Shown piece after piece: positions 1 to 64,000 of a stretch of 64,000 nucleotides of DNA. A program made the position numbers and the translations under genes. How positions within the stretch are numbered: position 1 is the first letter of the stretch; every line of letters begins with the position of its first letter. The notes under the pieces are model-generated. The model had not been told where the DNA came from and ran no database searches. It saw nothing but the letters and a program-made list of their open reading frames with translations. Source of the DNA: Yoonia rosea (GTDB lineage Bacteria; Pseudomonadota; Alphaproteobacteria; Rhodobacterales; Rhodobacteraceae); contig NZ_FTPR01000001.1 in assembly GCF_900156505.1 (NCBI RefSeq), positions 2,108,001 through 2,172,000 on the forward strand, read 5' to 3'.

Positions 1-485
1 CAGGCCTGCCCACACCAGAAGAGTGCATCGCCCAGATTATCGCGGCAACCGAAGGACGCAAAATCACCTTCGACCCTGGATCAGCAGACCTAACCATCGA
101 CACACAACCTGTCGTCGATGACATTGCAGACATCCTGAAGAAATGCGGCGATCTTCGGATCAGGGTGTCCGGCTTTACCGATAGTCAGGGGCGTGAAGTG
201 ATGAACCAACAGTTGTCCCAAGACCGCGCCGATGCGGTTCTGACAGCTTTGCGCGCACGCCGGGTGCCGGTCTCTACTTTCGAATCCATTGGTTTTGGCG
301 AGGAAAATCCGATTGCCGACAATGACACCGAAGAAGGCCGCGAGGCAAACCGGCGCATTGAGTTCAGCCTGATCCTGCCGGAACCGCCCGCCGAGGACGT
401 GTCGGTCCTTGATGAACTCGCCGAGGAATTGACCGAAGAAGAGGCCGCGACAGATGCAGATGACAGCGCAGCAGAAAGCGAATAG
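1..485 (+). CDS. OmpA-family protein, C-terminal part (5' end outside window)
   Basis: The reading frame is open from the first bases of the window and ends at 485, so only about 160 residues are visible. They match an OmpA C-terminal peptidoglycan-binding domain: a beta strand with ITFDPGS, the SGFTDSQG turn, a helix beginning NQQLSQDRADAV, and the closing NRRIEF strand. Such domains hold the outer membrane or a periplasmic protein to peptidoglycan. After the domain there is an acidic tail rich in Glu, Asp and Ala. GTG or ATG codons inside the segment are internal and should not be taken as starts. The N-terminal part, which would tell whether this is a porin, a lipoprotein or a multi-domain anchor, lies upstream. 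The next gene begins 9 bases downstream and is probably co-transcribed. Confidence 0.85.
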   Translation, partial: GLPTPEECIAQIIAATEGRKITFDPGSADLTIDTQPVVDDIADILKKCGDLRIRVSGFTDSQGREVMNQQLSQDRADAVLTALRARRVPVSTFESIGFGEENPIADNDTEEGREANRRIEFSLILPEPPAEDVSVLDELAEELTEEEAATDADDSAAESE

Positions 486-494
486 ACGAAACCA

Positions 495-818
495 ATGAAC
501 AGAACAGAATTCATCATCGCAACGGCCGTTATCCTTTTTGTGGCCTTTGTTCTGGGTTGGTTTGCAAGCTGGCTGGTGAACCGCTTTACGCGCGTGACCA
601 AAGCGGAGATCGGCGAATTGGACAAGATGGCCCAAGCGCTGCACGAAGCCGAGGAAACCCGCGATCAGGCGATCACCTATCTGCAACAACGCGAAGCCGA
701 GATCACCAACCAGCTCAGCCAGACCGAAGCCGAGCTGCGCGCTGCAATGGACGGTTTGCGGGAAGCACGCCAGGAAGCCGAAGAACTGCGCGGCTATATT
801 GAACGCAAAGAAGGTTAA
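495..818 (+). CDS. Small single-pass membrane protein with coiled coil
   Basis: This 107-residue protein has one hydrophobic segment at about residues 7-26, followed by a basic patch (NRFTRVTK), then a long heptad-like helix rich in Glu, Gln, Ala and Arg to the C terminus. The expected topology is a short N terminus, one membrane helix and a cytoplasmic coiled coil. It follows the OmpA-like gene by 9 bases, suggesting a two-gene cell-envelope unit. I do not recognise a named family. Similar small proteins beside OmpA genes in Roseobacter-group genomes are annotated as hypothetical. A structural or scaffolding role is only an inference. Confidence 0.7.
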   Translation: MNRTEFIIATAVILFVAFVLGWFASWLVNRFTRVTKAEIGELDKMAQALHEAEETRDQAITYLQQREAEITNQLSQTEAELRAAMDGLREARQEAEELRGYIERKEG

Positions 819-824
819 AACGCG

Positions 825-1772
825 CTAGCGCGGGGCGGCTGCGCGTTTCAGGCGGTCATTGATTGCCTGCCCCAATCCATGATCCGGAATAGGTGAAACG
901 GCAATCTTGTCGGCCCCCATCGCGTCAAGCTGATGCAGACAGGCAAAAAGACGCGCCGCCGCCTCGGTCAGATCGCCCGCAGCAGACAGGTTCAGATCCG
1001 CATCCACCGGACCAAACCCCAGCAGGACTTCGCCCTCTTCGGCGTAAGGTGCGTTTAAACGCACCTTACCGCGCGGCGCGTAATGCGATTCCAACTGCCC
1101 GGGTGCGGTCGGCATGGCCGGATCTGCCGGACGCGCCAGAGGACGCCCCAAACAGGCCTCAAGCGCCTCGCGGGGAATACCACCTGCGCGCAACAAAGCC
1201 GGTTCACCCACGCAATTCACAATCGTTGATTCCACGCCGACCGGGCAGGCGCCCCCATCCACGACGGCATCAATCCTGCCCCCCAGCCCAGCCGCAACAT
1301 GCGCGGCTGTCGTCGGGCTGATACGGCCCGAGGGATTGGCCGAAGGTGCGGCCACAGGACCACCAAAACGCGCCAGCAACCCGAGTGCGACAGGATGGTC
1401 CGGAACGCGGACTCCCAAAGTCCCAAGTCCCGCCGTCACAAGTTGTGACACCCCTGCATCGGCCCGCAGTGGCAGCACCAGCGTCAGCGCACCGGGCCAG
1501 AACGCCTGCGCCAGTGCGCGGGCTGTGTCATTGAAAACGCAAAATGTCTCGGCCCCCGCCAAATCTGCCACATGCACAATTAGCGGGTTAAAGCTGGGGC
1601 GGCCCTTGGCGGCAAAAATCTTTGCGACTGCCGTATCATTGCGCGCATCCGCACCCAGCCCGTAGACCGTCTCGGTCGGAAATGACACCAATCCGCCACC
1701 CGCCAACAAGGCCGCAGCCTTCTCCAAACCGGCAACATCCGGCGGCAGTATCAGGGATTGTTCATCGGTCAT
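825..1772 (-). CDS. tsaC: L-threonylcarbamoyladenylate synthase (TsaC/Sua5 type)
   Basis: This enzyme makes threonylcarbamoyl-AMP from threonine, bicarbonate and ATP, the first step of the tRNA t6A37 modification in the cytoplasm. The YrdC domain occupies about residues 10-205, with the PTETVYGL motif at residues 32-39 and the later SANPSG element. A Sua5 C-terminal domain follows (HYAPRGKVR), so at about 315 residues this is the long Sua5 form. I start at the ATG at 1772 (MTDEQS), because the frame upstream of it lacks family similarity. The gene stands alone between two plus-strand units. Family assignment is firm. Confidence 0.93.
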   Translation of the reverse strand: MTDEQSLILPPDVAGLEKAAALLAGGGLVSFPTETVYGLGADARNDTAVAKIFAAKGRPSFNPLIVHVADLAGAETFCVFNDTARALAQAFWPGALTLVLPLRADAGVSQLVTAGLGTLGVRVPDHPVALGLLARFGGPVAAPSANPSGRISPTTAAHVAAGLGGRIDAVVDGGACPVGVESTIVNCVGEPALLRAGGIPREALEACLGRPLARPADPAMPTAPGQLESHYAPRGKVRLNAPYAEEGEVLLGFGPVDADLNLSAAGDLTEAAARLFACLHQLDAMGADKIAVSPIPDHGLGQAINDRLKRAAAPR

Positions 1773-1885
1773 GACGTGGCGTTTTGGTTGATGGGTGGCC
1801 GCACTACGATAGGTTAGCCGCATAGCGGATGCTTAGCCCGCACCTTGGCCTTTGCCAAGCGGCTGCATAATTTGGAGATGAAGCA

Positions 1886-3589
1886 ATGCCTTATCGCGCG
1901 CCTGTCAGCGATTTCCGGTTTTTGATGGACCATGTGGTCGGCTTTGATCAGGTCACAGCGACCGATCATTTTTCTGAAGCCACGCCTGATATGACCCAAG
2001 CGATTCTCGCCGAAGCTGCCAAGATGTCCGAAGACATCATCGCCCCGCTGAACCGCGCGGGCGATCTGCACCCCGCCCATCTTGAGAACGGCATTGTGCG
2101 CACCAGCCCCGGTTTTGCCGAAGGGTACGACGCTATCGCGACAGGTGGCTGGATCGGCATGTCCGCCAGCCAGACGAACGGCGGCCTTGGCCTGCCCATG
2201 ACACTCACAACGTCGGTCAATGAAATGCTCGCCGGCGCCTGCCTTGCGCTGCAACTCAGCCCGCTGATGACCCAAGGCCAGATCGAGGCGCTGGAACACC
2301 ATGCCTCGGACGCGATCAAGGACCTCTACATTCCCAAGCTGATTTCCGGCGAATGGAGCGGCACGATGAACCTGACAGAACCGCAAGCGGGGTCTGATGT
2401 GGGTGCATTGCGCACCAAGGCCGAACCCAATGGCGACGGGACTTATGCGATCACCGGTCAGAAAATCTATATCAGCTGGGCCGACAATGATTTCACGCAG
2501 AACGTCTGCCACCTTGTGCTGGCACGCCTGCCGGACGGTGTGGCGGGCACCAAGGGTATCAGCCTGTTCATGGTCCCGAAACTGATCCCTGATGCAGATG
2601 GCAACCCCAGCACACCGAATGATCTGCGCGTGGTCAGCCTTGAACACAAAATGGGCTTGCACGGCTCGCCCACCGCGGTAATGGAATATTCCGGCGCCAC
2701 AGGTTGGCTAGTGGGCGAAGAGCACGGTGGCATGGCCGCGATGTTCACCATGATGAACAACGCGCGGCTGGGCGTCGCAACCCAAGGCGTCGGCATCGCC
2801 GAGGCGGCGCTGCAACACGCCCTCGCCTATGCCCAAGACCGCAAACAGGGCAAAGCGCCCGGAAGCGGGGCGATCCTTGAACATGCTGACGTGCGGCGCA
2901 TGCTGACTACTATGAAGGCCGACACCTATGCCGCCCGCGCAATCACTTTGATGAACGCTATGGCGATCGACATGGCACATGCCACAGGCAGCGCCGAATG
3001 GCAGGCGCGTGCAGCCTTCCTGACACCCATCAGCAAAGCTTTCGGTACCGATGTGGGCTGCGAAGTTGCAGCGACCGGTATTCAGGTCCACGGCGGCATG
3101 GGCTTTATCGAGGAAACCGGCGCCGCCCAATACGCCCGCGACGTGCGCGTAGCCACGATTTACGAGGGCACCAACGGCATTCAAGCCATGGACCTTGTGG
3201 CGCGCAAACTGATGGACGGGGGCGAGGCCGCATTCCGTATCCTAGAAGAGATCGAACAGGGTGCCGAAGCTGCCAAAGCAAGCCATCCACAACTGGCCGA
3301 AGCGGTCTGGCAAGCGGCAGAGAGCCTGCGTGAAACCACTGAATGGCTGGCCACTCAGGACGATCTGAACGCCCGCTTTGCAGGGGCCGTCCCCTATCTG
3401 CGGGCCTTTGCGCGGGTTCTTGGCGGACATGTGCATCTTGCCAGCGCCGTCAAAGGCGATGCCAGCCGCGCCCGCCTTGCAACCTTCTACATTAAACGTA
3501 TGCTTCCCGAACACACAGGCCTTTTGGCACACACTCGTGAAGGGGCAACTGATCTTATGGCCATCACCGCAGACGATCTTGCCGCATAA
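1886..3589 (+). CDS. Acyl-CoA dehydrogenase, DmdC-like
   Basis: This 567-residue flavoprotein belongs to the long acyl-CoA dehydrogenase family that includes DmdC (methylmercaptopropionyl-CoA dehydrogenase of DMSP demethylation). It has the N-terminal helical domain, the middle beta domain (MNLTEPQAGSD, ISWADND) and the flavin-binding C-terminal domain with QVHGGMGF and YEGTNGIQ, which carries the likely catalytic Glu. The extra C-terminal helical extension is typical of the DmdC/AcdA-like group. It would oxidise an acyl-CoA to the enoyl-CoA and pass electrons to ETF; the ETF-ubiquinone oxidoreductase at 33.4 kb is the next acceptor. Its stop overlaps the start of the downstream hydrolase by one base. 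Substrate cannot be read from sequence, because roseobacters carry several paralogues. Confidence 0.88.
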   Translation: MPYRAPVSDFRFLMDHVVGFDQVTATDHFSEATPDMTQAILAEAAKMSEDIIAPLNRAGDLHPAHLENGIVRTSPGFAEGYDAIATGGWIGMSASQTNGGLGLPMTLTTSVNEMLAGACLALQLSPLMTQGQIEALEHHASDAIKDLYIPKLISGEWSGTMNLTEPQAGSDVGALRTKAEPNGDGTYAITGQKIYISWADNDFTQNVCHLVLARLPDGVAGTKGISLFMVPKLIPDADGNPSTPNDLRVVSLEHKMGLHGSPTAVMEYSGATGWLVGEEHGGMAAMFTMMNNARLGVATQGVGIAEAALQHALAYAQDRKQGKAPGSGAILEHADVRRMLTTMKADTYAARAITLMNAMAIDMAHATGSAEWQARAAFLTPISKAFGTDVGCEVAATGIQVHGGMGFIEETGAAQYARDVRVATIYEGTNGIQAMDLVARKLMDGGEAAFRILEEIEQGAEAAKASHPQLAEAVWQAAESLRETTEWLATQDDLNARFAGAVPYLRAFARVLGGHVHLASAVKGDASRARLATFYIKRMLPEHTGLLAHTREGATDLMAITADDLAA

Positions 3590-4626
3590 TGCCTGACGAC
3601 CAACGCGGCATCCGGTATCCTTTTCAGGATCTGCCCGCAGAGGGTGAGGCAATCACGGTCGCACCAGACGTGCTGTGGATGCGCCTGCCCCTGCCGATGA
3701 AACTGGATCACGTCAACGTCTACGCGCTGGACGACGGCGACAGCTGGACAGTGATCGACACAGGCTTTGCGTCCAAACGCGGGCGGGCGAACTGGAGCAC
3801 TCTGCTGCAAGGTCCGCTGGCTGGCAAACCTGTGGGACGCGTCGTTGTCACCCACCACCATCCCGATCACGTCGGGCTAGCCGCGTGGTTCATGGACCAA
3901 GGTGCAAGTCTTGCCATGCCGCGCACCGGCTGGCTGATGGCGCGGATGCTGACGCTGGATGTGCAAGAAGTGCCAAACGCGCAAGCGCTGCATTTCTATA
4001 CCCGCGCAGGGATGGACCCCGCGGTGCTGGAAAGCCGCAAAACCGAACGTCCCTTTAATTTTGCCGATTGCGTCGCTCCGCTGCCGCTGGGTTACACCCG
4101 TCTCGTGGATGGCGACACAATCACAATGGGCGGGCGCACATGGGATATCCGCATGGGCGACGGCCACGCCCCCGAACACGCAACATTCTGGAGCCAAGAC
4201 GACAATCTGGTCATCGCTGGAGACCAGCTTCTGCCGTCAATCAGCCCGAACCTCGGCGTCTACCCCACAGAACCCGAGGCCGATCCCGTCACCGACTGGC
4301 TGACCTCCTGCGAAAAGTTTCAAAGCGTGGCACAGAATGATCACCTCGTGCTTGGTGGCCATAAACTGCCGTTCACGGGGCTGCCGACGCGGCTGGCGCA
4401 ACTGATCGACAATCACCACGGCGCGCTGAAACGCCTGATGGAGCACCTGACGGAACCCCATAGCGCGGGCGAGTGTTTCATCCCACTTTTCAAACGTAAC
4501 ATCAGCGGGGGCGAATACGGTCTGGCGTTGGTCGAGGCGGTCGCCCACCTTAATCACCTGCACCAGGCGGGCCTTGTGACACGGCAACTGCGCGATGATG
4601 GCGCATGGGCTTATCAGGCGGCCTAG
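3589..4626 (+). CDS. MBL-fold metallo-hydrolase
   Basis: This 345-residue metallo-beta-lactamase-fold hydrolase shows the metal-binding motif THHHPDH at about residues 86-92, a downstream GDGHAPEH histidine and the GDQLLPS aspartate. A C-terminal helical region of about 100 residues resembles the winged-helix cap seen in LACTB2-like hydrolases. It is translationally coupled to the acyl-CoA dehydrogenase (TAATG overlap), so it may act on a CoA thioester or a product of that pathway. That link is inferred from gene order only. The final codons overlap the stop of the converging amidotransferase gene. Confidence 0.85.
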   Translation: MPDDQRGIRYPFQDLPAEGEAITVAPDVLWMRLPLPMKLDHVNVYALDDGDSWTVIDTGFASKRGRANWSTLLQGPLAGKPVGRVVVTHHHPDHVGLAAWFMDQGASLAMPRTGWLMARMLTLDVQEVPNAQALHFYTRAGMDPAVLESRKTERPFNFADCVAPLPLGYTRLVDGDTITMGGRTWDIRMGDGHAPEHATFWSQDDNLVIAGDQLLPSISPNLGVYPTEPEADPVTDWLTSCEKFQSVAQNDHLVLGGHKLPFTGLPTRLAQLIDNHHGALKRLMEHLTEPHSAGECFIPLFKRNISGGEYGLALVEAVAHLNHLHQAGLVTRQLRDDGAWAYQAA

Positions 4627-5390
4627 GCCGCGACCAATCCATCCAGCGTTTTTACCCCTGCGACCGTCATCGCACACATCGTGTCGGTCGGAATGGCACT
4701 CCACCGTGCAGCAGTCCCGCACAAAGGCTCGGACGCGAGCGAACGGCCGCCATTATCCAGTACACCCGAGGCATAAAGTGACGGTGCGTTGCCGGTAGTC
4801 GCATGGCGGAACGCGAAAAGCGTTTCTCCATCGGAGAAAACACACGTGATCTTGATAGGGCCATTATCACCGGCAGGGCCGATTTGCGCCAGCGTCGCGC
4901 GCATCGCCGCAGCCGGATCAGCCTCGAGCCCGTTTGCCAGCAGGGTGAAGAAAATCATCTCGCTGTCGGTTGTACCCTGCATCGCCTCAAACAGTTGATC
5001 GGGGAGTGCGGCCAGCATACGACGCCGGATCGCTTTGAAATGCGGGATCTGGCCATTATGGCAAAACGACCATTTACCAAACTTGAACGGATGACAGTTC
5101 GCGCGGCTGGTCTCGCCCACGGTAGAGGCACGGATATGCGCGATGAACAGACGCGAATGTACCATGCGGCACAGGTTTGTCAGGTTCTCATCCGCCCACG
5201 CAGGCAGGACATCACGGTAAAGGCCGGGGGCTTTATCCGCGCCATACCAGCTGATCCCGAAGCCGTCACCATTCACGGTCAGCTTGGCTTCATTCGCATG
5301 CTGGCTTTGCGCCAGCAACGAATGGGCAGGACGCACAATAATATTCTCGAGCGGGATTTCAGGGCCGGTATAGGCCGCGATACGGCACAT
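4623..5390 (-). CDS. Class II glutamine amidotransferase
   Basis: This 255-residue protein starts with Met-Cys-Arg, so removal of Met leaves the N-terminal catalytic cysteine of Ntn-type class II glutamine amidotransferases. GDGFGISWYG, the FIAHIRAST strand and NCHPFKFGKWSFCHNG match the GATase_4/EgtC-YafJ group, whose enzymes hydrolyse glutamine or gamma-glutamyl compounds. I place the start at the ATG at 5390, since the catalytic Cys must be residue 2. No ergothioneine genes are visible nearby, so the physiological substrate is unknown. The gene begins one base after the DUF6356 gene stops. Confidence 0.87.
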   Translation of the reverse strand: MCRIAAYTGPEIPLENIIVRPAHSLLAQSQHANEAKLTVNGDGFGISWYGADKAPGLYRDVLPAWADENLTNLCRMVHSRLFIAHIRASTVGETSRANCHPFKFGKWSFCHNGQIPHFKAIRRRMLAALPDQLFEAMQGTTDSEMIFFTLLANGLEADPAAAMRATLAQIGPAGDNGPIKITCVFSDGETLFAFRHATTGNAPSLYASGVLDNGGRSLASEPLCGTAARWSAIPTDTMCAMTVAGVKTLDGLVAA

Positions 5391-5391
5391 A

Positions 5392-5631
5392 TCAGTGGCG
5401 GCTTTCGATCCGGGCGTGAAGGCGCTTGAGAATGCGGCTAGCGGTGGTCTCACACAGCGCGGGCACAATCGCATGGACCAAAGCGGCAAGCGCAGCGGTG
5501 CCCAACCAGAACGCAAAGCCGAATGCAAAACGCATGTGCTGGAAATAGGTCTCATCCACGGTGGCAGGGTGATCCAAGAAAAGGGAGGCGAGCGGGTTTT
5601 TGCGGGATGAGGTGTGCGATGCGTCAGACAT
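5392..5631 (-). CDS. DUF6356 family small membrane protein
   Basis: This 79-residue protein begins at the ATG at 5631 (MSDASHTS). It contains the FLDHPATVDETYFQHM signature of the DUF6356 family, then one hydrophobic helix (FAFGFAFWLGTAALAALVHAI) and a basic tail. Proteins of this family are short inner-membrane proteins of unknown role in alphaproteobacteria. It lies immediately upstream of the amidotransferase with a 1-base gap, so the two are probably one transcript. It is divergent from the Lrp regulator at 5738. Confidence 0.75.
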   Translation of the reverse strand: MSDASHTSSRKNPLASLFLDHPATVDETYFQHMRFAFGFAFWLGTAALAALVHAIVPALCETTASRILKRLHARIESRH

Positions 5632-5718
5632 GAGAGCGGGTTCCTTTTTTGCTTTCCAGCAAACTATCGAAGACCGGCTGCGCAGCGATCCCAAATATGA
5701 TTGCCTAATCTAATCGTT

Positions 5719-5735
5719 TTGGGATAATGTCCCAA
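5719..5735. promoter_or_regulatory. Palindrome abutting the Lrp-family start codon
   Basis: TTGGGA-TAATG-TCCCAA is a perfect inverted repeat with six-base arms, ending two bases before the ATG of the Lrp-family gene. Regulators of this family often bind palindromes of this size near their own promoters. No clear Shine-Dalgarno sequence is visible here, so the element sits where ribosomes would bind. Autoregulation is inferred and not demonstrated. Confidence 0.4.
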
Positions 5736-5737
5736 TT

Positions 5738-6199
5738 ATGAGCCATTCTCTGGACACTATAGACCGCGCAATCCTGCGGATCATTCAAACCGATGCCACA
5801 CTGTCGGTCGATGACATCAGCGACGCCGTGAACCTGTCGCGCAATGCCTGCTGGCGGCGGATCAAAGCGCTCGAACAGTCGGGTGTTATCAAAGGGCGCG
5901 TCGCATTGGTCGATCCCGCCAGCGTGGGGGTACCATTGACGGCAATGGTCCTGATCCGCACGAACGCCCATGACGCGGATTGGATGAAGCGCTTTCAAAC
6001 GACGCTACACAGTTTTCCGGAAGTGGTCGGCGCCTACCGGATGACGGGGGATCTTGATTATGTCTTGCGTGTCCGCGTGGCAGACGTGCCGGCCTATGAC
6101 GCCTTCTACAAACGCCTGACCTCACGGATTTCTGTCTCGGATATCTCGGCCAGTTTCGTTATGGAGGAGATCAAGGAAACAACCGCGGTGCCGCTATGA
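5738..6199 (+). CDS. Lrp/AsnC family transcriptional regulator
   Basis: This 153-residue regulator has an N-terminal winged helix-turn-helix (LDTIDRAILRIIQ, NLSRNACWRRIKALE) and a C-terminal RAM ligand-binding domain with GAYRMTGDLDYVLRV. The canonical N terminus supports the ATG at 5738. Such proteins sense amino acids or related small molecules and form dimers to octamers. It is divergent from the DUF6356/amidotransferase pair and overlaps the following DUF6173 gene by four bases. The ligand is unknown. Confidence 0.92.
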   Translation: MSHSLDTIDRAILRIIQTDATLSVDDISDAVNLSRNACWRRIKALEQSGVIKGRVALVDPASVGVPLTAMVLIRTNAHDADWMKRFQTTLHSFPEVVGAYRMTGDLDYVLRVRVADVPAYDAFYKRLTSRISVSDISASFVMEEIKETTAVPL

Positions 6200-6675
6200 C
6201 AAAGACGACTATGGAAATTGAAACGTCAGCCGAATTGCTGGAAAACGACATCCTGCCAAAGTGCCGCGAGATCCACACGAACCCTGACGCGCAAACCCTC
6301 ACGGCGCATAAAACACCCAAAGCACTCAAAACGCCCAACGCGCAAAAGAGCCCCGCGCAATGGGCCTATGAGCGGATCATCATGTACATCCAGAACTTTG
6401 AAGCGCAGCTGGACAACGATCACGAGGTCGGACTGGGCCTTGCCGGTGGCAACACTGGTGTGATCAAGATCGAGGGTCTGGGCTATTATGACCCCGACAT
6501 CGTGACGTATTACGGCATCGACAACAGCGGCGCACGCACCCAGCTGATCCAACATGTGAGCCAGCTGAATGTGACCCTGGTCGCGAGCCCAAAACACAGT
6601 GACCAGCCCGAACCCACACGGATCGGGTTTCAACTGGCCACGGCTTTGGATAACGACGCAGATGTGACCACCTGA
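6196..6675 (+). CDS. DUF6173 family protein
   Basis: This 159-residue soluble protein has no signal peptide. Its first 50 residues are polar and probably disordered. The conserved part starts near PAQWAYERIIMYIQNFE and includes GLGLAGGNTGVIKIEGLGYYDPDIVTYYG in fragments typical of the DUF6173 family. Function is unknown. The start overlaps the Lrp stop (ATGA), so it is translationally coupled to the regulator. Confidence 0.75.
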   Translation: MTKTTMEIETSAELLENDILPKCREIHTNPDAQTLTAHKTPKALKTPNAQKSPAQWAYERIIMYIQNFEAQLDNDHEVGLGLAGGNTGVIKIEGLGYYDPDIVTYYGIDNSGARTQLIQHVSQLNVTLVASPKHSDQPEPTRIGFQLATALDNDADVTT

Positions 6676-6739
6676 CCGCGTGACAGCACGAAATGAATCG
6701 GCTATGCGCAGTACAAACAGATAACGAAGGAGCCAACCG

Positions 6740-6874
6740 ATGGCTGACCACAAACACGGTGAAATGGATATTACTGTTCAGGAAAAAACCTTTGAGGGTT
6801 TCATGAACATGACAACGAAGGCAACGATCGCGATTGTTGTTTTCCTGATTTTCCTCGCGCTGATCGCTGTATAA
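6740..6874 (+). CDS. aa3-type cytochrome c oxidase subunit IV
   Basis: A 44-residue gene below the size at which genes are usually called. It starts at the ATG at 6740 with AAGGAG ten bases upstream. The product begins MADHKHGEMDITVQEKTFEGF, the signature of the small bacterial aa3 oxidase subunit IV (COX4_pro_2), followed by one membrane helix (ATIAIVVFLIFLALIAV). In Rhodobacter and Paracoccus this peptide sits beside subunits I-III of the terminal oxidase. No other oxidase genes are near, as is common in this group. Confidence 0.85.
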   Translation: MADHKHGEMDITVQEKTFEGFMNMTTKATIAIVVFLIFLALIAV

Positions 6875-6880
6875 TCTGTC

Positions 6881-7495
6881 GTGAACCGGCGCAGTTTTCT
6901 AGTCGGCCTGCCTCTGGCGCTTTCAGCCTGCACCGCCCAAGAGGTGTGGGCCCCTGAGGATGTCGTGACGCGGGCAATCCACCGTAAGCCCGGACGCAAT
7001 TACCTGACGCTTTATACGATGAAGTATGTGCGCACTGATGCCGGCGCTCATACCGCACTACTGATCAACGCGAGCCAGCGGGTGCTTTTTGATCCTGCGG
7101 GCACGTTCGAGCAAGAGGTCATGCCTGAACGCAATGACGTGCTCTTTGGGGTCACCCCACGGCTGGAGAAGTTCTACGTCAGCTTCCACGCACGAGAGAC
7201 ATTTTACGTCGTCGGACAAACGGTTGACGTCTCACCCGAAGTTGCCGAACAGGCGCTGAACATCGCGCTTGTTTCCGGCCCGGTCCCTCAGGCGAACTGC
7301 GCCCGCGCGACGTCACGCCTGCTGCGACAGCTTCCAGGGTTCGAAAGCATTAATCAGTCTTGGCGGCCGAACAAAGTCGAAAAAGACTTCGCAGAGCTTC
7401 CCGGTGTCACCACCTTGGAGTACCGCGAAAACGACTCTGATGACAAAACCCTCGCACTGGCAGAGATCTCGGCCATCCTCAGAGAACGGCCGTGA
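6881..7495 (+). CDS. Predicted Tat-exported lipoprotein of unknown function
   Basis: This 204-residue protein starts at a GTG (6881), six bases after the oxidase subunit. Its N terminus is MNRRSFLVGLPLALSAC: twin arginines, a hydrophobic stretch and a lipobox Cys at residue 17, indicating a lipoprotein possibly exported by Tat. The mature part is about 185 residues with HTALLINASQRVLFDPAGTF and an ANCARATSRLLRQL segment. This hints at a papain-like or permuted NlpC-like fold, but I cannot identify a catalytic triad with confidence. The 3' end overlaps the converging azlD gene by 17 bases. Confidence 0.7.
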   Translation: MNRRSFLVGLPLALSACTAQEVWAPEDVVTRAIHRKPGRNYLTLYTMKYVRTDAGAHTALLINASQRVLFDPAGTFEQEVMPERNDVLFGVTPRLEKFYVSFHARETFYVVGQTVDVSPEVAEQALNIALVSGPVPQANCARATSRLLRQLPGFESINQSWRPNKVEKDFAELPGVTTLEYRENDSDDKTLALAEISAILRERP

Positions 7496-7814
7496 TCCCA
7501 ATTCCGGCGTAAAGCGTGATGGCACCGGCGAAAATGGCCCATAGCACGTTGCGTGTCCAAAGGCCGGCCGCGACCGTGGCAATTGCCGCCAGCATCCGCA
7601 CAGGATCAAACTGCCCATCGGTTGCCGCCGGCCAGAGCACCAAAGGCGCCACCATCGCGGGCAGAACGGCAACAGGTGTGTAGCGCAGCAGGCGCAGCAC
7701 AAACTGCGGCATCGGACGGTCACCGATCAGACCCAAAAACGAGAACCGGATCAGAAATGTCCCAATCCCCATCAGCGCGATAATCGTCCAGATTTCAACC
7801 GTCGAGTAATTCAT
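7479..7814 (-). CDS. azlD: AzlD family branched-chain amino acid exporter subunit
   Basis: This 111-residue, four-helix membrane protein starts at the ATG at 7814 (MNYSTVEIW). GTFLIRFSFLGL and the LRYTPVAVLPAMVAPL helix are typical of AzlD, the small partner of AzlC. Together the pair exports branched-chain amino acids or their analogues across the inner membrane. The start overlaps the azlC stop by four bases, so translation is coupled. Confidence 0.9.
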   Translation of the reverse strand: MNYSTVEIWTIIALMGIGTFLIRFSFLGLIGDRPMPQFVLRLLRYTPVAVLPAMVAPLVLWPAATDGQFDPVRMLAAIATVAAGLWTRNVLWAIFAGAITLYAGIGITAVL

Positions 7815-8533
7815 TGCGCACGCTTCTCCAGCCAAACCTCGACCAATGCGCCGGTCAGCATCGCCGTCCCCGCCGCAATCAACAGGCCTGTTCCCGACGG
7901 CAACCCCACCAGTAACACTCCCACTGACACCGATACCGCTGCCGCTGCGGCATGCGCCAGCGATTTCACCATAGGGGCGACCAACGCCAAGAACATGATA
8001 GGCATAATGAAATCCAGCGCCCAAGCGTCCGAGATCGACTTGCCTGCCACAACGCCAACATATGTCATTAAAAACCACAGCGGCGTAATTGGCGTAGCTG
8101 CTCCGACAAAATAGGCAAACCGTTCGGGCACGCTCATCGCTGGGAGCGCCTCATAACGCGAGATCGACAAAAGATAGGGCTGATCGAAGTTCAGATAGGC
8201 GACACAGGCCCGCTGCCATAAAGGGGCAGCCCCCAGATAGGGCACAAGCGATGCCGAATACATCGCCATCCGCAGGTTGACCGCCAACGCCGCCAACAAG
8301 ACAAAGGCAATGCTCGCGTTTTCAACCATCATCTGCAGGGCGGCAAACTGCGACGCGCCTGCAATGACGAGCACCGAAAACCCCATAACCTGTGCCAAGG
8401 TCAGGCCTGCATCGGTGGCGATCACACCAAACACCATGGCAAAAGGTGCGGCGACCAGAATGAATGGCGCACCATCGCGCAGCCCGGCCCAATAGGCCGA
8501 AGTTGCAGGTGTTTTCATGGTAGAAGTCGTCAT
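7811..8533 (-). CDS. azlC: AzlC family branched-chain amino acid permease
   Basis: This 240-residue membrane protein has GLRDGAPFILVAAPFAMVFG near its N terminus, followed by the GASQFAALQMM and NLRMAMYSASL segments characteristic of AzlC (LIV-E family). It is expected to form the export channel with AzlD. It diverges from fdhD with 62 bases between the starts. The substrate is assigned from family knowledge and not from local context. Confidence 0.92.
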   Translation of the reverse strand: MTTSTMKTPATSAYWAGLRDGAPFILVAAPFAMVFGVIATDAGLTLAQVMGFSVLVIAGASQFAALQMMVENASIAFVLLAALAVNLRMAMYSASLVPYLGAAPLWQRACVAYLNFDQPYLLSISRYEALPAMSVPERFAYFVGAATPITPLWFLMTYVGVVAGKSISDAWALDFIMPIMFLALVAPMVKSLAHAAAAAVSVSVGVLLVGLPSGTGLLIAAGTAMLTGALVEVWLEKRAQ

Positions 8534-8595
8534 GGCTTTGCCCTAGCCTCACGCAGGTTATATCTGCCTTTACCCATGCGCACAGGAAATGACAA

Positions 8596-9477
8596 TTGGC
8601 ACAGAACTTCGATACCTCTGGCTACCTGATCGCCCCTGATCCGGGTGCTGCGCGCCTGACGCGGGCGGTCACCGGCACGGATCAGACAGGGGCAACTGTT
8701 GCACTGAACGTGGTTGAGGAACGCCCGCTGACAATCTTTCTCAATTCCCAGGAAATTGTCACCGCCATGACGATAGGCGACTATCCCGCCTATCTGGCAC
8801 TTGGTTTTTTGCGCAATCAGGGCATGTTGCGCGCGGATGATGTGATCACAGGTGTGGACTACGACGAAGAGCTTGAAACCGTTGTGGTGCGCACCGAAGC
8901 GCAAACCAGCTATGAAGACAAGCTCAAGAAAAAAACCCGCACCAGCGGCTGCGCTGTCGGCACGGTCTTTGGTGACATGATGGAAGGGCTTGAAGGTGTC
9001 ACGCTGCCACCTGTCCAGATCCGCACATCCGATCTTTACGCGCTGGCCGCACAGATCAACCGCACCCCCTCACTCTATCTCGAAGCCGGCGCAATCCACG
9101 GCACGATCCTGTGTCAGGACAACCGTCCGCTGGTCTATATGGAGGACGTGGGCCGCCACAACGCCGTCGATAAAATCGCAGGCTGGATGCTCTCCGAAGG
9201 GATCAGCGCTGCTGACAAAATTCTCTACACTACAGGCCGTCTGACTTCCGAGATGGTGATCAAAACCGCGATGATGGGCATCCCTGTCCTCGCCTCCCGC
9301 TCCGGCTTCACCGCGTGGGGGGTTGAGATCGCCAACCAGATCGGCCTGACGCTGATCGGGCGCATGAAAGGGCAACGTTTTGTCTGCCTCTCGGGCGAAG
9401 AGCGCCTGATCCGTGACGCGGACCCCGCCCTGATCGCCGATGAGCCCCGCAAAATGGGACGTAAGGCAAGCACATGA
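8596..9477 (+). CDS. fdhD: Formate dehydrogenase accessory sulfurtransferase FdhD
   Basis: FdhD moves sulfur from a cysteine desulfurase to the bis-MGD cofactor of formate dehydrogenase, an activation step in the cytoplasm. The 293-residue product shows TSGCAVGTVFG, which holds the reactive Cys loop, then MEDVGRHNAVDKIAG and TTGRLTSEMV, all conserved in the family. The start is a TTG at 8596 with AGGA eight bases upstream; upstream ATGs are out of frame. It opens a molybdenum-cofactor cluster with mobA, mobB and moeA. No formate dehydrogenase subunits are in the window. Confidence 0.95.
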   Translation: MAQNFDTSGYLIAPDPGAARLTRAVTGTDQTGATVALNVVEERPLTIFLNSQEIVTAMTIGDYPAYLALGFLRNQGMLRADDVITGVDYDEELETVVVRTEAQTSYEDKLKKKTRTSGCAVGTVFGDMMEGLEGVTLPPVQIRTSDLYALAAQINRTPSLYLEAGAIHGTILCQDNRPLVYMEDVGRHNAVDKIAGWMLSEGISAADKILYTTGRLTSEMVIKTAMMGIPVLASRSGFTAWGVEIANQIGLTLIGRMKGQRFVCLSGEERLIRDADPALIADEPRKMGRKAST

Positions 9478-9547
9478 GCATCGCATCATCTTGCCCCATA
9501 TACTCCCGCCGGAGGCTCCAACAGACAACCAACACGCAGGTTTCCCG

Positions 9548-10135
9548 ATGAAGCACCCCCTCGGCGTCATTCTCGCAGGCGGTCAGGCCACACGCATGGG
9601 TGGGGGCGACAAGGGACTGCTGCCTTTGGGCAGCGGCACAATCCTGTCGCATGTGATCGACCGACTGGAACCGCAGGTCGCAGGCCTCGCGTTGAACGCC
9701 AACGGGGATCCCGCACGCTTTGCCCACCTAAACCTGCCGGTAATCGCTGACAGCATCGACGGGTTCGCGGGCCCCCTCTCGGGTGTGCTCGCGGGGCTGG
9801 ACTGGGCCGCCACACAAGGGGCCAGCCATATCGTGACAGCCGCGGCTGACACGCCTTTCTTTCCATGCGATCTGGTGCCGCGCCTGTTGCAAGCCGCCGA
9901 AGATGCGGGCACGCAAATTGCCCTGTCCCGCACGCCGGATGGCCGCCACCCCACCTTCGGGCTCTGGCCCACCGTCCTGCGCGATGACCTGCGCGCAGCC
10001 CTCAATGACGGGTTGCGCAAGGTCGTGCTGTGGACAGATCAACACGGCTGCGCCACTGCCGCATTCCCTGACGACTCTGCCTTTTTTAACGTCAACACCC
10101 CTCAGGACCTCGTACAAGCGGAACATATGCTATGA
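9548..10135 (+). CDS. mobA: Molybdenum cofactor guanylyltransferase MobA
   Basis: MobA attaches GMP to molybdopterin to make the guanine dinucleotide cofactor used by DMSO-reductase-family enzymes, including formate dehydrogenase. The 195-residue product begins at the ATG at 9548 (MKHPLGVILAGG). It has the nucleotide-binding signature LAGGQATRMGGGDKG at its N terminus and AAADTPFFP for the metal-binding aspartate. It lies 70 bases after fdhD and overlaps mobB by four bases. Confidence 0.95.
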   Translation: MKHPLGVILAGGQATRMGGGDKGLLPLGSGTILSHVIDRLEPQVAGLALNANGDPARFAHLNLPVIADSIDGFAGPLSGVLAGLDWAATQGASHIVTAAADTPFFPCDLVPRLLQAAEDAGTQIALSRTPDGRHPTFGLWPTVLRDDLRAALNDGLRKVVLWTDQHGCATAAFPDDSAFFNVNTPQDLVQAEHML

Positions 10136-10623
10136 AAATCTACGGCGTCACGGGCTATAAGAACGCAGGCAAGACCGGCCTCATGGAACGGCTGGTTACA
10201 GAGATCACAAGCCGCGGCTTCACTGTCTCGACCCTGAAACACGCGCACCACAGCTTTGATGTCGACCACCCCGGCAAAGACAGCTATCGCCACCGCCACG
10301 CTGGTGCCCATCAAGTGCTGCTTTCATCAGCGACCCGCTGGGCACTTATGACGGAATTGCGCGACAATGACGAAGTCCCGCTTGCTGATCTTCTGGCAAA
10401 ACTCGACCCTGTCGATCTGATTTTGGTGGAAGGTTACAAACGCGACGCCCATCCTAAAATCGAGGCCTATCGCGCTGAAAACAAGCACCCCGTTCTGGCC
10501 CAAGAAGACCCCACCGTGCGTGCCGTCGCAAGTGACTGTGCGCTTGACGTGACACAACCACGCTTTGATCTGAATGATACCAAGGCCATCGCCGATTTCA
10601 TCCTCTCCGAGGTCGGCCTGTGA
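10132..10623 (+). CDS. mobB: Molybdopterin-guanine dinucleotide biosynthesis protein MobB
   Basis: This 163-residue P-loop GTPase-like protein opens with GVTGYKNAGKTGLMERL (Walker A), followed by STLKHAHHSFDVDHPGKDSYRHR, diagnostic for MobB. It assists MobA and may carry or protect the cofactor; it is not strictly required in other bacteria. Its start overlaps mobA and its stop overlaps the moeA fusion (GTGA), so the three genes are translationally coupled. Confidence 0.95.
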   Translation: MKIYGVTGYKNAGKTGLMERLVTEITSRGFTVSTLKHAHHSFDVDHPGKDSYRHRHAGAHQVLLSSATRWALMTELRDNDEVPLADLLAKLDPVDLILVEGYKRDAHPKIEAYRAENKHPVLAQEDPTVRAVASDCALDVTQPRFDLNDTKAIADFILSEVGL

Positions 10624-12710
10624 TCTTCGACACTTTCCTCATGGTCGACTGGTCGGGCGGCAATGACCGCGGGGCGACCCCGAAGAAAGACGCCATCTGG
10701 GTCTGTGCAGCACGCGGCGGCATGGCCGATGCCCCCCTTTACATGCGCAACCGCCACGTTGCCGAAGAATGGATTACCGATTTTCTGAAAGCGGAGACAG
10801 ACGCAGGCCGCCGCGTCCTTGCCGGTTTCGACTTTGCCTTTGGCTACCCCGCTGGTTTTGGCAGAACCTTGATCGGCACCGATGATCCCTTCGCTTTGTG
10901 GGACTGGTTCGCCGCGCGCGTGCAGGACGACCCCAAGTCCAACAACCGCTTTGATCTGGCTGGTGACATCAACGCACACTTCCCCGGCACAGGCCCCTTC
11001 TGGGGCAACGGGCTGCAACGCGATATTCCGCATCTGCCGCGCAAAGGATTGGCACGCGACGGCCACGGCATGCCTGAGAAACGCAAAGCTGAAGAGCAGG
11101 CCAAAGGCGCGTTCCCCGTCTGGCAGCTGTCGGGTGCGGGGGCGGTAGGCAGTCAGGTGATCATGGGATTGCCCATGCTCGCCCGCCTGCGCAAAACCTT
11201 TGGCGAGACACTCACCACTTGGCCGTTCGAACCGCTCTCGACACCTATCGCACTGGTCGAAATCTGGCCCTCGCTGATCGCAAAAAACATCGCCGCAACC
11301 CTGCCCGAGGGTCAGATCAAAGACGCGCATCAAGTGCAGGTCATGGCCGAGACGCTTTCGGCGATGACCGCAGAAAACCTTGCCCGCCTCCTCGACGTAC
11401 CCGCCAACACAGAAGGCTGGATTCTCGGCCTTGGCCATGAAGCGCTGCTGACACAAGGGGCCCTTCCGCCCCCGCTGAAAAACGACTGCTTTGCGATGCC
11501 GCAAGGCGCACATTGGACACCTGTCGACACGGCCCTCGACCATTTGCGCCGCGAGCTGTCCTGCGTCACAGGCACGCGGAACATCCCCCTCAAAGACGCC
11601 GCGAACTGTATTCTGGCAGCGGATGTCGTGGCTGCACGCGCGCATCCGCCCGCCCCCAATGCCGCCGTTGACGGCTATGGTTTCGCAGGCCCCGCCCCCG
11701 AAGGCATCAACCGCTTGCCCTTGGTGCAAGGCCGCGCGGCGGCAGGCGCACCATTTGCCGGAAACGTCCCCGCAGACCACGCGATCCGTATTCTGACAGG
11801 GGCGAACCTGCCGCAAGGCGTCGACACCGTGGTGCTGCAAGAAGACGTCAGCGCGACCGCCTCGGACGTCAGCTTTCACGGCCCTATCAAACAGGGCGCG
11901 AATGCGCGCAAAGCAGGCGAGGATATGCAGGCAGGGCAGGTCATCCTGCATGCAGGGCGCAAGCTTACCGCAGCAGACATTGGAACGATGGCCGCTGCCG
12001 GTGTGAACAAACTTCGCGTTCATCAGCAATTGAAGGTTGGCATTCTCTCGACCGGTGACGAGCTGCGCGATCCCGGCGACGCGACGACCGACGGCCAGAT
12101 CTTCGATGCAAACCGCCCCATGCTATCGGCTTTGGTCGGGCAATGGGGTTACGATGTGATCGACCTTGGCCGCGCGCCTGACAACCGTGACCGCCTGCGC
12201 AACATTCTGGATGACGCTGCACGCCGCTGCGATGTGATCGTGTCATCCGGCGGCGCATCTGCGGGGGACGAGGACCATATGTCTGCCCTGCTCGAAGACA
12301 CAGGGTCCTTCGCGCTTTGGCGGATTGCCATGAAACCCGGACGCCCGCTTGCCATGGGACAATGGCAGGGTAAGCCCGTCTTCGGCCTGCCCGGTAATCC
12401 GGTTGCGGCGATGGTTTGCGCGCTGGTCTTTGTCGCGCCTGCTCTGCGGGTTCTGGCAGGTGGCACATGGCAAACCCCCGCGCGCTATATGGTGCCCGCC
12501 GGTTTCACCAAATCCAAAAAGGAAGGCCGTCGTGAATACCTGCGCGCGCGGATCGAAAACGGCACCGCAGTGGTTTTTCCCTCCGAAGGATCAGGCCGCG
12601 TATCCGGGCTTAGCTGGGCAACAGGGCTTGTGGAGCTCGCTGATCCGGCGCAAAAGGTCGCACCCGGTGATCCGGTTGCGTTTCTTCCATTCCATAGTTT
12701 TGATGCATGA
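10620..12710 (+). CDS. moeA: DUF429-like domain fused to molybdopterin molybdotransferase MoeA
   Basis: This 696-residue protein has two parts. Residues 1 to about 285 include MVDWSGG near the N terminus, GFDFAFGYPAGF at about 75, and LVEIWPSLIAKN at about 210. This spacing recalls RNase-H-fold DUF429 proteins. Residues from about 300 to 696 are a complete MoeA: NAAVDGYGFA, ILTGANLPQGVDTVV, KVGILSTGDEL, SSGGASAGDEDH and GLPGNPVAAMV. MoeA inserts molybdate into adenylated molybdopterin. The start is a GTG overlapping the mobB stop. The fused N-terminal half roughly doubles the usual MoeA length of about 400 residues, and its role is unknown. The GNAT gene overlaps its stop. Confidence 0.9.
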   Translation: MIFDTFLMVDWSGGNDRGATPKKDAIWVCAARGGMADAPLYMRNRHVAEEWITDFLKAETDAGRRVLAGFDFAFGYPAGFGRTLIGTDDPFALWDWFAARVQDDPKSNNRFDLAGDINAHFPGTGPFWGNGLQRDIPHLPRKGLARDGHGMPEKRKAEEQAKGAFPVWQLSGAGAVGSQVIMGLPMLARLRKTFGETLTTWPFEPLSTPIALVEIWPSLIAKNIAATLPEGQIKDAHQVQVMAETLSAMTAENLARLLDVPANTEGWILGLGHEALLTQGALPPPLKNDCFAMPQGAHWTPVDTALDHLRRELSCVTGTRNIPLKDAANCILAADVVAARAHPPAPNAAVDGYGFAGPAPEGINRLPLVQGRAAAGAPFAGNVPADHAIRILTGANLPQGVDTVVLQEDVSATASDVSFHGPIKQGANARKAGEDMQAGQVILHAGRKLTAADIGTMAAAGVNKLRVHQQLKVGILSTGDELRDPGDATTDGQIFDANRPMLSALVGQWGYDVIDLGRAPDNRDRLRNILDDAARRCDVIVSSGGASAGDEDHMSALLEDTGSFALWRIAMKPGRPLAMGQWQGKPVFGLPGNPVAAMVCALVFVAPALRVLAGGTWQTPARYMVPAGFTKSKKEGRREYLRARIENGTAVVFPSEGSGRVSGLSWATGLVELADPAQKVAPGDPVAFLPFHSFDA

Positions 12711-13285
12711 AAATTACTGTTGGCATACCCGAAAAAGACCGCGAGGAAGCGGCTATCCTTTACTGGGATGCCTTTGGTGAGAAGCTCGGCTTTACGATGG
12801 GCCCCAAATATCAGGCATTGATGTTTGTGCGCTCGGTTCTGCGACCAGATCATGGCATCTGCGCCCATGACGACAACGGACGGCTGTTGGGCATTGCGGG
12901 TTTCAAGACCGCGCAAGGGGCTTTGGTTGGTGGCGATTTCAACGACCTGCGCAAGGTCTATGGCTGGGTCAGTGCCGCTATTCGTTGTTCGCTTCTGTCC
13001 TTGCTGGAACGCGACACCGAAAATGAGCGCTTCTTGATGGATGGGCTTTTTGTCGCCCCCGAAGCGCGTGGTAAGGGCGTGGGCACTGCGCTGCTGGACG
13101 CGATCGTGGATGAGGCACGGCGGCGGGGCTTTGATCAGGTCAGACTGGATGTGGTCGACACCAACCCGCGCGCCAAGGCGCTTTACCGGTACGTGGGTTT
13201 CAAAGAGGTCAAAACCAGCAAAATCGGCCTTTTGAAACACGTCTTTGGCTTCAGCGCCTCAACGACAATGGTCCGTGACGTCTAG
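12707..13285 (+). CDS. GNAT family N-acetyltransferase
   Basis: This 192-residue protein shows the GNAT acetyl-CoA site at about residues 113-130 (LFVAPEARGKGVGTALLD) and the closing beta-bulge segment VVDTNPRAKALYRYVGF. The first ATG overlaps the moeA stop (ATGA), so it belongs to the molybdenum-cofactor transcript, but nothing indicates a role in cofactor synthesis. The acceptor substrate is unknown. Its end overlaps the converging MbfA gene. Confidence 0.9.
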   Translation: MKITVGIPEKDREEAAILYWDAFGEKLGFTMGPKYQALMFVRSVLRPDHGICAHDDNGRLLGIAGFKTAQGALVGGDFNDLRKVYGWVSAAIRCSLLSLLERDTENERFLMDGLFVAPEARGKGVGTALLDAIVDEARRRGFDQVRLDVVDTNPRAKALYRYVGFKEVKTSKIGLLKHVFGFSASTTMVRDV

Positions 13286-14259
13286 CCCGCACCAATCAAC
13301 GCACCCGCACCAAAGACCAGCGCACCGCCCAGAACCACCTGAAAAATGGCCTTGAGCCAAGGTGTCTGCATATAGCGGTTCTGGATCCAAGCGATCGCCC
13401 AAAGCTCGACGAAGACGACCATCAATGCGATAATCGTAGCGGTCCAGAAATCGGTGATGAGATAGGGCAAAGCATGGCCCAGCCCCCCGATTGTTGTCAT
13501 CACGCCCGCCGCCAGACCGCGTTTGTATGGCGATCCGCGGCCCGAGATCTGGCCGTCATCCGAAGCGGCTTCCGTGAAGCCCATCGAGATGCCGGCACCT
13601 ACCGATGCTGCCAAACCGACAAGGAAGGTGGTCCATGTGTCTTGGGTCGCGAAAGCCACCGCAAAGATCGGCGCAAGGGTCGATACCGAGCCGTCCATCA
13701 AGCCGGCAAGCCCCGGCTGTACCCATGTCAGCACGAACTGCCTGTGCGCCGCCGTCTCTTCCTCTGATTTGGTGTCACCCGCAAGATGCACTTCGGCCAG
13801 TTCCTGGGCCTTGTCCGAATGACCTGCCTCGGCAGCCGCGAGATCACCCAAGAGTTTACGCGTTGCCGCATCGGTCGTTGCAGCGGCAGCCGCCAGATAG
13901 AACCGCTCCGCATCACGCTCCATCTGGGCGGCCTCATCACGGATGCGTTCAAGCCCGAGGTTTTCGACCAGCCAGACTGGACGGCGGGCATAGAAGCCCG
14001 AAACATGTTCGCGGCGGATCAGCGGGATCACTTCGCCAAAACGTGTGCGGTGCAAATCAATCAGCCGTTGGCGGTGGCCGTCCTCTTCTTTGGCCATCCC
14101 GTCAAAGATGGCCGCTGAGGCGGGGTATTCCGCACGCAGCCGTTCAGCATAGCCACGATAGATACGGGCATCATCTTCTTCCGATGAAATCGCCAGCGCC
14201 AGAACCTCTTGCTCTGACAGTTCGCTAAAGCGGCGGCGGTAACCGAATGATTGCAACAT
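13282..14259 (-). CDS. mbfA: Membrane-bound ferritin / VIT1 family iron exporter (MbfA-like)
   Basis: This 325-residue fusion has a ferritin/rubrerythrin-like diiron domain at about residues 15-150 with metal-ligand motifs (ISSEEDDARIYRGYAERL, MAKEEDGHRQRL, ERDAERFYLAAA, AEAGHSDKAQ), then a VIT1/CCC1 membrane domain (SVSTLAPIFAVAFAT, GISMGFTEAASDDG). In Bradyrhizobium and Agrobacterium, MbfA exports iron and protects against iron and peroxide stress, under Irr control. An Irr-like palindrome lies directly upstream (14274-14290), which fits. The ATG at 14259 has AAGGA seven bases upstream. Confidence 0.92.
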   Translation of the reverse strand: MLQSFGYRRRFSELSEQEVLALAISSEEDDARIYRGYAERLRAEYPASAAIFDGMAKEEDGHRQRLIDLHRTRFGEVIPLIRREHVSGFYARRPVWLVENLGLERIRDEAAQMERDAERFYLAAAAATTDAATRKLLGDLAAAEAGHSDKAQELAEVHLAGDTKSEEETAAHRQFVLTWVQPGLAGLMDGSVSTLAPIFAVAFATQDTWTTFLVGLAASVGAGISMGFTEAASDDGQISGRGSPYKRGLAAGVMTTIGGLGHALPYLITDFWTATIIALMVVFVELWAIAWIQNRYMQTPWLKAIFQVVLGGALVFGAGALIGAG

Positions 14260-14273
14260 ACGTGCGATCCTTT

Positions 14274-14290
14274 CTTAGAATGGTTCTAAG
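14274..14290 (-). promoter_or_regulatory. Irr-type iron control element upstream of mbfA
   Basis: CTTAGAA-TGG-TTCTAAG is a perfect inverted repeat with seven-base arms ending 15 bases upstream of the mbfA start codon, just before its ribosome-binding site. It fits the alphaproteobacterial ICE/Irr-box pattern of TTAGAA and TTCTAA half-sites. Irr bound here under low iron would repress export of iron, as shown for mbfA in other alphaproteobacteria. Confidence 0.8.
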
Positions 14291-14361
14291 TTAGGATCTG
14301 TAGCAGAAATCTCAAGCAAAAAGGCAAAACAAATCATTCACTAAATGTCTTGCAATCTGAA

Positions 14362-14374
14362 CTAAACGGTTTAG
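14362..14374. promoter_or_regulatory. Palindromic operator candidate for the nearby TetR regulator
   Basis: CTAAAC-G-GTTTAG is a perfect palindrome located 36 bases upstream of the small exported-protein gene and about 330 bases upstream of the TetR-family gene. Its size and symmetry fit a TetR-type operator. The small gene and regulator may share the transcript it controls. This is inference from position and symmetry. Confidence 0.45.
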
Positions 14375-14409
14375 ATAGGGGTCACGCACAGAAAAAGCAG
14401 GACTCAGCC

Positions 14410-14598
14410 ATGTCTCGTCTCTTCTTTATCCTGATCGCCGCTGGCATCGCCGTTGCTGCCGGCGCCGTGTCTGCCCAGTCAACGCAGACGGATACATCCA
14501 CACAAACCCAAACGTCTCAACCTTCACCTGAGACGACCAAAGGATGTGCCAACCTTGGCACGCTTTCCAGCGAGACTTGCACCCTGCTGGGCAAGTAG
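14410..14598 (+). CDS. Small exported Thr/Gln-rich protein
   Basis: This 62-residue product begins at the ATG at 14410. Residues 1-22 are a clear signal peptide ending AVSAQS. The mature part is about 40 residues, rich in Thr, Ser and Gln, with two cysteines (GCANLG and ETCTLLGK) that could form a disulfide in the periplasm. No known family is recognised. It sits between a palindromic operator candidate and the TetR gene, so it may be a target of that regulator. Confidence 0.6.
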   Translation: MSRLFFILIAAGIAVAAGAVSAQSTQTDTSTQTQTSQPSPETTKGCANLGTLSSETCTLLGK

Positions 14599-14704
14599 CG
14601 CTGTAGCAGCGATGGGGTTATATTCTCCTGGCGCCCTGTCGCTGCTATGTCCTTGCCGCTAGTGAACTGATCGCTTTATGATGAAGTCCTGTAAGGAGCC
14701 CAAG

Positions 14705-15322
14705 ATGCCCGACGGTACAATCGAACCCAAAAAAGGACGGAAATTTGATCAGGTGCTGGAAGGCGCCCGACATGTCTTTTTATCCGACGGTTTTGAAGGG
14801 GCCTCGGTTGATGATATCGCCAAGGCAGCAGGTGTGTCAAAGGCAACGCTCTATAGCTATTTCCCCGACAAGCGCTTTTTGTTCATGCAAGTGGCCAAAA
14901 CCGAATGCGCCCGTCAGGCCGAACATGCGATCGAAACGATCAATATGGATGCGCCCGTGCGGCAGGTGCTGAATGCGATTGCGATCGACATGGTCGATTT
15001 CATCACATCACAATTCGGCAAACGCATTTTCCGGATTTGTGTGGGCGAAAGTGACCGTTTCCCGGAGTTGGGGCGTGAGTTTTACGAAAGCGGCCCGCTT
15101 TTGATCCGTGGCCGATTGGTGGATTTCTTCCACAGAGCCGTGGAAAATAACGAATTGGCGATCACCGATTTCGAACTGGCGGCGGAACAATTCCACGAAC
15201 TCTGCAAAGCCGACCTGTTTCCGCGCATGGTGTTCAACATGGATGATGAGTTCACGCCAGCCGAGAAACAGCGCGTGATCGACGGTGCTGTTGATATGTT
15301 CATGGCGCGCTACGGGGTTTAA
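14705..15322 (+). CDS. TetR/AcrR family transcriptional regulator
   Basis: This 205-residue regulator has an N-terminal helix-turn-helix (GASVDDIAKAAGVSKATLYSYFPDKRFLF at about residues 31-60, quoted in part) and an AefR/AcrR-like C-terminal ligand domain (GKRIFRICVGESDRFPELGREFY). I choose the ATG at 14705 because TAAGGAG lies seven bases upstream. An in-frame ATG at 14678 has no such site. It converges with and overlaps the NYN-domain gene. The likely operator is the palindrome at 14362. Its ligand is unknown. Confidence 0.9.
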   Translation: MPDGTIEPKKGRKFDQVLEGARHVFLSDGFEGASVDDIAKAAGVSKATLYSYFPDKRFLFMQVAKTECARQAEHAIETINMDAPVRQVLNAIAIDMVDFITSQFGKRIFRICVGESDRFPELGREFYESGPLLIRGRLVDFFHRAVENNELAITDFELAAEQFHELCKADLFPRMVFNMDDEFTPAEKQRVIDGAVDMFMARYGV

Positions 15323-16050
15323 TCCAGCCGCCGCACCTCGACATTGCGCCCTTGGGCTTTTTTGATCTCGAACCGCCCGGTCTTTTCCAGCAAATCGCTC
15401 AGTTTTGGGCTGCCATAGGTACGCGGATCAAAGTCCGGACTGGCTCGGGTAATATACTGACCAAGCTGGCCAAGCGAAAACCACTCGCCCTCGGGATCAA
15501 TACTATTCATTGCCTTGATCACCAGCGGGATCGCCTCGGACGGCGGGTGGCGGTCATTTGAGGTTTGCGCGGACTTTCCGGTTTTCTGAGGTTTGTCCGC
15601 TTCTTTTTCGGCGCTGACGATATTCTCGATCAGGATAAAGCGATTGCAGACATTGCGCAGACTGACCGGCGCTTTGCTTTCACCGATGCCGATCACCTCA
15701 ACCCCGTTTTCGCGCATGCGGTTGGCAAGCGCGGTGAAATCACTGTCTGACGAAACCAGAACAAAGCCGTCAAAACGGCCTGTGTGCAAAATATCCATCG
15801 CATCAATCACCAGCCCGATATCGCTGGCATTCTTGCCCTTGGTATTGGCGGTTTCCTGATTGGCGACCATGCCCAACTCCATGACCACCTTTTTCCAATT
15901 GCCCAGCGCGGGACTGGACCAATCGCCGTAGACACGACGTAACGCAGGCTCACCGTAGGTCGTGATCTCGCGCATGATATCGGCGGCATATTTTGCGGGA
16001 ATATTATCGGCATCAATCAAGACGGCCAGCAGCATACGGTCTTTGGACAA
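15319..16050 (-). CDS. NYN domain / OST-HTH protein (LabA-like)
   Basis: This 243-residue protein has an N-terminal NYN (PIN-like) domain: LLAVLIDADNIP, SDIGLVIDAMDILH and FVLVSSDSDF supply the acidic residues of a predicted metal-dependent RNase site. A C-terminal segment of about 70 residues (AIPLVIKAMNSIDPEGEWFSLGQLGQYI) resembles an OST-HTH/LOTUS domain, which binds RNA. The family is often annotated LabA/DUF88. RNA turnover is the likely role, but targets are unknown. Its 3' end overlaps the TetR gene stop. Confidence 0.85.
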   Translation of the reverse strand: MSKDRMLLAVLIDADNIPAKYAADIMREITTYGEPALRRVYGDWSSPALGNWKKVVMELGMVANQETANTKGKNASDIGLVIDAMDILHTGRFDGFVLVSSDSDFTALANRMRENGVEVIGIGESKAPVSLRNVCNRFILIENIVSAEKEADKPQKTGKSAQTSNDRHPPSEAIPLVIKAMNSIDPEGEWFSLGQLGQYITRASPDFDPRTYGSPKLSDLLEKTGRFEIKKAQGRNVEVRRLD

Positions 16051-16099
16051 GGGGGTTTTCCTAGACTTGGGATAATTTGAAATCGCGACGACGACAGAC

Positions 16100-16139
16100 G
16101 AACGCTACCGCGTTCGGTTCAAAGATGGAACCAAGTTCC
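16100..16139. promoter_or_regulatory. Cluster of nested GAAC/GTTC inverted repeats upstream of the NYN gene
   Basis: Three overlapping inverted repeats occupy 40 bases: GAACG-N6-CGTTC (16100-16115), GGTTC-N7-GAACC (16116-16132) and GGAAC-N3-GTTCC (16127-16139). They lie 50-90 bases upstream of the minus-strand NYN gene. The GTTC/GAAC half-sites recall the alphaproteobacterial LexA box, but that is normally a direct repeat (GTTC-N7-GTTC), so the match is not canonical. A regulatory role is only suggested. Confidence 0.35.
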
Positions 16140-16149
16140 CTCAAACGCA

Positions 16150-16176
16150 AAAGGCCCGATCAACGACCGGGCCTTT
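16150..16176 (-). terminator. Rho-independent terminator of the adhI gene
   Basis: A nine-base stem (AAAGGCCCG / CGGGCCTTT) with a nine-base loop lies 19 bases past the stop of the formaldehyde dehydrogenase gene. On the minus strand the stem is followed by a short T run. Confidence 0.8.
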
Positions 16177-16194
16177 GTGACCATTACGTGTGTT

Positions 16195-17307
16195 CTAAAA
16201 CTCGACGACAGCGCGAATTGATTTGCCCTCATGCATCAGATCAAAACCCTTGTTGATGTCGTCAAGGCTCAGCTTGTGGGTAATCATCGGATCAATCTCG
16301 ATCTTGCCCTGCATGTACCAGTCCACGATCTTGGGCACATCTGTCCGGCCGCGCGCACCACCAAAGGCGGTTCCGCGCCAACTGCGGCCTGTCACCAACT
16401 GGAACGGCCGTGTTGAAATCTCGGCACCTGCGGGTGCCACACCGATGATGATGCTTTCGCCCCAACCCTTATGCGCCGCTTCCAGTGCTGTGCGCATCAC
16501 ACCTACGTTGCCAGTCGCATCAAAGGTATAATCGGCACCGCCGCCTGTCAGCGCAACCAGATGCGCGACCAGATCACCGTCAACTTCGCTGGGGTTCACA
16601 AAATCGGTCATACCAAAACGTGTGGCCATCTCGACCTTACCCGCGTTCAGATCAACGCCGACAATCTGATCCGCACCTGCCAGTCGCAGGCCCTGGATCA
16701 CGTTCAGGCCAATCCCGCCCAAACCAAAGACAATCGCGGTCGAGCCGATCTCGACCTTGGCAGTGTTGATCACGGCACCGATGCCTGTCGTCACGCCGCA
16801 GCCGATATAACAAATCTTGTCGAACGGTGCGTCCTCACGCACTTTCGCCAAGGCGATCTCTGGCAGGACAGTGTGGTTCGCAAAGGTCGAGCACCCCATG
16901 TAGTGCAGGATCGGCGTACCATCGAGCATGGAAAAGCGCGAGGTGCCATCCGGCATCACGCCCGCACCTTGGGTGCTGCGGATCTTTTGGCACAGGTTGG
17001 TTTTCGGGTTCAGGCAATACTCGCACTCGCGGCATTCAGGTGTGTAAAGCGGGATCACGTGATCGCCGGGCTTCAGGCTCGTCACACCGGGGCCGACCTC
17101 AAGCACGACGCCCGCACCTTCATGCCCAAGGATCGCAGGAAACGCGCCCTCCGGATCAGCGCCCGAACGTGTGAATTCATCGGTATGGCATAGACCGGTC
17201 GCCTTGATTTCAACCAGCACCTCACCGGCCTTGGGGCCTTCGAGGTTCACTTCCATCACTTCCAGCGGTTTGCCCGCTTCTAGTGCCACGGCTGCACGGG
17301 TGCGCAT
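16195..17307 (-). CDS. adhI: S-(hydroxymethyl)glutathione dehydrogenase / class III alcohol dehydrogenase
   Basis: This 370-residue zinc alcohol dehydrogenase oxidises the glutathione-formaldehyde adduct to S-formylglutathione with NAD. The catalytic zinc site is seen in GLCHTDEF and LGHEGAGVV, and the structural zinc site in ECRECEYCLNPKTNLC. The Rossmann motif is VFGLGGIGLNVIQG. Length and motifs are those of class III ADH (FrmA, FlhA or AdhI). The next enzyme of the route, S-formylglutathione hydrolase, is at 29.8 kb. A strong terminator follows. Confidence 0.95.
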   Translation of the reverse strand: MRTRAAVALEAGKPLEVMEVNLEGPKAGEVLVEIKATGLCHTDEFTRSGADPEGAFPAILGHEGAGVVLEVGPGVTSLKPGDHVIPLYTPECRECEYCLNPKTNLCQKIRSTQGAGVMPDGTSRFSMLDGTPILHYMGCSTFANHTVLPEIALAKVREDAPFDKICYIGCGVTTGIGAVINTAKVEIGSTAIVFGLGGIGLNVIQGLRLAGADQIVGVDLNAGKVEMATRFGMTDFVNPSEVDGDLVAHLVALTGGGADYTFDATGNVGVMRTALEAAHKGWGESIIIGVAPAGAEISTRPFQLVTGRSWRGTAFGGARGRTDVPKIVDWYMQGKIEIDPMITHKLSLDDINKGFDLMHEGKSIRAVVEF

Positions 17308-17417
17308 ATCGGGTATCTCCTTATTGATTGCTTAGACGATCAGTCAAACAGGACAAAAGTTCAACCACTCTGTGCGCTATGCCTTGTGTTTGAGACCAAA
17401 CACCGGAAAATGGCAGG

Positions 17418-17681
17418 ATGAAACGCTATCTCGCACTGACCCTTATTGCCGGTTGCACCGCAGCCCAAGCCCCGCTGCCCCCGCAAAGCGAAGACACTTG
17501 CGGTGCATCGGAATTCGCGCATCTCATCGGGCAACAGGCAACAGCCCTTGAACGGACATTGCTGCTTGGCCCTGTCCGCGTGATCAGGCCCGGCGATGCC
17601 GTCACAATGGATTTCCGGACCGATCGTGTGAATTTCCGGATCGGCGAAGACGAAACAATCCAGCGGATTGATTGCGGCTAA
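17418..17681 (+). CDS. Peptidase inhibitor I78 family lipoprotein
   Basis: This 87-residue product has an N-terminal signal with a lipobox Cys at about residue 13 (LTLIAGC). The mature part has DTCGASEFAHLIGQ and the RPGDAVTMDFRTDRVNFRI and C-terminal IDCG elements of the I78 inhibitor family, which resembles chymotrypsin inhibitors. The two Cys residues (near CGA and at the end) may pair. It probably protects periplasmic proteins from serine proteases. It stands alone. Confidence 0.85.
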   Translation: MKRYLALTLIAGCTAAQAPLPPQSEDTCGASEFAHLIGQQATALERTLLLGPVRVIRPGDAVTMDFRTDRVNFRIGEDETIQRIDCG

Positions 17682-17895
17682 AGCTGTGGGAGCAACGAAA
17701 GTCCCCGATGTCACGAACTGGGTGGGGGCTATTGACCGCAACACCGGGGTAGCATTTCGCTATATGCAAGTGTTCGCAATCAGTTGTGTTCCCAGTTGGC
17801 AGGCGTTGTGACGTTGCGTCGTTCATTTCATGGCAGAACAATGGCAATGAAAGATGGACCCTTGATTTTGTTGGGGTTTGGCGCAACTCTGAACT

Positions 17896-18231
17896 ATGAC
17901 TATTCAACCACTCTCTCAGTTTCACGCGCCCGAACAGGTCGCGTTCCATCGGACAGAACTGAATGTGATTCTCGGGCTGTACGGGCGCATGGTCGCCGCG
18001 GGCGAATGGCGCGACTACGGCATGTCGCATCTCCGCGATGTTGCCGTATTCTCGGTTTTCCGCCGCACCGCTGAACACCCACTCTACCGCATTGAAAAGC
18101 GGCCAAAGTTACGGATGCGTCAAGGGCAATACGCCGTCATCGGGATGGACGGACAAATCCTCAAGCGCGGCAATGACCTGCGTCAGGTCCTGCGCCTGCT
18201 TGAGCGCAAACTGATCCGCGCTGTCGATTAG
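17896..18231 (+). CDS. DUF2794 domain-containing protein
   Basis: This 111-residue cytoplasmic protein carries the DUF2794 pattern: VAFHRTELNVILGLYGRMVAAGEWRDY, partly quoted, then AVFSVFRRTAEHPLYRIEKRP and a basic C-terminal helix. The family is restricted to alphaproteobacteria and has no assigned function. The 214 bases upstream hold no gene that I can support. It ends four bases into the converging C40 peptidase gene. Confidence 0.88.
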   Translation: MTIQPLSQFHAPEQVAFHRTELNVILGLYGRMVAAGEWRDYGMSHLRDVAVFSVFRRTAEHPLYRIEKRPKLRMRQGQYAVIGMDGQILKRGNDLRQVLRLLERKLIRAVD

Positions 18232-19043
18232 AGCCGTTTGCGCGCCACAACGGGGCCGTCACCCTGTGCCTCAATTCGCAGGATTGCCCGTTCCACCGGT
18301 TCATAGGCTGTCGCCATATGATGGGCATTCGCGTGGATAAGCGTGGTATCATCCACCAGCATCCCCACATGACCTTTCCAGAAAAGCAGATCTCCGCGCT
18401 GAAAAGCGCCCTCAAAGGGTGCGCCCAGATCGGCCTGCTGCATGTCGCTGTCGGCGGGACAGGGGATCGCACAAGCCTGTAAAGCCGCAGCAATCAGCCC
18501 CGAACAATCAATGCCACGGGTAGAATTCCCCCCCCAGAGATAGGGCACACCGAAATGCAGCTGTGCGACGGTTGCCGGATCGGTAAAGGGCCGGTCCAAG
18601 GCGCGCAGATGGCTTTTTGGCACAAACCCGACATTCGTTTCAAAGAACTTGCGTCGTTCATCCAGCACCTGCACCCGCGCCCCGAATGGCAGACCAAGCA
18701 GATCGGGGGATTTGAAGTCTTCTTCCTCATAAGCATGGGTCGCGGCGGTCGCGACAAAATGCGAGGGCGGCATCATTGTGGCCAAACGATCTGACGGCAC
18801 ATAGCCCACATAACCGTCGCCGCCTTGAACAAAGGACCAACCGTTCAAATCCTCAAACACGGTAACGACCGCCCCCAGCAGCAGTTGCCGGTCACGCGGT
18901 CCATCAGGTGCAGCGCGCAAATCCACAACTGGCGCGGCAACCATGGCGGGCCAGCCTTCAAGATAGCGTTCAGCATCGACCTGCCCCGCAAGATGCATCG
19001 CAGCGACACGGCCATTCGCGGGGGTCAGGCGCCTGTCGGTCAC
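18228..19043 (-). CDS. NlpC/P60 family C40 peptidase with SH3-like domains
   Basis: This 271-residue protein has two bacterial SH3-like segments in the first 150 residues and an NlpC/P60 domain at about residues 160-270. The catalytic Cys is in GIDCSGLI and the His in GHVGMLVDD. Such enzymes cleave D-gamma-Glu-diaminopimelate bonds in peptidoglycan peptides. There is no obvious signal peptide, which suggests cytoplasmic recycling of muropeptides. The start overlaps the stop of the M17 aminopeptidase gene by four bases, so the pair may jointly degrade imported peptides. Confidence 0.9.
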   Translation of the reverse strand: MTDRRLTPANGRVAAMHLAGQVDAERYLEGWPAMVAAPVVDLRAAPDGPRDRQLLLGAVVTVFEDLNGWSFVQGGDGYVGYVPSDRLATMMPPSHFVATAATHAYEEEDFKSPDLLGLPFGARVQVLDERRKFFETNVGFVPKSHLRALDRPFTDPATVAQLHFGVPYLWGGNSTRGIDCSGLIAAALQACAIPCPADSDMQQADLGAPFEGAFQRGDLLFWKGHVGMLVDDTTLIHANAHHMATAYEPVERAILRIEAQGDGPVVARKRL

Positions 19044-20419
19044 AACTTCAGCATCTCTGGCAGGGCCTCGAGCACCGCACGCGCGCCCATGCCGACACCG
19101 CCACGCGGACGGGACGGCGCCGCCGTTGGCTGCCAGCCGTAAATGTCGAAATGCATATAAGGGCTTTCCACAAAACGGCGCAGAAACAAGGCCGCCGTGA
19201 TAGACCCCGCAAAACCACCTTTGGGCGCGTTATCCAGATCGGCGATCCCGGGCTCGATCATCGCCTCGTAGGGTTCATAGAACGGCATGCGCCAGACCGG
19301 ATCGGCAACCTTGCGCGCGGCCTTCGCAAGCGCATCGGCGTGATCATCATTGTCGGTGTAGAACGGCGAGATGTCAGCCCCCACCGCCACACGCGCAGCC
19401 CCTGTCAGTGTCGCCATCGAAATCACCAGCGCCGGATCATCCTCATCCGACAGTGTCAGCGCATCAGCCAGAACCAAACGCCCCTCGGCATCTGTGTTGT
19501 TAATCTCGACCGTCAAACCCTTGCGCGACGTCAGAATATCCTGCGGCCGGAAAGCACTGCCATCAATGCTGTTTTCCACCGCAGGGATCAACACGCGCAG
19601 ACGCAAAGGCAGATCCAGCGCCATGATCATATGCGCAAGGCCCAGCACCGTGGCCGCACCGCCCATGTCTTTCTTCATCAACCCCATCGAACTGCCGGGT
19701 TTGATGTTCAGACCACCGGTGTCAAAACACACGCCCTTGCCCACAAGCGTCAGCTGCGGGCCAGTGTCACCCCAACGCATGTCAATCAAACGCGGTGCGC
19801 GCGATGACGCACGCCCGACCGTATGGATCATCGGGAAATTGCTGGTGATCAGATCATCACCCGTAATCACATTGATGCTGGCCTCATGTTCTGACGCCAA
19901 GGCGCGCGCGGCCTCTTCCAGCTCAGCCGGACCCATATCCGAGGGGGGCGTGTTGATCAGTTCCCGCGTCAGCGCCTCGCCATTTGCAATAATCGCGATT
20001 CGGCCGGCATCAACATCCTCGGGCGCAACAAGGCGCGGGGCGGGTTTGGACGGCTTGGAGTAGCGGTCGTAACTATACCCGGCCAAAAGCCATGCAAGTG
20101 CGGCTTCCTCAAGTTCATCGCCGTGCAGGCCGCTTGCGATGTCATAGGTTCCTGCTGGCAGCTTTTGCACTGCAGCCCCCATATGAAATCTGTCGCGCGC
20201 GCGCCGTGCCGCGGTGCCATAGCCCACCAGAACCCGCGCAATGCCGCCCTTTGCATCCGGCAGACATAGCACCTGACCCAACGATCCGTTAAAGTCCTGC
20301 GCCTTGGCCCAAGCCTGTGCTTCCGAGGACAGAGCCTCTAGCACGGTATCAACACCATCACTTTCGATGACATCAACAGGGATTGCGGCATCGCTGGGGT
20401 CTGCAAAAGCAAGTGGCAT
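19040..20419 (-). CDS. Leucyl aminopeptidase family protein (M17)
   Basis: This 459-residue cytoplasmic metallopeptidase has the M17 signature NNTDAEGRLVLAD and the metal-binding VGKGVCFDTGGLNIKP and MKKDMGGAA segments. The N-terminal 150 residues form the usual macro-like domain. It removes N-terminal residues from peptides using two metal ions. It is translationally coupled to the C40 peptidase gene. It is more divergent than classical PepA, so I give no symbol. Confidence 0.93.
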   Translation of the reverse strand: MPLAFADPSDAAIPVDVIESDGVDTVLEALSSEAQAWAKAQDFNGSLGQVLCLPDAKGGIARVLVGYGTAARRARDRFHMGAAVQKLPAGTYDIASGLHGDELEEAALAWLLAGYSYDRYSKPSKPAPRLVAPEDVDAGRIAIIANGEALTRELINTPPSDMGPAELEEAARALASEHEASINVITGDDLITSNFPMIHTVGRASSRAPRLIDMRWGDTGPQLTLVGKGVCFDTGGLNIKPGSSMGLMKKDMGGAATVLGLAHMIMALDLPLRLRVLIPAVENSIDGSAFRPQDILTSRKGLTVEINNTDAEGRLVLADALTLSDEDDPALVISMATLTGAARVAVGADISPFYTDNDDHADALAKAARKVADPVWRMPFYEPYEAMIEPGIADLDNAPKGGFAGSITAALFLRRFVESPYMHFDIYGWQPTAAPSRPRGGVGMGARAVLEALPEMLKL

Positions 20420-20492
20420 GACGGGTCCTTATGAAAATTGTCATGTCCAACCCTATCTTTCTGCCCGGAGCCTGCAAGCGCGGATCACACCG

Positions 20493-20912
20493 TCACGAGA
20501 AATCCCTGAAATTCCACACCTCGCTGACGGCCATGTCAAAGCCCCGCTCAAGCCGTGCCATGGTGGCATCGAGCGCGATCCAGTCCTTTTGTGCGATACA
20601 GGCGCAGACGTGGCCCGCCGCGACAGAGACCTCTGTCAGACCGATATGATCGGCGACGACGCCAATTCGCACCGCAGGGCGCTGCATCTTGGCGAATGCG
20701 TCGGCAGCACGGGCGCGCTGCAACATGTCCAACCGCATTGCGATGTCTTCCAACATACGGCAGACAATCGCTTCGGCGTCATCGTCATCCTTTTCGGCAA
20801 ACAGCCGGATAAGGGGCGAAGGATCAAAGAACAGCCTATGCTGGCAATTGAGAACAACCACATCAGAAGATGGGTCAGAAACAGGTGCGGGGAAGGGTGT
20901 AATATTTTCCAT
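20493..20912 (-). CDS. Conserved protein of unknown function, divergent from carbonic anhydrase
   Basis: This 139-residue acidic soluble protein starts at the ATG at 20912 (MENITPFPAP). It has a Pro-rich first 20 residues, then helices with LFAEKDDDDAEAIVCRMLEDIAMRLD and VADHIGLTEVSVAAGHV in parts. I recognise no domain. It faces the carbonic anhydrase gene across a 66-base shared promoter region, which may mean shared regulation with the bicarbonate cluster. The opposite strand within this stretch shows no better coding frame. Confidence 0.65.
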   Translation of the reverse strand: MENITPFPAPVSDPSSDVVVLNCQHRLFFDPSPLIRLFAEKDDDDAEAIVCRMLEDIAMRLDMLQRARAADAFAKMQRPAVRIGVVADHIGLTEVSVAAGHVCACIAQKDWIALDATMARLERGFDMAVSEVWNFRDFS

Positions 20913-20978
20913 GGTCGTCGTTTTATGACGACAAGGTTCCCAGAAGGTTGAGACGAGCGTAAAAATCGCTCGAAATTC

Positions 20979-21671
20979 ATGAAAATGCCACGTATCTCTG
21001 CGGAAGTAATGAAAGACGTACCTATGGAACATGCCCGCCCCCTTCCAGCCTATCTGGTCAACCGCTATCACGGTTGGAAGGCAACGATTTATACAGAAAA
21101 CCGTGGCTGGTACCGGCGTCTGGCCGAAGACGGACAGCACCCGCGCTCGATGGTGATTTCCTGCTGCGACAGTCGTGTGCATGTTACCTCGATCTTTGGC
21201 GCTGATCAGGGCGAGTTCTTTATTCACCGTAACATTGCCAATCTGGTACCGCCGTTTAACCCTGACGGCCACCATCACGGCACCTCTGCGGCCGTGGAGT
21301 ATGCGATTTCGGGCCTGAAAGTGGCACATCTCATCGTTCTGGGTCATTCGGGCTGCGGCGGTGTTGAAGGCTGCTACAATATGTGTTCCGGCAAAGCCCC
21401 CGAGCTCGAAGAATCCAGCAGCTTTGTGGGCCGCTGGATGGAAATCCTCCGCCCCGGCTATGAGGCACTGGACCCGGGCGATGATGCGACCCGCAAGACA
21501 GCGCTTGAAAAGGCATCTGTCGTGATCTCTTTGCAAAACCTGATGACATTTCCCTTTGTGAAAACGGCGGTCGAAAGTGAGCGTCTGTCGATTCACGGCC
21601 TGTGGAATGATATCGGCGAGGGCGGGCTCGAAGCCTATGATCCCAAAAAAGAGTTGTTCTACCCCATTTAG
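20979..21671 (+). CDS. Beta-class carbonic anhydrase
   Basis: This cytoplasmic zinc enzyme interconverts CO2 and bicarbonate. The Zn ligands are seen in ISCCDSRVH and LGHSGCGG, and the HRNIANLVPP segment is typical of plant-type beta carbonic anhydrase. The start is uncertain. In-frame ATGs lie at 20979, 20985, 21009 and 21024, and family alignment suggests the mature protein begins near MEHARPLPAYL (21024). It precedes the SbtA-like permease by 62 bases, forming a bicarbonate uptake and conversion unit. Confidence 0.93.
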   Translation: MKMPRISAEVMKDVPMEHARPLPAYLVNRYHGWKATIYTENRGWYRRLAEDGQHPRSMVISCCDSRVHVTSIFGADQGEFFIHRNIANLVPPFNPDGHHHGTSAAVEYAISGLKVAHLIVLGHSGCGGVEGCYNMCSGKAPELEESSSFVGRWMEILRPGYEALDPGDDATRKTALEKASVVISLQNLMTFPFVKTAVESERLSIHGLWNDIGEGGLEAYDPKKELFYPI

Positions 21672-21733
21672 AACCAATCATTTCCCGGGGCATCGGTTGC
21701 CCGAAATCACGCATATTCAAGGACTGAGACGAA

Positions 21734-22711
21734 ATGCAGGAAATCCTATCGCTGGCAGGGGCCAACCTCATTTCACCGATCATCCTCAGCTTTGCCTTGG
21801 GCCTCGCAGCGGCTTTGGCGCGTTCTGACCTGACCATCCCAGAAGCCGTGGCCAAAGGCATGTCGATCTATCTTTTGTTCGCCATCGGTTTCAAAGGCGG
21901 CGTCGCAGTCAGCACACATGGCATTGACCAAACGCTGATCCTGTCGCTGATTGCCGGCCTGATCCTGTCTTTCGGATTGCCATTGATTGCCTTTGCGCTG
22001 CTACGCGTCATGACCGGCCTGTCCAACATCGACGCCGCCGCCGTCGCCGCGCATTATGGCTCTATCAGCATCGTGACCTTCGTGGCCGCAACCTCCGTAC
22101 TGCAGGGCCGCCTGATCGACAGTGAAGGTTACATGGTCGCTGTCGCAGCCGTCATGGAAGCCCCCGCGATTCTGTCTGCCCTCTGGCTTGTCGCCCGCAG
22201 CGGTGGCGGTGGCAAAATGGAACCGGGTTTGATGCGCGAACTTCTACTGAACGGCTCAATTGTCCTGCTGGTTGGCGCGTTCTTTATCGGCGCAATCACC
22301 GGCGAACAGGGCCTTGCAGAGATCAGCCCCTTCATTGTGGCCCCTTTCAAAGGTGTGCTCTGTCTTTTCCTGCTCGACATGGGCCTGATTGCAGGGCGTG
22401 GCCTGCGGCAATCGCGCGGGGTGGTCGGCATGGGGGCCGTCGGCTTTGCGATCGTGATGCCGCTTGTCGGTGCGATGATCGGGCTTGGCGCGGGTCTGCT
22501 TGTCGGCCTCTCGCTCGGCGGCGTGGTGCTGATGATGGTGCTTAGCGCCTCGGCCAGCTATATCGCCGTGCCCGCCGCGATGCGCGTGGCCCTGCCCGAG
22601 GCAAATCCTTCGGTCTATCTGACCCTGTCACTCGGGGTCACCTTTCCCTTTAACCTCACGCTTGGCATTCCGCTTTATTTGGCCGTAGCGCAAATCGTTG
22701 TCGGAGGCTGA
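21734..22711 (+). CDS. sbtA: Sodium-dependent bicarbonate transporter, SbtA family
   Basis: This 325-residue protein is almost entirely hydrophobic, with about ten membrane helices, starting MQEILSLAGANLISPIILSF. The FAIGFKGGVAVS and SIVTFVAAT segments and the YIAVPAAMRVALPEANPS end match the SbtA/DUF897 family. In cyanobacteria SbtA takes up bicarbonate with sodium. The neighbouring carbonic anhydrase and PII-like gene support the same function here, although that function has not been read directly from key residues. Confidence 0.9.
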   Translation: MQEILSLAGANLISPIILSFALGLAAALARSDLTIPEAVAKGMSIYLLFAIGFKGGVAVSTHGIDQTLILSLIAGLILSFGLPLIAFALLRVMTGLSNIDAAAVAAHYGSISIVTFVAATSVLQGRLIDSEGYMVAVAAVMEAPAILSALWLVARSGGGGKMEPGLMRELLLNGSIVLLVGAFFIGAITGEQGLAEISPFIVAPFKGVLCLFLLDMGLIAGRGLRQSRGVVGMGAVGFAIVMPLVGAMIGLGAGLLVGLSLGGVVLMMVLSASASYIAVPAAMRVALPEANPSVYLTLSLGVTFPFNLTLGIPLYLAVAQIVVGG

Positions 22712-22712
22712 C

Positions 22713-23021
22713 ATGCAAACCCATACAGCAAAACGGGTCGAAATCGTGATTGAGGCCCCTTTGGAAAACCGCCTGACAAAGGCCCTGACAGAGGCGGGGG
22801 TGACCGGCTTTACGATCCTGCCCGTATTGGGCGGTTCTGGACGGTCGGGGGTTTGGACCCGCGAAGGTCAGGTCGGGCGCGCGGGCATGGTCCAAGTGGT
22901 CTGCCTGATCAAGCCCGAGCGGCTTGACGGATTGTTGGATGCCGCATTCAGCGTGGTGGAAAAACACATCGGCGTGGTGAGCATCACCGACGCACAGGTG
23001 CTGCGCGCGGAGCGTTTCTAA
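22713..23021 (+). CDS. sbtB: SbtB-like PII-family regulator
   Basis: This 102-residue protein begins at the ATG at 22713, one base after the sbtA stop. It has the PII fold pattern: an N-terminal strand (RVEIVIEAP), a helix, a T-loop with GGSGRSGVWTREG, and VQVVCLIKPERLDGLLDAAF. Cyanobacterial SbtB binds adenine nucleotides and inhibits SbtA. The C-terminal CGPEGC redox loop of cyanobacterial SbtB is absent here. It is expected to gate the permease. Confidence 0.85.
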   Translation: MQTHTAKRVEIVIEAPLENRLTKALTEAGVTGFTILPVLGGSGRSGVWTREGQVGRAGMVQVVCLIKPERLDGLLDAAFSVVEKHIGVVSITDAQVLRAERF

Positions 23022-23278
23022 GCGCCCCAAACCGCCGCGCCCAACGACCGGTCGAACGCGAAACACTGTCCATTCAAAGACCCTGAATTGACGTTGGTGA
23101 GTGCAGCCTTGTGCCCTTTGCGAGGGAATCCGGCGTGTGCAAAGCGATTTGGAACCTGCCTTAACCAATTCTTAACATCTGCAACAAAAACGTGTGCCAG
23201 ATCACAGAGCAGCGCGGATCGTTAGGCTACTGTCCTCCATATTCTACACCGTATTTTTATATGAATTGGAGTAAACAA

Positions 23279-24010
23279 ATGGCTAACGAAGAACTGTATG
23301 TCGGACAAAAACTCACGGCTGTGTTGGAGGATGTCGAAACCAACACCGCGATCGCGACATGGGAATATGAAATCCTTGCGGTAACAGACAAGCTAGATGC
23401 CTCTCAGGGGCTTGAGACCAAGCTGATTTCGGAGAAATGGATCACCCCCGAAGCACAATCAATCCACACGATGGAGGAAAGCGCTGCGGGTGCATCGCTT
23501 GAAGGCAGCGCCGACACCGCGCTTGAAGTCACGAAATTTGCGTGGGATTTCATCAAGGATAACAAGGCCGTCAGCAACGCCAAAGACACCACGACATCGG
23601 TGATCCTGAAGGGCACTGATCCGCTCGATTATCAAAATGCAAAAGAAGGCAAAACCGGCGACATCCGGTTCTATGTCCACGATTCACTCATCAAGGACTG
23701 GATTTTGGTCGAAGTCATCTCGCGCTTGCAAGGCACCTATCATGCGACCCCAAGCAAGCCGGACATGGCTTTTGGTCACTACTTGCCATCGGTGCATTTC
23801 AATGTGGTCAAGATTTTCGTCGGCTTTTCCTTCCGGCTTGATGCCCATGCCGAGGTGACTGCGCCCTCTAACCTTGGCCCGAAAGATGATGTGCAGCCAC
23901 AGGTCGGCATCTATGCCAAATTCAAGGTCAGCTGGCTGAGCAGCCATACATATACCGCCTCATTTGGTGCCAATGGCCTCAGGGGCTTCAGCTTTAAAGG
24001 CTGGAACTAG
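23279..24010 (+). CDS. Protein of unknown function, 243 residues
   Basis: The ATG at 23279 has TTGGAG eight bases upstream. The protein (MANEELYVGQKL) has no signal peptide or membrane helix. The second half is rich in aromatic residues and Val/Phe/Tyr strands (FNVVKIFVGFSFRLDAHAEV, YAKFKVSWLSSHTYTASFG), suggesting a beta-sandwich. I do not recognise the family. The 257 bases upstream contain no other gene and presumably hold its promoter. It is converging with zapE, with 30 bases between the stops. Base composition looks somewhat more AT-rich than the neighbours. Confidence 0.6.
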   Translation: MANEELYVGQKLTAVLEDVETNTAIATWEYEILAVTDKLDASQGLETKLISEKWITPEAQSIHTMEESAAGASLEGSADTALEVTKFAWDFIKDNKAVSNAKDTTTSVILKGTDPLDYQNAKEGKTGDIRFYVHDSLIKDWILVEVISRLQGTYHATPSKPDMAFGHYLPSVHFNVVKIFVGFSFRLDAHAEVTAPSNLGPKDDVQPQVGIYAKFKVSWLSSHTYTASFGANGLRGFSFKGWN

Positions 24011-24040
24011 CACAAGAGGCGGGGTGCGGCGACTGATGCC

Positions 24041-25093
24041 CTACCCCGCCCAATCCGCTGACTGCATCTCGCGCAAACGGCTGGCGGTACGCTCGAACTC
24101 GAATGTGCCAGTGCCTTCAACATAGAGCATCTCAGGCACGGCTGCGGCTGAGCAAATCAGTTGCACCTTCGCTTCGTACAATGCGTCGATCAGCGTGACG
24201 AAACGCTTGGCTTCATTGAAATTATGGCGCGACAGGATCGGGATGTCCTCGAGGATCAGCACCCGCACCGCATCTGCCAGCGCCAGATAATCCCCCGCGC
24301 CCAATGGCCGGCCACACAAATCAAAAAATTTCGCGCGCGCGACCCCGTTGTGAAACTGTGGCAAGGTGACTTCGCGCCCTTTGACATGCAGCACCAGCGC
24401 TTCCGACACCCCGTTGCTCAGGTGATCCCAGATCTTGGCGATGGCTTGGTGCGCGGCCGCGTCATTGGGTGTGAAATAGCTGGGGCTACCCGCCAACCGG
24501 TCCTGACGGTAATCCGTCGGGCTGGCCAATTCATGCACAACCATCCGCTCTTTCAGCAAGGCGATGAACGGCGTGAACAGCTGCCGGTTCAATCCGTCCT
24601 TGTAGAGATCATCCGGTGGGCGGTTCGATGTCGTGACAATGACCACACCGCGCGCAAACAGCGCTTCAAACAGGCGCCCCACAAGCATCGCATCGGTGAT
24701 GTCGGAAATCTGCATCTCGTCGAACGCCAGAAAGCGCACCTCATCCGCCAGCTTTGCGGCCACCGGGGCCAGCGCATCATCTACGCCGGTTTTGCGCGCC
24801 GCCGTCATCTCGCTGTGAACCCATTGCATGAAGGCATGGAAATGGCGGCGCTGTTTCGGGACTGTAACCAGATCATAAAGCAGGTCCATCAGCATCGACT
24901 TGCCGCGCCCGACCCCACCCCACATGTAAAGGCCCCGAACAGGCGGTGGCGCTTTGCGGAAGAGACCACGTTTCACCGGCGTATCAACCGCGGCACGCAC
25001 GCGTTCCAATTCGGGCAGAACCCCGATCTGGGCATCATCCGCGTGTAGCCTGCCTGCGGCAACCGCCGCGTGATATGCCTCTTGTACTGTCAT
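24041..25093 (-). CDS. zapE: Cell division protein ZapE (AFG1-like ATPase)
   Basis: This 350-residue AAA-type ATPase shows Walker A in YMWGGVGRGKSMLMD at about residues 56-70 and Walker B in VRFLAFDEMQISD. RHNFNEAKRFVTLIDALYE near the C terminus is typical of ZapE. In E. coli it acts at the division ring under low oxygen or late constriction; in mitochondria the relative Afg1 assists oxidase quality control. Length and motifs are complete. It is monocistronic, with no obvious coupling. Confidence 0.94.
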   Translation of the reverse strand: MTVQEAYHAAVAAGRLHADDAQIGVLPELERVRAAVDTPVKRGLFRKAPPPVRGLYMWGGVGRGKSMLMDLLYDLVTVPKQRRHFHAFMQWVHSEMTAARKTGVDDALAPVAAKLADEVRFLAFDEMQISDITDAMLVGRLFEALFARGVVIVTTSNRPPDDLYKDGLNRQLFTPFIALLKERMVVHELASPTDYRQDRLAGSPSYFTPNDAAAHQAIAKIWDHLSNGVSEALVLHVKGREVTLPQFHNGVARAKFFDLCGRPLGAGDYLALADAVRVLILEDIPILSRHNFNEAKRFVTLIDALYEAKVQLICSAAAVPEMLYVEGTGTFEFERTASRLREMQSADWAG

Positions 25094-25182
25094 CGCGTTT
25101 GGATAGCGCGCAGCCCTGCCGATGAAAAGCGTGTCATATGTGCGAGGTTGCAGAATATCGGTGCAAAGGCGCTGCGACCTGC

Positions 25183-25818
25183 CTAGCGCCTGCGCCGCAG
25201 ATATATTTCGACACCAAGAAGATAGGGCAAAAAGAACGCAAAATTCTGCACCAGATCAAAACCACCCGTGAACTGCGGGTTCGACCAGAGCCCATCGGTC
25301 GCCAGATACCAAAGGCCGTAGTGGACACGGTAAAACCAGGACCCCAGCGCCAACCAGAAGAACCGCAAGGCCCAAGCGTTGTGATCTACAAAACGCCCCG
25401 CCCGCGCATGGCGGATCGTTTGCAGCGCAGTCCCCAGCAACAACACCCCGTAAAGCGAAAACCCGATATCCATCGGTGTGCCGCCAATTGTGCCCCGCAG
25501 CGCAATATAAACCAGCCCGCCCACTGCGGTTGCGACGCCGGCTACGATAATCAGCCGCCCCGACCAGCGGTGCAACGCAGGCCACCGCCGCCGGATTGCG
25601 GGGACCAGTTGGAAAGGCACCAAGGCGGTGATTGCCGCGCCCGTCGCCATGTGGACAAAAACCGAGACATTCGCGACAGTATTTTCGGATTGTATGTAGT
25701 GCGGCTCTGGCAAGGCATCCCTGAGGCCCGATTGCCCGAAATCAATCGCGTAAAGTGCAAAAGGAACTATGAGCAGCGCCAAAAGCACCAGCGATGATGT
25801 TTGAAGAAAGGGTCTCAT
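25183..25818 (-). CDS. DUF2306 family membrane protein
   Basis: This 211-residue protein has about six hydrophobic segments. MATGAAITALVPFQLVPAIRR, RWSGRLIIVAGVATAVGG and WALRFFWLALGSWFYRVHYG (partly quoted) match the DUF2306 family, with conserved His and Arg residues in membrane helices that suggest a haem or quinone site. The role is unknown. It is separated from the next gene by about 100 bases with no feature I can support. Confidence 0.8.
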   Translation of the reverse strand: MRPFLQTSSLVLLALLIVPFALYAIDFGQSGLRDALPEPHYIQSENTVANVSVFVHMATGAAITALVPFQLVPAIRRRWPALHRWSGRLIIVAGVATAVGGLVYIALRGTIGGTPMDIGFSLYGVLLLGTALQTIRHARAGRFVDHNAWALRFFWLALGSWFYRVHYGLWYLATDGLWSNPQFTGGFDLVQNFAFFLPYLLGVEIYLRRRR

Positions 25819-25921
25819 AGACGATCCAGATAACGCATTTCAAACCCTGCGCCAGTTTTGAGTATGGCATGAAAGCAGCGCACCGAAGCAAAAGGCACGC
25901 CAGCCTGACGCCTTAAATCAG

Positions 25922-26851
25922 TCAATCCCGCAGCGTGGCGCGCAAAGCTGCTGCCACTTCGGCCTTGTGGGTGTAAGGCAGCGCATGATCAGCCCCCTCC
26001 ACAACCTCTTGCCGTGCATCCCTGTTCCACAATCCCAAAAGACCCACAGCGCGGATCGAGATCACCGGATCTTCCCGCGCCCATATCGCCGCGACAGAGA
26101 TGCCCTGACGGTGCAGCTTGCGGTGGTCGTCTTCCTGGCTCTCATTGAGCATTCCACGCCGCGACAACAGCTGCGCAGGCAGATAACCGCGCCGCCTCAA
26201 TTCCTTGCGCTGCGCGTTCAAGACCCGCTCAATTTCAGGCGTTTCGCCGCGGGAGGGGATCGCTTTGCGCATGCGCTCATGACCAAAGGCGGCATGCACC
26301 CAATCCCCCAGCAGCGGGACCCGCCGACAAAACCGCGAAAAACGGCTTTCGTTTGTGGCGATGCCGGAACTCGCGATCAGGATCACCTGCCTCACGCTAT
26401 GGGGGTATTCGCTGGCAAATGCTGTCGCAATGCCGCCACCCATGGAAAAACCGGCAATCGTGATTTCTTCCGATACGCCTTGATCAGCGCAAAGATCGGC
26501 CAATTGCCGCACAAAAAACGCACGGTCCTGTTTGCCGGCCGGGGCATCCGACAAACCACGCCCGTAAAGGTCATACATCAAGACACGATACCCCAAGCGG
26601 CCCAAGTCCTCGGCCACCCCTTCCATCGCAATCATCGGCGTCGAGATGCCATGCACGACAACAGCCACCGGACCGCGCACAGACCCTGCCCAGCGGAAAT
26701 GAGTCACACCTTGCGACAGCGTGACAAACTCACCGCGCGCACCTTGTCGTTCTGCATCACCGATCACGGGACGGCGGCGTTCAACCAGAAACGGTTGCGC
26801 GGCGACATAGGCACCCAACGCGACGACCAGAACAATAAGCACCCAAAACAC
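25922..26851 (-). CDS. Alpha/beta hydrolase
   Basis: This 309-residue hydrolase has an N-terminal hydrophobic helix (MFWVLIVLVVALGAYVAAQPF) that may anchor it in the membrane. The oxyanion loop is VVHGIS, the nucleophile elbow is AGFSMGGG at about residue 137, and the likely His is in EGADHALPY. The substrate is unknown. It stands 35 bases from the ornithine cyclodeaminase-like gene and may be co-transcribed. Confidence 0.88.
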   Translation of the reverse strand: MFWVLIVLVVALGAYVAAQPFLVERRRPVIGDAERQGARGEFVTLSQGVTHFRWAGSVRGPVAVVVHGISTPMIAMEGVAEDLGRLGYRVLMYDLYGRGLSDAPAGKQDRAFFVRQLADLCADQGVSEEITIAGFSMGGGIATAFASEYPHSVRQVILIASSGIATNESRFSRFCRRVPLLGDWVHAAFGHERMRKAIPSRGETPEIERVLNAQRKELRRRGYLPAQLLSRRGMLNESQEDDHRKLHRQGISVAAIWAREDPVISIRAVGLLGLWNRDARQEVVEGADHALPYTHKAEVAAALRATLRD

Positions 26852-26886
26852 GACAGCTGTCCCTTTCCAAGACCTTCAGGGGGCTC

Positions 26887-27801
26887 TTAACCCTCTGCCG
26901 ACCAGGCTTCTAGTATGTATCGGCTCGTCATCAGATCCAGATGCGCGCCACCGCCATTCTTAAACAGGGTAATCTCGTCGTCATTGTGGCGCTTGAATTG
27001 CGCAAGCTGATAATAGTCAGCGACCACATCTGCCGCGTGAAATGCACCAGAGGCGATCGGGATTTTCAACTCGCCGATATGCCCGATTGTCGTTTCGCGA
27101 CTATCGACAAAGACCCGCGCCTTTTGCAGCGCCGCATCGTCCACCTCGCGCATATCGGGACGGTAGGCGCCAATCAGGTCTACATGCTGGCCGGGTTGCA
27201 GCCACGCCCCCTTGATCACGGGATCGGTCGACATCGTGGCCGACGTAATCACGTCGGCGCCGCGCACCGCCTGCTCCAGATTGTCCGCAATCGCGACATC
27301 CGGATGCTGCGCTTGAAAGGCCTTGGCACCCTCGGGGGAGCGGTTCCAGATTGTAAACGCCGCATCCGGGAAGGCCGCGCCATAAGCTTCATAAAGCGAA
27401 TGCCCCACAGTGCCCGCACCCACAATCAGGATATTCCGGCTATCGGGCCGTGCCAGACGCCGCGCTGCCAAAAGGCTGTCGCCTGCGGTTTTCCACTTGG
27501 TCACGAGCGCAAAATCAAGGATCGCCTCAAGTGCGCCATCCTGACCGGAGAACAGGTTCACCGCCCCGCCAATCGCGGGTTTCCCAGCGGCTTTGTTGCC
27601 GGGAAAAATCGTGGCGCATTTAACGGCCAGACCGAGGCCCGCAATCCACGCCGAACGGTTCAACAGCGTGTTGTTGCCTTCATAAAGAAACACATCCGCC
27701 ACATCCGCCTTCGGCCCATCGTGCCCCACAGCCAAAGCATCGGTCAGCGCCAGCCAATCCAGTTTCTTCTGGCCTTCCGCGAAAGGGATCATCACAGTCA
27801 T
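26887..27801 (-). CDS. Ornithine cyclodeaminase / mu-crystallin family protein
   Basis: This 304-residue NAD(P)-binding protein has the Rossmann motif LIVGAGTVGHSLYEAY at about residue 126 and the KCATIFPGN and SATMSTDPVI segments of the ornithine cyclodeaminase family. Members include ornithine cyclodeaminase, alanine dehydrogenases and imine reductases, so the specific reaction is open. It overlaps the HAD gene by four bases. Confidence 0.88.
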   Translation of the reverse strand: MTVMIPFAEGQKKLDWLALTDALAVGHDGPKADVADVFLYEGNNTLLNRSAWIAGLGLAVKCATIFPGNKAAGKPAIGGAVNLFSGQDGALEAILDFALVTKWKTAGDSLLAARRLARPDSRNILIVGAGTVGHSLYEAYGAAFPDAAFTIWNRSPEGAKAFQAQHPDVAIADNLEQAVRGADVITSATMSTDPVIKGAWLQPGQHVDLIGAYRPDMREVDDAALQKARVFVDSRETTIGHIGELKIPIASGAFHAADVVADYYQLAQFKRHNDDEITLFKNGGGAHLDLMTSRYILEAWSAEG

Positions 27802-28421
27802 TGCGCCGCCTCCTCACTTAAGACACCTTCTGCGACCAATCGGTCAGCCCAGCCTTGGGGGTGTTCGAATAGATGCGTCTGCCACCCGCGTGACGCAGCC
27901 GCGTTGATATTGTCGATCCGGTCGTCAGTGAACAGCAGGCCATCGGGCGGCACACCGCAATCCGCCTCGACCTGCGCATAGATTTCGGCATCGGGTTTGA
28001 TCACGCCCATATGGCCCGAGATGTAGCGGCGGTCGAATTCACCCAAAAAGGGATAGACGGGTTCTGCAATCTCGAAGGTCTGGATGCCGAAATTCGTCAA
28101 GGCAAAAACAGGCACCTCCGCCGCCCGCAAGGCCCGCAACAAGCGGACCGAATGGTCAATCGCGGGGGCCGCCATATCGATCCAGCGATCGTGCCACATC
28201 ATCACTTCGTCATGCCATTCGGGGTTGGCCTTGGCCGCCGCCGTTATCGTTGCGTGAAAATTGCCGCCACGGTCCACCTCATCATTGATGCCGTGCAGAT
28301 CAATCGCCGCAAACATCGCACGGCGCCGTTCTTCGCCGATCATACTGTCGAAAAACCGCTCAGGCTGCCATTCGATCAGCACGTTTCCAATGTCAAAAAC
28401 AACCGCCTGAACGCCTGCCAT
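27798..28421 (-). CDS. HAD family hydrolase
   Basis: This 207-residue HAD phosphatase has motif I FDIGNVLIEW near the N terminus (DxG variant of DxD), motif II FALTNFG, motif III in GVIKPDAEIY and motif IV in LFTDDRIDNI. The DxG in motif I instead of DxDxT suggests the YihX/epoxide-hydrolase-like subgroup, acting on sugar phosphates in E. coli. It is translationally coupled to the cyclodeaminase-family gene. Confidence 0.87.
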   Translation of the reverse strand: MAGVQAVVFDIGNVLIEWQPERFFDSMIGEERRRAMFAAIDLHGINDEVDRGGNFHATITAAAKANPEWHDEVMMWHDRWIDMAAPAIDHSVRLLRALRAAEVPVFALTNFGIQTFEIAEPVYPFLGEFDRRYISGHMGVIKPDAEIYAQVEADCGVPPDGLLFTDDRIDNINAAASRGWQTHLFEHPQGWADRLVAEGVLSEEAAQ

Positions 28422-28452
28422 AGAGCGACTCCTTCTTGCAATTCACGCCAGC

Positions 28453-29406
28453 CTAACGCCGCAAGGGACGCTGTAAAGCAACCGGTTTGGCCCGCGCCTC
28501 GCGCCAGACCATGAAAAGCCCCGCGCCAAGGATTAAACCCATCCCCACAAAATCCCAAAGGTCAGGAAATTCGTCAAATACCACGATCCCCCAGACCACG
28601 GCCATGGGCAGCGCAAGATACTCGAACGGGGCCACATAAGACGCCTCGGCAACACGGTAAGCCTGAGAGATCAGATACCCGGCAACCGCAGTTCCCGCAC
28701 CGATCAGCAGAAAAATCGGATAGTCCGCGACGGCAGGCCAGCTCCATGCGCGGAACAAAAAGGCCAACGAAAGGTCAGTTTGGTCGCCAAAACGCCCGTC
28801 GCCTGCGATCAGGCCAAACGACACCCCGACAAAGAGAAAGACGACCTGAATATAGAACGCCATTGTCGCTGCACTCTCGGTACCGCCGATCCGGCGCGTC
28901 AGGATATGGAGCCCCGCATAGCATACCGCCGCCGCCAGCGGCAAAAGCGACGCAACCTGAAACGCAGCCGTACCGGGGCGCATCATCACCAGCACACCGA
29001 TTAATCCCACAGCAATGGCTGCCCAGCGCCGCGGGCCGACCACTTCGCCCAGAAAGACCACTGAGAACAGGGTGATGACCAAAGGGCTGACAAAGAAGAT
29101 CGCGACCGCATCCGCCAACGGCATCGCCGCCAACCCAAGGAAGAACGTCATATTGGCAAACACCACGCAAAGGCCGCGTAAAAGGTGCATTTTCAACCGC
29201 TTGGTCCGCGCGATTGCCCAGCCCGAAGTGAAGGGTGCGATCACAGTCACAATAATCAAAAGGCCAATCACCGAGCGGATCAGCACGACCTGATGCAGCG
29301 CGTACCCTCCACTCAGGAACTTGATGGCGACGTCATTGATCGAGAAGAACAGCACCGACACCGCCGCGCAAATAGCGCCCAGCTTGGCCCCTGACATCTG
29401 CGTCAC
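28453..29406 (-). CDS. DMT family (EamA) transporter
   Basis: This 317-residue protein has ten hydrophobic helices arranged as two EamA repeats, for example [18 protein letters not shown] at the N terminus and [17 protein letters not shown] in the second repeat. DMT carriers export metabolites such as amino acids. The start chosen is a GTG at 29406 overlapping the DUF188 stop; an in-frame ATG at 29397 is also possible. The substrate cannot be deduced. Confidence 0.88.
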
Positions 29407-29849
29407 AGCTTTGCCGCCGCGCGCACGGCCCGTTCCAACCCGTCCAGAAACCGCGCGCGGTCTGCTTTGCTGAACGGCTTGCCACCGCCTTGGCGAAACG
29501 GATCGGCCGCGCGCATATCCGTCATCAAATCGCGTGTTGCCAGCACATTGCCGATATTGGCCTGCGTCAGTGCCTCACCGTTATGCTTTAGCACCAGCGC
29601 ACCGTTCTCGATACAGCGCGCCGCCAGAGGAATATCGCCCGTAATCACGACATCACCCTTGGTTGCACGATCCGCGATCCACATATCGGCCACATCGGGG
29701 CCATCGGGCACGACTACCGTTTCCACCAACGGGTTCTGCGACGGCCGGATACCCCCGTTCGACACCACAAACATCTTCAGCTTATGCCGTGTGCCGACAC
29801 GTTCGACCTCGGCCTTCACCGGGCAGGCATCGGCATCGACATAAATCAC
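29403..29849 (-). CDS. YaiI/YqxD family protein (DUF188)
   Basis: This 148-residue protein begins [17 protein letters not shown] and has [13 protein letters not shown] and [13 protein letters not shown], the acidic motifs of the DUF188 family, a PIN-like fold with predicted nuclease activity. Function is not established. It overlaps both the upstream fghA stop and the downstream DMT start by four bases, so these three genes form one coupled unit. Confidence 0.9.
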
Positions 29850-30673
29850 GAATAAAGCGCCTCGGCATGGAAGGCGACGTGATCTTCCATGAAGGTAGCG
29901 ATAAAGAAGTAAGAGTGGTCATAGCCCTTTTGCAAGCGCACCTGTCCCTCTTGCCGCTTCGCCGCCATGGCTTGCGCGAAATGTTCTGTTCCCAAGAGAT
30001 CACCGAACTGGTCATCGGTGCCGGTATCAATCAGGACCGGCCCGTCAAAGCCAGCTTTCTGCATCAACAGCGTCGCGTCATGTGCCGCGCCTGCGGCGAC
30101 ATCCCCGAAGTAGGCGGTAAACTGTTTGCGGCCCCAGTCGCTGGCGGTGGGGTGGCAGATCGGCGCAAAAGCCGACACGGACCGGAACCGCCCGGGCAAA
30201 GACATCGCGAGCGTCAGCGCACCATGCCCGCCCATCGAATGCCCAGTGATCGACTGGCGCGCCATATCCAGCGGAAATTTCTCGGCCAAGAGGGCGGGCA
30301 ATTCCTCACTCACATAGGTCCACATTTTGAAATGCTTGTCCCAAGGGGCCTCGGTCGCATCAACGTAGAACCCAGCCCCTTGGCCCAGGTCATAGGCCTC
30401 GTCATTGGGCACATCGTCACCGCGTGGCGAGGTATCGGGATAGACCAGTGCAATCCCCTGTTCGGCGGCCCAGGCCTGCGCGCCGGCCTTGGTCATGGCG
30501 TTTTCATGGGTGCAGGTCAGACCCGACAGGAACCACAAGACCGGCACAGGGCCATCGGCGGCCTCGGCAGGCAGAAAGACCGCAAAAGCCATATCACAAG
30601 AACAGGCCGCTGAGGCGTGCTTGTACACCCCCTGCGTGCCACCAAAGGCGCGGTTTTCCGAGATCGTTTCCAT
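29846..30673 (-). CDS. fghA: S-formylglutathione hydrolase
   Basis: This 275-residue esterase-D-type hydrolase splits S-formylglutathione to formate and glutathione. [13 protein letters not shown] holds the oxyanion loop, [10 protein letters not shown] the catalytic serine, and GYDHSYFFI the histidine. It completes the route begun by AdhI, 13 kb away. The formate produced could feed a formate dehydrogenase served by the FdhD/MobAB set. Confidence 0.95.
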
Positions 30674-30710
30674 GTGCTTCCCTTTCGTTTGTCCAAGGGC
30701 TAGCGCAGGT

Positions 30711-31640
30711 TCAGAAGCTTGTCACCCACGCAATGACCAACGACACAGTCACCACGCTTGCCGCAGTCGAGATCAGGATCGCTGCAGAGACGCGTGTGGG
30801 GGCGACGCCATAGTGCTGTGCCAGAATATAGACATTGCCCGCGACCGGCAGCGCAGCAGCGGCAATCATTACGCCCGCAGTATAGGGATCAACGTCAAAA
30901 AGCATCAGTGCGGCAAATGCCACCGCCGCCGGATGCAGGATCAGTTTGCAAAACGACAGCCAGCCTGCAACGGCCACACGCTCGGCCGATTTGGTGGCCA
31001 GAGACGCCCCGATCGCAAAAAGCGCGCCGGGCGTGGCGGCGGCCCCCAGCAAGGTCAGAAACTCGTTTACCGGCACAGGCACCGGAATAGTGTTGGCCGA
31101 CACCAGCAGACCCAACGAGATCGAAACGATCATCGGGTTCTTGATGAGCCCAACCGTGACAGTCCACAAGACACGCGGCGACATGCGCCCGTCGCGCGAG
31201 CCGGTGATCAGGATCACAATCAGACTGCCAAAGACGATCAGATCAACCGCCAGCACCATCATGACGGGGCCAACCGCGCCCTCACCCAAAAGCAGGACCA
31301 ACATCGGGATACCCAAGAATCCAACGTTGCCGATCACGGCACACTGGCCCTCAACCGCCGCTTCGGTCATCGGCAAGCCGCGTCTGCGCGCAACAGCGAC
31401 AGCCAGCAGATAGATCACCGTTGTAGCGCTCAGGTAGGCCAGCACGAATTGCCAATCAAGGATCTCTGCCAGCGACAGGTTGGCCGAAAAGCGAAACAGC
31501 ATCGCCGAGAGCGCAAAGTAGAATACGAATTTCGTCAGATAGGCCGTGGCCTCGGGCGTAAAAAACTTGGTCAGCCCCGATCCATAGCCCAGCGCGATGA
31601 GCATAAAGAAAGGCAAAGTCTGAAGAAAAATATCCCACAT
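30711..31640 (-). CDS. AEC family transporter
   Basis: This 309-residue membrane protein shows two five-helix repeats of the auxin efflux carrier family: MIALGYGSGLTKFF at the N terminus, GNVGFLGIPMLVLLLGE in the middle and AAALPVAGNVYILAQHYG near the end. Bacterial members move malonate, malate or other carboxylates. The substrate is not clear here. It begins five bases after the upstream hypothetical gene ends, suggesting co-transcription. Confidence 0.9.
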   Translation of the reverse strand: MWDIFLQTLPFFMLIALGYGSGLTKFFTPEATAYLTKFVFYFALSAMLFRFSANLSLAEILDWQFVLAYLSATTVIYLLAVAVARRRGLPMTEAAVEGQCAVIGNVGFLGIPMLVLLLGEGAVGPVMMVLAVDLIVFGSLIVILITGSRDGRMSPRVLWTVTVGLIKNPMIVSISLGLLVSANTIPVPVPVNEFLTLLGAAATPGALFAIGASLATKSAERVAVAGWLSFCKLILHPAAVAFAALMLFDVDPYTAGVMIAAAALPVAGNVYILAQHYGVAPTRVSAAILISTAASVVTVSLVIAWVTSF

Positions 31641-31645
31641 ACGGG

Positions 31646-32665
31646 TTAATCAAACGTCCCTGTGGTGCGGGCCAGCAGCATGAACGCCCGCGACGTGCGG
31701 GTTTCGGCGAGCGCGAGCAAATCCGTATCGGTGGCGTCTTCCGCGAAGGTCACAAGGAACTGATCGTAGCAGCGCAGGAAATGGTGCACTGCGTCCCGAA
31801 AAATAGCATCTTCGCGGGTCCGCCTGCTCAGCTGCGACAGGTAAGCCTGATCACGGATAGCACCCAGCTGCTCGACCGACCGCCCCCGCTCGCCCTTGGC
31901 AAACCGGCGCCAAAGATCCGCGCTGACAGGTGCGGGGCGCAGATCATCCATATAGATGCCTTCCTGCGACAAAAGCGTCAGCACATCCTGACTGGCCTGC
32001 ACCAGTTTGCGCGCATCGCGGTCACGCAGGGCGCGGCGCAGGGCCCCGAAACCGTCCGTATCGTTTTCATCATTCGGAAAATGCAGCGCCTTGACCAGAT
32101 CAGGGCGCGCGATCGGCGGGCGGGCCTCCTCGGACGGGGTATCAAACGCCAAGACCGGTTGATCAGCGGGCATCTGCGGTGCGGCGCGCGGGACGATCAG
32201 GCGGGACACCTCGCGCCGGGAGGCGAACTGCGACACAGGCGCCTCTTGCTGCGCTTCCGCAAGCGGCGGAGTTGGCGGCGCAGGCGCAGGTTCCGGCGGC
32301 GGAGGTGCCTTGGGCACCGCAGGTTGAAGGGCAGCGGGCTCTTTTGCTGCGCTTTTGCTGGCCAGCATATCAGCCAGCCGGTCGATGCTGGTCTGCGCCT
32401 GAAACAACTCGTGGCGCAGGTTGCGCACAGCCCGCGCCGCGGCGACCGCCACCCAGATCAATGCCGCAGGCAAGATAATCGCGAGCGCAACAAGAACGAA
32501 CCACGCCGTGGCAAACCCGTCAGCGGGTGCAGGGTCGGGCCACGTCAGCCAAAACAGAAACGTCGCAACAATGACCCATGCGACTGACGCCGCAATCGCC
32601 AATGGCTCGATCTGGCCAGGACCTGCGTCCAAGCCGGCACGATCAGTGTTGGACTTCTGCGCCAT
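31646..32665 (-). CDS. Membrane protein of unknown function with Pro/Ala-rich linker
   Basis: This 339-residue protein has two membrane helices in its first 85 residues (LAIAASVAWVIVATFLFWL and FVLVALAIILPAALIWVAV), a short coiled coil, a Pro/Ala-rich linker at about 115-150, and a conserved C-terminal helical domain of about 150 residues ending in a segment with FLRCYDQFLVTFAEDATDTDL. Roseobacter-group genomes carry homologues without assigned function. It lies between greA (14 bases away) and an AEC transporter. Confidence 0.7.
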   Translation of the reverse strand: MAQKSNTDRAGLDAGPGQIEPLAIAASVAWVIVATFLFWLTWPDPAPADGFATAWFVLVALAIILPAALIWVAVAAARAVRNLRHELFQAQTSIDRLADMLASKSAAKEPAALQPAVPKAPPPPEPAPAPPTPPLAEAQQEAPVSQFASRREVSRLIVPRAAPQMPADQPVLAFDTPSEEARPPIARPDLVKALHFPNDENDTDGFGALRRALRDRDARKLVQASQDVLTLLSQEGIYMDDLRPAPVSADLWRRFAKGERGRSVEQLGAIRDQAYLSQLSRRTREDAIFRDAVHHFLRCYDQFLVTFAEDATDTDLLALAETRTSRAFMLLARTTGTFD

Positions 32666-32679
32666 TTTTTGCGCACTTC

Positions 32680-33150
32680 CTATTTGAAGGCGATCGACAA
32701 GATCTCATAGCTGCGCACACCACCGGGCGTGCGGACCTCAACGCTGTCACCTTCGTCCTTGCCGATCAGCGCCCGCGACAATGGCGACTTCATATTCAGC
32801 TTCCCGCTTTCAATGTCGGCCTCATACTCGCCCACGATCTGATAGGTCTTTTCCTCATCAGTATCCTCGTCGACCAGCGTCACAGTCGCCCCGAATTTGA
32901 CGGTGCCCGACAGTTTGGCGGGATCAATCACATCCGCCAGCGAAATCACGCCTTCAAGCTCTTTCACGCGCCCTTCGATAAAGGACTGCTTTTCCTTGGC
33001 CGAGTGATATTCCGCGTTCTCGGACAAATCGCCATGCTCACGCGCCTCCGAGATTGCGCGGATAATCGCAGGGCGTTCCACGGATTTCAGGTGCTTGAGT
33101 TCGGCATCCAGCTTGTCAAAGCCAGCGCGGGTCAAAGGTATCTTATCCAT
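32680..33150 (-). CDS. greA: Transcription elongation factor GreA
   Basis: This 156-residue protein has the two-domain GreA structure: an N-terminal coiled coil with [18 protein letters not shown], which carries the acidic tip residues that stimulate RNA cleavage by RNA polymerase, and a C-terminal FKBP-like domain ([17 protein letters not shown]). It rescues backtracked polymerase. Length is normal. Confidence 0.97.
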
Positions 33151-33354
33151 CGCTACTCCCCTCCCGGGGGAAAATCATTCGTCCAGCGTTCATAGTCTAT
33201 TAGGCAGAGGCCAAGTCAAGGCTTAGCCGCGATTAGATGTCGCGTGCGCCAATTTTGACGTCGTGTCTTGATTGCCCCTTAATCCGTCATCAGGTAACCC
33301 TTGCTACGACTGAATAAAAGGGGGCAAGCGCCCCGTATTTTGAAGGATTTGCCG

Positions 33355-35001
33355 ATGGCCGAGATTGAACGCGAAGCAATGGAATATGATGTCGTGATCG
33401 TGGGCGCAGGCCCTGCCGGTCTCTCTGCGGCAATCCGGCTGAAGCAACTGGATGCCGAACTCAGCGTGGTTGTGCTGGAAAAAGGCTCGGAAGTGGGCGC
33501 GCATATCCTGTCGGGCGCGGTGCTTGATCCGGTTGGTCTGAACAAGCTGATCCCCGATTGGAAAGACAAGGGCGCACCACTGAACGTGCCTGTGAAAGAA
33601 GACAATTTCTACATGCTGGGTGAGGCCGGACAGCTGCGCATCCCCAACATCCTGATGCCACCGTTCATGAGCAACCATGGCAATTACATCGTGTCGATGG
33701 GCAATGTCTGCCGCTGGATGGCCGAACAGGCCGAGGAAATGGGCGTCGAGATTTTCCCCGGCATGTCCTGCTCGGAACTGGTTTATGGCGAAAACGGCGA
33801 AGTCAAAGGCGTGGTCGCAGGCGAATTCGGCAAGAACGCCGATGGCACCCCCGGACCGTCCTATGAACCCGGCATGGAACTGCACGGGAAATACGTGTTC
33901 CTTGGCGAAGGCGTACGCGGATCGCTGTCGAAACAGGTGATCGCAAAATACGACCTTGATGCAAAATCCGATGTCCAGAAATACGGCCTTGGCATGAAGG
34001 AAATCTGGGAAATCGACCCTGAAAAGCATAAAGAAGGTACCGTTACACACACCATGGGCTGGCCGTTGAACGGGAATGCAGGTGGCGGATCGTTCATTTA
34101 CCACCTTGAGAACAATCAGGTTTACGTGGGTTTCGTGGTTCACCTGAACTACAAGAACCCGCATCTGTTCCCCTACATGGAATTCCAGCGGTTCAAGCAC
34201 CACCCGCAAGTGGCCGAACTCCTGAAAGGCGGCAAGCGCGTGGCTTACGGCGCGCGCGCCATTTCCGAGGGTGGTTTCCAATCCATGCCGCAGCTTGAAT
34301 TCCCCGGTGGGGCGCTTTTGGGCTGTGCGGCCGGCATGGTCAACGTCCCCCGTATCAAGGGCAACCATAACGCCATGCTGTCCGGCATCGCCGCAGCCGA
34401 GGCCGCCATGGACGCGATCAAAGCAGGGCGCAGCGGTGATCTGCTGGAAGGTTACGACGCTGCCGTGCGCAAAGGCGAGATTGGCAAAGACCTCAAGAAA
34501 GTGCGCAACGTCAAGCCGCTCTGGTCTAAATATGGCCTGCTCGGGTCACTGACCATCGGCGGCATGGATATGTGGATGAACACTTTCGGCAACGGTTTTC
34601 TTGGCACGCTGTCACACGGAAAATCAGACGCCGAAGCGACCGAACCCGCCAGCAAACACAAAGAGATCACCTACCCCAAGCCCGATGGCACGCTGTCGTT
34701 TGACCGTCTGACCAACGTCTCGTTCAGCTTTACCAACCACGAGGAAAGCCAGCCGGCACACCTGCACCTGACTGACCCAGACGTGCCGGTGAACGTGAAC
34801 CTTGCGAAATACGCAGGCCCCTCAGCGCGCTATTGCCCTGCAGGTGTCTATGAATTCGTCGGCGAAGGGGCTGACACCAAGTTCCAGATCAACTTCCAGA
34901 ACTGCGTGCACTGCAAAACCTGCGATATCAAAGACCCGAGCCAGAATATCACCTGGACAGTGCCACAAGGTGGCGACGGGCCGAACTATCCGAATATGTA
35001 A
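33355..35001 (+). CDS. Electron transfer flavoprotein-ubiquinone oxidoreductase
   Basis: This inner-membrane-associated enzyme passes electrons from ETF to ubiquinone during acyl-CoA and amino-acid oxidation. The 548-residue product starts at the ATG at 33355 (MAEIERE) with AAGGA nine bases upstream. It has an N-terminal FAD motif (VVIVGAGPAGLSAAIRLK) and a C-terminal 4Fe-4S ligand set with CVHCKTCDIKDP, plus RYCPAGVYEF. It is the obvious acceptor for the acyl-CoA dehydrogenase at 1.9 kb. A terminator follows directly. Confidence 0.97.
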   Translation: MAEIEREAMEYDVVIVGAGPAGLSAAIRLKQLDAELSVVVLEKGSEVGAHILSGAVLDPVGLNKLIPDWKDKGAPLNVPVKEDNFYMLGEAGQLRIPNILMPPFMSNHGNYIVSMGNVCRWMAEQAEEMGVEIFPGMSCSELVYGENGEVKGVVAGEFGKNADGTPGPSYEPGMELHGKYVFLGEGVRGSLSKQVIAKYDLDAKSDVQKYGLGMKEIWEIDPEKHKEGTVTHTMGWPLNGNAGGGSFIYHLENNQVYVGFVVHLNYKNPHLFPYMEFQRFKHHPQVAELLKGGKRVAYGARAISEGGFQSMPQLEFPGGALLGCAAGMVNVPRIKGNHNAMLSGIAAAEAAMDAIKAGRSGDLLEGYDAAVRKGEIGKDLKKVRNVKPLWSKYGLLGSLTIGGMDMWMNTFGNGFLGTLSHGKSDAEATEPASKHKEITYPKPDGTLSFDRLTNVSFSFTNHEESQPAHLHLTDPDVPVNVNLAKYAGPSARYCPAGVYEFVGEGADTKFQINFQNCVHCKTCDIKDPSQNITWTVPQGGDGPNYPNM

Positions 35002-35007
35002 ACTATC

Positions 35008-35029
35008 AAGGGCCCCTCGCGGGGCCCTT
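35008..35029 (+). terminator. Rho-independent terminator of ETF-QO
   Basis: AAGGGCCCC and GGGGCCCTT form a nine-base stem with a TCGC loop, seven bases after the stop codon, followed by a short T-rich stretch. Confidence 0.85.
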
Positions 35030-35170
35030 TCTATTCATGCGCATGAGGGCGATGAATGGCGGCTTCGAGCCCCAGTCTGCTGACCGAGGTGCAGTTCGGC
35101 CATCGTCCGACCTGGAGGGCTTTGCGCTGTCAGAGGCACTGGCTCGTGCAGAAGAAGCAGGGTGAGATAC

Positions 35171-35237
35171 CTTTGAAAGCGTCGCAAAATCGCCCTCCTG
35201 GGGGGAGGTCGGGCGATGGCCGGACTGCGCCGGCCGT
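35171..35237. repeat. Structured intergenic repeat, copy 1
   Basis: This element matches the sequence at 52851-52914: a shared lead (TTGAAAGCGTCGCAAAA), a stem TCGCCC / GGGCGA enclosing CCTCC / GGAGG, then a second hairpin GGCCGG-ACTGCG-CCGGCC. The second copy has different stem bases that still pair. It lies in the 285-base gap between ETF-QO and the DUF4139 gene, which holds no gene I can support. It is probably a dispersed REP-like element. Confidence 0.65.
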
Positions 35238-35315
35238 TTGTGCTGTGGGGGTGCTTCTGGGTAAAACGGAGAAGGCAATTATGTCCCGCACTGCCGCCAT
35301 TCCCAATAGCCCCAC

Positions 35316-36962
35316 TTACTGCAGCACATAACCGTTCGGCCATGTCAGCGTATAGTCCAGCTTTACCTCTTGCTCGGCACCCGCCGCCACATCGAGGTCC
35401 CATTCCAAAATACCGCGCAGCCCTTCAGGATCAAGCCGGGTGACCGCGGGGCTTGCGGTAAACTCCACCTCAAGATCGTCCTGCTCGGAATATGGGATCG
35501 CGTCGCGCAGTTTCACGTCCCAATCCTGCCCGGTCAGGTTTTCCACTGTCATCACCGCCTGTTCGGTCAACTGGTTTGCACTGGTAAAGACCCCCACATC
35601 CCCTTCGGATTTATTCGGCACAGCACGGGTCAGGCGCAGACCATCCAGCGGCCCGAACCCCATTTCCGTATCCGCCCCTGCCGCGAGCAAAGGCAACTGT
35701 CCGAACCCGATCATCGTGCCGTCCGCATAGAGAAGCGCCTGACCGGGCAACATGACTTCGCCGGTATCATTGGTAAATTCCGCCATGCGATAGCCAATCT
35801 GGTCACGGCTGGGCACCGCTTCGGCCCAGACATCCGCGGCGAAATTCAGGGTATCCAGTGGCAGGCGCAGATCCTCGACACCGTTGCGGATATCAACCCG
35901 GCCCGGATAAATGTAAGTAACGGTCGCGCCGCTGAAATCCGCCTTGGCTGTCACGGGCATCGGCGCCGCCGCGACCTCAGCCACGGCCCCCGAACGCGCA
36001 AAGGATGGCATACTGTCAGCCATCATCATGAGACCGTCATCACGGCCCAGTTCTTCCTCGGATATGATCCGCCGCAAAGGTGCCCAGACACCGCTTGGCC
36101 CCGTCTGCTCGCCTGGGCGCGCCGTCGAAAGGATCAACTGCACATCATTCCAGTCCTGTCCGGTTTGCTGGCTGATCACGACCGAGCGCTCGACCGCCAA
36201 AGCCGCCTCTGCACCCGTGGTCAAGCGCATGTCATAGACGGGTGACCAGTTGGCAAACCCTTCGACCGAGCTGACATCGACAGTCACCTCGCCTGCCTCT
36301 TCAACGGCCAACGTAAAGGTTAATACAGCACCCTGCTGTTCAGGTGCCAGTAGCGCCGCCAAGGTCTGGCGGGCATCCTCCAAAGCCTCCACGTCGTCTT
36401 TGCGCGCCAGTTCCGCCGCCTGCGCCTCTTGCTCGGCGGCAAATGCAGCTTCACGCACGGCCAAAGTCTCAGCACCGACCATCTGTGCGAGGGCCTGAAT
36501 ATCGGCCGCATTCAAAGCCTCGCTTGCGCTGGCCTGTGACAAGCTTTGCAAAAAGGATACCTGTTCTTCGGCGGCCTGCACCCGCAGGCGGATCTGCGCA
36601 ATCGCGGCGTCACGCGCGCGCAAGACGCTTTCCAGACGCTCCACCTCATCGCGGGCGGCCACGATCTCGGGCGCGCTTTGGTCGGGTGTCACCGGCAAGC
36701 GATCAAAGGCAAGGTTCACCGCCCCAAGCTGTGCGCCGCCAGAGGCTGCCAAACGCAACCCTGCGGTCGACAGGCCCTCTGGCATATCCGGCACAACAAT
36801 CTCGTGCTGGCCCGCAGGCAGATCAAGGCTGATCTGCCGCGTGACAGTTGCAAGCCCCGGATAGATCGTAACGGTATCAACCCGCGCCGGCGCAGTGAAG
36901 GTATCGGCGAGTGATGGGGCGGCCAGTGCAATCAGGCTTGTCGTCAGAAAAAGGCGAAACAT
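35316..36962 (-). CDS. DUF4139 domain / mucoidy inhibitor MuiA family protein
   Basis: This 548-residue protein has a signal peptide (ending about SLADTF), an N-terminal beta domain (VDTVTIYPGLATVTRQI), a coiled coil of about 110 residues (EIVAARDEVERLESVL onward), and a C-terminal DUF4139 beta-rich domain (WSPVYDMRLTT, TARPGEQTGPSGVW, LDYTLTWPNGYVLQ). The family is exported; its role is unknown apart from a link to mucoidy in one species. It is single in its transcription unit. Length fits the family. Confidence 0.88.
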   Translation of the reverse strand: MFRLFLTTSLIALAAPSLADTFTAPARVDTVTIYPGLATVTRQISLDLPAGQHEIVVPDMPEGLSTAGLRLAASGGAQLGAVNLAFDRLPVTPDQSAPEIVAARDEVERLESVLRARDAAIAQIRLRVQAAEEQVSFLQSLSQASASEALNAADIQALAQMVGAETLAVREAAFAAEQEAQAAELARKDDVEALEDARQTLAALLAPEQQGAVLTFTLAVEEAGEVTVDVSSVEGFANWSPVYDMRLTTGAEAALAVERSVVISQQTGQDWNDVQLILSTARPGEQTGPSGVWAPLRRIISEEELGRDDGLMMMADSMPSFARSGAVAEVAAAPMPVTAKADFSGATVTYIYPGRVDIRNGVEDLRLPLDTLNFAADVWAEAVPSRDQIGYRMAEFTNDTGEVMLPGQALLYADGTMIGFGQLPLLAAGADTEMGFGPLDGLRLTRAVPNKSEGDVGVFTSANQLTEQAVMTVENLTGQDWDVKLRDAIPYSEQDDLEVEFTASPAVTRLDPEGLRGILEWDLDVAAGAEQEVKLDYTLTWPNGYVLQ

Positions 36963-37418
36963 GAATGGTCTCCTGCTTATGTCAAGTATCTTTATACAGG
37001 CTTTGACGGATGGCAGCAGGCAATCCTTGGCGCGATTAGCAAAAAATCTTTCGGGGCATTTTACGGGTGCATGAGATCGGAGGCATTGATGGCCAGAGTG
37101 AGTGTCGGGTTAAAGGCCAATCTGCAAGATGCTGCATACTGCACAAACGTCAGGTATGTCGGAAGACTGCCAAAACGACCATTCTTGGCACATAGGTATT
37201 GGCAGGGGGGTTTGCCTTGCCTGACAATCGGCTTGGCGAGTATCGCGATTTGCGGTACACTTTCGTACGGTCGGCAGACACCGAGGCGTCGCTGCTCCTG
37301 TTGGAGAGCTAAACCTGCCAAAACGACTATCGGCATCGCATCTAATCATTCAGATAAGAGCGCCGCGTCATTAAGCCAGCGACCGATGATGACCACTGGT
37401 GCTCGATGTGGATAACCC
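36963..37418. other. Gene-poor spacer, 456 bases
   Basis: No coding frame here is convincing. Open frames on both strands (for example about 90 codons on the minus strand ending near 37061) have odd composition, with many Cys and Arg and no hydrophobic pattern. The stretch may be decayed sequence. The last bases hold the promoter of the DUF2087 gene. Confidence 0.5.
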
Positions 37419-37979
37419 ATGCCGAAGATTCCTTTACCGCTATCCGCGGAAGATTTGACGATTTTTGTGCGCGCGCTCTCCGAACAGTTGGGAGGCGCAA
37501 GCCCGACGCATCTCACTCTCATGAACATGGCCGCGCGAGCAGCAGGTTATCAGAACGTACAGCACATGCGTTCGGCGCATGCAGCGGCTCAACGGCTGAA
37601 GCGCACGGTTGATGAACTGCCAGCTAACACGCGGGCTGTTGAACGCGCTTTGCACCATTTCGACGCCGAAGGTCGCCTGAAGCAATGGCCTTCGAAGCGA
37701 GGCGTTCAGACGCTTGCTCTCTGGGTGCTTTGGGCAGCATTGCCCGCTGGCCAAGCCATGAAAGAGCAAGAGATCAACGATAGCTTGAACCGGCAGCATC
37801 TGTTCGGTGATCCCGCGACACTACGCCGAACAATGATTGCTTGCCATCTTCTTTCGCGGCGCAACGATGGAACAGACTACCGGCGGGTCGAGCAGGAACC
37901 GCCCGCTGATGCAAAGCTGCTCATCCGGGAACTTGGACAGCGCACGCGTATGCGTTCTATGGGGCCAAATAATGCATAG
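37419..37979 (+). CDS. DUF2087 domain-containing protein
   Basis: This 186-residue protein has an N-terminal helical region (residues 1-65, with PTHLTLMNMAARAAGYQNVQHM) and a C-terminal DUF2087 domain: LKQWPSKRGVQTLALWVL, then EINDSLNRQHLFGDPATLRRTMI and LLSRRNDGTDYRR. The domain is typically found alone or attached to small regulators and may bind nucleic acid. Its 3' end overlaps the GFA-family gene by eight bases, so translation is coupled. Confidence 0.83.
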   Translation: MPKIPLPLSAEDLTIFVRALSEQLGGASPTHLTLMNMAARAAGYQNVQHMRSAHAAAQRLKRTVDELPANTRAVERALHHFDAEGRLKQWPSKRGVQTLALWVLWAALPAGQAMKEQEINDSLNRQHLFGDPATLRRTMIACHLLSRRNDGTDYRRVEQEPPADAKLLIRELGQRTRMRSMGPNNA

Positions 37980-38352
37980 GGGCAGCTGTTTGTGTGGCGC
38001 GGTTCGGATCACTGTCGAAGGTCGTCTGCCTCGACCGAACGCTTGCCATTGCACTGCCTGCAGAAAGCAGACAGGCCATTTCGGTGCTTCACTCGACGTC
38101 CCGCGGACACGGGTACAGGTGGAGGGTGAAAATGCGATTTGCTGGTATCAGTCTTCAGAGAAGGTCAGGCGCGGTTTCTGCGGGACTTGTGGCGTGACAC
38201 TGTTTTGGGACCCGATCCAATACGATTGGACTGCCATTGCTATGGGTGTCTTCGACGGACCAACCGATACTTCACTGTCGATGCACATCTTTGTCGCGGA
38301 AAAGGGCGACTACTACGAAATCGGGGATGGCTTACCGCAGAACGCGCGGTAG
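37972..38352 (+). CDS. GFA family (CENP-V/GFA domain) zinc protein
   Basis: This 126-residue protein starts at the ATG at 37972 (MHRGSCLCGAV). Zinc ligands appear as SCLCGAV, CHCTACRKQTG and FCGTCGV, the usual GFA pattern. The family was named for glutathione-dependent formaldehyde activation, but most members have no proven enzyme role. Despite the AdhI/FghA formaldehyde genes elsewhere in the window, I would not link it to them without more data. Confidence 0.87.
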   Translation: MHRGSCLCGAVRITVEGRLPRPNACHCTACRKQTGHFGASLDVPRTRVQVEGENAICWYQSSEKVRRGFCGTCGVTLFWDPIQYDWTAIAMGVFDGPTDTSLSMHIFVAEKGDYYEIGDGLPQNAR

Positions 38353-38747
38353 CAACACGTGGAACCAGCCAAAACCCATGCGTTTTGTCGTCTGCGATCG
38401 CGTCCGTTTTTGGCGCATGGGTTCTACCAGCGGGTTTTTAGCTTGTTTGCGGACCAACGGGTCCGCGCCCGAATTTGGCCAAACGGCCGGTTCAGGTGCT
38501 ATCGATAGGGTTCTCATTTGCGCCTTCAACAAGAGGGCATATTTGCTCTGCCCTGTTTGCGGCAGCCCAACGTGAAGCGCAGCTCTTCAAGCGTCGCTCA
38601 GAACAATTGACGGCCACAGTTGGTCCGATTCCGCTGCCGCACGATCAAAAATCAGGCGCATATTTGACATATTCGACACCTATGAACTTGTCATTGTGAG
38701 TGAGTTAAGTGCCGGAAACGGCATCGTAATGAGTAAAGGACATCAAA
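38353..38747. other. Spacer of 395 bases without a supported gene
   Basis: Open frames on either strand here are short and lack family features. The final part carries the ribosome-binding site AAAGGA before the TTG start of the next gene. No hairpin with a T run is obvious. Confidence 0.5.
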
Positions 38748-40070
38748 TTGAAACACCCTATCGTAAAAGCATTTTTGTGCTCTGCGGTGGCATCTGCCGC
38801 CTGTGTCGGAAGCGCCCAAAGCGCAGAAATAACATGCGGGACCACCTATTCAGTCGTTGGCGGTGACACGCTGAGCCACATCAGCATGCTGAGCTACGGA
38901 TCGCCTTTGTACCAGCCGATCTACACTGCGAACATCGACACAATCGGGTCAAATCCTGATCGTATTTTCATCGGCCAGTCCTTGTCGATACCTTGCTTGT
39001 CATCAGACGCGACAATCCTGTCTGTCAGTGCTGAAAACGATGACGGCGCTGTGGACGGCGCTCTGGTGTTTACCTTTAACAGAGCCTCCGCCCCACCCTT
39101 TATCATCAACAGCGGTATCGTTGACGCATACCTTGCCGACATCACCGAGGCGACAGAGGGCCGGGTGACGTTTATTGATCCCGAAGTAGTCAACCGTAAC
39201 CATGCCGATCAATTCGCGCTTGTTACCTCTGGCCAAGTAGATGGGGCATATGTGCTGAACAGTACAATTGCGGACTCCCATCCACTGCTGCAATTGCCAA
39301 TGTACCCGATGCTTGGCGGTTCTGCAGAGCAAACGGCTGTGGCGCTGTGGCGTCTGCACGACGAGTATCTCGCGCAAACAGACTACTTCAGCGATGCGCA
39401 GCTTCTGGGCTTTATCGCTGCACCAGCGGCGCATATCTGGCGTGACGCCAGCATGCCGGTTACGCCAGATGAGGATATCGTCACGAAGAACGAATACGCT
39501 GTTCCGTACTTCATGGGGCTCGACACACGCGGTCCGGCTGTGATGCGTGCCGATATGGAACAAAGAACGCTTGCCCAGCGCGACACTCCGCCTGCCTATT
39601 TCATGGCACATGGCGCGGCTTTGGCGACGGGTCTTTGGAATGAAGATGCGAACGTTTCAGTCATGGAAGTCGACAATGGCGCCTATACACCTACCTTTTC
39701 AGTCGTCCTGTCAAATGATGCGTGGATGCAAATTTCACCCACAGACCAGAACGCAATTCAAGCGATCTCAGGCGAAGCACTTTCTTATCGATCGGCAGCT
39801 TGGGACGAGTTCGACAACGCGTTCCGCTCGCGCATGATGGATATGGGGTTGGACTTTGTGAAAGCCGACAAACCGCTGTTGGATAACCTTTGGAAAAGCT
39901 CATTCCCGGATTTGGCCGCATGGATCGCAGATGTCGACTCCCGTGGTGTTTCCGGCACGATGGCGCTGAATTCCTACCTCAAAAGCTTGCGGTCATTGGA
40001 AGGTAGCTTGATCTATCGCGGTCAAGAAACCTATGTTGATCAGCATCCCTTCTTTACCGGCGGAAACTAA
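38748..40070 (+). CDS. LysM domain fused to DctP-like TRAP substrate-binding protein
   Basis: This 440-residue exported protein starts at a TTG (38748) with AAAGGA seven bases upstream. Residues 1-26 are a signal peptide. Residues 30-82 match LysM (YSVVGGDTLSHISMLSYG, then FIGQSLSIP), which binds peptidoglycan. The rest follows the DctP-like fold of TRAP periplasmic binding proteins, with a ligand-side region near PMYPMLGGSAEQTAVALW and the later helices (VVLSNDAWMQISPTDQNAIQ). No TRAP permease genes are nearby. The fusion would hold a solute-binding protein at the cell wall, which is unusual. Confidence 0.72.
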   Translation: MKHPIVKAFLCSAVASAACVGSAQSAEITCGTTYSVVGGDTLSHISMLSYGSPLYQPIYTANIDTIGSNPDRIFIGQSLSIPCLSSDATILSVSAENDDGAVDGALVFTFNRASAPPFIINSGIVDAYLADITEATEGRVTFIDPEVVNRNHADQFALVTSGQVDGAYVLNSTIADSHPLLQLPMYPMLGGSAEQTAVALWRLHDEYLAQTDYFSDAQLLGFIAAPAAHIWRDASMPVTPDEDIVTKNEYAVPYFMGLDTRGPAVMRADMEQRTLAQRDTPPAYFMAHGAALATGLWNEDANVSVMEVDNGAYTPTFSVVLSNDAWMQISPTDQNAIQAISGEALSYRSAAWDEFDNAFRSRMMDMGLDFVKADKPLLDNLWKSSFPDLAAWIADVDSRGVSGTMALNSYLKSLRSLEGSLIYRGQETYVDQHPFFTGGN

Positions 40071-40080
40071 CTCTGCCGCG

Positions 40081-40105
40081 GCTGCGCCCCGTTATGGGGC
40101 GCAGC
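40081..40105 (+). terminator. Terminator after the LysM-DctP gene
   Basis: GCTGCGCCCC and GGGGCGCAGC form a ten-base perfect stem with a GTTAT loop, ten bases after the stop codon. The downstream T run is weak (TCGTTATT), so efficiency is uncertain. Confidence 0.65.
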
Positions 40106-40348
40106 TCGTTATTCCCGATAGCTAGCTCGTCGCAGATTTGCCGCACCAATAGCGGTTATCTATGCCGCGCGCGGCATGTTTGATTTTGGGCTCCCTTTCC
40201 GACCTTCTCCGCATCGCAGGATGTGCCAGAACTCTACCGTTTGTGATCCGGTATAATCATCCAAAGCCGCCATTGGAGCAGCCACAGCGAAAGTCTGACA
40301 AATCCCGCAAAACAGACATCACCAAAGAACACCCAAGGTATCCCAACA

Positions 40349-40376
40349 AAAAGGGCGCCCCGCAGGACGCCCTTTT
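40349..40376 (-). terminator. Terminator of the asd gene
   Basis: AAAAGGGCG and CGCCCTTTT form a nine-base stem with a ten-base loop, 20 bases past the asd stop on the minus strand, followed by a T run on that strand. Confidence 0.85.
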
Positions 40377-40396
40377 CAAACTCCAACCTTGGCCAA

Positions 40397-41419
40397 TCAG
40401 CCTTTTTTCAGGCACTCACGTCCAAGCAATTCTGCGATCTGCACAGCGTTCAAAGCCGCACCCTTGCGCAGGTTATCGGACACGCACCACAGGTTAAGAC
40501 CGTTATCAATCGTGCTATCCTGACGGATGCGGCTGATGAACGTGGCAAAGTCACCGACACATTCGATGGGCGTCACATAGCCGCCGTCTTCGCGCTTATC
40601 GATCACCATAATGCCGGGGCTTTCGCGTAGGATATCGCGGGCCTCGTCCTCGTCCAGAAACTCTTCGAATTCGATGTTGATCGCTTCGGAGTGGCCAACA
40701 AACACAGGAACGCGCACACAGGTGGCCGTGACCTTGATCTTGGGGTCAACGATCTTCTTGGTCTCGGCGACCATTTTCCACTCTTCTTTGGTCTCGCCGC
40801 TATCCATGAAAACATCGATATGCGGGATCACGTTAAAAGCGATCTGCTTGGTGAACTGCTTGGGCGGCTTGCTGTCGGTGGGATTATAGATCGATTTGGT
40901 CTGGTCCCACAGCTCATCAATCCCGCCTTTGCCGGCGCCCGACACGGACTGATAAGTGCTCACAACAACGCGCTTGATCGTGGCGCGGTCATGCAGGGGC
41001 TTGAGCGCCACAACCATCTGCGCTGTCGAACAGTTCGGGTTGGCAATAATATTTTTCTTGGAATAGCCGTGCACGGCCTGCGGGTTCACCTCGGGCACGA
41101 TCAACGGCACATCGGCGTCATAGCGATAAAGCGATGAGTTATCGATCACCACACAACCGGCTTTGGCAGCCTTGGGGGCATAAATCTTGGTCGCCTCGGA
41201 CCCGACCGCAAAAAGCGCCATGTCCCAGCCGGTGAAATCAAATGTATCAAGGTCCTTGGTCTTCAGGGTTTTATCGCCAAAGCTGACCTCGGTGCCAAGC
41301 GATTTACGGCTGGCAAGTACGGCAATCTCGTCCACGGGAAAGGCCCGCTCGGCGAGGATGTTCAGCATTTCGCGGCCCACATTCCCAGTGGCACCGACAA
41401 CGGCGATTCTATAGCCCAT
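40397..41419 (-). CDS. asd: Aspartate-semialdehyde dehydrogenase
   Basis: This 340-residue enzyme reduces aspartyl phosphate to aspartate semialdehyde with NADPH, feeding lysine, diaminopimelate, threonine and methionine synthesis. The N-terminal Rossmann motif is VVGATGNVGREML. The catalytic cysteine is in NPNCSTAQ at about residue 130. RVPVFVGHSEA near residue 235 carries the active-site His. Length is normal. The 194 bases upstream hold no recognisable riboswitch. Confidence 0.97.
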   Translation of the reverse strand: MGYRIAVVGATGNVGREMLNILAERAFPVDEIAVLASRKSLGTEVSFGDKTLKTKDLDTFDFTGWDMALFAVGSEATKIYAPKAAKAGCVVIDNSSLYRYDADVPLIVPEVNPQAVHGYSKKNIIANPNCSTAQMVVALKPLHDRATIKRVVVSTYQSVSGAGKGGIDELWDQTKSIYNPTDSKPPKQFTKQIAFNVIPHIDVFMDSGETKEEWKMVAETKKIVDPKIKVTATCVRVPVFVGHSEAINIEFEEFLDEDEARDILRESPGIMVIDKREDGGYVTPIECVGDFATFISRIRQDSTIDNGLNLWCVSDNLRKGAALNAVQIAELLGRECLKKG

Positions 41420-41613
41420 TTGGCTGGCTCCTTGTTACAGATGCGCCCCTTTAACGCGTGGGGGGACCAAGGGAAAGGGGTGGGCATCGCGAACCCACTG
41501 CCAGCCCAGTTTTACAGGCATCTTTGTTGCGGGTTTGTATCGCAAATCATCTGTGTGAATTCGCAGTTTCTTAATCCTCAGGGGCTAGTGGATGTGGGGG
41601 AAGGAATCTCTGC

Positions 41614-41907
41614 ATGAAGAATGTACTATTCATAACGATCGCTACGGCGACGGTGCTTGCATCGCCTGGCTTGGCACTCGTCGCACAGAAAAAACCTGAA
41701 AGCGGCGATCTTGCACTGGTCGTTGCGTCCCCGTTTGGCAGGTCGGTTGAGCAGGTGCTTGACGCATCAGGAATGACAGATGCCTATCCAAATCGTGCGC
41801 CACTGGGCGCTTTCGTCCAATTGGAAACACCGCAAAGCTACGACCTGCTGATTGAAAACGGGGCCTGGCTCGTATTGCGCGGCAAGGAGATACTCGAGCT
41901 ATGCTAG
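41614..41907 (+). CDS. Small exported protein coupled to a chemoreceptor
   Basis: This 97-residue product has an N-terminal hydrophobic signal ([19 protein letters not shown]), then about 70 residues with [23 protein letters not shown] and [15 protein letters not shown]. No cysteine pair or known domain is seen apart from the terminal Cys. The end overlaps the chemoreceptor start by seven bases, so translation is coupled. A periplasmic accessory or sensory role is plausible but unproven. Confidence 0.65.
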
Positions 41908-43466
41908 CGACAGCAACACACTCCGCAGCAGGACAGCAGCAGCAAGCAAACGAACGCTTCGTGCAGCAGGTTACGAACTGGATATTGGCGCCCGTCCCTG
42001 CGGTGGCAGCCTATGCCGTGAACGATTTGCCTCATTGGTGGATTTTTGCCGTGATCGGGCTGTTGCTCGGCGTGCTCGGCAACGCAGCAATAAGGTCTTC
42101 GGCTGAATTGCGCGACTACGTGATCAGTTTCTGCTTTGTCGGTCAGTGCATCCTACTGACATCCGCACTTGCCGGCCATCCGTGGCAGATCGATTCGCAC
42201 ATGTTGTTCTTCGCGGTATTGGCGATCATATCAACATTGGGCAGTCCGCGCGCACTGGTTTTCGCAACCGTGCTGGTGGCCTTGCATCACATGGCGTTCA
42301 GTATCGTTCTCCCCGGCCTCGTGTTTCCAAGCGTAGGCCTCGTCGGAAATCTTGAACGGACAGCATTCCATGCCGCGATTGTCTTACTCGGAAGCGGCGT
42401 GCTGCTGGTCTCAATCATAAATCGTGCCGCTGCGGAATCGGCGCTTCAGGTCGAACGCGCCGCCCTGCAAGAGCAGACCGAGGTCGCCAACCAATCGCGC
42501 GCTGCCGCCAGAAAGGACCAAGATGACGCAGAAGTTGTCGTGAAAACGCTCCAACGCCATCTGGACGATTTGGCGCGTGGCGTTTTGGACTGCCAGATCA
42601 AGACTGAGTTTCCAAAGGACTATGCGCCGTTGCGCCTCAGTTTTAACGCTGCGGTTGAGAAGCTTGGTGAAACGCTTGGGCAGGTTTCCGGCGCTGCGAC
42701 GAATATCAAAACAAATGTCGCCAACATGAGCCAATCTTCCGAAGATCTGTCCAGACGGTCCGAAACACAGGCGGCCACGTTGGAAGAAACTGTAGCTGCG
42801 CTTGAAGAAATTACAGTTTCGGTAAGGCAGGCCGCACAGAGCGCGCAAAACGCCAAGACCATCGCAACCGACACGCGGCACGATGCCGAAAGAACCGGCA
42901 ATATCGTGGCAGACGCGATTGCCGCAATGACAGCGATCGAAGCGTCATCCGATCAAATCTCGAGCATCATTGGCGTCATTGATGATATCGCATTTCAGAC
43001 CAACCTGCTGGCGTTGAATGCCGGTGTTGAAGCGGCCCGCGCCGGCGATGCAGGGCGCGGATTTGCCGTGGTCGCCACAGAGGTACGCGGCTTGGCCCAT
43101 CGGTCAGCGGACTCTGCAACAGAAATCAAAGGGTTGATCGAACAAAGCTCTCTGCAGGTCCGCAACGGCGTGGAATTCATTGGGAAAGCCGGTGAAGCAA
43201 TTGGCGGCATCGTGGCGCGGGTCAAAGAAATCTCCACCGCCATCGCCGAAATTGCCAGCGCCTCTGAAGAACAATCACGCGGACTGAGTGAAATAAACGT
43301 TGGCGTCAGCGAACTTGATACCGTCACCCAGCGGAACGCCGCAATGGCAGGTGCGCTGACGACGAGCGGCTATGAATTGAACGCCTATGCGCAAGAGCTT
43401 GCGGTGTTGGTACAGCAATTCCAACTGGCCCAGAAACAGGGCAGTTTCGGGCAGGCTGCGGCCTAG
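41901..43466 (+). CDS. Methyl-accepting chemotaxis protein with multi-helix membrane sensor
   Basis: This 521-residue receptor has no periplasmic loop domain. Its N-terminal 175 residues contain about five or six membrane helices, including the [17 protein letters not shown] segment. A helical linker resembling HAMP follows, then a signalling coiled coil with the conserved tip [19 protein letters not shown] (about residues 356-375) and [13 protein letters not shown]. The cue is probably sensed in the membrane, for example redox state, energy or a membrane-soluble ligand. No che genes are near. Confidence 0.92.
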
Positions 43467-43604
43467 GACATAAGGCACAACCGGACACAACCGAACGTTG
43501 TATTCCTATACATCACTTGACGGGGATGTCACGTCAACCACCAATAACCACAGCACGTTGTTGCGGCCTCTAGACACCGGTCGCGTCAGGCCTAAGGTGG
43601 CACC

Positions 43605-44816
43605 ATGAAGGTGCCCAGTACCCCCCCGTTCCGTCAAGCCGCACCCCGTGGCCTTTGCACCGATTGCGGCGTGTCGCGCATGGCCGATGCCAGTGCCTGC
43701 GGAAAGGCCTGCCAGTTTATCAAACCGGATTATCCCAAGCATGAGGCCTATATTCATGGGCGTGCAGCAAAAGATACTGGCGACGAACGTTTCTTCGGGG
43801 TTTCGCGCGCGATGTACCGTGCCGCGCTGAGACCTGCGCGCGAGGGCGCGCAGTGGACTGGCCTTACCACCCGCTTTGCCGAGCGACTGCTTGAAACAGG
43901 TGCGGTGGATGCCGTGCTGACAATGGTGCCCGATGCAGACGACAAATGGCGGCCCCGCCCCGCGATCATCACCGACCCTGCCGACATGCAACACGCACGT
44001 GGCATGCGGATGGGCTATGCCCCGCTTTTGGCATTGCTTGAACCTGCTTTGGCGGCAGGACACCGCAAGATCGCGGTTATCGGCATTCCGTGCCAAATCT
44101 ACGCCTTGCGCGCGATTGAGGCAGATCTGGGGTTCGAGCGGATATATGTAATCGGCACCCCCTGCTCTGACAACACAACGACCGAGAACTTCCACAGTTT
44201 TCTTGCACGGCTGACAGATGCACCTGACACAGTCACCTATCTGGAATTCCGCGCCGATTATCACGTCGAGCTGCGCTTTAGCGATGGCAGCAAACGGCTG
44301 ATCCCGTTTTTGAAACTTCCACTATCGGACCTGCCGCCCGATTTCTTCCCAACGACGTGCCGTACCTGCGTGGATTACACCAACCGGCTGGCCGATATCA
44401 CGGTGGGCTATATGGCCGGCGAAGGGGAACAATGGCTGATCGTGCGCAACCAGCGTGGCAAAGAGATTTTGGAAGCTCTCGGCGATGAAGTGTCGCTTGC
44501 CGCGCCGGGATCACGCGGTCAGCGCCAAAGCTCGGTCAAGGGTTTTGTGGAAAACACGCGCCTTGCGGCAGGCGGGCTTCCGTTGCGGCGGATGCCCAAC
44601 TGGCTGCGCGGGATCATGGCATGGGTGATGCCACGGGTGGGGCCGCGCGGTCTGGAATTTGCCCGTGCGCGGGTTGAAATGAAAGCGGCCGAAACCGTCT
44701 TGCATTTGCGCCGCGAAGAACCCGCCAAGATTAAAAACATGGTACCCGAGCACGTCTGGAACCTAGCCAAACCCTACGGGATTGCATCGGAAGAGAACGA
44801 GCGGACCGATCCTTAA
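43605..44816 (+). CDS. bciB: BciB-like 3,8-divinyl chlorophyllide reductase family protein
   Basis: This 403-residue protein belongs to the coenzyme-F420 hydrogenase/dehydrogenase beta-subunit family. N-terminal cysteines (GLCTDCGVS, ACGKACQF) fit a 4Fe-4S cluster. FGVSRAMYR, GAQWTGL, GIPCQIYALR, VIGTPCSDNTT, CRTCVDYTNRLADITVGYM and VRNQRG match the pattern of BciB and the related hydroxymethyl-chlorophyll reductase, including FAD-site residues. BciB reduces the 8-vinyl group in bacteriochlorophyll synthesis with ferredoxin. No other photosynthesis genes are in the window, so a different reductase role is possible. The 3' end overlaps the Lrp gene. Confidence 0.72.
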   Translation: MKVPSTPPFRQAAPRGLCTDCGVSRMADASACGKACQFIKPDYPKHEAYIHGRAAKDTGDERFFGVSRAMYRAALRPAREGAQWTGLTTRFAERLLETGAVDAVLTMVPDADDKWRPRPAIITDPADMQHARGMRMGYAPLLALLEPALAAGHRKIAVIGIPCQIYALRAIEADLGFERIYVIGTPCSDNTTTENFHSFLARLTDAPDTVTYLEFRADYHVELRFSDGSKRLIPFLKLPLSDLPPDFFPTTCRTCVDYTNRLADITVGYMAGEGEQWLIVRNQRGKEILEALGDEVSLAAPGSRGQRQSSVKGFVENTRLAAGGLPLRRMPNWLRGIMAWVMPRVGPRGLEFARARVEMKAAETVLHLRREEPAKIKNMVPEHVWNLAKPYGIASEENERTDP

Positions 44817-45271
44817 ACCGGCATTGCGGTTGTCTGACGCACGGTGCGCAACGCAAAGGACGATTGCATCTGCGCCACCCCTGGCAGTGTCGCCAGATAA
44901 CGCCGGTGAATACGGGCGAAATCCTCGGTATCGCCGGCCAAGACCTTCAGCAGATAATCCGCCGTGCCCGCCATCAAATGACACTCGAGCACATCCGGCA
45001 CGCGGGCCACAGCACGTTCAAACGCATCGAGCACCTCGTCGGCCTGCCCGCTGAGCGTGATTTCCACAAAAACCGTCGTCGGACGCCCCACTTTGCGGGG
45101 GTCGAGCAGCGCCACGTAATCCCGGATATAGCCGTCCTTTTCCAGTCGCTGCACACGCCGGTGACAGGCCGAGGCGGACAGGTTCGCCTTCTCTGACAAT
45201 TCGGCGTTCGAGATGCGGCCTTTCTTCTGCAAAACCTCGAGGATTCGGCGATCAATACTATCCAGTTCCAT
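44813..45271 (-). CDS. Lrp/AsnC family regulator, probably of alanine dehydrogenase
   Basis: This 152-residue regulator has a winged helix (LDSIDRRILEVLQKKGRI, LSASACHRRVQRLEKDG) and a RAM domain (ECHLMAGTADYLLKV). I start at the ATG at 45271; a GTG nine bases upstream lies too close to the AAGGA site. It diverges from ald, the arrangement seen for AldR and related Lrp-type activators of alanine dehydrogenase. Alanine is therefore the likely effector. The 3' end overlaps the BciB-like gene. Confidence 0.92.
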   Translation of the reverse strand: MELDSIDRRILEVLQKKGRISNAELSEKANLSASACHRRVQRLEKDGYIRDYVALLDPRKVGRPTTVFVEITLSGQADEVLDAFERAVARVPDVLECHLMAGTADYLLKVLAGDTEDFARIHRRYLATLPGVAQMQSSFALRTVRQTTAMPV

Positions 45272-45312
45272 TTTACGCACGATCCTTCGAACAAATGATA
45301 CTTTTGCACACA

Positions 45313-45335
45313 GTTCTACCGCAAATACCTAGAAC
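45313..45335. promoter_or_regulatory. Inverted repeat in the lrp-ald divergent promoter region
   Basis: GTTCTA and TAGAAC are perfect six-base arms separated by 11 bases in the 135-base gap between the Lrp-family gene and ald. It may be the regulator's operator. TGATACTT also occurs twice nearby (about 45295 and 45370). This is a candidate by symmetry and position only. Confidence 0.35.
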
Positions 45336-45406
45336 ATCCAAGGACACTCCGATGAAATTGCAGCGAAGCGGCGTGATACTTCCAACAGACACAGGAGGAA
45401 CCGGTC

Positions 45407-46525
45407 ATGCATATTGGATGCCCAACAGAGATCAAACCACAAGAATTTCGCGTCGGCCTGACACCGAACGCAGCCTTTGAAGCCGTCAACCACGGCCACA
45501 CCGTGACAATCCAGTCCGGCGCTGGCAATGGCGCGGGCTTTACCGACGCCGATTACACTGATGCCGGGGCCGCAATTGTAGGCACCGCTGCAGAAGTGTT
45601 CGAAAAAGCCGATATGGTTGTAAAAGTGAAAGAACCACAGCCCAAAGAGCGCAAAATGCTCCGCGAAGGTCAGATTTTGTTTACTTATCTGCACCTTGCG
45701 CCGGACCCCGAACAAACCAAAGACCTGATGGAGTCCGGTGCAACCTGCATTGCCTACGAAACAGTGACCGACGATCGCGGCGGGCTGCCGCTCTTGGCGC
45801 CCATGTCAGAGGTCGCAGGGCGTCTGGCACCGCAGGTCGGCGCATGGACGCTGCAAAAGGCCAACGGCGGGCGCGGTGTTCTTATGGGTGGCGTACCGGG
45901 TGTTGGCCCTGCCCGCGTGCTGGTCATCGGCGGCGGTGTTGTCGGCACCCATGCGGCGCGCATCGCGGCGGGCATGGGCGCTGATGTCACCGTGCTGGAC
46001 CGGTCCCTGCCGCGTCTGCGCTATCTGGATGATACGTTCGGCGGCGTTTTCAAGAACGGCTACGCCAATGCAGGCAACACAATTGAGCTGGCACGTCAGG
46101 CCGACATGATCATCGGCGCAGTCCTGATCCCGGGTGCGGCGGCGCCCAAGCTGATCTCGCGCGCGCAACTTTCCGAGTTGAAACCGGGTGCGGCACTTGT
46201 TGACGTGGCGATTGACCAAGGCGGTTGTTTCGAGACGTCAAAGGCCACAACCCACGAAGACCCTGTCTATGATGTCGACGGGATCATGCACTATTGCGTG
46301 GCCAACATGCCGGGTGCTGTGGCGCGCACGTCCACGATCGCACTTGGGAATGCCACCATGCCGTTCATGCTCGCGTTGGCCGACAAAGGCTGGCGGCAGG
46401 CCTGCGAAGATGATCCACATCTGCTGAACGGTCTGAACGTCCATGCAGGCAACCTGACCTACTATGCCGTCGGCAAGGCCTTGGGGATTGACGTTTTGTC
46501 GCCATCACTGGCGCTTAAAGCGTAG
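45407..46525 (+). CDS. ald: Alanine dehydrogenase
   Basis: This 372-residue enzyme interconverts L-alanine and pyruvate plus ammonia with NAD. It begins MHIGCPTEIKPQEFRVGLTP and shows VKVKEPQPKE, LFTYLHLAPD with the catalytic His and the Rossmann motif VLVIGGGVVGTHAARIA, matching Ald throughout. The ribosome-binding site is a strong AGGAGG, eight bases before the ATG. Expression is likely governed by the divergent Lrp-family regulator. A strong terminator follows. Confidence 0.96.
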   Translation: MHIGCPTEIKPQEFRVGLTPNAAFEAVNHGHTVTIQSGAGNGAGFTDADYTDAGAAIVGTAAEVFEKADMVVKVKEPQPKERKMLREGQILFTYLHLAPDPEQTKDLMESGATCIAYETVTDDRGGLPLLAPMSEVAGRLAPQVGAWTLQKANGGRGVLMGGVPGVGPARVLVIGGGVVGTHAARIAAGMGADVTVLDRSLPRLRYLDDTFGGVFKNGYANAGNTIELARQADMIIGAVLIPGAAAPKLISRAQLSELKPGAALVDVAIDQGGCFETSKATTHEDPVYDVDGIMHYCVANMPGAVARTSTIALGNATMPFMLALADKGWRQACEDDPHLLNGLNVHAGNLTYYAVGKALGIDVLSPSLALKA

Positions 46526-46532
46526 ACACAGA

Positions 46533-46563
46533 AAAGGGCCCGCTTGCAAAAAGCGGGCCCTTT
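46533..46563. terminator. Bidirectional terminator between ald and mscL
   Basis: AAAGGGCCCGCTT and AAGCGGGCCCTTT form a 13-base perfect stem with a five-base loop. Both converging genes end within about 20 bases. T runs flank it on both strands, so it probably serves ald and mscL. Confidence 0.9.
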
Positions 46564-46582
46564 CTACCTGCGGCAGTTAAAA

Positions 46583-47017
46583 TCAGGCGTTCGCCTTGAG
46601 CGCATCGCGAATTTCGGCCAACAGTTCTTCTGCTGTCGGACCCTTCGGCGCTTCCGGTGCAGCCTCTTCCTCTTTCATCGCAGCGTCTTTGACCTTGTTG
46701 ACCATTTTCACCAGCATGAAGACAACGAAGGCAATAATCAGAAAATTGATGATGGCCATGATGAACGCGCCGTAGGCAAAGATCGATGCACCTGCCTCGC
46801 GCGCGGCTTCCAGCGATGCGCCCGCAGGCACTTCTCCGGCAAGTACGGCGTAGTTGTTCGTGAAATCAACACCGCCGGACACAAGGCCGATAATAGGGTT
46901 GATCAAATCGCCAACAAGCGATGTGACGATGGCCGTAAATGCGGCACCGATGATGATACCAACGGCCATGTCCATGACATTCCCCTTGGCAATAAACGTT
47001 TTGAATTCATTAAGCAT
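46583..47017 (-). CDS. mscL: Large-conductance mechanosensitive channel MscL
   Basis: This 144-residue inner-membrane channel begins [20 protein letters not shown] and has [21 protein letters not shown] as its first pore helix and [24 protein letters not shown] second helix ([12 protein letters not shown]). It opens under membrane tension to release solutes during osmotic downshock. The C-terminal Glu/Ala-rich bundle ([10 protein letters not shown]) is typical. Confidence 0.97.
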
Positions 47018-47177
47018 TCTTTGTCCCCATTTCTTGTTTTTCAGCCTACGGTTAATTCCCTATTGCGGCTGCGCGCACAGTATTAACCATATTTTTGAAC
47101 AGTGGAACGGGTTTTTGTTTGCGGTTTTTCCCCCTACCTTCGGTGGATTGCAAAACGAGATAGAAGGACCACTACAC

Positions 47178-47873
47178 ATGGCCGATTTATCGGACTTTCC
47201 GATCACACAACGCTGGCACGCAAAGGACCCGTCCGTGATCCAGCTTTATTCATTCCCTACCCCCAACGGCGTCAAAGTCTCTATTGCGCTTGAAGAGATG
47301 GGGCTGGCGTATGAACCGCACCTTGTCACGCTCAGCGATGCCGACGTGAAAAGCGATGCCTTTCTGTCGCTGAACCCCAACAACAAAATTCCCGCGATCA
47401 TTGACCCGAATGGGCCTGACGGCGCAATTGGGCTGTTCGAAAGCGGTGCCATCCTGCTCTATCTGGCCGAAAAGTCCGGCAAATTCATCGGCGCGACAAC
47501 GGCAGACAAGCACAAGATCACCCAGTGGCTGATGTTCCAGATGGGTGGCCTCGGACCTATGCTTGGTCAGATGGGGTTCTTCTACAAATTTGCAGGCTCA
47601 CAGATCGAGGATCCCCGCCCGCGTGAACGCTACCGCGATGAGGCGATCCGTCTGTTGGCCGTCCTCGACAAAGAACTTGCCGGCAAAGACTGGATCGCGG
47701 GCGATTATTCCATCGCGGATATGGCGATTGCGCCATGGGTGAACGCGCTGGGATTTTACGGCACCAAAGACGAGGTCGGCTATGACGATCTGAAAAACGT
47801 GCCGGCCTATGTCACGCGATTTTTCGAACGGCCTGCGGTGGACAAGGCCAAAAATATTCCCGATCCATCTTGA
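47178..47873 (+). CDS. Glutathione S-transferase family protein (YghU/Ure2-like)
   Basis: This 231-residue protein starts at the ATG at 47178 (MADLSDFP), because the open frame upstream runs across the mscL promoter. The thioredoxin-like domain has IQLYSFPTPNGVKVSIALEEMGL and NPNNKIPAIIDPNG, then LFESGAILLYLAEKSGKF. The C-terminal helical domain has GDYSIADMAIAPWV. The TPNGVKV motif is shared with YghU/YfcG-type disulfide reductases. Substrates are unknown. Confidence 0.92.
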   Translation: MADLSDFPITQRWHAKDPSVIQLYSFPTPNGVKVSIALEEMGLAYEPHLVTLSDADVKSDAFLSLNPNNKIPAIIDPNGPDGAIGLFESGAILLYLAEKSGKFIGATTADKHKITQWLMFQMGGLGPMLGQMGFFYKFAGSQIEDPRPRERYRDEAIRLLAVLDKELAGKDWIAGDYSIADMAIAPWVNALGFYGTKDEVGYDDLKNVPAYVTRFFERPAVDKAKNIPDPS

Positions 47874-47985
47874 ACTGACGAAAGAGTCAGCAGACGCACC
47901 GGGGCCAAGCACCATGGTGCGTCACTGGACACACTGCCTTTCATGGATTAGTGGGTGGAAGGGCTGGTATTCAGGAAATTGTAGG

Positions 47986-48846
47986 ATGCGCGACAATCAA
48001 GAATGGTGGCTCGTACTCGTCATCTGGGGCGAAAAATACTCTGATGACGACTGCAACCGGCTTATCTTCAGCGCCCTGAGGCATTCCACAAATTGTAAAG
48101 GCGTTTGCGTCCTGACAGACCGCTTGGACAGAGCGATAGACAGCAGGGCGACGTTAGTGCCGTTCCCCGAGGACTTTAACCGCGACGATTTCAAGCGGAG
48201 TGGACTGCCGATCAAGATTTGTATGTTTGATCTCCCCACAGTCCCAGAGGGCGATGTCTGCATTTATGTTGACCTCGACTCCATGATTGTCGGAAATCTT
48301 GATAAAATTGCGGTGCTCGCAGAGAAGGCCGATATCTGGACGATTGATGTTTTCCCGCGGCGTTTTTCCCGCTTTCGGCGAGCCCGGTTTCGGCTTTCCG
48401 GTGGCAAGTACTTTACCGCAGGCAATTCATCATGTTTTGTGTTCAAAAACCGGTTTCCAGGCAACCCAACAGAAAAGTTCAGAACGCTCTTCGCAGCAGG
48501 CAAGCTGCCCAAACGGTTGTTGCATGATGATCGCTTTATTGGATGGAGCTGCCAAGAAAAGCTACGCGGTTTCCCCACGCATCTGGTCTCCTATTTCCGG
48601 CTTGAATTTCTAGCACCTGCCATGTGGATCACGCGCCTCTTTGCGATTTTCCGAAAGAGGCTCCGGCAACAGATCGTTGTTGTGACCTTTGCTGGAAGAA
48701 ACACAAAACTCGAAAAATTGCTGGCCGCAGGTAAAGATGAGCGGATCGTCGATCATCATGGTCGCGTGGGCTACTGGACGAATGATTTGACGAGCGGAAT
48801 TAGCGGCAAAATCGAAGCTGAATTACAAGCTTTCAAAGACCGCTAA
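47986..48846 (+). CDS. Glycosyltransferase-like protein with DxD motif
   Basis: This 286-residue protein is started at the ATG at 47986, with AGGA ten bases upstream. IYVDLDSMIVGN at about residue 92 holds a DxD motif, LHDDRFIGW resembles the acceptor-side region, and VDHHGRVGYW lies near the end. It resembles nucleotide-diphosphosugar transferases (GT-A fold). No other glycan genes are near, so the acceptor is unknown. Its base composition is somewhat more AT-rich than neighbouring genes, compatible with recent transfer. It ends overlapping the ytoQ stop. Confidence 0.72.
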   Translation: MRDNQEWWLVLVIWGEKYSDDDCNRLIFSALRHSTNCKGVCVLTDRLDRAIDSRATLVPFPEDFNRDDFKRSGLPIKICMFDLPTVPEGDVCIYVDLDSMIVGNLDKIAVLAEKADIWTIDVFPRRFSRFRRARFRLSGGKYFTAGNSSCFVFKNRFPGNPTEKFRTLFAAGKLPKRLLHDDRFIGWSCQEKLRGFPTHLVSYFRLEFLAPAMWITRLFAIFRKRLRQQIVVVTFAGRNTKLEKLLAAGKDERIVDHHGRVGYWTNDLTSGISGKIEAELQAFKDR

Positions 48847-49307
48847 AGCCCCGCCCCCTTTTCAGGCAACGTCCCGTTCAAAACGTAAGCGAGGATATCA
48901 ACCACCTGCTGCGGCTCTTCCACAACAGCGAGGGCGGCCGCGTCAACCTCTTTGAGCGGATGCTGATGTTCCGGCCCGTGCATCACGATCAGTGATTTAC
49001 CAAGAGCCGCCGCATAGCCCGCATCAAAGGCTGCGTTCCACTGTTTGTATTTGTCGCCAAAGCGGACCACCACGATATCGGCATTCTGTAGCCCATGTCG
49101 CGTGCGGATCGCATTCAGGTTCGCACCTTTGTTGTCATGCCAGAACTTCTTGTCTTCCGCGCCCATGATCGCAACGCCACAATCGTCCGAAGCAGCATGG
49201 TCCGTCACCGGCCCGTCAAACACCACATCAAGCCCCGCTGCACCGGTGATGATCTGCTCGCGCCAGTCGGTGTGGATTTCGCCGGAGAGGTAAATCTTGA
49301 GGGTCAT
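48843..49307 (-). CDS. YtoQ family protein
   Basis: This 154-residue protein starts at the ATG at 49307 (MTLKIYLSGEIHTDWREQI) with AAGGAG nine bases upstream. FDGPVTDHAASDDCG, RTRHGLQNADIVVVRFGDKYKQWNAAFDAGYAAALGK (in parts) are characteristic of the YtoQ family, a nucleoside 2-deoxyribosyltransferase-like fold. The biochemical role is unknown. It lies 49 bases after pheT on the same strand. Confidence 0.9.
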   Translation of the reverse strand: MTLKIYLSGEIHTDWREQIITGAAGLDVVFDGPVTDHAASDDCGVAIMGAEDKKFWHDNKGANLNAIRTRHGLQNADIVVVRFGDKYKQWNAAFDAGYAAALGKSLIVMHGPEHQHPLKEVDAAALAVVEEPQQVVDILAYVLNGTLPEKGAGL

Positions 49308-49356
49308 ATTGGGGCTCCTTCGTTTGTTTCGTACAGGCCGTTGGCGCGGCGCAGAA

Positions 49357-51753
49357 TTACCCGCGCAGGACACCACCCGTGGCTTTCGTCACTTTCTCCA
49401 CAATCTTGGCGCTGACCGCTTCGATATCGGCGTCCTTCAACGTCGCCTCGGTCGGCTGCAAACGCACGGTCACAGCCAGGGATTTCTTGCCTTCACCCAG
49501 CGACCCGCCAATGAATTCGTCAAAGACGCGCACGTCGGTGATCAGGGACTTATCCGCACCCGCGGCGGCGTTGACCAGCGTCAGCGCCTCGACCTGCGTA
49601 TCGACGACAAAGGCAAAATCGCGCTCGACCGCTTGCAGATCCGTGGCGACAAGTGCGGAACGTGTGGCAGATTTGTTCTTGGGCAGAGGAACTTCATCGG
49701 GCCAGATGGTAAAGGCCACAGCAGGCCCTTTGATATCCATCTCGCGCAGCACGCGCGGGTGCAGTTCACCAAAGATACCCAACACCTTCTTCGGCCCGAG
49801 GCAAATCTTGCCATGCCGTCCGGGGTGCCACCAATCATCCGCGCCACGCAGGATCTGTACTTTCGCAGGCGCGCCGATTGCCGCCAGGATCGCCTCGGCA
49901 TCGGCCTTGGCATCGTACAGATCAACCGGGCGCGCTGTCCCGTGCACGTCCTTGGGGCCTGTTCGCCCGATCAACACACCCGAGACCAGCATGTGCTGTT
50001 CACCCGGCTCACCGCCGTGGAAACCTGCGCCGACCTCAAACAGGCCCATATCCATGAAACCGCGCGCCTGATTGCGCGCCGCTGCCCGCAACAGACCGGG
50101 CAGCAATGCAGGCCGCATATGCGACATCTCCGAACTGATCGGGTTCTCCAGCATGGTCGCATCATCGCCACCGCCAAAGAGCTTGGCCGCCTCGGCATCA
50201 ATAAAGCTGTAGGTTACACATTCGTTGTAGCCCAGCGCTGCCGCGGTCCGGCGTGCCGCCTGTTGACGCATCTGACCGGGTGTCAGGATTGGCTTGGGGA
50301 CGCCCGCGTCAATGCGCGGCAAAGGCTTGCCTTTGAGTTTCGTCAAGGACGCGATCCGCGCGACTTCTTCGACCAGATCAGCCTCGCCCTGCACATCGGG
50401 ACGCCAAGACGGCACATGGGCCATATTGCCTTCCATCACAAAACCAAGATCGGTCAATGTGCTGCGCTGGGTAGATTCCGAAATCTCCATACCCACCAGC
50501 GATATGACGCGCTTGGCGTCAAGTTTATAAGCGCGCGACGTATCGGGCACAGCACCTGCCTGAATCACTTCAGACACCTCGCCGCCCGCATGATCGACGA
50601 TCATCCGCACCGCATGTTCAAGCCCCTCTGGCGTGAATGCAGGGTCAACACCACGCTCGAACCGGTACCGCGCATCCGAGTTGATCTTGAGCGCGCGGCC
50701 TGTGTAGGCGATCTGCACGGGATCCCAATAGGCACTTTCGACGAAGACGTTTACGGTCTCTTCGGTGCAGCCTGTCGCAAGCCCGCCCATAATCCCCGCA
50801 ATGCTTTCGGGGCCGTTGTCGTCCGAAATCACCATCTGGCCTGCTTGCAGGGTATAGTCCTTGTCATCAAGCGCTGTGAGGGTCTCGCCACCAGCAGCGC
50901 GATGGACGCGCAGGTTGCCTTGCACCTTATCGGCATCAAAGACATGCAGCGGGCGGTTCAGGTCGTAGGTGAACCAATTGGTCACATCCACCAGAAAACT
51001 GATCGGACGCAACCCGATGGCGCGCAGCTGCGCTTGCAGCCATTCAGGGCTGGGGCCGTTCTTGACCCCTTTGATCAGGCGGCCACAGAAGACGGGGCAG
51101 CCGTCCAAGGTATCCTCGGCAATACTCACACCAAGATCGGCCTTGAAGGACGCGGGCACAGGATCAACCGATAGGGGAAGCAGTTTGCCGATGCCGCGCG
51201 CCGCCAGATCGCGGGCGATGCCACGGACGCCAAGTGCATCAGGGCGGTTTGGCGTGATCGCGATTTCAATCACAGGGTCGACTTTTTCAGGACTGTTCTC
51301 GGCCAGCCAGTCGGTGAACCGCTGTCCCACCTCGCCCGAGGGCAGTTCGATGATACCGTCATGTTCTTCTGAGAGTTCCATCTCGCGCTCGGAACACATC
51401 ATGCCATAGCTTTCGATGCCGCGGATCTTGCCCACGCCGATCGTCGTGTCGATGCCGGGGACAGAGGTGCCGGGGCTGGCGATCACGACGGTGATGCCTG
51501 CGCGTGCGTTGGGTGCGCCACAGATGATCTGGGTCGGGCCATCTGCCGTTTCGACCTGACAAACCTGAAGTTTGTCGGCATCGGGGTGCTTTTCCGCCGA
51601 AACCACCTTGCCGATGGTGAAATCCGCCAGCTTGTCGATGGGGTTTTCGATGCCTTCCACCTCGAGCCCCAGATCGGTCAGCGCATAGGCGATGTCCGCA
51701 ACAGAGGCGTCGGTTTCAAGGTGGTGTTTCAGCCAGGAAAGCGTGAATTTCAT
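49357..51753 (-). CDS. pheT: Phenylalanine--tRNA ligase beta subunit
   Basis: This 798-residue subunit begins MKFTLSWLKHHLETDASV. An N-terminal tRNA-binding (EMAP-like) domain covers about residues 40-150, followed by B3/B4 editing and B5 domains, the class II-like core, and a C-terminal FDX-ACB domain (KSLAVTVRLQPTEATLKD). With PheS it forms the alpha2beta2 enzyme that charges tRNA-Phe and edits Tyr. pheS lies 1.6 kb upstream on the same strand, with three small genes and palindromic repeats in between, which is unusual because the two are normally adjacent. Confidence 0.97.
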   Translation of the reverse strand: MKFTLSWLKHHLETDASVADIAYALTDLGLEVEGIENPIDKLADFTIGKVVSAEKHPDADKLQVCQVETADGPTQIICGAPNARAGITVVIASPGTSVPGIDTTIGVGKIRGIESYGMMCSEREMELSEEHDGIIELPSGEVGQRFTDWLAENSPEKVDPVIEIAITPNRPDALGVRGIARDLAARGIGKLLPLSVDPVPASFKADLGVSIAEDTLDGCPVFCGRLIKGVKNGPSPEWLQAQLRAIGLRPISFLVDVTNWFTYDLNRPLHVFDADKVQGNLRVHRAAGGETLTALDDKDYTLQAGQMVISDDNGPESIAGIMGGLATGCTEETVNVFVESAYWDPVQIAYTGRALKINSDARYRFERGVDPAFTPEGLEHAVRMIVDHAGGEVSEVIQAGAVPDTSRAYKLDAKRVISLVGMEISESTQRSTLTDLGFVMEGNMAHVPSWRPDVQGEADLVEEVARIASLTKLKGKPLPRIDAGVPKPILTPGQMRQQAARRTAAALGYNECVTYSFIDAEAAKLFGGGDDATMLENPISSEMSHMRPALLPGLLRAAARNQARGFMDMGLFEVGAGFHGGEPGEQHMLVSGVLIGRTGPKDVHGTARPVDLYDAKADAEAILAAIGAPAKVQILRGADDWWHPGRHGKICLGPKKVLGIFGELHPRVLREMDIKGPAVAFTIWPDEVPLPKNKSATRSALVATDLQAVERDFAFVVDTQVEALTLVNAAAGADKSLITDVRVFDEFIGGSLGEGKKSLAVTVRLQPTEATLKDADIEAVSAKIVEKVTKATGGVLRG

Positions 51754-51845
51754 GGGTCCGTCCTGCGGGTTAAATCTGTTGCGAAGGGCTTAGCGGATTA
51801 CGCGCAGAGGGGGAAGAGGGCGTTACGCAGCGGTGAGGTCCCGGA

Positions 51846-52052
51846 TCAGGTCCGGGACTGCGGATCGCTGCGACGTTGATGTGCCGCAGCCCACTTTGAC
51901 ACCAGCCATGCAGGGATCAGGATCACGCCCCAGCCAGCCGCGTTGATCAGCGTCAGCCGCAATGCCAGATCGCGCGGCATGTCCGAGGTCCACATCGCGA
52001 TGTGGCCGCCAATGATGAAGGTCAGAAGGATGATGAGCCAGAGCCGTTGCAT
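51846..52052 (-). CDS. Small two-helix membrane protein
   Basis: This 68-residue product starts at the ATG at 52052 (MQRLWLIILLTFI). It has two hydrophobic helices (residues 2-17 and 32-53) joined by an MWTSDMPRDLALR loop, and a basic C terminus. No named family is recognised. It lies between the ASCH gene (48 bases upstream) and pheT on the same strand. Confidence 0.6.
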   Translation of the reverse strand: MQRLWLIILLTFIIGGHIAMWTSDMPRDLALRLTLINAAGWGVILIPAWLVSKWAAAHQRRSDPQSRT

Positions 52053-52100
52053 CGACTTGATATAGCGTTGTGGTCGCCGGGGAAAACCCCGGCGCACGGC

Positions 52101-52529
52101 CTACAACTCGCGCCCTGCCAAATCCTCAACCAGTTCGAAGTGTTCGAAGACCAGCATCATTTCAGGGTCAAACCCGCCGTTGCGTTTGAAATACGCCTTG
52201 TGATCCTTGCGCCAGCCCAGAAGGCTGTCATTCTCGCCCTCGGCCAGCGCCATCTCTTCGGTCACGTCGCAATAGCGGATTTCTTCTACCTTGGTGGTGC
52301 GGATGACCAATGCGGGCGTGCCGTCCCAATTCGCCGCGATATCGCAACGGCCGACGACGGGCATCGCCTCGGGTTCGCCGTCGAAATCGGCCAGCGCGCC
52401 GCAGGTGGCGGTCTTTTTGCCTTGGCGGACAAGGGCGATCAGGTGTTGGCAGAGTTGCGCGCTATCGCCGAATTTGAACGTCCCTGCGCCGGGGTATGTG
52501 TCTTGGAGGTCTTCGGTGTCGTTGGTCAT
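52101..52529 (-). CDS. ASCH domain-containing protein
   Basis: This 142-residue protein matches the ASCH domain: GTFKFGDSAQLCQHLIALVRQGKKTATCGALADFDG (in parts), the VVGRCDIAANWDGTPALVIRTTKV strands and an ENDSLLGWRKDHKAYFKR end. ASCH/PUA-like proteins bind or process nucleic acids or modified nucleosides. YqfB, a family member, is an acylcytidine amidohydrolase. It lies upstream of pheT on the same strand with repeats behind it. Confidence 0.9.
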   Translation of the reverse strand: MTNDTEDLQDTYPGAGTFKFGDSAQLCQHLIALVRQGKKTATCGALADFDGEPEAMPVVGRCDIAANWDGTPALVIRTTKVEEIRYCDVTEEMALAEGENDSLLGWRKDHKAYFKRNGGFDPEMMLVFEHFELVEDLAGREL

Positions 52530-52546
52530 GGGGGTGGCTTTCTCGC

Positions 52547-52641
52547 GTGGGTTTCACCCACCCTACAGGGATTTGGCGCGGAACGTTAGGGCAGGACCCA
52601 AAGCGGGCAAGAGTTTGTCAGGTAGGGTGGGTGAAACCCAC
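52547..52641. repeat. 20-base inverted repeat pair around a 55-base spacer
   Basis: GTGGGTTTCACCCACCCTAC (52547-52566) returns as its exact reverse complement at 52622-52641. Each arm is itself a hairpin, GTGGGT-TTC-ACCCAC. The pattern GTAGGGTGGGTGAAACCCAC is known as a dispersed repeat in many bacterial genomes. It lies in the 407-base gap between the ASCH and HIRAN-like genes, which otherwise holds no supported gene. Confidence 0.8.
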
Positions 52642-52850
52642 AAAAGGCAAAACACATGCCGTGCCGGAACGTGGATTTCATGGTCAACCGGCTTGGAGAT
52701 GATCGCGCGGACCTTTTCAGGTTCAAACGGGCGAAGCCCCAGGGGCGCGGCAACCAAATGCAACCGAAGGGCAACGCACGGACCTCGGGGTGGGCGCTGC
52801 GACGGTTCGATTTGGCGGAGCATTGAGTCGATCGGTCCGGCTGGTGATGT

Positions 52851-52914
52851 TTGCAGCGTTGCAAAAGCGCCCTCCCCATGGGGGAGGTCCGGGCGCTGCC
52901 CGGCGAGCCGGGCG
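52851..52914. repeat. Structured intergenic repeat, copy 2
   Basis: This element shares its lead (TTGCAGCGTTGCAAAA) with the copy at 35171-35237. Stems are GCGCCC / GGGCGC around CCTCCCC-AT-GGGGAGG, then GCCCGG-CGAG-CCGGGC. Stem sequences differ from copy 1 but pairing is kept. It lies just past the end of the HIRAN-like gene. Confidence 0.65.
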
Positions 52915-52936
52915 GAAACTTCGTCAACACGCGAGG

Positions 52937-53359
52937 CTAAGTCGGAGTCAATGGCCATTTCAGATTAAGTTTCACACCAAAATGCCCTTCGGATTCTTCA
53001 TCAATCCATCCACCTACAATCTTTGCGCGTGCAGCGGCTATAGGCAGGCTAGGATCAAGAGCCTTCAGCTCATCTCGGTATTTCGTTGCATCGGTTTTTG
53101 GCAGATAACCCACCAATAGACCATTTATCCTTACTTCAACTGCGTTAGCGTCATACGGGTTAACATCATCAGGCACTAAGACCGCAATGCACTCATACTT
53201 GGCAGAGCGTTCTGACTTGCCTCCTACAATGTTGCTGATAGCATTCTGATAGCTTGCCTCACCAACAACTTTCTGTTGGAAGCCCCTAGTATGAGCGAGT
53301 GTGAAAGAAGCAGTGAATTCCTTCTTCTTCCGACCAAGAAGTCTTCCAAGTAAACTCAC
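52937..53359 (-). CDS. HIRAN-like domain protein
   Basis: This 140-residue protein has a basic N terminus ([15 protein letters not shown]) and a segment resembling the HIRAN domain: [12 protein letters not shown], then [32 protein letters not shown] domains recognise DNA ends or modified DNA, usually in larger repair proteins; stand-alone forms exist in bacteria. The gene overlaps the pheS stop by four bases. Its codons are noticeably more AT-rich than pheS and pheT, suggesting later arrival. Confidence 0.68.
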
Positions 53360-54429
53360 CTACTCAACCCACCATGCAGCGTCGGCACATCCAGCGCGCT
53401 GAAGCCGTAGTGCCGCAACCACCGCAGATCGCTGTCAAAGAACGCCCGCAGATCGGGGATGCCGTATTTTAGCATCGCGATCCGGTCGATGCCCATGCCA
53501 AAAGCAAAGCCTTGCCATTCCGCAGGGTCGATCCCGCCTGCTTGCAGCACCTTGGGGTGCACCATGCCGGAACCGAGGATTTCCAGCCAGTCGTCGCCCT
53601 CGCCCACTTTGAGCGTGCCGCCTTCCCATGAACAGCGGATGTCGACCTCGGCCGATGGTTCTGTGAAAGGAAAGTGCGACGCGCGGAAGCGGATGTCGAC
53701 GTGGTCAACCTCGAAGTAGCTTTTCACGAACTCTTCCAGTACCCATTTCAGGTTCGCCATGCTGATATCTTTGTCAATCGCGAGCCCCTCGACCTGATGG
53801 AACATCGGCGTGTGGGTCTGGTCATAATCGGCGCGGTACACACGACCGGGGCAGATGATGCGGGTCGGTGCGCCTGTCGCCTCCATCGAGCGGATTTGCA
53901 CCGGTGATGTATGCGTGCGCAACACATGCGGCGGGCGGTCATCGCCTTCGGCACGGTGGGTATAGAACGTGTCCATCTCAGCCCGCGCAGGGTGGTGGTC
54001 GGGGATGTTCAGGGCGTCAAAGTTGTACCAGTCGCTTTCGATCTGCGGGCCTTCGGCCACACGGAACCCCATGTCGGCAAAGATCGCGGTCACCTCTTCG
54101 GTCACCTGGCTGATGGGGTGAATTGACCCTTGCCGCGCATCACGTGCAGGCAGCGTCACATCCAGCCATTCGTCGCGCAAACGCGCATCAAGGGCGGCAT
54201 CAGCCAGCGCCATTTTCTTGGCCGCCAGTGCGGAATTGATCTCATCCTTCAGCGCATTCAGCGCAGGGCCTGCGGTCTGGCGTTCCTCGGGCGTCATCTT
54301 GCCCAATTCCCGCATCTGCAAACTGATCTCGCCCTTTTTGCCGACGGCCTGCACGCGCAGGTCTTCGATGGCGGCCTCATCGGCGGCACCGGCAATCAAG
54401 CCAAGGTATTTTTGTTTCAGATCGTCCAT
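53356..54429 (-). CDS. pheS: Phenylalanine--tRNA ligase alpha subunit
   Basis: This 357-residue catalytic subunit begins [15 protein letters not shown] with the N-terminal coiled coil, then class II motifs: [53 protein letters not shown] and [18 protein letters not shown]. It makes phenylalanyl-AMP and charges tRNA-Phe with PheT. pheS is followed by the HIRAN-like gene and not directly by pheT. Confidence 0.98.
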
Positions 54430-54625
54430 GCCGCACCTCTTGCAATCGTCCCAGCGGAGTTAGCGAAATGGTGCCATGGTTGCAAGAAGCGTTCAGCCTT
54501 GGCGCGGCAAGCGTGGCGGCCGCGCCGGAGTCTAGACCAACTGGTCAGACACAGGGCAATCTGGGACAAAACTGTAAATGGTGCGCAAGGTGGGGCCTTT
54601 TGCTGGAGAGAGCAGCCTGTAAACG

Positions 54626-55243
54626 TCAGCGATTGCCTCTGCCGTTGTTACCGTTACCGCCTTTGCCGTTGCCGTTATTGCCGTTGCCGTTATTACCGTT
54701 GCCGTTGCCGTTGCCGTTATTGCCGTTGCCATTGCCGTTGCCGTTGCCGTTATTGCCGTTGCCATTGCCGTTGCCGTTGCCGTTATTGCCGTTGCCATTG
54801 CCGCTATTGCCATTGCCACTGCCGTTATTGCCACTGCCGTTGCCGTTATTGCCGTTGCCACTGCCGTTGCCGCCGTCGCCATTGCCGCCGTTGCCACTGC
54901 CGTTGCCGCCGTCGCCATTGCCGCCGTCGCCATTGCCGTTGCCGCCATTGCCGTTACCGTTGCCGCCATTGCCGTTGCCGTTCCCAGCATCATCCATAGG
55001 AGGCGGTTGTATATCCCCCATGGCCTCTGCCATGTCCATTGCAAAGGCTCTGGCCCCGTTCAACGTGGCTTGTGATGCGCCAACCCCCAGAATAACGGCA
55101 AGAGAAGTAACAACGGCAAAATCGACAGTGACAGCGCCATTGTCATCTTGTTGGAATTTCTTGAAAAACGCGCGGGGACCTGTCGGTTGTTGGGTTTTGC
55201 CGCAGCGCCGCAGCAGATTGGCGTTACCAAACATATCGAACAT
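54626..55243 (-). CDS. Pilin-like membrane protein with long Gly/Asn repeat tail
   Basis: This 205-residue protein starts at the ATG at 55243 with AAGGA nine bases upstream. Residues 1-35 are basic and polar, ending DDNG. Then AVTVDFAVVTSLAVILGVGASQ (about residues 37-58, partly quoted) is a hydrophobic helix like that of Flp/TadE type IVb pilins, where a glycine precedes the cleavage site; Asp stands at position 41 where Glu is usual. Residues 86-205 consist almost only of Gly and Asn, with a few Ser, Asp, Lys and Arg. It may be processed by a prepilin peptidase, exposing a disordered tail. No Tad genes are nearby. Confidence is good for coding and moderate for the pilin link. Confidence 0.68.
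   Translation of the reverse strand: MFDMFGNANLLRRCGKTQQPTGPRAFFKKFQQDDNGAVTVDFAVVTSLAVILGVGASQATLNGARAFAMDMAEAMGDIQPPPMDDAGNGNGNGGNGNGNGGNGNGDGGNGDGGNGSGNGGNGDGGNGSGNGNNGNGSGNNGSGNGNSGNGNGNNGNGNGNGNGNNGNGNGNGNGNNGNGNGNGNNGNGNNGNGKGGNGNNGRGNR
54629..54988. repeat. Low-complexity hexamer-based repeat encoding the Gly/Asn tail
   Basis: On the plus strand the tract is built of GCCGTT-like hexamers (GCCGTT, GCCATT, GCCACT, ATTACC) for about 360 bases, with higher-order units that encode about ten residues (GNGNGNGNNG type). Such tracts vary in length by replication slippage and may change protein length between strains. Confidence 0.85.
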
Positions 55244-55473
55244 ATCACTGGTCCTTCTCAACTCGCACTAGATACAAAAACGGGACGGCACCCGCCTTTT
55301 CATTGGTCTGCTGATCGCGTGAGGATATGTTCCAATTAAGACAGAATATTGAAAATTTACTTCAAATTGTGACCCGGCACACAAAGGGACTATCTGATCC
55401 GTACAGCGACTGAAAAAACTCCCGATGCGCGGTGCCTAAGCTCCTCTTAACTTTGCTGTCGTAAGACGCGTGC

Positions 55474-56892
55474 ATGTTTATGCAGACCGCAGCCCCCGTT
55501 ATTGCCGCGAAGAGCCTTTATACGGCGGCAGGTACTCACGCGCCGCCGCGTGCGCTACGGCTGGGTTCGCTTCTCGGGGCGATGAGCTATGCACTTGATA
55601 TGACGGAAGGCCAGCCGCCAGGGCATTGCATTCGCTGTTGCTGGATCGGGACACGCATTGGCAAAGCCTTGGAGATAACCGGGCAAGCCTATGAGGACCT
55701 CTATTTCACCCTTTTGCTGAAAGATCTTGGCTGCAGCAGCAATGCGGCACGAATTTGTGAACTCTACATTGCAGATGACATCACCTTCAAACGTGATTTC
55801 AAGATGATCGACGGGAGTCTCTCGGCCGCATTGCGGTTTGTCTTCACCAAAACCGGGCTGGGCGCCGGGCTCAGTGAAAGGTTGCGCGCGACCGTCAATA
55901 TCTTGCGCAACGGGGGCGACATTAGCCGCGAACTGATTGAAACCCGTTGCAACCGTGGCGCAGATATTGCGGCAAAGATGCGGTTTTCGAAGGCTGTCCA
56001 GGAGGGCATCAGATCGCTTGATGAGCACTGGGGCGGCGGCGGCAAACCACTCGGGCTGTCTGGCGATGATATACCGCGTATTTCAAACATCGCCCTGATG
56101 GCGCAGGTCGTCGACATTTTTCATTCAGCGCAGGGCCCAGAGGCCGCAATGGCAGAAATCGAAGGACGCGCCGGCGACTGGTTTGATCCGGCTCTGGTGG
56201 CAGCGCTTAAAACGGCCAGCGCAACGCCTGACTTTTGGACGCGCCTGAACGATCCAGATTTGGCAGAACTTGTTTTCTCACTCGACCCAAGCGAAACGGC
56301 CCTTGATGTCGACGAGGACTATCTTGACGATATCGCCTCGGCCTTTTCCGATGTCGTCGATGCAAAATCGCCCTTTACGGCCGACCACTCCAACCGTGTC
56401 ACCCTCTATACCGACATGATCGCCGAGGAACTCGGGCTTTCGGCGGATCACCGGCGCTGGCTGCGGCGCGCGGCGCTCTTGCATGATCTTGGCAAACTGG
56501 CGGTGAGCAATCAGATTCTCGACAAACCGGGACGACCGGATGCCACCGAATGGGCAACCATCCGGACGCATCCGAAATATAGTCAGACAATCCTCGAACG
56601 GGTCGAGGCCTTTTGCGATATTGCACCCGTTGCCGGGGCGCACCATGAACGTGTGGATGGGAAAGGATATCCTGCGGGACTGGGTGGCAAAGACCTTTGC
56701 CTAGAAGCCCGCATACTCGCCGTTGCGGATGTTTTTGATGCACTCACTGCGGACAGGCCCTACCGGGCGGCAATGCCGATCGCGAAAGCGCTGGAAATCA
56801 TGGCCGCAGATGTTGAAGCCGCCTTTGACCCCGTCTGCTTTGCTGCACTGCAAGGTGGGCTTGCTAAGCTGGCAAGCCCCGATGAGATTTGA
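55474..56892 (+). CDS. Tandem HD-GYP protein with degenerate first domain
   Basis: This 472-residue protein has two related halves. Residues 30-260 resemble an HD-GYP domain with lost metal sites: LLKDLGCS replaces HD, and GGGGKPLGL stands where HERxDGxGYP is expected. Residues 290-470 are an intact HD-GYP domain: LLHDLGKLAVSN and HHERVDGKGYP, then ILAVADVFDALTADRPYR. The intact half is a predicted cyclic-di-GMP phosphodiesterase. There is no receiver domain or membrane helix. It diverges from the pilin-like gene, with 230 bases between starts, so the two may share control. Confidence 0.87.
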   Translation: MFMQTAAPVIAAKSLYTAAGTHAPPRALRLGSLLGAMSYALDMTEGQPPGHCIRCCWIGTRIGKALEITGQAYEDLYFTLLLKDLGCSSNAARICELYIADDITFKRDFKMIDGSLSAALRFVFTKTGLGAGLSERLRATVNILRNGGDISRELIETRCNRGADIAAKMRFSKAVQEGIRSLDEHWGGGGKPLGLSGDDIPRISNIALMAQVVDIFHSAQGPEAAMAEIEGRAGDWFDPALVAALKTASATPDFWTRLNDPDLAELVFSLDPSETALDVDEDYLDDIASAFSDVVDAKSPFTADHSNRVTLYTDMIAEELGLSADHRRWLRRAALLHDLGKLAVSNQILDKPGRPDATEWATIRTHPKYSQTILERVEAFCDIAPVAGAHHERVDGKGYPAGLGGKDLCLEARILAVADVFDALTADRPYRAAMPIAKALEIMAADVEAAFDPVCFAALQGGLAKLASPDEI

Positions 56893-57033
56893 AGATCTCT
56901 GGCGTCCAGCCTGCGCATCGCAGACCGTCCGGTTCGCGCCGCAAACAGATAACTGGGCGGCCAGAAATTGAGCAGCCTTCGCGCCTGCGTTACTGCAAAC
57001 TCATTCACATGATCTGCCGAACTATCTGACGAA

Positions 57034-57063
57034 AAAGGCCGCCCAGTTTCCTGAGCGGCCTTT
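57034..57063 (-). terminator. Terminator of the rpmI-rplT transcript
   Basis: AAAGGCCGC and GCGGCCTTT form a nine-base stem with a 12-base loop, 22 bases past the rplT stop, followed by a T run on the minus strand. Confidence 0.88.
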
Positions 57064-57085
57064 GTTTTCCGGTCGGGTGCGGGGC

Positions 57086-57448
57086 TTAAGCAGCCAGCGC
57101 ATCCTTGGCTTTTCCAACAACAGCGGCAAATGCCTCAGGCTCGTTCACGGCGAGATCAGCAAGAACCTTACGGTCCACTTCGATGCCAGCCAGTGTCAGG
57201 CCGTTGATGAACTTGGAATAGTTCAGTGTCTCGTCAACCGAGCGCACACCTGCGTTGATCCGCTGGATCCACAAAGCGCGGAAGTTGCGCTTGCGGTTGT
57301 GACGGTCACGGGTTGCATACTGGTTGGCTTTGTCGACCGCTTGTGCCGCGACCTTGAAGGTCTTGGAGCGGCGATCATAATAACCTTTGGCAGCGTCGAG
57401 TACTTTTTTGTGACGACGGTGCGTGACGGTTCCACCTTTAACGCGCAT
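57086..57448 (-). CDS. rplT: 50S ribosomal protein L20
   Basis: This 120-residue ribosomal protein begins [17 protein letters not shown] and has the [23 protein letters not shown] segment (here [17 protein letters not shown]) of L20. It binds 23S rRNA early in assembly and may also repress its own operon. It lies 17 bases after rpmI. Confidence 0.98.
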
Positions 57449-57465
57449 ATCTCAATTCCCTCTAA

Positions 57466-57666
57466 TTAACGTGCGTAAGGCATCATCGGCTTGATGATAC
57501 CCTCGTCTTGCTTGCTCAGTGTGGTTGTCCCACGAGCGTTACGGAGGAATTTGTTCGTGCGCTTGATCATGCCGTGACGTTTGCCAGCCTGGCCCGCCAC
57601 AACACGGCCAGAAGCCGTCACTTTGAACCGCTTTTTGCAGCTCGATTTCGTTTTCATCTTCGGCAT
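57466..57666 (-). CDS. rpmI: 50S ribosomal protein L35
   Basis: This 66-residue protein starts at the ATG at 57666 ([20 protein letters not shown]), not the earlier in-frame ATG, since family members begin MPKMKTKS. It ends [10 protein letters not shown]. It is paired with rplT as in most bacteria. infC is not adjacent here. Confidence 0.98.
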
Positions 57667-57817
57667 TTCCGTCTCCTTCAAAGGTTCGGTCTAATCGCGC
57701 GACTCGGCATGCCATCTTGGCCGGACGCGCGGGCTCAGGCGCGGCTGATACGACAGGGGTGGGGGTATTGCAAGAGGTGTTTCGCGTTTTACCCTGCTAT
57801 GAAAGGCAAAGCGGGCT

Positions 57818-58045
57818 TCAGGAGCCGATCACTGTCGCCACGACACGGAGGATCACATCATCGACCGTATCAAGCGCATAGGCCCCGGGGTTTTCCTGCG
57901 CCGCATAAGCCATGCTTCCCGCCCCTATCACCAGCAAAGCAAGCGCATTCTTGGGCCAGCGCCAATCGGAATAAGCGCTGACAGCTGACGGGATTGCAAA
58001 GGCGACCATCGTCAAACCGATCACAAAAATAAGATCATAATCCAT
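57818..58045 (-). CDS. Small two-helix membrane protein of unknown function
   Basis: This 75-residue product begins MDYDLIFVIGLTMVAFAI and has two hydrophobic helices (residues 4-24 and 33-47) and an acidic then Val-rich C terminus. Genes of this size next to pyk in related genomes are annotated hypothetical. It starts 28 bases after the pyk stop on the same strand. Confidence 0.65.
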   Translation of the reverse strand: MDYDLIFVIGLTMVAFAIPSAVSAYSDWRWPKNALALLVIGAGSMAYAAQENPGAYALDTVDDVILRVVATVIGS

Positions 58046-58073
58046 GGCGCCCTACCGATGCTGCTTTGCGATG

Positions 58074-59519
58074 TTACTCTTGTTCTACTGCGTAAATCAA
58101 ACGCTCTGCACAAGGGGCAACCCGCAAGATATTTGTAGACCCCGGCGTATTGAAAGGCACACCTGCGGTAACGACGACCATGTCGTCCTCACCCGCAAGG
58201 TTCTGGGCCTTTGCGGCACGGACTGCGGCAATGACAGCATCCTTAAAGCGGTCCACTTGACCGGAAAGCACACAATTCGTGCCCCATGACAGGCAGAGCC
58301 GCCGCGCGGTCGTGATGTGATTGGTCAAGGCAATGATCGGCACACGCGGGCGTTCGCGCGATACCAACAGAGCGGTCGTGCCGGATTGCGAGAAACAGCA
58401 GATCGCTTTGACATCCGTTGTTTCGGCAATCTCTCGGGCGGCGGACACGATTCCGTCTGCGACGGTCTTGCCGTCGGATTTGCGCGACGCCTCGATAATT
58501 TCGGTATAGGTCGGGTCGGCTTCGACCTCGGCTGCGACATTGCTCATCGTGGTGACGGCCTCAATCGGGAAAGAGCCTGCGGCGGATTCGGCCGACAACA
58601 TGATCGCGTCAGCCCCCTCATAGATCGCCGTGGCCACATCCGACACCTCGGCACGTGTCGGCATCGGACTGTCGATCATGGACTCGAGCATCTGTGTTGC
58701 CACGATGACGGGCTTCGCCGCGGCACGGCATTTGCGCACCAGCTGTTTCTGGATCGGCGGGACGTTCTGCACCGGCAATTCAACACCCAGATCACCACGC
58801 GCGACCATGATGCCGTCAGACACGGCAAGGATGCTGTCAAAGACCTTGACCGCGTTCGGCTTTTCGATTTTTGACAGGATCGCGGCACGGCCTTTGGCAA
58901 GCGCGCGCGCCTCTTCCACGTCTGCAGGGCGCTGAACGAACGAAAGCGCCAACCAGTCAACACCCAGATCGCAAACGAATTCCAGATCCTTGCGGTCTTT
59001 TTCCGACAATGCGGCCAGCGGCAGGATCACGTCAGGGACGTTCACGCCTTTGCGGTTGGAAATCGTGCCGCCCACGATGACTTCGCAATTGGCAAAGGTC
59101 GCGCCACAGTCTTTGACCCGCAGTTTGATTTTGCCGTCGTTAACTAAAAGATGCGCACCTGGTTCAAGCGCGTCAAAAATTTCTTTGTGCGGCAGCTTTA
59201 CGCGGTGCACGTCGCCCTCGGCATCATCCAGATCAAGACGGAAGTCCGCACCCGGCACCAGCTCTTCTTCACCATTGGCAAAGACGCCGACCCGCAGTTT
59301 CGGCCCCTGCAAATCTGCCAGAATGGCAATCGGGCTATCGAGGTCTTTTTCCACCTGCCGGATAATCGCATGGCGCGCTTTGATTTCGGCATGATCCCCG
59401 TGCGACATGTTCAGCCGGAACACATCGGCACCGGCCTCGTGCAGGGCGCGGATCATCTCGTAATCATTGGAAGCAGGGCCAAGTGTTGCGACGATTTTCA
59501 CATTACGGTGGCGTCTCAT
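58074..59519 (-). CDS. pyk: Pyruvate kinase
   Basis: This 481-residue glycolytic enzyme makes pyruvate and ATP from phosphoenolpyruvate and ADP. I start at the ATG at 59519 (MRRHRNVKIVATLGPAS), six bases after AAGGA. Substrate and metal sites are seen in RLNMSHGDH, ISNRKGVNVP, LSKIEKPNAVKVFDSI, MVARGDLGVELP and VATQMLESMID. Length is normal. It begins the pyk-rpmI-rplT-pheST order common in this family. Confidence 0.97.
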   Translation of the reverse strand: MRRHRNVKIVATLGPASNDYEMIRALHEAGADVFRLNMSHGDHAEIKARHAIIRQVEKDLDSPIAILADLQGPKLRVGVFANGEEELVPGADFRLDLDDAEGDVHRVKLPHKEIFDALEPGAHLLVNDGKIKLRVKDCGATFANCEVIVGGTISNRKGVNVPDVILPLAALSEKDRKDLEFVCDLGVDWLALSFVQRPADVEEARALAKGRAAILSKIEKPNAVKVFDSILAVSDGIMVARGDLGVELPVQNVPPIQKQLVRKCRAAAKPVIVATQMLESMIDSPMPTRAEVSDVATAIYEGADAIMLSAESAAGSFPIEAVTTMSNVAAEVEADPTYTEIIEASRKSDGKTVADGIVSAAREIAETTDVKAICCFSQSGTTALLVSRERPRVPIIALTNHITTARRLCLSWGTNCVLSGQVDRFKDAVIAAVRAAKAQNLAGEDDMVVVTAGVPFNTPGSTNILRVAPCAERLIYAVEQE

Positions 59520-59636
59520 AGTCATTCCTTCGTGCATCGCTACCGTTAGCGGTAACAGATTGAGTTGCGCCCTTATTGCGCAATTCCATTCCTGCTTCAA
59601 CTAGCCTAAATCCTGTGTCAAAGGAATGACACCGCT

Positions 59637-60374
59637 ATGACACATGACCCTTACAAAATCATTGGTGAAAACCGCAGCGGACGCTGGCTGATTGCCTGTG
59701 ATCACGCCACAAATATCGTGCCGGATTGGGTGCACGGCGGCGATCTGGGCCTGCCTGAGGCGGATATGCAGCGCCATATCGCCTATGATATCGGCGCGGC
59801 AGGTGTCACACGCAAATTGGCCGAAGCGCTGGACAGTCCTGCGATCCTGTCACGGTTTTCACGGCTGGTGTGCGACCCCAACAGGGGTGAGGATGACCCC
59901 ACGATCATGATGCGCCTTTATGATGGCACGATTATTCCGGGCAACCGCAACGCCGATGACGCCGAAAAAGAAGAACGCTTGCAGCGGCTCTACCGGCCTT
60001 ATCATGCCGCCTATGCGGACTTGGCCAACAAGATGGATAATCCGGTGATCTGTGCCGTACATAGTTTCACGCCGCGCTTGCAAGGGCGGCATCCGCGCCC
60101 TTGGGAGATTGGCGTGCTTTATGCCGATGACGCACGGCTTGCCACGCCATTCATGGCGGCCTGTCGCGCGGCAGGGTGGTGTACAGGTGACAACCAACCC
60201 TATGCAGGCCACCTGCCAGGTGACGCCGTAGACAGGCATGCCTTACAGCATGGCCGCCCGAATGTGTTGATTGAGTTACGTCAGGACTTGATCGCGGATG
60301 AAGCAGGACAAACCCATTGGGCAAACCGGCTGGCCCCTATATTAACAGACGTACTGGCCCAATCAGGCCTTTGA
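59637..60374 (+). CDS. N-formylglutamate amidohydrolase
   Basis: This 245-residue metal-dependent amidohydrolase has WLIACDHATNIVPDW near the N terminus, SRLVCDPNRGEDDPT and ICAVHSFTPRLQGRHPRPWEIG, typical of the family. Members hydrolyse N-formylglutamate in histidine degradation, though roseobacters use several paralogues with unknown substrates. It leads a three-gene unit with DUF1244 and TerB-like genes spaced by 12 and 9 bases. Confidence 0.9.
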   Translation: MTHDPYKIIGENRSGRWLIACDHATNIVPDWVHGGDLGLPEADMQRHIAYDIGAAGVTRKLAEALDSPAILSRFSRLVCDPNRGEDDPTIMMRLYDGTIIPGNRNADDAEKEERLQRLYRPYHAAYADLANKMDNPVICAVHSFTPRLQGRHPRPWEIGVLYADDARLATPFMAACRAAGWCTGDNQPYAGHLPGDAVDRHALQHGRPNVLIELRQDLIADEAGQTHWANRLAPILTDVLAQSGL

Positions 60375-60386
60375 GAGGACAAGACC

Positions 60387-60680
60387 ATGGACGACCAGAC
60401 CCGTATCGAGATCGAAGCTGCTGCCTTTCGCAGGTTGCAAAAGCACCTGATGGAAGACCGCACCGACGCGCAAAACATCGACATGATGAACCTTGCAGGA
60501 TTCTGCCGGAATTGCTTGGCACGCTGGTATCAGGAAGCCGCGAACGAGCGCGGTATTCCGATGACCAAGGACGAAGGTCGTGAGGCGTTTTACGGAATGA
60601 CCATGGCCGAATGGAAAGCGAACTATCAGACTGAGGCAAGCCCTGCGGCCAAAGAGGCCTTCAAGGACAGCCACGGATAA
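60387..60680 (+). CDS. DUF1244 domain-containing protein
   Basis: This 97-residue protein carries the DUF1244 pattern: AAFRRLQKHLMEDRTDAQNIDMMNLAGFCRNCLARWY (in parts) and PMTKDEGREAFYGM. The conserved FCRNCL and WY residues suggest a metal or nucleotide-binding helical fold. The role is unknown. It lies in the N-formylglutamate amidohydrolase unit. Confidence 0.9.
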   Translation: MDDQTRIEIEAAAFRRLQKHLMEDRTDAQNIDMMNLAGFCRNCLARWYQEAANERGIPMTKDEGREAFYGMTMAEWKANYQTEASPAAKEAFKDSHG

Positions 60681-60689
60681 GGAACAGCC

Positions 60690-61133
60690 ATGCTTGAACG
60701 GCTCACAGCGTTTTTCGGCAATCCCGCAGGCTATCACACGCCCCTGCCTGAAGCGGACGCGCAACATGCGATGGGCGCGCTACTGGTCCGGGCGGCCAAA
60801 GCCGACCATACCTATCTTGTCGAAGAAATCGCGATGATCGACAAAATCTTGGCGCAGCGTCACGGCATCAACCCTGTTGCCGCCGCCAAAATGCGCGCCG
60901 AGTGCGAACTTTTGGAACGTAAAATTCCCCAGACGACAGATATTGCCGCAATCCTCGAGACTGCGATCGGCACCGCGGAAAAAGAAGCGACGCTGTTGGC
61001 GCTTTGGCAGGTCGTCTTTGCTGATGGGATCATGCACGTAGAGGAAGACGAGGTGCTGCACCAGATCGAAGCCGTGTTCGGTGTGGGGCCCGAGCGCGCG
61101 AAAGAGTTGCAGCTGCAGGCGGAGCCCAGTTAG
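60690..61133 (+). CDS. TerB family tellurite-resistance-like protein
   Basis: This 147-residue helical protein has a TerB-like domain: ALLVRAAKADHTYLVEEIAMIDKILAQR (partly quoted) with acidic metal-site residues, and the repeat VFADGIMHVEEDEVLHQIEAVFG. TerB-like domains bind metals and act in envelope or stress responses, not only in tellurite resistance. It is the last gene of the unit. Confidence 0.85.
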   Translation: MLERLTAFFGNPAGYHTPLPEADAQHAMGALLVRAAKADHTYLVEEIAMIDKILAQRHGINPVAAAKMRAECELLERKIPQTTDIAAILETAIGTAEKEATLLALWQVVFADGIMHVEEDEVLHQIEAVFGVGPERAKELQLQAEPS

Positions 61134-61435
61134 CATATCATTTAGCAAAAGATGCAAAGCCGGCGCAGAGTGAACGTGCGACAGCACGCAGCGCCGGACC
61201 TTGCCTTACAGAGCGGGCAGCCCCCCCTATTTCCTGTGCCATGTGCCAACAGGAATGAAAGCCGCAGCCCCCCAATTCGACCCGTGCAACCCTGACGCGC
61301 GCACTGATCTAACTTTGCACCTTTTTTCGGCTTCTTTTCGCCCAAATGGTTCTCTAGTCCGGCTACAAAGCTCGCAAAAAATCGACATTGTGTTGGTTTT
61401 TAAACGGCTTCCGTAACCTAAAGAGGTAAGAAAAC
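61134..61435. other. Promoter-bearing spacer of 302 bases
   Basis: No supported gene lies here. The last 120 bases are AT-rich and lead to the AAAGAGGTAAG ribosome-binding site of the DctP-like gene, so this is probably its promoter. No repeat or terminator is clear. Confidence 0.5.
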
Positions 61436-62644
61436 ATGCAGAACGCATCAAGTTCCCATTGGCTCACACTCAAGAAGTGGCTTATTGCGAGTTCCTTTCT
61501 TTGCGTAGCGGCACCCCTCGCCGCTGAACCCGTTACCCTCACCGCAATCAACGGCTCGACGACGGTGTCTGGTGAACTTCTCGATTTTACCGGTGACACC
61601 TATATCATCGACTCCACCCTCGGCCCTTTGCGCGTTCAGGCAAGCTCTGTTGAGTGCAGTGGCCCTGGCTGCCCGGGCGCCGAACTGAGTGCCGACTCAA
61701 TTGTGGCGTGGGATGTGTCCTTGTGGGGCCAGCGACGGGCCTTTACCGAGCACATCGAAAGGATTGCGGAACTCGTTGACCAAAAAACCGACGGGCGGTT
61801 CACTCTGAACCTGTCCTATGGTGGTCTTGCCCCTGCGCGCGAAAACCTTGAGGGCATTCAGGCCGGTACGTTCGAGATGGCGCAGTTCTGTGCGGGCTAT
61901 CACCCTGAAAAAACCCCGACTGTCACCGTGCTGGAATTGCCGTTTCTTGGCGTCTCGACGCTTGAGCAAGAAGTTGCAGTATCGTTTGCCGTTTATGAGC
62001 ACCCCGCCACAGTAGCGGATATGGCGCGCTGGAATGCCACTATTCTGATGCCATCACCGCAACCGCAAAACAACATCCTTGGCGTTGGGTTCCCGCCAAC
62101 GTCGTTGGCGTCTTTCAACGGAATGCAAATTCGCGCCGCCGGTGGCGTGGGCCAGGCGGTCGAAGCATTGGGCGCAGTTGCATCTGTCATTCCGGCACCA
62201 CAGGTCGCAGAAGCCTTGCGTGATGGCACCGTTTCAGCCGTGGCATTTGCCCCCCATGCCCATATGGCATTCGGCACACTTGATAGTGGCACGTGGTGGA
62301 CAACCAACCTGAACCCCGGCACCACAAACTGTCCGGTGGTCGTGAACACCTCTGCGCTTGAACGGTTGCCGTCAGCGCACCGTGTGGCGCTCTTGTCATC
62401 TGTGGGTGAGGCGATTGATTACTACGTGGATAACTATAATGGCGCGACAATGGACGCATGGGGCCCTGCCCTCGCGGAACGCGACATTGTCGAAATCACG
62501 ATCAATGACGAGATCACAACGGCGATCAACCGTGAAGTTGCCGGACCTGCGGCTGCGCAATGGATTGCAGAACAATCCGCCGCAGGTTTTCCCGCACAAG
62601 AACTCTACGATCTTGTGAAAGAAGTGGTTGCCGCCACAAATTGA
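61436..62644 (+). CDS. DctP-like TRAP substrate-binding protein with extra N-terminal domain
   Basis: This 402-residue exported protein has a signal peptide to about residue 30 (ending PLAAEP). Residues 31-85 form an extra domain: VTLTAINGSTTVSGELLDFTGDTYIIDSTLGPLRV (in parts) then VECSGPGCPGAEL. Similar domains precede OmpA or PstS-like proteins in this bacterial family. From about 90, the DctP fold follows: GGLAPARENLEGIQAGTFEMAQF, LPFLGVSTLEQEVAV, GMQIRAAGGVGQAVEALGA. There is no adjacent TRAP permease. A terminator follows. Confidence 0.82.
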   Translation: MQNASSSHWLTLKKWLIASSFLCVAAPLAAEPVTLTAINGSTTVSGELLDFTGDTYIIDSTLGPLRVQASSVECSGPGCPGAELSADSIVAWDVSLWGQRRAFTEHIERIAELVDQKTDGRFTLNLSYGGLAPARENLEGIQAGTFEMAQFCAGYHPEKTPTVTVLELPFLGVSTLEQEVAVSFAVYEHPATVADMARWNATILMPSPQPQNNILGVGFPPTSLASFNGMQIRAAGGVGQAVEALGAVASVIPAPQVAEALRDGTVSAVAFAPHAHMAFGTLDSGTWWTTNLNPGTTNCPVVVNTSALERLPSAHRVALLSSVGEAIDYYVDNYNGATMDAWGPALAERDIVEITINDEITTAINREVAGPAAAQWIAEQSAAGFPAQELYDLVKEVVAATN

Positions 62645-62695
62645 TGCGTGACCGGTGGGATCAAAAAGACCGCCACAGCGCATAATGCAAAGATC

Positions 62696-62723
62696 AAGAC
62701 CCGGCACCTAAGTGTCGGGTCTT
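62696..62723 (+). terminator. Terminator after the DctP-like gene
   Basis: AAGACCCGGCAC and GTGTCGGGTCTT form a 12-pair stem with one G-U pair and a CTAA loop, followed by a T-rich stretch, 51 bases past the stop codon. Confidence 0.85.
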
Positions 62724-62771
62724 TCTATCTTGCAGAGCACTCTTTCCCCGTCGTGAAAAGCAATGCGCCCT

Positions 62772-63638
62772 TCAGACAGCGGCCTTCCGGCTTTCTTCCA
62801 GATAAATCTCGCGCAACCGGGTCGCCACAGGCCCCGGCGTTCCTGCGCCAACCGCGACACCATCCACCTCGACCACCGGCATCACAAAGGTGCTGGCGGA
62901 TGTGATAAACGCCTCATCCGCGTCTTGGGCTTCGGCAATCGTAAAGCTGCGTTCCTCGACCTTCATCTGTGCCTCACGTGCAAAGCGGAGCACAGCAGCG
63001 CGCGTGATCCCATGCAGGATTTCATTGCCCAGATGCCGCGTGATGATCGTGTTGTTTTTGATAATATAGGCGTTGTTCGACGTACCTTCGGTCACGGCCC
63101 CATCCTCGACCATCCACGCATCATCGACACCGGCAGCCTTGGCCATCATCTTGCCCATCGACGGGAACAGCAGTTGCACGGTTTTGATGTCGCGGCGCGC
63201 CCAGCGCTGGTCTTCGATCGAGATGACCTTGATACCTTTTTTCGCGGCAGGGCTATTGGCAAGCCCGGGTTTGTTCTGGGTAAACAGCACCACAGTGGGT
63301 TTTGTCGTCTCGGGGTCAGGGAAGACAAAATCGCGGTCTTCAGGGGCGCCGCGGGTGATCTGCAGATAGATCATACCCTCTTCAATGCCGTTCAGGCGCA
63401 CCAACTCGCGGTGGACCTCCAAGAGATCCGGCAGAACGTCAGGGTGCGGCATATGCAGCTCGTTCAGTGACCGTTCCAACCGCTTGGCATGGCCTGCGAA
63501 ATCGATCAGCTTGCCGTCCAGCACAGAGGTGACTTCATACACCCCATCCGCCATCAGAAATCCGCGATCAAAGATCGAGACTTTTGCTTCGTTTTCCGGC
63601 AGATACGCGCCGTTGACATAGACTGTCCGCATGGTCAT
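62772..63638 (-). CDS. dat: D-amino-acid transaminase
   Basis: This 288-residue class IV PLP aminotransferase has VSIFDRGFLMADGVYEV near the N terminus, the PLP lysine in RRDIKTVQLL at about residue 143, and VTEGTSNNAYII and GITRAAVLRFA. It exchanges the amino group between D-alanine and D-glutamate. The ATG at 63638 overlaps the epimerase stop (ATGA); an in-frame ATG at 63632 is also possible. With the epimerase it fits turnover of peptidoglycan peptides. Confidence 0.9.
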   Translation of the reverse strand: MTMRTVYVNGAYLPENEAKVSIFDRGFLMADGVYEVTSVLDGKLIDFAGHAKRLERSLNELHMPHPDVLPDLLEVHRELVRLNGIEEGMIYLQITRGAPEDRDFVFPDPETTKPTVVLFTQNKPGLANSPAAKKGIKVISIEDQRWARRDIKTVQLLFPSMGKMMAKAAGVDDAWMVEDGAVTEGTSNNAYIIKNNTIITRHLGNEILHGITRAAVLRFAREAQMKVEERSFTIAEAQDADEAFITSASTFVMPVVEVDGVAVGAGTPGPVATRLREIYLEESRKAAV

Positions 63639-64000
63639 CCCCAAAGTGCTGTGGCGGGCGGGTGCACGCCCAGGTGATCGAATTGCAAAGGTTCATCACG
63701 GTCTTCGGCCAATAACAGCGGCCCGTCAAGGTCGGTGAATGCCACACCCTGTGCAAGGATCGTGGCCGGTGCCATCGCAAGTGACGATCCGACCATGCAG
63801 CCAACCATCACACCGTAACCCTCGGCCTGTGCCTGCCGTTTCAGCGCCAGCGCCTCGGTCAGGCCTCCGGTTTTGTCCAGCTTGATGTTTATCATGTCAT
63901 ATTTGCCGCGCAACGCGGGCAGGCTGCCACGGTCATGACAGCTTTCATCGGCGCAAACAGGCAAGGGGCGTGCGATTTCAGCCAACATATCATCCGCATC
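63635..64000 (-). CDS. Dipeptide epimerase, C-terminal part (start outside window)
   Basis: The minus-strand frame is open to the window edge, giving 121 residues of the C-terminal part of an enolase-superfamily enzyme. PVCADESCHDRG carries a catalytic-site Glu/Asp, NIKLDKTGGLTEAL the catalytic lysine, and GCMVGSSLAMAPA a ring of the barrel. These match L-Ala-D/L-Glu (dipeptide) epimerases, which act on murein peptides. The stop overlaps the dat start, so they form an operon. Confidence 0.88.
   Translation of the reverse strand, partial: DADDMLAEIARPLPVCADESCHDRGSLPALRGKYDMINIKLDKTGGLTEALALKRQAQAEGYGVMVGCMVGSSLAMAPATILAQGVAFTDLDGPLLLAEDRDEPLQFDHLGVHPPATALWG

Follow-up and report, generated by a model that had tools for sequence, protein, structure and literature searches.

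Tad pilins are almost pure helices, which raises the question of how bacteria alter the surface chemistry of a Tad pilus. In the Caulobacter Tad pilus, according to the portion of the structural account used here, the mature pilin is a single 45-residue helix with its C-terminal end turned outward (PMC11067988). For the Kil pilus of Myxococcus, the available part of the source presents a model in which the major pilin, KilP, covers the surface with its unfolded C-terminal part; the same source treats KilK and KilO as Flp-type, low-expressed minor or adapter pilins, and gives KilO 59 residues (PMC12075869). It has been proposed, in the section of the work used here, that Tad pili help marine bacteria of the kind discussed below to colonise algae (PMC8383342). 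A search for tailed or low-complexity Tad/Flp pilins by titles and abstracts, among open-access papers, found none.

How does the locus described here compare with these systems? The window, i.e., the whole 64,000-nucleotide stretch of Yoonia rosea DNA that was analysed, holds a gene whose building block is of the known Tad pilin kind; the tail is the new part. The preliminary description, made from the letters of the DNA, had seen here a pilin-like helix following a glycine and joined to a long Gly/Asn tail. This layout is confirmed by a 205-aa open reading frame with a 119-residue tail, of which 91% is Gly+Asn (58 Gly and 50 Asn, together with 3 K/R and 3 D). The features are as follows.

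54626..55243, minus strand: tailed Tad-type pilin gene, 205 aa (translation, pilin-profile match, dN/dS)
55136..55243, minus strand: leader, residues 1-36, ending in Gly36, the presumed cleavage site (alignment A2)
55019..55135, minus strand: pilin helix region, residues 37-75 (model helix 38-75; homology to tad-locus pilins)
54629..54985, minus strand: Gly/Asn tail, residues 87-205, made of imperfect GGN-AAY repeats (composition, codons, repeats; no predicted structure)
55252..55258, minus strand: Shine-Dalgarno-like AGAAGGA before the start codon (present upstream in the window, G018 and G006)
55328..55358, minus strand: conserved upstream block (..TTTTCAATATTCTGTCTTAATTGGAACA), a possible promoter or regulator site (near-identical in the window, G018 and G006)

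The pilin-like N-terminal part

The start codon at 55243 is backed by the AGAAGGA just upstream, whose 3' edge lies 8 nt from the ATG, and in two other genomes of the genus, G018 and G006, the motif likewise closely precedes the start. No sigma-70-type promoter was found in a search upstream of the gene, and an Rfam scan of 53000-57600 gave no match. The leader ends in FFKKFQQDDNG, where the Gly is residue 36, and continues into AVTVDF; residue 36 is also the start of the most hydrophobic 19-mer of the protein. The hydrophobic helix opens with AVTVDFAVVTSLAVILG, and a short linker with PPP precedes the tail. D33, G36 and D41 are invariant across the 15 sequences of alignment A2, in which the leader of the window protein is ~22 residues longer than those of tad-locus pilins.

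A structure model of low confidence (15 sequences, mean pLDDT 49.6) places a helix at 38-75, directly after Gly36, with pLDDT 58-73 in the helix block, and none beyond residue 75; the tail, with pLDDT about 40-50, receives no predicted structure. Sequences of solved structures gave chance-level matches only. The leader would be removed by a prepilin peptidase cutting after Gly36.

Is the helix that of a Flp pilin or of a TadE protein? The preliminary description had called it Flp/TadE-like, and only the first half of this name stood. A profile was made from 130 distinct short pilin-like ORFs, chosen by a motif pattern in loci L003 and L009-L090; several of these ORFs adjoin secretin genes. With it the window protein scored 48.9 bits (E 5.8e-14), and scores for the five remaining tailed proteins lay between 40.7 and 54.7 bits. 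Among 1200 shuffles of the N-termini no score exceeded 8.2 bits, and the TadE of the genome reached 5.8 bits, neither value being significant. Among the 722 background ORFs were seven genuine members of the family (the two tad pilins and five of the tailed proteins) with scores to match; the rest stayed at or below 5.4 bits. The glycine before the helix, the acidic residue at +5 and the aromatic residue at +6 are present as G36, D41 and F42. Membership in TadE (PF07811) was rejected: the protein has no TadE match, and the sole TadE match of the genome is another gene on C1, the contig that carries the window.

Pfam at E 10 gave no match in the window protein, and NCBIfam none either. It had been suggested earlier that the lack of a pilin-profile match in the helix would refute the pilin assignment, a test that would mislead: the two tad-locus pilins examined likewise have no pilin-family match in Pfam or NCBIfam, so that the silence of these collections on the window protein is uninformative. 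Flp_Fap (PF04964) at E 10 matched nowhere in the genome, tad-locus pilins included; in a control search it gave matches in 6 of 14 genomes, 1 above the cut-off. Because the standard profiles behave in this way, pilin genes are easy to miss in this marine group.

The Flp pilins of tad loci in the genus and family (G[AV]VTVD[FW]VVLTAA) share with the tailed proteins the leader end, the Gly, the D at +5, the aromatic at +6 and the helix, and the tailed proteins branch among them. They have ~41-71 residues after the Gly, with one at 97, whereas the window protein has 169 (the median is 49 in 141 ORFs, three tailed ones included), together with its 119-residue tail, a longer leader and a position outside the tad locus. 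Its gene lies on C1 between pheS and an HD-GYP gene, and the tad/cpa locus lies on contig C4. The earlier statement that known Flp pilins lack such tails holds for long tails; for short ones it does not, given the short Gly-containing ends in 6 of 138 untailed ORFs and the unfolded C-terminal part of KilP. Short Gly-containing C-terminal ends occur in pilin-like proteins of other genera at L064 1492-1710, L068 1423-1686, L069 1498-1710, L076 1501-1725, L081 1505-1867 and L082 2003-2452, and these are possible intermediate forms.

Related to these comparisons is how the protein would leave the cell, a question that the preliminary description had raised after seeing no tad genes nearby. This is correct for the neighbourhood, whereas the genome as a whole does have such genes. 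Contig C4 carries, in order, two tandem pilins, cpaB, cpaC, an OmpA-like gene, cpaE, cpaF, tadB, tadC, two TPR genes and a CpaA-type peptidase, named from gene order, with family matches behind three of the names (secretin, peptidase, ATPase); cpaBC-ompA-cpaEF-tadBC is the conserved order of the roseobacter locus in the portion of the source at hand (PMC6473078). Two A24 peptidase genes are present, one in the C4 locus and the second on C1, which also has a tadG/E/F-like set near 1,543,200-1,546,200 (TadE by profile, the other two by eye). An export route therefore exists, since a tad/cpa locus with a prepilin peptidase is found on another contig of the same genome. All 12 locus proteins are present in each of the four other carriers of the tailed pilin (tblastn; in G353 the match to the first TPR protein spans 58% of the query), which is a weak argument because pilin matches occur in 49 of the 56 genus genomes in any case.

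Purifying selection acts on the N-terminal part. Over 81 N-terminal codons compared between the window, G018 and G006, dN/dS is 0.18-0.23; taken separately, the helix has values of 0.14-0.21 and the leader extension of 0.25-0.37.

These data bear on an alternative in which the protein is a pilin-derived membrane anchor, with the helix remaining in the inner membrane and the Gly/Asn chain tethered by it in the periplasm, for instance as a spacer or a wall-binding chain. The location of the gene away from the tad locus and the long leader are in its favour and count against an orphan pilin; many other Gly/Asn carriers of the family resemble signal-peptide proteins by eye, and a long tail may not pass the secretin. 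However, Gly36, D41 and F42 have their counterparts in the tad pilins, where cleavage is presumed to occur at the Gly, and in other pilins the +5 residue is important for assembly, as stated in the part of the Caulobacter study used here (PMC11067988). The low dN/dS of the helix likewise speaks against a mere anchor, which we regard as unlikely.

The Gly/Asn tail

The DNA of the tail contains imperfect arrays of period 6, 15, 21 and 27 between 54632 and 54982 (Tandem Repeats Finder). When the window is translated in six frames, stop-free stretches of 100 codons in which two residues make up at least half occur at the tail locus only. The other frames are also biased there, e.g., toward Leu/Pro on the + strand, as is the necessary outcome of such a repeat. 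In the window gene 28 of the 39 deviations from GGC/AAC are synonymous, and in the other five genes 43-82%, vs 22-28% expected without constraint; this test counts repeat copies as independent though they are not, so it is supportive only.

Repeat units had been proposed as something to follow across strains, and they turn out to vary in length and register while the tails stay in frame. The frame is open in all seven copies seen, and a basic end (RGNR or GKKN) is found in 6 of the 7. The tail has 119 residues in the window protein vs 59 in P0002, the N-termini being 99% identical. A broken tail frame in close strains, or a gene absent from all relatives and lacking a transcript, would have spoken against the whole assignment in the preliminary description; neither was encountered, and four other genomes of the genus have the gene.

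Could this nevertheless be a decaying pilin copy, its tail a runaway repeat devoid of function? The patchy presence of the gene, in 5 of 56 genomes, and the quick change in tail length would agree with decay. Against it stand the dN/dS of 0.18-0.23, the frame open in seven copies, the excess of synonymous changes in the tail and the basic end in all copies but one. Decay is already disfavoured by these observations, and we hold it to be improbable.

Another possibility is that the tail forms a bundle of the collagen-like or polyglycine-II type and so makes a stiff adhesin. The one tail that suggests it is that of G003, the sole one with a clear period of three: its period is strict, its Gly autocorrelation at lag 3 is 2.05, and against Pfam Collagen it scores 23.9 bits, which is sub-threshold (cut-off 27.2), with models of collagen-like adhesins far below their cut-off. 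Glycine at every third residue, expected of a collagen-like adhesin, is not the pattern of the window tail, where lag 3 gives 0.83; the G018 tail gives 0.98, both tails peak at 2, 5 and 7, and the tail of a paralogue in the same genome shows no Gly periodicity. Nor is the register conserved, and the structure model offers no tail structure. A bundle is therefore very unlikely. Composition, frame and basic end (6 of 7) are kept while length and register vary, and for this reason a disordered chain fits better than a fold.

Carriers, origin and neighbours

The same helix-plus-tail build had been sought in relatives, and it is there: six tailed proteins occur in 5 of 56 genus genomes, namely two in the genome of the window and the others in G018, G006, G003 and G353. 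When alignment A1 was searched against these 56 genomes, the tailed proteins scored 112-154 bits, although for five of the six, which are themselves part of A1, a high score is built in (that of G353 is outside A1 and was first seen via a Gly/Asn DNA pattern); all other matches stayed at or below 64 bits, and those read are short pilins. In 295 family genomes, nearly all one per genus, no match above 60 bits lies outside the genome of the window, among the matches listed. Short pilins of the same kind are widespread, with at least 244 of the 295 matching A1 at E 1e-4 when up to 18 candidates were scored in each genome. One near-identical metagenomic protein (1 of 25 candidates) came from a protein search with the window protein; with the G006 protein and the paralogue, no near-identical protein was obtained, and plasmid records gave no match at E 0.01. 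Because it is present in only 5 of the 56 genus genomes, the tailed pilin is dispensable.

In a tree of 72 helices, built on 57 columns and with unsettled bootstrap, a branch supported at 95/93 sets the six tailed proteins apart, within the pilins of the genus. They appear to form one clade among the tad pilins, a conclusion with fair, not strong, support.

The paralogue is a second tailed Tad-type pilin of 162 aa with a GGN-rich tail, encoded at L042 5756-6244 (C1:950756-951244). A perfect TTAA-N7-TTAA, which we take to be the consensus of the CtrA box, stands 39 nt before its start. The window has a single perfect copy of this sequence, at 23161-23175.

Gly/Asn repeats are not confined to these genes. 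The (GGN-AAY)x4 pattern is found in 12 of 56 genus and 40 of 394 family genomes; among the loci listed, and judged by eye, many carriers are signal-peptide-like and a few are cytosolic, e.g., RNase E. Beyond the genus clade, the loci listed include at least two Gly/Asn-tailed proteins that are pilin-like, in G267 (L141 7855-8856) and G302 (L142 6916-8271), and at least one TadE, in G138 (L145 5743-6483). The two pilin-like proteins have a GAVTADY pilin helix, scoring 32.7 and 32.8 bits to the pilin profile, and a Gly/Asn-rich tail; they differ in belonging to other genera, in a longer middle part and in a common stretch, GNNGFGNGDQDAPGNS..NNNAENAGGN, and apparently arose separately from the genus clade. 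The G138 protein resembles the window protein as a Tad minor-pilin type with a Gly/Asn-rich end, but it is a true TadE (33.2 bits, cut-off 22.9) of another family, adjoining tadF- and tadG-like genes. It contains PGNSGAHNNAGDDAG, similar to the GNNGFGNGDQDAPGNS stretch.

As for the genomic surroundings, the pilin gene and its divergent neighbour sit between rplT and pheS (54430-57085), an interval of ~2.7 kb here and of 129 to 1439 bp in the 16 loci, out of 30, that showed matches to both ends, several rplT matches being cut by the locus end. The interval is a variable site in the genus. The neighbour, at 55474-56892, had been described as an HD-GYP protein, and this is upheld (HD_5 E 3e-47). 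A CtrA-box-like sequence with one mismatch lies before its start, at 55436-55451, and is kept in G006.

The link to c-di-GMP that had been attached to this neighbour came out weakened. If the tailed pilin were paired with the HD-GYP protein, c-di-GMP turnover could control its display, and the divergent arrangement of both genes, together with the imperfect CtrA-like box, in the window and in G006 speaks for such a pair. Yet the HD-GYP gene occurs in 7 of 56 genomes and the tailed pilin in 5, both being present in 2, i.e., in 2 of the 10 genomes with either gene. G018 keeps only HD-GYP fragments in different frames, a broken remnant; in G003 and G353 the pilin lies elsewhere and the HD-GYP gene was found in neither carrier; and 4 of the 7 HD-GYP genomes are without any pilin match (two of these four are <90% complete). 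A stable partnership was rejected as a rule on the co-occurrence, the remnant and the displaced pilins, and control of display by the neighbour is hardly to be expected.

A proposed disordered chain on the pilus surface

What, then, is this protein? On balance we consider it probable that it is an orphan, minor Tad (Flp) pilin with a disordered tail that would coat the pilus, where cleavage, assembly and the function of the tail are inferred. In favour are the homology of leader end and helix, the tad/cpa locus with its A24 peptidase, the single tailed clade and the purifying selection on the N-terminal part. The Kil pilins of Myxococcus offer the analogy by which a minor Tad subunit with a brush is the most likely role. 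As described in the portion of that work used here, they are alike in being Flp-type subunits with minor pilins and an unfolded surface part, and they differ in that this portion describes no Gly/Asn repeat (PMC12075869).

The scenario would begin with the duplication of a tad-locus pilin, one copy of which became an orphan and gained the Gly/Asn tail. Once cut by the prepilin peptidase after Gly36, the helix would join the Tad pilus as one of its minor subunits, whether along the shaft or at an end. A subunit laid as in the Caulobacter Tad pilus would carry its tail outside, and the outward C-terminal end would thus bear a chain of ~130 residues as a disordered, hydrophilic and almost uncharged brush that would alter the adhesion, bundling or recognition of the filament. 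A minor role seems likelier than a main one, since otherwise each subunit would have to bring a long tail through the secretin as the filament passes.

A broader idea concerns the family as a whole, and we offer it as doubtful. In Rhodobacteraceae, proteins of the Tad pilin type may repeatedly have become carriers of length-variable Gly/Asn chains, as in the Flp clade, in G267 and G302 with their GAVTADY pilins, and in G138 with its TadE, with in-frame slippage of GGN-AAY tuning the thickness of the pilus brush from strain to strain. Asn-Gly is the dipeptide most prone to deamidation, and the window tail contains 40 such pairs; the brush could also turn from neutral to negative as the filament ages.

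If the orphan-pilin reading is true, the tail may give the pilus a soft, water-loving coat, and an extra pilin with a long, disordered chain that changes quickly in length would be a simple and testable way for these bacteria to alter the surface of their pili.
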